A stretch of DNA of 12,984 nt from Anaerobacillus sp. (lineage in GTDB: Bacteria; Bacillota; Bacilli; Bacillales; Anaerobacillaceae), in NCBI GenBank assembly GCA_007118195.1, contig SKSA01000325.1, positions 1 to 12,984 of the forward strand, given 5' to 3'. Below are positions 1-12,984 of this stretch, one piece after another; position 1 is the first letter of the stretch, and each line of letters starts with the position of its first letter. The position numbers and the translations under genes were made by a program. A model generated the notes under the pieces. It was not told the origin of the DNA. It saw only the letters and a program-made list of their open reading frames with translations, and ran no database searches.

Positions 1-603
1 GCATTAACGAATAACCGTATCACCCCAGTAGAAGAGGCAAAAACACAACCGTCAAGAGCAAAGGCGTTAGAAGATACTGAAAAGTTTTTTGCTGAATCTT
101 ATCTTTACACACCAGATACACCGTCGCCTATTCCGAAGGATGCAAAGTATGTAAAAGTTCCTACAGAACATTTGGATGAAAAGCAAATAAGGTTAGCTTT
201 AGCTCATGGGGATTCAGAAGGCGGGTATAAAGTAAAGGGCCTAATAGGATTAAGATGGAGTCCTCCATATTTGCATGATGGTGGTGTCTCTGTAGGCTTA
301 GATAAAGATAAGGAATTAGGTATGGCTGGGACACTAATGAAAGGAATTATGCCTGATGCTCAAAACAGTTTAACCGCGATGGTAGATAAGCAATTAAGAG
401 AAAAAGTGATAGAGGAAAATCGCGCATCGAAAGCTTTGCAAGATGTCCATGTCGATGGGAGTGGACATGAATATTGGGTAGATGAGACGACAGGGTTTAC
501 AGAAGAAGAGCAAGAAGCGTTTTACTATCGCTCGATCATGCACCTGAATAAGAAGCAAATCAAATGGCGCACATCCATGATTAAAAAATCAGTTTACGTA
601 TAA
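1..603 (+). CDS. C-terminal part of a probable c-type cytochrome (di-haem peroxidase-like), 5' end outside window
   Basis: The reading frame is open from base 1 and ends at TAA 601-603, giving 200 visible residues; the true start lies upstream. The best landmark is GLIGLRWSPPYLHDGGVSVG (about residues 80-99), which resembles the conserved G-L-W-x-x-x-P-Y-L-H-D-G segment near the C terminus of di-haem cytochrome c peroxidase/RoxA-like electron-transfer proteins. A following GMAGTLMKG stretch offers Met residues that could be haem ligands. No CXXCH haem-attachment motif is in the visible part, so haem binding must be encoded upstream if the call is right. The tail (VIEENRASKALQDVHVDGSG...) is charged and soluble. 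A TTG at 172 would open a shorter frame, but the frame is uninterrupted before it and no ribosome binding site precedes it, so it is not taken as the start. The gene ends about 50 bp before a hairpin shared with the convergent rocR. Family assignment rests on one motif. Confidence 0.5.
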   Translation, partial: ALTNNRITPVEEAKTQPSRAKALEDTEKFFAESYLYTPDTPSPIPKDAKYVKVPTEHLDEKQIRLALAHGDSEGGYKVKGLIGLRWSPPYLHDGGVSVGLDKDKELGMAGTLMKGIMPDAQNSLTAMVDKQLREKVIEENRASKALQDVHVDGSGHEYWVDETTGFTEEEQEAFYYRSIMHLNKKQIKWRTSMIKKSVYV

Positions 604-653
604 TCAATAGTTGTTAATCTTAGAAATAACGGATTAAATGTCCGCTCCCCAAA

Positions 654-696
654 AAACTCTAGGTTCATTGCCAATTCAGCAATGAACCTAGGTTTT
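654..696. terminator. Bidirectional rho-independent terminator between the cytochrome-like gene and rocR
   Basis: A perfect 12-bp stem, CTAGGTTCATTG (659-670) with CAATGAACCTAG (680-691), surrounds a 9-nt loop. It is flanked by A-rich sequence at 651-656 and GGTTTT on the right, which gives U-rich tails on both strands. It lies between the ends of two convergent genes, the expected place for a shared terminator. Confidence 0.85.
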
Positions 697-714
697 GAGT
701 ACTGTCTTTTCATA

Positions 715-2118
715 CTATTGAAACTTCTTTATCCGATATTGCAAGCTTTGTCTACTTAGTCCAAGTTGTTTGGCGGCTTGCGTAATGTTGTGATTATGTT
801 GCTCGAGTACTTTTTGAATATAATATTCTTCAAATTCCTCGAGTTGTTCTTTTAATGGTTTAGTGAATGGTTTATAATCGCTTTTCTTTTGAATTGGTTG
901 AAACATTTGCGGTATATCATCTTTAAATTGTGTTTTATTACGAAAGTGACTTGGTAAATGGGCAAACTCAATTCGTTCCTCATCGATGATTAAGTTCATG
1001 GCCCCTTCAATCACATGTTCGAGCTCGCGGACGTTACCAGGCCAATCATAGTCATAAAATAAACGTAATATATCTTCATTTACTTTTCGGACATTCATTT
1101 GAAATTTTCGATTTAAGCTTTGAATAAATGTATTTACAAGCAGTGGAAGATCAGCCTTCCGTTTCCGTAATGGTGGTATTTGAAGTGAAACGACACTCAG
1201 TCGATAATAAAGGTCATTTCTTAGTCTACCCTCTTCAATTGCATTTGTAGGGTCTTCGTTAATCGTTGCTATAATTCGTACGTCAATCGGTGTATCTTTT
1301 GTATCGCCAACACGTCGAAGGTTTTTCTCTTGGATGACCCTTAGAAGTTTAGCTTGTAATCCGGTACTTAAAGAGTTAATTTCATCGAGAAGAATCGTTC
1401 CGCCATGCGCTTGCTCAAAAAGCCCAGGTCGTTCAGTAGCCCCGGTAAATGCCCCTTTTTTTGTTCCGAACAATAATCCCTCAATTAAACTTTCGGGCAA
1501 CGCAGCACAGTTTTGGCTAATGTACGGCTTTTGACTACGATCGCTGCCGTTATGAATGCTTTGAGCAAATAGCTCCTTTCCAGTTCCTGTTTCACCAACG
1601 ATTAATACCGAGGAAGAAGTGCGAGTTGCCCGTTTCGCTTGCTCGATGACTTCTTTAATAGCGGTGCTCTCACCGATAATCGCTTCGAAAGTAAAAAGAG
1701 TATCACCGTTGTTTGTGGCATTTTCTCTGATTAATTTCTCGAGCTTTGTAATGTCTTTGGCAATTTCAATTGCACCGACAATTTTTCCGTTTTCGATAAT
1801 CGGATGAGTATTATTCATCGTTGTTATTTCTTGCCCTTTATTATTAAAGTACGTTTGTTTTTTGTTTTGTATCGTTTGTCCTTCTAATAAAGCTTTGAGC
1901 AGGGTGCTTTCTTGATCTTCATAAAATCTAAAAACATCACGTAAATTTTTATTAATGACATCTTCAACATGCATCGCTTCAATTTCCATCATTTTATTGT
2001 TATAAATGACTGTTTTTCCATCCGCATCAATGACATGAACCCCGATATCAATTTCATCAACCACATGTTGATAATACTTTGTTAGCTTTTTTAAAAGTTG
2101 TGTATCTTTAAAATCCAT
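715..2118 (-). CDS. rocR: RocR-type sigma-54-dependent activator of arginine/ornithine catabolism
   Basis: 467 residues, close to the length of Bacillus RocR. Domains in order: a PAS-like sensor (about 15-125), a sigma-54-interacting AAA+ domain (about 145-375) and a Fis-type helix-turn-helix (about 443-464, NITQAAKQLGLSRQSLQYRI). The AAA+ part has Walker A GETGTGKE (175-182), the sigma-54 contact loop GAFTGA (222-227), Walker B ILLDEI (242-247) and WPGNVREL (359-366). EGLLFGT just before GAFTGA is typical of the RocR branch. In Bacillus, RocR responds to ornithine/citrulline/arginine, binds upstream activating sequences and activates the roc genes from -24/-12 promoters. Here it is divergent from rocA, whose control region carries such a promoter. 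The ATG at 2118 is preceded by a modest AGGTG ribosome binding site about 9 nt away, which suggests low expression. The sensed ligand is inferred from the neighbours. Confidence 0.93.
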   Translation of the reverse strand: MDFKDTQLLKKLTKYYQHVVDEIDIGVHVIDADGKTVIYNNKMMEIEAMHVEDVINKNLRDVFRFYEDQESTLLKALLEGQTIQNKKQTYFNNKGQEITTMNNTHPIIENGKIVGAIEIAKDITKLEKLIRENATNNGDTLFTFEAIIGESTAIKEVIEQAKRATRTSSSVLIVGETGTGKELFAQSIHNGSDRSQKPYISQNCAALPESLIEGLLFGTKKGAFTGATERPGLFEQAHGGTILLDEINSLSTGLQAKLLRVIQEKNLRRVGDTKDTPIDVRIIATINEDPTNAIEEGRLRNDLYYRLSVVSLQIPPLRKRKADLPLLVNTFIQSLNRKFQMNVRKVNEDILRLFYDYDWPGNVRELEHVIEGAMNLIIDEERIEFAHLPSHFRNKTQFKDDIPQMFQPIQKKSDYKPFTKPLKEQLEEFEEYYIQKVLEQHNHNITQAAKQLGLSRQSLQYRIKKFQ

Positions 2119-2184
2119 TACAGATTACACCTACCGTCTACATATTATTAAGGGATGTGTTTATCTCTTTTCTTCTTAATAATT

Positions 2185-2214
2185 ATTTTACCTTAACGTA
2201 GTGATTGATAGCAA
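2185..2214 (-). promoter_or_regulatory. Candidate sigma-A promoter of rocR, overlapping the distal RocR repeat
   Basis: On the minus strand TTGCTA (2214-2209) and TAAAAT (2190-2185) are separated by 18 bp and read into rocR. The -35 overlaps the left end of the repeat at 2211-2228, so RocR bound there could limit its own synthesis. B. subtilis RocR is known to repress its own gene. The -35 is a 4/6 match and the promoter is not proven. Confidence 0.45.
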
Positions 2215-2228
2215 AAAAAATTGGCACT
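2211..2228. promoter_or_regulatory. Candidate RocR upstream activating sequence 1
   Basis: GCAAAAAAAATTGGCACT differs at one position from the copy at 2251-2268 and has a GCAA...(T/G)GC dyad character. Its centre lies roughly 117 bp upstream of the predicted rocA start. RocR of B. subtilis uses two such sites upstream of its -24/-12 promoters. The function is inferred from position and repetition. Confidence 0.6.
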
Positions 2229-2250
2229 AAGTGCAACGAGAGTTTGCTTC

Positions 2251-2268
2251 GCAAAAAAAATTTGCACT
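2251..2268. promoter_or_regulatory. Candidate RocR upstream activating sequence 2
   Basis: GCAAAAAAAATTTGCACT contains a perfect GCAAA-N5-TTTGC dyad (2251-2265). It starts exactly 40 bp after the first copy, close to four helical turns, so both sites would lie on nearly the same DNA face. It is centred about 77 bp upstream of the predicted rocA start. The right arm overlaps a weak ARG-box-like sequence (2261-2277). Confidence 0.62.
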
Positions 2269-2289
2269 TTATTCATAGTTTCATAGGTA

Positions 2290-2305
2290 TTGGCAGCGTT
2301 TTCAA
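2290..2305. promoter_or_regulatory. Catabolite-responsive element (cre), predicted CcpA site
   Basis: TTGGCAGCGTTTTCAA matches every position of the Bacillus cre consensus WTGNNARCGNWWWCAW. It lies between the enhancer-like repeats and the -24 box of the rocA promoter (2309). Bound CcpA would sit next to sigma-54 polymerase and in the path of the RocR loop, giving direct glucose repression of arginine/proline use. Confidence 0.75.
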
Positions 2306-2308
2306 AGT

Positions 2309-2324
2309 TGGCATGATAATTGCA
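2309..2324 (+). promoter_or_regulatory. Sigma-54 (-24/-12) promoter of rocA
   Basis: TGGCAT-N5-TTGCA matches the sigma-54 consensus TGGCAC-N5-TTGCA, with invariant GG at 2310-2311 and GC at 2322-2323 in the required spacing. Transcription should start near 2334-2336, leaving a leader of about 40 nt. It is paired with a GAFTGA-type activator gene next door. Confidence 0.92.
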
Positions 2325-2376
2325 ATTTAAAATATTAGAATGATTAAGATATTTCAGAAAAGGAGAGGATCAAATA

Positions 2377-3924
2377 ATGGTAGTACCTTACAAACATGAA
2401 CCATTTACAGATTTTACAATGGAGGAAAACCGTGTCGAAATTGAAGCAGCTATAAAACAAGTAGAGGCAGAATTCGGAAAAGACTATGACTTAATTATTA
2501 ACGGTGAAAGAATTGCTACAGAAGATAAAATTGTCTCTCTTAACCCTTCAAATAAAGAACAAATTATTGGAAATGTTTCTAAAGCGAACATCGATTTAGC
2601 AGAAAAGGCAATGCAAGTTGCGGATGAAACATTTAAAACTTGGAAAAAAGTGAGTCCAGAAGCACGTGCAGATATTTTATTTAAAGCGGCAGCCATTGTT
2701 AGACGTCGGAAGCATGAGTTTTCAGCATATTTAGTACATGAAGCTGGTAAGCCATGGAATGAAGCGGATGCAGATACAGCAGAAGGAATTGATTTCCTAG
2801 AGTATTACGCACGTCAAATGATCGAGCTTAGCAAAGGTTACCCAGTTGAAAGTAGACCAATCGAACATAACAAGCTTTCTTATATTCCACTAGGAGTAGG
2901 CGTTGTAATTCCACCTTGGAACTTTGCATTTGCCATTATGGCTGGAATGACATCTGCAGCATTAGTCGCAGGTAACACTGTTCTACTTAAGCCAGCGGAA
3001 ACAACTTCAGTGGTAGCTTATAAGTTTATGGAAGTATTAGAAGAAGCAGGTCTTCCAAAAGGTGTTGTAAACTACATTCCAGGATATGGATCAGAAATTG
3101 GTGACTACATTGTTGATCATCCACGTACTCGCTTTATCTCATTTACAGGCTCAAAAGCTGTAGGGGTACGTATTTACGAGCGTGCGGCAAAAGTACACCC
3201 AGGTCAAAAATGGTTAAAGCGTGTTGTTGCAGAAATGGGCGGTAAAGATGCAATTATCGTTGATAATGAAGCGGATCTAGAATTAGCCGCCCAGTCAATT
3301 GTTAAGTCGGCGTTTGGCTTCGCGGGTCAAAAATGTTCTGCTTGTTCAAGAGCAATTGTTCACCAAGATGTATATGATGAAGTATTAGCAAGAGCAGTAG
3401 AACTTACGAAAGAATTAAATGTTGGTTCTCCTGTTGATTTCAATAACTTTGTTGGACCAGTTACGGACCAAAAAGCGTTTGATAAAATCACTGGTTATAT
3501 TGAAATCGGGAAAGAAGAAGGAAAATTAATGGCAGGTGGAACGGCAGATAATTCCAAAGGTTTCTTCGTACAACCAACCATTTTTGCTGATGTTGATGAA
3601 AATGCGCGCATTATGCACGAAGAAGTATTCGGTCCATTTGTTGCCTTCTGTAAAGCAAAAGACTTTGATCATGCCTTACAAATTGCGAACAATACTGAAT
3701 ACGGTTTAACAGGTGCGGTTGTTTCAAGAAACAGAGCAAACCTTGAAAGAGCGCGGGAAGAATTCCATGTAGGAAATCTTTATTTCAACAGAGGTTGTAC
3801 AGGTGCAATTGTAGGATACCATCCATTCGGTGGCTTTAATATGTCAGGAACAGACTCAAAAGCTGGTGGACCAGACTATTTATTACACTTTACTCAAGCA
3901 AAGTTAGTAACTGAGCAATATTAA
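2377..3924 (+). CDS. rocA: 1-pyrroline-5-carboxylate (glutamate semialdehyde) dehydrogenase RocA
   Basis: 515 residues, the same length as Bacillus RocA. It oxidises glutamate-5-semialdehyde (from P5C) to glutamate with NAD+, the last step of both arginine/ornithine and proline degradation, in the cytoplasm. Aldehyde dehydrogenase landmarks are visible: PPWNFAFA with the oxyanion Asn182, FTGS of the Rossmann fold (256-259), VAEMGGKDA with general base Glu286, GQKCSACSR with catalytic Cys320, and HEEVFGPF (414-421). The start ATG has AAAGGAGAGG about 9-11 nt upstream. It is first in the catabolic string and directly downstream of the -24/-12 promoter, with RocR-like repeats and a cre site, so it should be induced by arginine/ornithine and repressed by preferred carbon. 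It is followed by a 221-bp gap holding a palindromic repeat element, not by a tight operon junction. Confidence 0.97.
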
Positions 3925-3981
3925 TCTGTTGTGTAGTTAAATCTAGGAAATAGAATAAGTGAATTAGCAAGTAGTCAAAAA

Positions 3982-4100
3982 GGGGTTGTCCCAAAAACTA
4001 AGTGTCAAACACCGTTAGGCACCGAAATATAGACTAGTGATAATTCTATAAGTCTATACTAGGTAGTTGTCGATGGTGTCAGACACCTATGGGATACCCT
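3982..4100. repeat. Palindromic intergenic repeat, copy A (MITE-like)
   Basis: An imperfect ~118-bp inverted repeat. Outer arms GGGGTTGTCCC and GGGATACCCT flank two copies of an 11-bp self-palindrome (GTGTCAAACAC 4002-4012, GTGTCAGACAC 4076-4086) and an inner ATATAGACTA/AGTCTATACT pair. It shares the CACCGTTAGG block and overall architecture, in the same orientation, with 9483-9604. It would fold into a long hairpin between rocA and rocD. Its right side lacks a good T-run, so it may dampen or process the transcript rather than end it. Confidence 0.85.
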
Positions 4101-4109
4101 GCACTTTTC

Positions 4110-4127
4110 TAATTAAACGTTTAATTA
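4110..4127. promoter_or_regulatory. Perfect 18-bp palindrome just upstream of rocD, possible operator
   Basis: TAATTAAACGTTTAATTA is exactly self-complementary and ends 5 bp before the GGGGG ribosome binding site of rocD. Position and symmetry fit a dimeric repressor site, but it matches neither the AhrC ARG box nor a RocR repeat, and no regulator can be named. Confidence 0.4.
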
Positions 4128-4145
4128 AATACGGGGGTACTTGCG

Positions 4146-5339
4146 ATGAGCAAAACGAAACAAATCATCGAACAAACTGAACAGTACGGAGCGCGGAACT
4201 ACCACCCGCTCCCGATTGTTATCTCAAAAGCTGAAGGTGTATGGGTAGAAGATCCTGAAGGAAATAAGTATATTGATATGTTAAGTGCGTATTCAGCAGT
4301 TAACCAAGGACATCGGCATCCAAAAATCATTGCAGCATTAAAAGATCAAGCAGATCGTATTACCCTTACTTCGAGGGCGTTTCACAATGATCAATTAGGT
4401 CATTTTTATGAAAAAGTATCAAAGCTTACGAGTAAAAATATGGTCCTACCAATGAATACTGGAGCTGAAGCAGTTGAAACAGCAGTGAAAGCAATTCGCA
4501 GATGGGCTTATTCTGTCAAAGGTGTTGTCGATGATAAAGCAGAAATCATCGTTTGTGAAGATAACTTTCATGGGCGTACGATGACGGCGGTTTCTCTTTC
4601 ATCGAATGACGAGTACAAACGCGGTTTCGGTCCAATGTTACCAGGAATTAAAATCATTCCTTACGGAGATATTGAAGCACTAAAAGCAGCAATTACGGAA
4701 AATACTGCGGCATTTATGCTTGAACCAATTCAAGGAGAAGCAGGAATTATTATTCCACCGGAAGGGTTCTTAAAAGAAGCATTTGCTGTTTGTAAAGAAA
4801 ATAATGTTCTTTTTGTGGCCGATGAAATTCAATCAGGATTAGGACGTTCAGGAAAAGTATTTGCTAGTGACTGGGAAAATATAGTTCCTGACATGTACAT
4901 TTTAGGAAAAGCACTAGGAGGCGGTGTTATGCCAATTTCTTGTGTATGTGCCAATGATGATATTCTCGGTGTATTTGAACCTGGTTCTCACGGTTCAACA
5001 TTTGGTGGGAACCCATTATCATGTGCAGTATCAATCGCGGCTTTAGAAGTGATTGAAGAAGAAAAACTAGTAGATCGTTCGCTTGAGCTAGGAAATTATT
5101 TTCAAGAAAAGCTAAAGCAAATTAATAGCTCCATTATTAAAGAAGTTCGCGGTAAAGGACTTTTTATCGGCGTTGAGTTAACAGAGCCTGCTCGCAAATA
5201 TTGCGAAGCATTAAAAGAAAAAGGTTTATTGTGCAAAGAAACGCATGTAAATGTAATTCGCTTTGCGCCACCTTTAGTGATTTCACAAAAAGACTTAGAT
5301 TGGGCGTTAGACCAAATTACAACTGTTTTAGAAGATTAA
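4146..5339 (+). CDS. rocD: Ornithine--oxo-acid aminotransferase RocD
   Basis: 397 residues, a normal length for bacterial ornithine delta-aminotransferase (class III, PLP-dependent). It moves the delta-amino group of ornithine to 2-oxoglutarate, giving glutamate and glutamate semialdehyde, which cyclises to P5C and feeds RocA. Visible motifs are [21 protein letters not shown] (19-39, N-terminal substrate region), NTGAEA (104-109, PLP phosphate), [11 protein letters not shown] with cofactor Asp226, ILGKALGGG with the Schiff-base Lys255, and STFGGNP (284-290). The ATG at 4146 has GGGGG at 4133-4137. The gene follows rocA after a palindromic repeat and an 18-bp palindrome, and ends in a hairpin with a weak U-tract. 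It may be read from the rocA promoter, its own, or both. No -24/-12 element was found directly before it, unlike rocD of B. subtilis. Confidence 0.96.
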
Positions 5340-5357
5340 TATAATGAAAGTTTTGCT

Positions 5358-5390
5358 GGGGGGCTAGCTAGAAGCTACCCTCCATTTTCA
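5358..5390 (+). terminator. Hairpin after rocD, possible weak terminator/attenuator
   Basis: GGGGGGcTAGCT (5358-5369) pairs with AGCTACCCTCC (5373-5383) through 11 pairs including one G-U, with one bulged C and an AGA loop. The tail ATTTTC is only a short T-run. It may partly terminate or protect the rocD transcript before the proline dehydrogenase gene. Confidence 0.5.
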
Positions 5391-5439
5391 AGAGATATAT
5401 TCATCAAAGTTCGATGCCCACTTATTATCATGTGGGTAG

Positions 5440-5457
5440 TTTATATAGCTATATAAA
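5440..5457. repeat. Perfect 18-bp AT-rich palindrome in the rocD-proline dehydrogenase gap
   Basis: TTTATATAGCTATATAAA is exactly self-complementary. It differs from the 18-bp palindrome before rocD. It could be an operator or lie in a promoter (it contains TATATA-type -10 material), but no convincing -35 accompanies it. Confidence 0.35.
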
Positions 5458-5485
5458 AGAAAAGGCGTTGCGCTAAAAAAAATAT

Positions 5486-5505
5486 AACACTGTCTAAACA
5501 GTGTT
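5486..5505 (+). other. Leader hairpin upstream of proline dehydrogenase
   Basis: AACACTGT and ACAGTGTT form a perfect 8-bp stem with a CTAA loop, 28 bp before the start codon. No T-run follows. It could be an operator dyad or a 5'-leader stabiliser. Confidence 0.5.
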
Positions 5506-5533
5506 TGAACTTAAATAAAAGGGGTTTTTTATT

Positions 5534-6445
5534 ATGGAAATGATTTTAAGAAATTTTTTCCTCTTTCTATCACAAAACAAAGTATTAAATAAAAGTGCAA
5601 AAAAGTATGGTTTAAAGCTAGGGGCAAAGCAAGTCATTGCTGGTGAAACAATTGAAAGCGCTGTCGAAGCTGTTCGCAAATTAAATGATCAAGGACTTAT
5701 TTGTACTGTCGACCATTTAGGAGAATTTGTTTTTAACCGAGATGAAGCGATAGAATCCGCAGACTATTGTGTTAGAACGCTTGAAGCGATTGCCACGTCA
5801 GGTGTGAATTGTAACTTATCGTTAAAGTTAACGCAACTAGGCTTAGATATCGACCGCAATTTATGTCGTGATAATATGAAAAAAATATTGGCTACTGCCG
5901 AAAAGCATAATAACTTTGTTCGCATTGATATGGAAGATTACGCTCATTGTGATGCAACGTTAGATTTATTAAATGAATTACGTCGAGAGTATTCGAATGT
6001 TGGAACCGCCGTGCAAGCATATTTATATCGAGCAGAACGAGATATTGACAATTTAAAAGGCATTTCGTTACGCTTAATTAAAGGAGCGTACAAAGAATCA
6101 CATGAAGTTGCTATCCAAGATAAAAATGAAATTGATGAAAATTATATGAAAATTATCAAACAGCATTTATTAAATGGAAGTTATGCGGCTATTGCCACAC
6201 ATGATCATAATATTATTGAAAAAGTAAAACAGTTTACGAGAGAAAATAACATCCCAAAAACACAATTTGAATTTCAAATGCTATACGGATTTCGTACGGA
6301 CTTACAGTTAGCAATTGCAAAAGAAGGCTATACAATGAGAATTTATGTACCGTTCGGAAACGATTGGTATGGTTATTTTATGAGAAGGCTTGCTGAAAGA
6401 CCGCAAAACGTAGCTTTTGCAGCTAGAGGAATCTTTAGTAAGTAA
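5534..6445 (+). CDS. putB: Proline dehydrogenase (monofunctional, FAD-dependent)
   Basis: 303 residues, the length of the monofunctional Bacillus proline dehydrogenases. It oxidises L-proline to P5C with FAD and passes electrons to the membrane quinone pool. Conserved PRODH segments run in order: SLKLTQLG (96-103, substrate Lys98), RIDMED (130-135), Gln161, RLIKGAY (180-186), ATHDHN (221-226, FAD), EFQMLYG (246-252), and the C-terminal GNDWYGYFMRRLAERP (275-290), whose Tyr and Arg284-Arg285 bind proline carboxylate. The start has AAAAGGGG about 9 nt upstream. It lies between rocD and rocF, 37 bp from rocF, so it is probably cotranscribed with arginase. This puts proline use in the arginine regulon, whereas B. 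subtilis keeps put and roc genes apart. Family certainty is high; the symbol follows B. subtilis usage. Confidence 0.93.
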   Translation: MEMILRNFFLFLSQNKVLNKSAKKYGLKLGAKQVIAGETIESAVEAVRKLNDQGLICTVDHLGEFVFNRDEAIESADYCVRTLEAIATSGVNCNLSLKLTQLGLDIDRNLCRDNMKKILATAEKHNNFVRIDMEDYAHCDATLDLLNELRREYSNVGTAVQAYLYRAERDIDNLKGISLRLIKGAYKESHEVAIQDKNEIDENYMKIIKQHLLNGSYAAIATHDHNIIEKVKQFTRENNIPKTQFEFQMLYGFRTDLQLAIAKEGYTMRIYVPFGNDWYGYFMRRLAERPQNVAFAARGIFSK

Positions 6446-6482
6446 TAAAATGAACTAATTTATTGAAAAGAGGTATACTTTC

Positions 6483-7385
6483 ATGAAAAAGAAAATCTCA
6501 ATCATTGGTGTTCCGATGGATTTAGGGCAAAGAAGGCGTGGCGTAGATATGGGGCCAAGTGCGATGCGTTATGCCAACGTACTTGAACGTCTTCAAACGC
6601 TTGATTATGAAGTACATGATCTAGGAGATATCGAAATCGGAAGACCGAGTGAGTTTGATATTATCAATGAAGATAACTTAAAGGATTTGAAAGAAGTCGT
6701 TAATGCTAATCAAAAGCTCGCTGAAGCCGTTTCAAAAATAGTTGTGAATGGTTCGTTTCCTTTAGTATTAGGTGGCGATCATAGTATTGCGATTGGAACC
6801 ATTGCAGGTGTTGCTGAACATTATAAAAACTTAGGAGTTATTTGGTACGATGCACACGGTGATTTAAATACAGGAGAAACCTCTCCATCTGGAAATATTC
6901 ATGGGATGCCATTAGCAGTAAGTTTAGGAATAGGTCACCCTTATTTAACCGGTCTAGGTGGTTACGCGCCAAAGATTCGACCTGAAAATGTCGTGATCAT
7001 CGGTGCACGTTCTTTAGATGATGGTGAAAAAGAGTTAATTCAAGAAAAAGGAATTAAAGTATATACGATGCACGAAATTGATCGCCTCGGGATGACAAAA
7101 GTAATGGAAGAGGCGATGGAATATGTAACAAATGGAACAGACGGTGTGCACTTAAGCCTTGACTTAGATGCACTCGATCCTCACGACGCGCCAGGAGTTG
7201 GTACACCTGTTTTAGGTGGAACATCTTACAGGGAAACACATTTAGCGATGGAAATGCTCGCTGAAGCAGATATTGTTACTTCAGCTGAATTTGTAGAAGT
7301 GAATCCAATTTTAGACGATAAAAATACGACAGCCACCGTTGCTGTTGCACTAATGGGTTCATTATTTGGTGAGAAACTTCTTTAA
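6483..7385 (+). CDS. rocF: Arginase RocF
   Basis: 300 residues, typical of Bacillus arginase. It hydrolyses arginine to ornithine and urea using a dinuclear Mn2+ centre. Metal-site motifs are intact: GGDHS (97-101, His100), WYDAHGDLNT (121-130, Asp123, His125, Asp127) and SLDLDALDP (225-233, Asp227, Asp229). SGNIHGMPLA (136-145) and SAEFVEVNP (267-275, with the substrate-guanidinium Glu) are also present, and the N-terminal IIGVPMDLGQRRRGVDMGPS is typical of RocF. The ATG at 6483 follows AAAGAGGT at a spacing of about 9 nt and lies 37 bp after proline dehydrogenase. It is last in the string and closes at a strong terminator. First-step enzyme encoded last and no rocE permease means arginine uptake must be encoded elsewhere. 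No urease genes are visible. Confidence 0.96.
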   Translation: MKKKISIIGVPMDLGQRRRGVDMGPSAMRYANVLERLQTLDYEVHDLGDIEIGRPSEFDIINEDNLKDLKEVVNANQKLAEAVSKIVVNGSFPLVLGGDHSIAIGTIAGVAEHYKNLGVIWYDAHGDLNTGETSPSGNIHGMPLAVSLGIGHPYLTGLGGYAPKIRPENVVIIGARSLDDGEKELIQEKGIKVYTMHEIDRLGMTKVMEEAMEYVTNGTDGVHLSLDLDALDPHDAPGVGTPVLGGTSYRETHLAMEMLAEADIVTSAEFVEVNPILDDKNTTATVAVALMGSLFGEKLL

Positions 7386-7389
7386 GGTG

Positions 7390-7445
7390 AAAAAGTGTAG
7401 AGATGTATGGTGGCTAATATGATCCACAAACCTCTACACTTTTTT
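7390..7445. terminator. Bidirectional terminator between rocF and mgtE
   Basis: AAAAAGTGTAGAG (7390-7402) and CTCTACACTTTTT (7432-7444) form a perfect 13-bp stem with a 29-nt loop that contains a further GTGG/CCAC pair. T-runs occur on both strands, and it lies between two convergent genes. Confidence 0.9.
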
Positions 7446-7473
7446 AGGTGAGCTCCTGCGCCTTGAACTTTTC

Positions 7474-8814
7474 TTATAAATAACTTAAAAACATCGTTGC
7501 AAAGCTAAAATAAATGATTAGGGAAAAAATGTCATTTAATGTTGTAATCAGTGGCCCAGAGGCAACAGCTGGGTCGACCCCGAAACGATATAATGTTAAC
7601 GGAATAATTGTTCCGGCTAGAGTACCGATAATTAAAGTTAATACTAAAGAGCCCCCAACTACCAAGGCGATTTCTGCGTCAATCCATACAAAAGCAATAA
7701 TCGCAATTAATAGTCCACAAGTAATCCCTATAATTACTCCTACATTTAGTTCTCTAGAAATCAGTTTAATAACTGTTTTTTTGTTTAAGTCGTGGCTAAT
7801 AAGTCCACGTACGACAACGGCTAATGATTGTGTACCAGTATTACCTGTCATTCCAGCAATTAATGGCATGAAAAATACTAGGGCGACAGCAGCTTCTAAC
7901 GTCTCTTCATAGCTAGCGATAATACTTCCAGAAATCAAACCAATGAACAATAATAAAATTAACCACGGTAAACGACGGTACGATGCTGTTGTCGCCTTCG
8001 TATTAAAATCAATGTCTTTACCTGAAGCAGAAAGCTTTTCAATATCTTCATTTGCCTCACGAATAACAACGTCGAGGACATCATCAACGGTGACAATTCC
8101 TAACAGTTTTTGATTGTCATCGACGACAGGGACAGCGACAAAGTCATATCGTTCAATAAGCTGAGCTACATCTTCTTGGTCCATATCTACAGGTACTGAA
8201 ATAACACGATTAAACATAATATCGCTAATTTTTTCATGGAGATCACCTAAAAGTAGATCGCGGTATGAAACCACGCCAACAAGCTCTTTATTGTCATTAA
8301 TTACATATAAATAATAAATGGTATGGTTCATTTCAGCAAAATCTTTTAGCTTGTCCACTGCATTTCGAACGGTATAGTCCTCTTTTATCCAAACAAATTG
8401 GTTGGTCATGAGTCCACCAGCAGTTTCTGGCGAATAGGTCATTAAGTTTTTTACATAAGTAGAATCCTCGGCTCTCATTGCCGCTAAATATTCCTCGATT
8501 TTTTCAACTGAAAGTTCAGCCAACAAGTCAGCAAGGTCGTCATTTTCCATTAAGTCCATAACTTTAGATGACTTCTCAATACCGAGGCGGTGGAGAATTT
8601 CAATTTGTAAGTCACTATCAAGCTCTTGAATGAGGTCAGCAATTTGTTGTGGTGCTAAATATAAAAGAAACTTAAAATGATGTTTTTGAGGAAGGTTTCG
8701 ATATAACTGAGCGATGTCATAAGGTTGTAATTCGTCAATAACGTTTTGGAAAGCTTCCTTTTTTGTTTCTTTTAAGTGCTTGATAATAAGAACCATAAGT
8801 TGATCTTCTGTCAT
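7474..8814 (-). CDS. mgtE: Magnesium transporter/channel MgtE
   Basis: 446 residues, full length for MgtE. The cytoplasmic N domain (about 1-130; repeated helical leucine-rich segments, DLADLLAELSVEKIEEYL) is followed by two CBS domains (about 135-255; MTYSPETAGGLMT opens the first, IMFNRVISVPVD the second), a linker helix and five membrane segments (about 283-446). The pore segment PLIAGMTGNTGTQS (317-330) and PLITTLND (421-428, with the Mg2+-site Asp428) are intact. MgtE is a Mg2+-gated channel: the N and CBS domains sense cytoplasmic Mg2+ and close the pore. The start has AAGGAAGTG close upstream. B. subtilis mgtE is controlled by an M-box riboswitch; none is recognisable in the ~145-nt leader here. 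It is convergent with rocF and divergent from the rhodanese lipoprotein gene. Confidence 0.95.
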   Translation of the reverse strand: MTEDQLMVLIIKHLKETKKEAFQNVIDELQPYDIAQLYRNLPQKHHFKFLLYLAPQQIADLIQELDSDLQIEILHRLGIEKSSKVMDLMENDDLADLLAELSVEKIEEYLAAMRAEDSTYVKNLMTYSPETAGGLMTNQFVWIKEDYTVRNAVDKLKDFAEMNHTIYYLYVINDNKELVGVVSYRDLLLGDLHEKISDIMFNRVISVPVDMDQEDVAQLIERYDFVAVPVVDDNQKLLGIVTVDDVLDVVIREANEDIEKLSASGKDIDFNTKATTASYRRLPWLILLLFIGLISGSIIASYEETLEAAVALVFFMPLIAGMTGNTGTQSLAVVVRGLISHDLNKKTVIKLISRELNVGVIIGITCGLLIAIIAFVWIDAEIALVVGGSLVLTLIIGTLAGTIIPLTLYRFGVDPAVASGPLITTLNDIFSLIIYFSFATMFLSYL

Positions 8815-8965
8815 AATAACACTTCCTTAAATTCCGAATCAGATAAAAGATAAATTAGTAAATCTTGTAATGCTCTTCAAGTCCCTAAGTAACAGACTAT
8901 AAAAAAAAAACCAATTAGTAAATAAAGAATTAGTGATTTTATTAACTTTCCTTAAATGATCATAA

Positions 8966-8993
8966 AGTATAATTGTTTTTGAAAGAAATACAA
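8966..8993 (-). promoter_or_regulatory. Candidate sigma-A promoter of mgtE
   Basis: Minus-strand TTGTAT (8993-8988), a 16-bp spacer, then TATACT (8971-8966). It would give an mgtE leader of about 145 nt that includes a T10 tract (8910-8901) and repeated ACTAATT motifs. The -35 is weak. Confidence 0.4.
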
Positions 8994-9002
8994 ACTTTCC
9001 AA

Positions 9003-9030
9003 TGAACAAAAACATTATTTGTATTATAAT
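9003..9030 (+). promoter_or_regulatory. Candidate sigma-A promoter of the rhodanese lipoprotein gene
   Basis: Perfect -10 TATAAT (9025-9030) with TGAACA (9003-9008, 4/6) 16 bp upstream. Transcription would begin near 9037, a few bases before the G/C-tract dyad at 9042-9060. It lies back to back with the mgtE promoter candidate. Confidence 0.6.
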
Positions 9031-9041
9031 AAAAGTTGTAA

Positions 9042-9060
9042 CGATACCTATAGGGGCATA
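9042..9060. promoter_or_regulatory. Possible CsoR/CstR-family operator before the rhodanese gene
   Basis: CGATACCTATAGGGGCATA has a perfect CCTATAGG core flanked by AT-rich arms. This C-tract/G-tract layout resembles ATACC...GG(T)AT operators of the CsoR family. It covers about +6 to +24 of the predicted transcript, where a repressor would block. A CstR-like repressor gene lies 3.3 kb away (12344). The link is inferred. Confidence 0.35.
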
Positions 9061-9074
9061 AACAGGAGGGGAAA

Positions 9075-9473
9075 ATGAGAAAAGCATTAAATTTTTTAGC
9101 GAGCGGATTTTTATTACTGATTTTTATTACTGGATGTACTGAAGGGGAAGCAAGCATTGGGCAAATGCACGTTAACGATATCCTTGAAAGGATGGCTCAA
9201 TCAGAGGAGACAGGTGATGGCGCCGTCTATATCGATGTTAGAGAGGTTCATGAATATGACGATGCCTACATCGAAGGGTTTATCAACTACCCGTTAAGTA
9301 ATCTCGAAGAAACGTTTCGTGACTTACCAAAGGATAAAGAAATTATCATTATATGCCGCAGTGGTAACCGCAGTATGCAAGCAGCGTCGCTCTTAAAGCA
9401 AAATGGCTTTGATCAAGTGACGAACGTTCAAGGAGCAATGGTAGAATGGCAAGGAGAGACTAGTTCAAAATAA
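9075..9473 (+). CDS. Rhodanese-domain lipoprotein (predicted sulfurtransferase, outer face of membrane)
   Basis: 132 residues. A short signal peptide (MRKALNFLASGFLLLIF) ends in lipobox ITGC, so Cys21 should be lipidated and the protein anchored outside the membrane. The rest is a single rhodanese domain (about 30-128): VYIDVREVHEYDDAYIEGFINYPL near its start and the active-site loop CRSGNRS (94-100) with the persulfide-carrying Cys94. The domain is complete and catalytic-type. Single-domain rhodaneses move sulfane sulfur between thiols or from thiosulfate; the substrate cannot be read from sequence. The ATG follows an exact AGGAGG at short spacing. It is a single gene between mgtE (divergent) and the oxidase operon (convergent), ended by repeat copy B. 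A G/C-tract dyad in its leader and a persulfide-sensor-like repressor gene nearby hint at control by reactive sulfur. Confidence 0.9.
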   Translation: MRKALNFLASGFLLLIFITGCTEGEASIGQMHVNDILERMAQSEETGDGAVYIDVREVHEYDDAYIEGFINYPLSNLEETFRDLPKDKEIIIICRSGNRSMQAASLLKQNGFDQVTNVQGAMVEWQGETSSK

Positions 9474-9482
9474 AAAGCATTA

Positions 9483-9604
9483 AAAGGGCTGCCCCAAAAA
9501 AAGTGTCAGACACCGTTAGGTACCTAAATATAGACGTTAAATCTGTATGTCTATATTTAGTAGTTTTACCTGGTGTCAGACACTTATGGGACTGCCCTTT
9601 TTTT
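9483..9604. repeat. Palindromic intergenic repeat, copy B, doubling as bidirectional terminator
   Basis: Same family and orientation as 3982-4100. Outer arms AAAGGGCTGCCCC (9483-9495) and GGGACTGCCCTTT (9588-9600) pair at 11 of 13 positions and are followed by a T-run, so this copy has terminator form for the rhodanese gene and, on the other strand, for the oxidase operon. AAGTGTCAGACACC (9501-9514) pairs with GGTGTCAGACACTT (9572-9585), and CTAAATATAGAC (9524-9535) with GTCTATATTTAG (9549-9560) perfectly. Each GTGTCAGACAC is itself palindromic. Confidence 0.88.
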
Positions 9605-9666
9605 ATTTTGCTATAGATTTCAGGTCATAAGCGTAAATAACTTACTCGCGTAGTATACCAGTCCGA

Positions 9667-11367
9667 TTATTTGATAAGGTAATCAAACGTTGGTGATCCT
9701 GGAGGTGCGTTAACGATCATATCGTAAATAGGAATTGTGTATGCAAATAAAATTAATACGATTGCAATACCAATCCATAGTTTCCAATTTTCAAAGACTT
9801 TCGGTGTTTCTGAAGCATCTTCTGCTGGCTCACTAATTGGGAATTCAGTGTCACCTTTAGGTGCTAACCAAGTCATATAAATGAAGTTATAAAACATCAT
9901 TACAGCAGCTACGAATAAAATAACGCCACCGATCGCAATGGTAATATAGTTCGTGAAAATCCCTTCAAACCAAACTAATGCATCTGGGTGGTTTTGATAG
10001 GTTGTATAAGCAGTACGACGGGGAGCTCCTAAAAGTCCAATTAAATGCATACCACCAGACATAAAGAACATACCAATTGCCCATAGCCATGTTTGTACCA
10101 TACCTAAGCGGTTCAAAAATGGAGTGAATTTTCTACCAGTTAAATGTGGAATTAACCAATAGGAAATACCAAAGAACGTAAGTAAAACGGTTGAGCCAAC
10201 AGTTAAGTGGAAATGCCCAACTACCCAAAGCGTGTTGTGAATCACCGCATTCATTTGAAAACTTGCATTAATAATTCCGCCGGCCCCTGCAGGGATAAAG
10301 ATAATCATACCCATAAACGGAGCGAAGAAACGTACATCCTTCCAAGGTAGTTTATGCAACCAGTAAAAGATACCTGTACCACCTTTAGCACGGCCTGTTT
10401 GCTCGAACGTACCAAAAATAGAGAAAGCAGTCATTAATGATGGAACGATGACAACGAAAGTTAGTAATGTTTGAATGAATTTCCACATATGAGAAATCCC
10501 AGCTTCCATTAATTGATGGTGAAACCCTACTGGGATTGAGAATAATAAGAATAATACGAAAGCCATACGAGCGAGAGAGTCACTAAATAACTTTCCACCA
10601 ATGATCTTTGGTATTGAAACATACCAAGCAATATAAGCTGGTAATAACCAGAAATAAACAAGAGGATGTCCGAAATACCAGAATAACGTACGACTTAATA
10701 AAACGTTAATTTCATCTGTAAGTCCAAACGCCCAAGGGATCATTTGTAGTAATACCGTAACGGCAACCCCTAAACAAGCGATAATCCATAAAACAATTGT
10801 TGCAACTGTCATGTAACCAAATAACGGTGTCCGCTCGCCTTTATGCGCTTTTTTCCAGCTAAAATAATGCGCAAGAAGTGCTGCTCCACTAATCCAACTA
10901 CCAACAACGAACAGTGTTAAACCGACATAATATAGTGGGTGTGCTGTTAATGGTGCGTAAAAAGTATAAAGAACAGAGGCCTCATTTAAAATAATGAGTA
11001 CTGCTGCTAAAAGTGTACCGATCGTTAATACAATAAAACCAGTCCAGCTTAGCTTACGAAGTCGATCACTGAAAGCTCCGTGAGTTCGACTCATCCCAGC
11101 AAATAGAAATGCAAATATAAAATAAGTTGTAAATACTAGTGCAAGTAAAACTCCGTGAGCTGTTAAAATTTGATAATAACCGAGCCAGCTAGGAAGTTCA
11201 ATCATGCCCCCTCTTACTAAACCTTGCAGGAGACCGGCAATCGCGCCGACTAGAAAAGCAGAAAATGCGATATATATGTGAGCCATGCTTAAGGCAGCAT
11301 CTTTTGGTGCTACTCTAACATCTAAATCTGAACTATATTCTTCGACTCTTAATGCTGAATTTTTCAT
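9667..11367 (-). CDS. cbaA: Cytochrome c oxidase subunit I, B-type (ba3-like)
   Basis: 566 residues, about 13 membrane helices, the size of ba3-type subunit I (CbaA). It is the catalytic subunit that reduces O2 to water and pumps protons. Metal ligands are all present: low-spin haem His71 (TAHGV) and His387, high-spin haem His385 (WVVGHFHLT, 381-389), CuB ligands His234 (GHPLVYFW, with cross-linked Tyr238) and His283-His284 (GFHHQLME). The spacing His-Pro-Leu-Val-Tyr and the lack of the A-type D-channel signature place it in the B family, which generally has high O2 affinity. The N-terminal ~25 residues are cytoplasmic and hydrophilic. Its ATG overlaps the subunit II stop by 4 bp (ATGA, 11367-11364), implying translational coupling. 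No subunit III or haem A synthesis gene is visible. The operon ends at repeat copy B. Confidence 0.95.
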   Translation of the reverse strand: MKNSALRVEEYSSDLDVRVAPKDAALSMAHIYIAFSAFLVGAIAGLLQGLVRGGMIELPSWLGYYQILTAHGVLLALVFTTYFIFAFLFAGMSRTHGAFSDRLRKLSWTGFIVLTIGTLLAAVLIILNEASVLYTFYAPLTAHPLYYVGLTLFVVGSWISGAALLAHYFSWKKAHKGERTPLFGYMTVATIVLWIIACLGVAVTVLLQMIPWAFGLTDEINVLLSRTLFWYFGHPLVYFWLLPAYIAWYVSIPKIIGGKLFSDSLARMAFVLFLLFSIPVGFHHQLMEAGISHMWKFIQTLLTFVVIVPSLMTAFSIFGTFEQTGRAKGGTGIFYWLHKLPWKDVRFFAPFMGMIIFIPAGAGGIINASFQMNAVIHNTLWVVGHFHLTVGSTVLLTFFGISYWLIPHLTGRKFTPFLNRLGMVQTWLWAIGMFFMSGGMHLIGLLGAPRRTAYTTYQNHPDALVWFEGIFTNYITIAIGGVILFVAAVMMFYNFIYMTWLAPKGDTEFPISEPAEDASETPKVFENWKLWIGIAIVLILFAYTIPIYDMIVNAPPGSPTFDYLIK

Positions 11368-11834
11368 TCGACCACCTCAATTGTCATTTGCATATGATGA
11401 TGACCCGTACCACAATACTCATTACATAAAACGAGATAAGTACCAGGCTCTGTAAAGGTATGCTCAGCCATATTTATATGACCAGGAGTTACCATGAAGT
11501 TTACGTTTGTATTCGGAATAGTAAATGAGTGAACAACGTCAGAGCTCGTTACATGAAAGCGAACTGTCGACCCAACTGGAACTTCAATCTTATTAGGTTG
11601 ATAAGTAAAAGCCATGGCGATAATGTTTGCTTGATAAGTAGTTTCATCAATTTGACGTAAACCAGGCTCATCGAATGGTGCCTCGCTTCTTACGTTTTGT
11701 GGATCCACTTTAGCCATATGACTTGGTGGTTGATGCCCCATAGCAAATGCGCTCACGCCCAAAACAGTTAAAAATATAATAAGTGAGCCAATGCCAAATG
11801 TTAACCAAATTTTTTCATAACGATGTAAATGCAT
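11364..11834 (-). CDS. cbaB: Cytochrome c oxidase subunit II, ba3-type, CuA protein
   Basis: 156 residues, the short form seen in ba3 oxidases: one N-terminal membrane helix (about 9-32) and an extracytoplasmic cupredoxin domain. The CuA site is complete: His102 (VVHSFTIP), Cys137 and Cys141 (CNEYC), His145 and Met148 (CGTGHHHMQM). It receives electrons from cytochrome c and passes them to the low-spin haem of subunit I. The ATG at 11834 is preceded by GGGAGGGGG at slightly long spacing (about 12 nt), 23 bp after the small membrane peptide. The stop overlaps the subunit I start. Without the second N-terminal helix of A-type subunit II, it agrees with the B-type call for subunit I. Confidence 0.94.
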   Translation of the reverse strand: MHLHRYEKIWLTFGIGSLIIFLTVLGVSAFAMGHQPPSHMAKVDPQNVRSEAPFDEPGLRQIDETTYQANIIAMAFTYQPNKIEVPVGSTVRFHVTSSDVVHSFTIPNTNVNFMVTPGHINMAEHTFTEPGTYLVLCNEYCGTGHHHMQMTIEVVE

Positions 11835-11857
11835 AAAATAATTCCCCCTCCCGAGTG

Positions 11858-12019
11858 TTACATTCTATTTAAGAATAAAAAGAAAATAGCAGACCAAGAT
11901 AATACGATAAACAAACCGATGGACATCGTGAATATAAATGTTCCTTTTAACGAAGATGAATCAGTTTCCGTAGGAACATGTTTTTTGTTTGTTTCAAGGT
12001 TTGCGTTATTTTTAGACAT
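11858..12019 (-). CDS. 53-residue single-helix membrane peptide, probable oxidase subunit IIa
   Basis: A short gene on the minus strand, first in the oxidase operon. Translated it reads MSKNNANLETNKKHVPTETD, then SSSLKG, then one hydrophobic helix (about 27-49, TFIFTMSIGLFIVLSWSAIF), ending FLFLNRM. AAGGAGGG lies 7 nt before the ATG, one of the best ribosome binding sites in the window, and the stop is 23 bp before subunit II. ba3 oxidases carry a one-helix subunit IIa that replaces the missing first helix of subunit II; size, topology and position all fit. The hydrophilic N terminus is longer than in the 34-residue Thermus peptide. The call rests on context and topology rather than on a catalytic motif. 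Confidence 0.8.
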   Translation of the reverse strand: MSKNNANLETNKKHVPTETDSSSLKGTFIFTMSIGLFIVLSWSAIFFLFLNRM

Positions 12020-12031
12020 GTAATACCCTCC

Positions 12032-12043
12032 TTATCATGATAA
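12032..12043. promoter_or_regulatory. 12-bp palindrome in the oxidase leader
   Basis: TTATCATGATAA is exactly self-complementary and lies between the proximal promoter and the ribosome binding site of the 53-residue gene. It recalls the GATAA half-sites of Fur/PerR boxes but is too short for a full one. Confidence 0.3.
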
Positions 12044-12064
12044 TTAAGACCCCCATAGATACAT

Positions 12065-12093
12065 AATATAGGATGAAAAGTATATATTTTCAA
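12065..12093 (-). promoter_or_regulatory. Proximal sigma-A promoter of the oxidase operon
   Basis: Minus-strand TTGAAA (12093-12088), a 17-bp spacer, then TATATT (12070-12065). Both boxes are near consensus with ideal spacing, giving a start near 12058 and a ~40-nt leader that begins with a CTATGGGGGTC stretch. Confidence 0.65.
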
Positions 12094-12183
12094 AAAAATA
12101 TGAAAATACGGTGACAGTTTTAAACGTTAATTCGTTATAAAACATAAAAGTAGTAGAAAGAGTAGAAACTTAATTCTATTACT

Positions 12184-12225
12184 ATTATATAGAGTTAAAA
12201 CTTAAATTCTGTGACAAAAGTCACA
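12184..12225 (-). promoter_or_regulatory. Fnr/Crp-family box (12210-12225) with class-II-spaced distal promoter for the oxidase operon
   Basis: TGTGACAAAAGTCACA is an exact TGTGA-N6-TCACA dyad, the consensus for Fnr of B. subtilis and for Crp-family proteins. On the minus strand a perfect -10 TATAAT lies at 12189-12184, giving a start near 12177 and placing the dyad centre (12217.5) at about -40.5 to -41.5, the class II activator position. No good -35 box is present, as expected for an activator-dependent promoter. The transcript would enter the oxidase genes after a ~158-nt leader. The regulator itself is not in the window. Confidence 0.6.
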
Positions 12226-12255
12226 TTTCAAGTGAATTGAAATCGATAAATTACG

Positions 12256-12285
12256 TTGCTTTTCAGTGGGAGCATATCATAAAAT
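12256..12285 (+). promoter_or_regulatory. Candidate promoter of the cstR-like gene
   Basis: TTGCTT (12256-12261), an 18-bp spacer, TAAAAT (12280-12285). It would start near 12292, leaving about 50 nt of leader. The -35 is weak and the call is tentative. Confidence 0.35.
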
Positions 12286-12343
12286 AAAGGTAGTAATTGT
12301 CGGATTTAGGATGATGAAATAAAAAACTTATGGGGGAATTAGA

Positions 12344-12607
12344 ATGGAAAAGTATGATGATAAAGTAAAAAATAGATTAAAAAGAATCGAAGGGCAAGTT
12401 CGAGGAATTATTAAAATGATGGACGAAGAAAAAGACTGCCAAGATGTCGTCGGGCAAATGGCTGCTGTTCGCAATGCACTCGATCGTGCACTCGGTGTCG
12501 TTGTAAGTAGCAACTTAGAAGATTGTATTCGAAAACAAATTGAAAACGGTGAAGATACTGAGGAAACGATAAAAGAAGCGGTAAATTTATTGGTGAAAAG
12601 CCGATAG
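12344..12607 (+). CDS. cstR: CsoR-family repressor, CstR-like persulfide sensor
   Basis: 87 residues, all-helical DUF156/CsoR family: KNRLKRIEGQVRGIIKMM (9-26) is the family's DNA-binding first helix. The sensing positions are Cys32 (KDCQDV) and Cys61 (NLEDCI). The position that carries the copper-binding His in CsoR is Asn57 (SSNLEDC), and the N-terminal His ligands of RcnR/FrmR are absent. Cys-Asn-Cys is the pattern of CstR, where the two cysteines form sulfur-bridged links on exposure to persulfides and the repressor leaves DNA. The C terminus EAVNLLVKSR also matches CstR. The ATG follows GGGGGAA by about 8 nt. It is a single gene divergent from the oxidase operon; the rhodanese lipoprotein gene is the nearest sulfur-related candidate target. 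H2S inhibits haem-copper oxidases, so the neighbourhood makes physiological sense, but targets are inferred. Confidence 0.85.
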   Translation: MEKYDDKVKNRLKRIEGQVRGIIKMMDEEKDCQDVVGQMAAVRNALDRALGVVVSSNLEDCIRKQIENGEDTEETIKEAVNLLVKSR

Positions 12608-12684
12608 TAGTTTTGAATTTTGAGTGTTGAGTTGTTTTAGTATCGCTTCGTCGTTTTGTTAATACGCTGTTTTTTTATTGTTTG

Positions 12685-12702
12685 CGGACAGGAATATGTC
12701 CG
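12685..12702. other. Short hairpin after cstR-like gene
   Basis: CGGACA and TGTCCG form a 6-bp stem around GGAATA. The right flank is TAAAAAAT, not a T-run, so it does not look like an intrinsic terminator for either strand. Confidence 0.45.
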
Positions 12703-12741
12703 TAAAAAATCTATATATGAGTTATTTTCAATCGTTAAACG

Positions 12742-12780
12742 GAGGGTGTCCTATTAGTAGTGGGACACCCTCGTTTTTTT
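12742..12780 (+). terminator. Rho-independent terminator downstream of the cstR-like gene
   Basis: GAGGGTGTCC (12742-12751) and GGACACCCTC (12763-12772) form a perfect 10-bp stem with an 11-nt loop, followed by GTTTTTTT. It is a textbook rightward terminator about 135 bp after the stop codon. Confidence 0.88.
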
Positions 12781-12781
12781 A

Positions 12782-12919
12782 GAACCGACTTCAGAATATC
12801 AAGTGTACGGTCCTAAAGTAGGTTTTATTGAAGAAATGACGTCTAATGTCGCACTCATGCGACAATTAATCCTTAAATGGTTTAAGGGTTATAGACCCCC
12901 ACCTCAACGCGTAGCGTAG
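12782..12919 (+). pseudogene. Remnant of a GerA-family spore germinant receptor subunit gene
   Basis: In frame from 12782 the translation begins EPTSEYQVYGPKVGFIEEMT and continues SNVALMRQLI, then LKWFKGYRPPPQRVA before TAG 12917-12919. The first ~30 residues fit the conserved EP-x-S/T-E-x-x-x-x-GP-(R/K)-x-GF-x-E-x-x-x-x-N-x-ALxR block of GerA-type receptor A subunits, normally found 100 or more residues into a ~480-residue membrane protein. Nothing before it is coding: a terminator T-run abuts it and no start or ribosome binding site is present. After MRQLI the resemblance stops where a series of hairpins begins. It therefore looks like a fragment left by deletion or insertion. The sporulation link is consistent with Bacillaceae. 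Confidence 0.6.
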
Positions 12920-12984
12920 GTGGGAACTTTTAATCAGGTGGAGTCGAGACTCCATCTGATTTCTCGATGTTTCAGCTTGCTGAA
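12868..12984. other. Chain of hairpins at the window edge, possibly an IS200/IS605-type element end or structured RNA
   Basis: Four hairpins follow each other. AATCCTTAAA/TTTAAGGGTT (12868-12890) has a TGG loop. CCCACCT-ca-ACGC/GCGT-AGGTGGG (12898-12924) has a GTA loop. AATCAGGTGGAGTC/GACTCCATCTGATT (12932-12961) has a 14-bp stem with one G-U. TTCAGC/GCTGAA (12971-12984) is at the cut edge. A smaller TGTCGC/GCGACA hairpin precedes them at 12847-12864. Subterminal hairpins like these are typical of IS200/IS605/IS1341 ends, whose TnpB guide RNA also ends in such structure. The element, if real, continues outside the window. Confidence 0.45.

Follow-up and report, generated by a model that had tools for sequence, protein, structure and literature searches.

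Bacillus nar genes are activated by Fnr from class II promoters, in which a TGTGA-N6-TCACA dyad is placed near -41 and followed by a TATAAT-like -10 element, with no -35 box. In Proteobacteria, the cbb3 oxidase is under Fnr/FixK control, and the dyad there has a sequence other than the one described below. For ba3 operons, FNR control has likewise been predicted in Candidatus Accumulibacter, a proteobacterium whose ba3 clustered with FNR-repressed genes (PMC6446978). The qCuANOR of Bacillus azotoformans, in turn, shares the cbaC-cbaB-cbaA gene order and has related subunits with CuA; it is however an NO reductase with Asn in the place of the oxidase tyrosine, a position that is taken by Asn, Asp, Gln or Glu among qCuANOR enzymes (PMC3475470).

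The locus analysed here is located in a window of 12,984 nucleotides (the whole stretch of DNA under study), representing contig 92 of a 2.7 Mb, 62% complete Anaerobacillus metagenome-assembled genome. Among the matches listed, the closest named record is Anaerobacillus arseniciselenatis, with a CbaA identity of 96%. The operon comprises three genes:

11858-12019, minus strand: first operon gene, a 53-aa ORF with one hydrophobic stretch, CbaC-like by position
11364-11834, minus strand: CbaB, CuA subunit II (PF00116)
9667-11367, minus strand: CbaA, subunit I of a ba3-type oxidase (PF00115), with H234/Y238

Searches of the 53-aa ORF against Pfam and NCBIfam returned no match. CbaA has H234, Y238, H283 and H284, with the cross-link tyrosine beside a CuB histidine as in B-family O2 reductases. 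Since the window CbaA keeps the oxidase tyrosine, unlike the B. azotoformans enzyme with its Asn, the operon encodes an O2 reductase and not the related NO reductase, and the qCuANOR assignment was rejected; the sequence-only reading had likewise named a ba3-type oxidase. Across 130 CbaA records, a set that contains the window's own protein and two duplicates, tyrosine occupies this position in 120 and Asn in 10, five of the latter from Anaerobacillus. One genome of the genus (G005) gave no match to CbaA.

The neighbours of the cba genes are a divergent gene for a CsoR/CstR-type repressor (12344-12607; Cys 32, Cys 61) on one side and a convergent rhodanese lipoprotein gene (9075-9473) on the other. 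Of the five relatives in the genus that have cba, four carry the repressor gene at the locus and all five the rhodanese gene. A similar repressor, YrkD, is a sulfane sulfur sensor in B. licheniformis (PMC9918477), and by analogy a tie between the ba3 oxidase and persulfide handling is possible. The rhodanese gene and cbaA converge on an inverted repeat with arms AGTGTCAGACACC and GGTGTCAGACACT at 9502-9584, which may represent a terminator or a repeat element.

Upstream of the operon, the following elements were located:

12210-12225, minus strand: Fnr/Crp-type dyad, putative activator site, exact TGTGA-N6-TCACA (TGTGACAAAAGTCACA; minus-strand reading TGTGACTTTTGTCACA)
12189-12184, minus strand: perfect -10 hexamer TATAAT, 20 nt past the dyad, without a -35
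12177, minus strand: predicted transcript start, inferred from the -10, 7 nt beyond the hexamer
12111-12157, minus strand: block between upstream promoter and gene, kept across the six aligned loci of the genus
12093-12065, minus strand: possible proximal promoter TTGAAA-17-TATATT, matching the consensus at 10/12 positions

The initial proposal of an exact dyad about 41 bp before a start predicted from TATAAT, lacking a -35 box, is borne out by these positions, as the dyad centre at 12217.5 falls at -40.5 relative to the inferred start. The hexamers at spacers of 16, 17 and 18 are CAGAAT, ACAGAA and CACAGA, which match TTGACA at 2, 1 and 2 of 6 positions, and the dyad-linked promoter is absent from the output of a consensus promoter scan. 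The cba promoter thereby resembles those of the Bacillus nar genes in its dyad near -41, its TATAAT-like -10 and its missing -35, whereas it differs in serving an O2 reductase and in a gap between dyad and -10 of 20 in the genus and 21 in most relatives. With two mismatches allowed, dyads are not in excess in the window (3 found against 5.97 expected); the weight of the site comes from its exactness and its conservation.

A near-consensus proximal promoter, and with it dual control, had also been suggested. TTGAAA-17-TATATT is indeed present, but of its two hexamers only the -10 is kept in the genus, and the 421-base stretch that contains it holds 5 promoter-like sites against 2.8 expected; a proximal promoter, and dual control through it, is possible but weakly supported. 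The block at 12111-12157 displays TTTTATGTT-like repeats in several species. A search for a structured RNA leader in 11800-12984 yielded no Rfam match at E <= 1, and a plasmid collection searched with 12020-12343 contained no relatives.

We then turned to the relatives of the operon. The sample of 108 Bacillales loci combines 30 (own included; the best 30 of those listed) with 78 named ones from the best 80 of 545 confirmed matches, L057 and L063 having been removed before counting as they lie on the same contigs as L028 and L033, and it is biased to close relatives. Interrupted cba copies in G038 and G051 were excluded. The search zone for the dyad ran from 560 to 1250 nt upstream of CbaA. 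Two loci with a dyad farther out (L038, L099) and four with 2-mismatch dyads (L043, L046, L088, L113) were scored as missing. With at most one mismatch, the dyad is present in 84 of the 108 upstream regions, compared to a mean of 2.75 and a maximum of 8 in order-1 Markov resamples (20 rounds) and to none for the reversed pattern; exact dyads occur in 36 of the 108, against 0.05 in the resamples. In every one of the 84 dyad loci a TAnnnT hexamer follows 20-22 nt past the dyad (gap 20, n=8; gap 21, n=66; gap 22, n=10), while the background rate of TAnnnT beside dyads of the own genome is 3.7% per position. The spacing between dyad and -10, named beforehand as a check, is hence retained, within 20-22 nt, in all loci that have the dyad. 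All six Anaerobacillus cba loci combine an exact dyad with a gap of 20, followed by TATAAT in five and TATACT in one. The full layout was recovered in 63 of the 78 named loci; when these are sorted by record title, it occurs in 25 of 31 groups, including Geobacillus, Anoxybacillus, Paenibacillus, Cytobacillus and Planomicrobium. What emerges is the arrangement of a class II Crp/Fnr promoter, with a dyad near -41 of the inferred start, a good -10, no -35 and a fixed spacing in relatives.

The layout is not universal. At up to one mismatch in the zone 560-1250 nt before CbaA, no dyad was detected in 24 of the 108 loci, including Evansella/Salipaludibacillus (4/4), Halobacillus (2/2), and Brevibacillus, Ectobacillus and Salimicrobium (1/1 each). 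Five further cba loci outside the 108 were positive in three cases. Evansella/Salipaludibacillus (L058-L061), which are near by CbaA identity, possess Fnr and have the dyad only as degenerate 2-mismatch forms. Among paralogues, the promoter layout was found in 1 of 10 of the Asn-type, NO-reductase-like copies, and it is absent from all four members of a Tyr-type group at 55-57% identity (L177-L180), in one of which, L180, a dyad stands 1272 nt upstream but no -10 follows it, as well as from L181 (59% identity). Five Anaerobacillus genomes (L167-L171) harbor a second cba copy, which is Asn-type and has no dyad.

The fixed spacing also bears on the sign of control. Fnr might repress the operon, or tune a promoter driven mainly by others, such as ResD or the proximal promoter. 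Conservation of the proximal -10 and of the further block in the genus would suit such a role, as would the grouping of ba3 genes with FNR-repressed genes in Ca. Accumulibacter (PMC6446978). A site near -41 without a -35 is however an activation layout, and repression leaves the constant gap in 84/84 loci unexplained; moreover, ba3 transcript levels were high during the anaerobic stage in another Accumulibacter clade (PMC6446978). We therefore regard repression or tuning as quite improbable, and activation through the dyad as the preferred reading.

The bases of the site bear on which protein would exert this activation. The genome has a Rex gene, and the S. aureus Rex site TTGTGAAW4TTCACAA contains the same core (PMC2883068); the dyad could accordingly be a Rex operator, with the oxidase derepressed on a rise in NADH. 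Binding is retained by natural S. aureus Rex sites mismatched at positions 1 and 7, in most cases with lower affinity (PMC2883068); the site in the window deviates at these two positions in each half. The conserved sites argue against Rex more broadly: the combination of A at position 6 and T at position 11 occurs in 0 of 84, and where Rex has A and T the cba sites mostly carry C/T (77/84) and A/G (76/84). The full Rex form is found in 4 of the 17 exact dyads of the genome, unlike the conserved cba sites, and Rex would leave the fixed distance between dyad and -10 unaccounted for. As the inner bases are non-Rex in 84/84 cba sites, departing from TTGTGAA-N4-TTCACAA, Rex was rejected as the conserved regulator and we hold a Rex operator to be very improbable, while weak Rex binding to the cba dyad is possible.

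Fnr-type candidates are present in the genome. A Crp helix-turn-helix model gave nine matches, five of which are Crp/Fnr proteins by Pfam; three of the five end in CxxCx4C and keep an Asp at the position of the fourth cluster ligand of B. subtilis Fnr, and two lack these cysteines. B. cereus Fnr provides four C-terminal cysteines for its [4Fe-4S] cluster (PMC5047918), and several cba-linked regulators likewise have four. Three Cys-type Fnr-like paralogues thus coexist in one incomplete genome (L019, L020 and L021, on contigs C133, C334 and C261 of G000). A recognition helix of the form RE..R is common to all five Crp/Fnr proteins, and for this reason the DNA site alone cannot name one regulator; any of the three Cys-type paralogues may be the one that binds.

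The distribution of Fnr among relatives was surveyed in 74 genomes (24 + 50, the latter being 50 of the 78 named loci). Fnr was called by eye at E <= 1e-35 together with a reach to query residue 231 or beyond, and by E alone for G070 and G072. In 29 loci whose sequence was read, the reach agreed every time with the Cys motif (present in 22, absent from 7); L145 was read in a wrong frame, and in L166 the motif occurs at E 1.8e-33. Of the 50 dyad genomes, 47 have Cys-type Fnr, compared to 14 of the 24 dyad-less ones (Fisher p 4e-4, kinship not corrected), the three dyad genomes without it being G052, L106 and L110. In addition, 16 relatives have a Crp/Fnr gene no more than 4 kb from cba, and 14 of these linked genes encode the Cys motif. 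Eleven of the 16 are placed upstream in the same direction and one likewise at 3.6 kb (G009), two are downstream (Fictibacillus), one is convergent (G043) and one is antisense upstream (a Paenibacillus). Ten of these genes are from the 80 named loci (the two duplicates among the 80) and six, chosen by eye on their coordinates, from the 24 genomes; a hit cut off at the edge of L130 and a Cys-less Crp/Fnr gene near the Asn-type copy in G057 were left uncounted.

A Crp/Fnr regulator without an Fe-S cluster, for example one of the proteins on contigs C203 and C37, might instead bind the dyad and activate on another signal. Pfam assigns both proteins to the Crp/Fnr fold, their recognition helix is likewise RE..R, and two dyad genomes without Cys-type Fnr, Tenuibacillus and Alkalibacillus (L106, L110), have a Crp/Fnr gene without the cysteines and the Asp directly beside cba. 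There, a switch of signal is possible. The predominance of Cys-type proteins, both among linked regulators (14/16) and across dyad genomes (47/50), speaks against a Cys-less regulator as the general solution, which we consider unlikely.

Dyads are likewise enriched beyond cba. The 2.7 Mb genome contains 17 exact dyads against 1 for the reversed pattern, and six other genomes of the genus have 13 to 26 against 0 to 6. In the same genome, an exact dyad precedes a NarK-family transporter gene (-10 at gap 22), a gene for a 2-oxoacid oxidoreductase of the PorC/KorC type (with TATAAT at gap 21), the gene of a 330-aa protein without a family match (gap 21), and pflB, where no -10 is seen at gap 20-22. 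Genome-wide, TAnnnT follows at gap 20-22 in 8 of 34 dyad orientations, with about 3.7 expected, so a gap of 20-22 is weak as a general rule for dyads.

Aggregated, we consider it likely that the cba dyad is where Fe-S Fnr binds at low O2 to activate a promoter of class II. The class II Fnr reading that was put forward at the outset is strengthened by the conserved spacing, the Fe-S-type Fnr genes, the 14 loci with linked Cys-type Fnr, the association of dyad and Fnr, the non-Rex inner bases, the rarity of the layout among Asn-type paralogues and the exact dyads before pflB, the NarK-family gene and the 2-oxoacid oxidoreductase gene. The 24 of 108 loci without a dyad, the 14 of 24 dyad-less genomes that still have Cys-type Fnr, the three dyad genomes that lack it, the weakness of the gap rule genome-wide and the genus gap of 20 where 21 is usual count against it. 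In the mechanism we propose, Fe-S Fnr would bind TGTGA-N6-TCACA centred near -41 when O2 is scarce, and the bound protein would recruit RNA polymerase with sigma-A to a promoter whose -10 is good but which has no -35, whereby the oxidase would be produced when oxygen is limiting. Where O2 is plentiful, the cluster would be lost and the dyad promoter would fall silent. As in the proteobacterial cbb3 systems, an oxidase presumed to function at low O2 would be under an Fnr-family activator; cba differs in its unrelated oxidase family, its dyad and its phylum, and in that its Fnr control is predicted.

At the outset, Fnr control of B-type oxidases in this group was not known to have been described, and for ba3 in Bacillales no description was found in a limited search of open-licence literature. 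In N2-fixing Paenibacillus, fnr and several cytochrome oxidase genes are induced, ba3 not being named in the portion of that source cited here (PMC4774088). Fnr-family control of oxidases is thus already known as a kind, and there is weak evidence that ba3 as an Fnr target in Bacillales is new. Most Anaerobacillus species are reported not to utilise oxygen, A. beveridgei being one that does (PMC11944866), which makes the promoter worth testing in this genus; being conserved, it is also accessible to study in relatives from Geobacillus or Bacillus that can be cultured. The promoter, like the active-site residue, tells oxidase copies from NO-reductase-like ones.

On balance we lean slightly towards a wider view, in which the ba3 oxidase is a core Fnr target across Bacillales, with an adjacent Fnr paralogue in several lineages. 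If so, the anaerobic switch would itself install an oxygen consumer, an O2 reductase would be added to the Fnr regulon of Gram-positive bacteria, and the system would constitute a Gram-positive counterpart of Fnr/FixK control of cbb3. Anaerobacillus would then keep its ba3 oxidase for the removal or respiration of trace O2, which could explain the retention of such an enzyme in a genus whose species mostly do not use oxygen, as reported.
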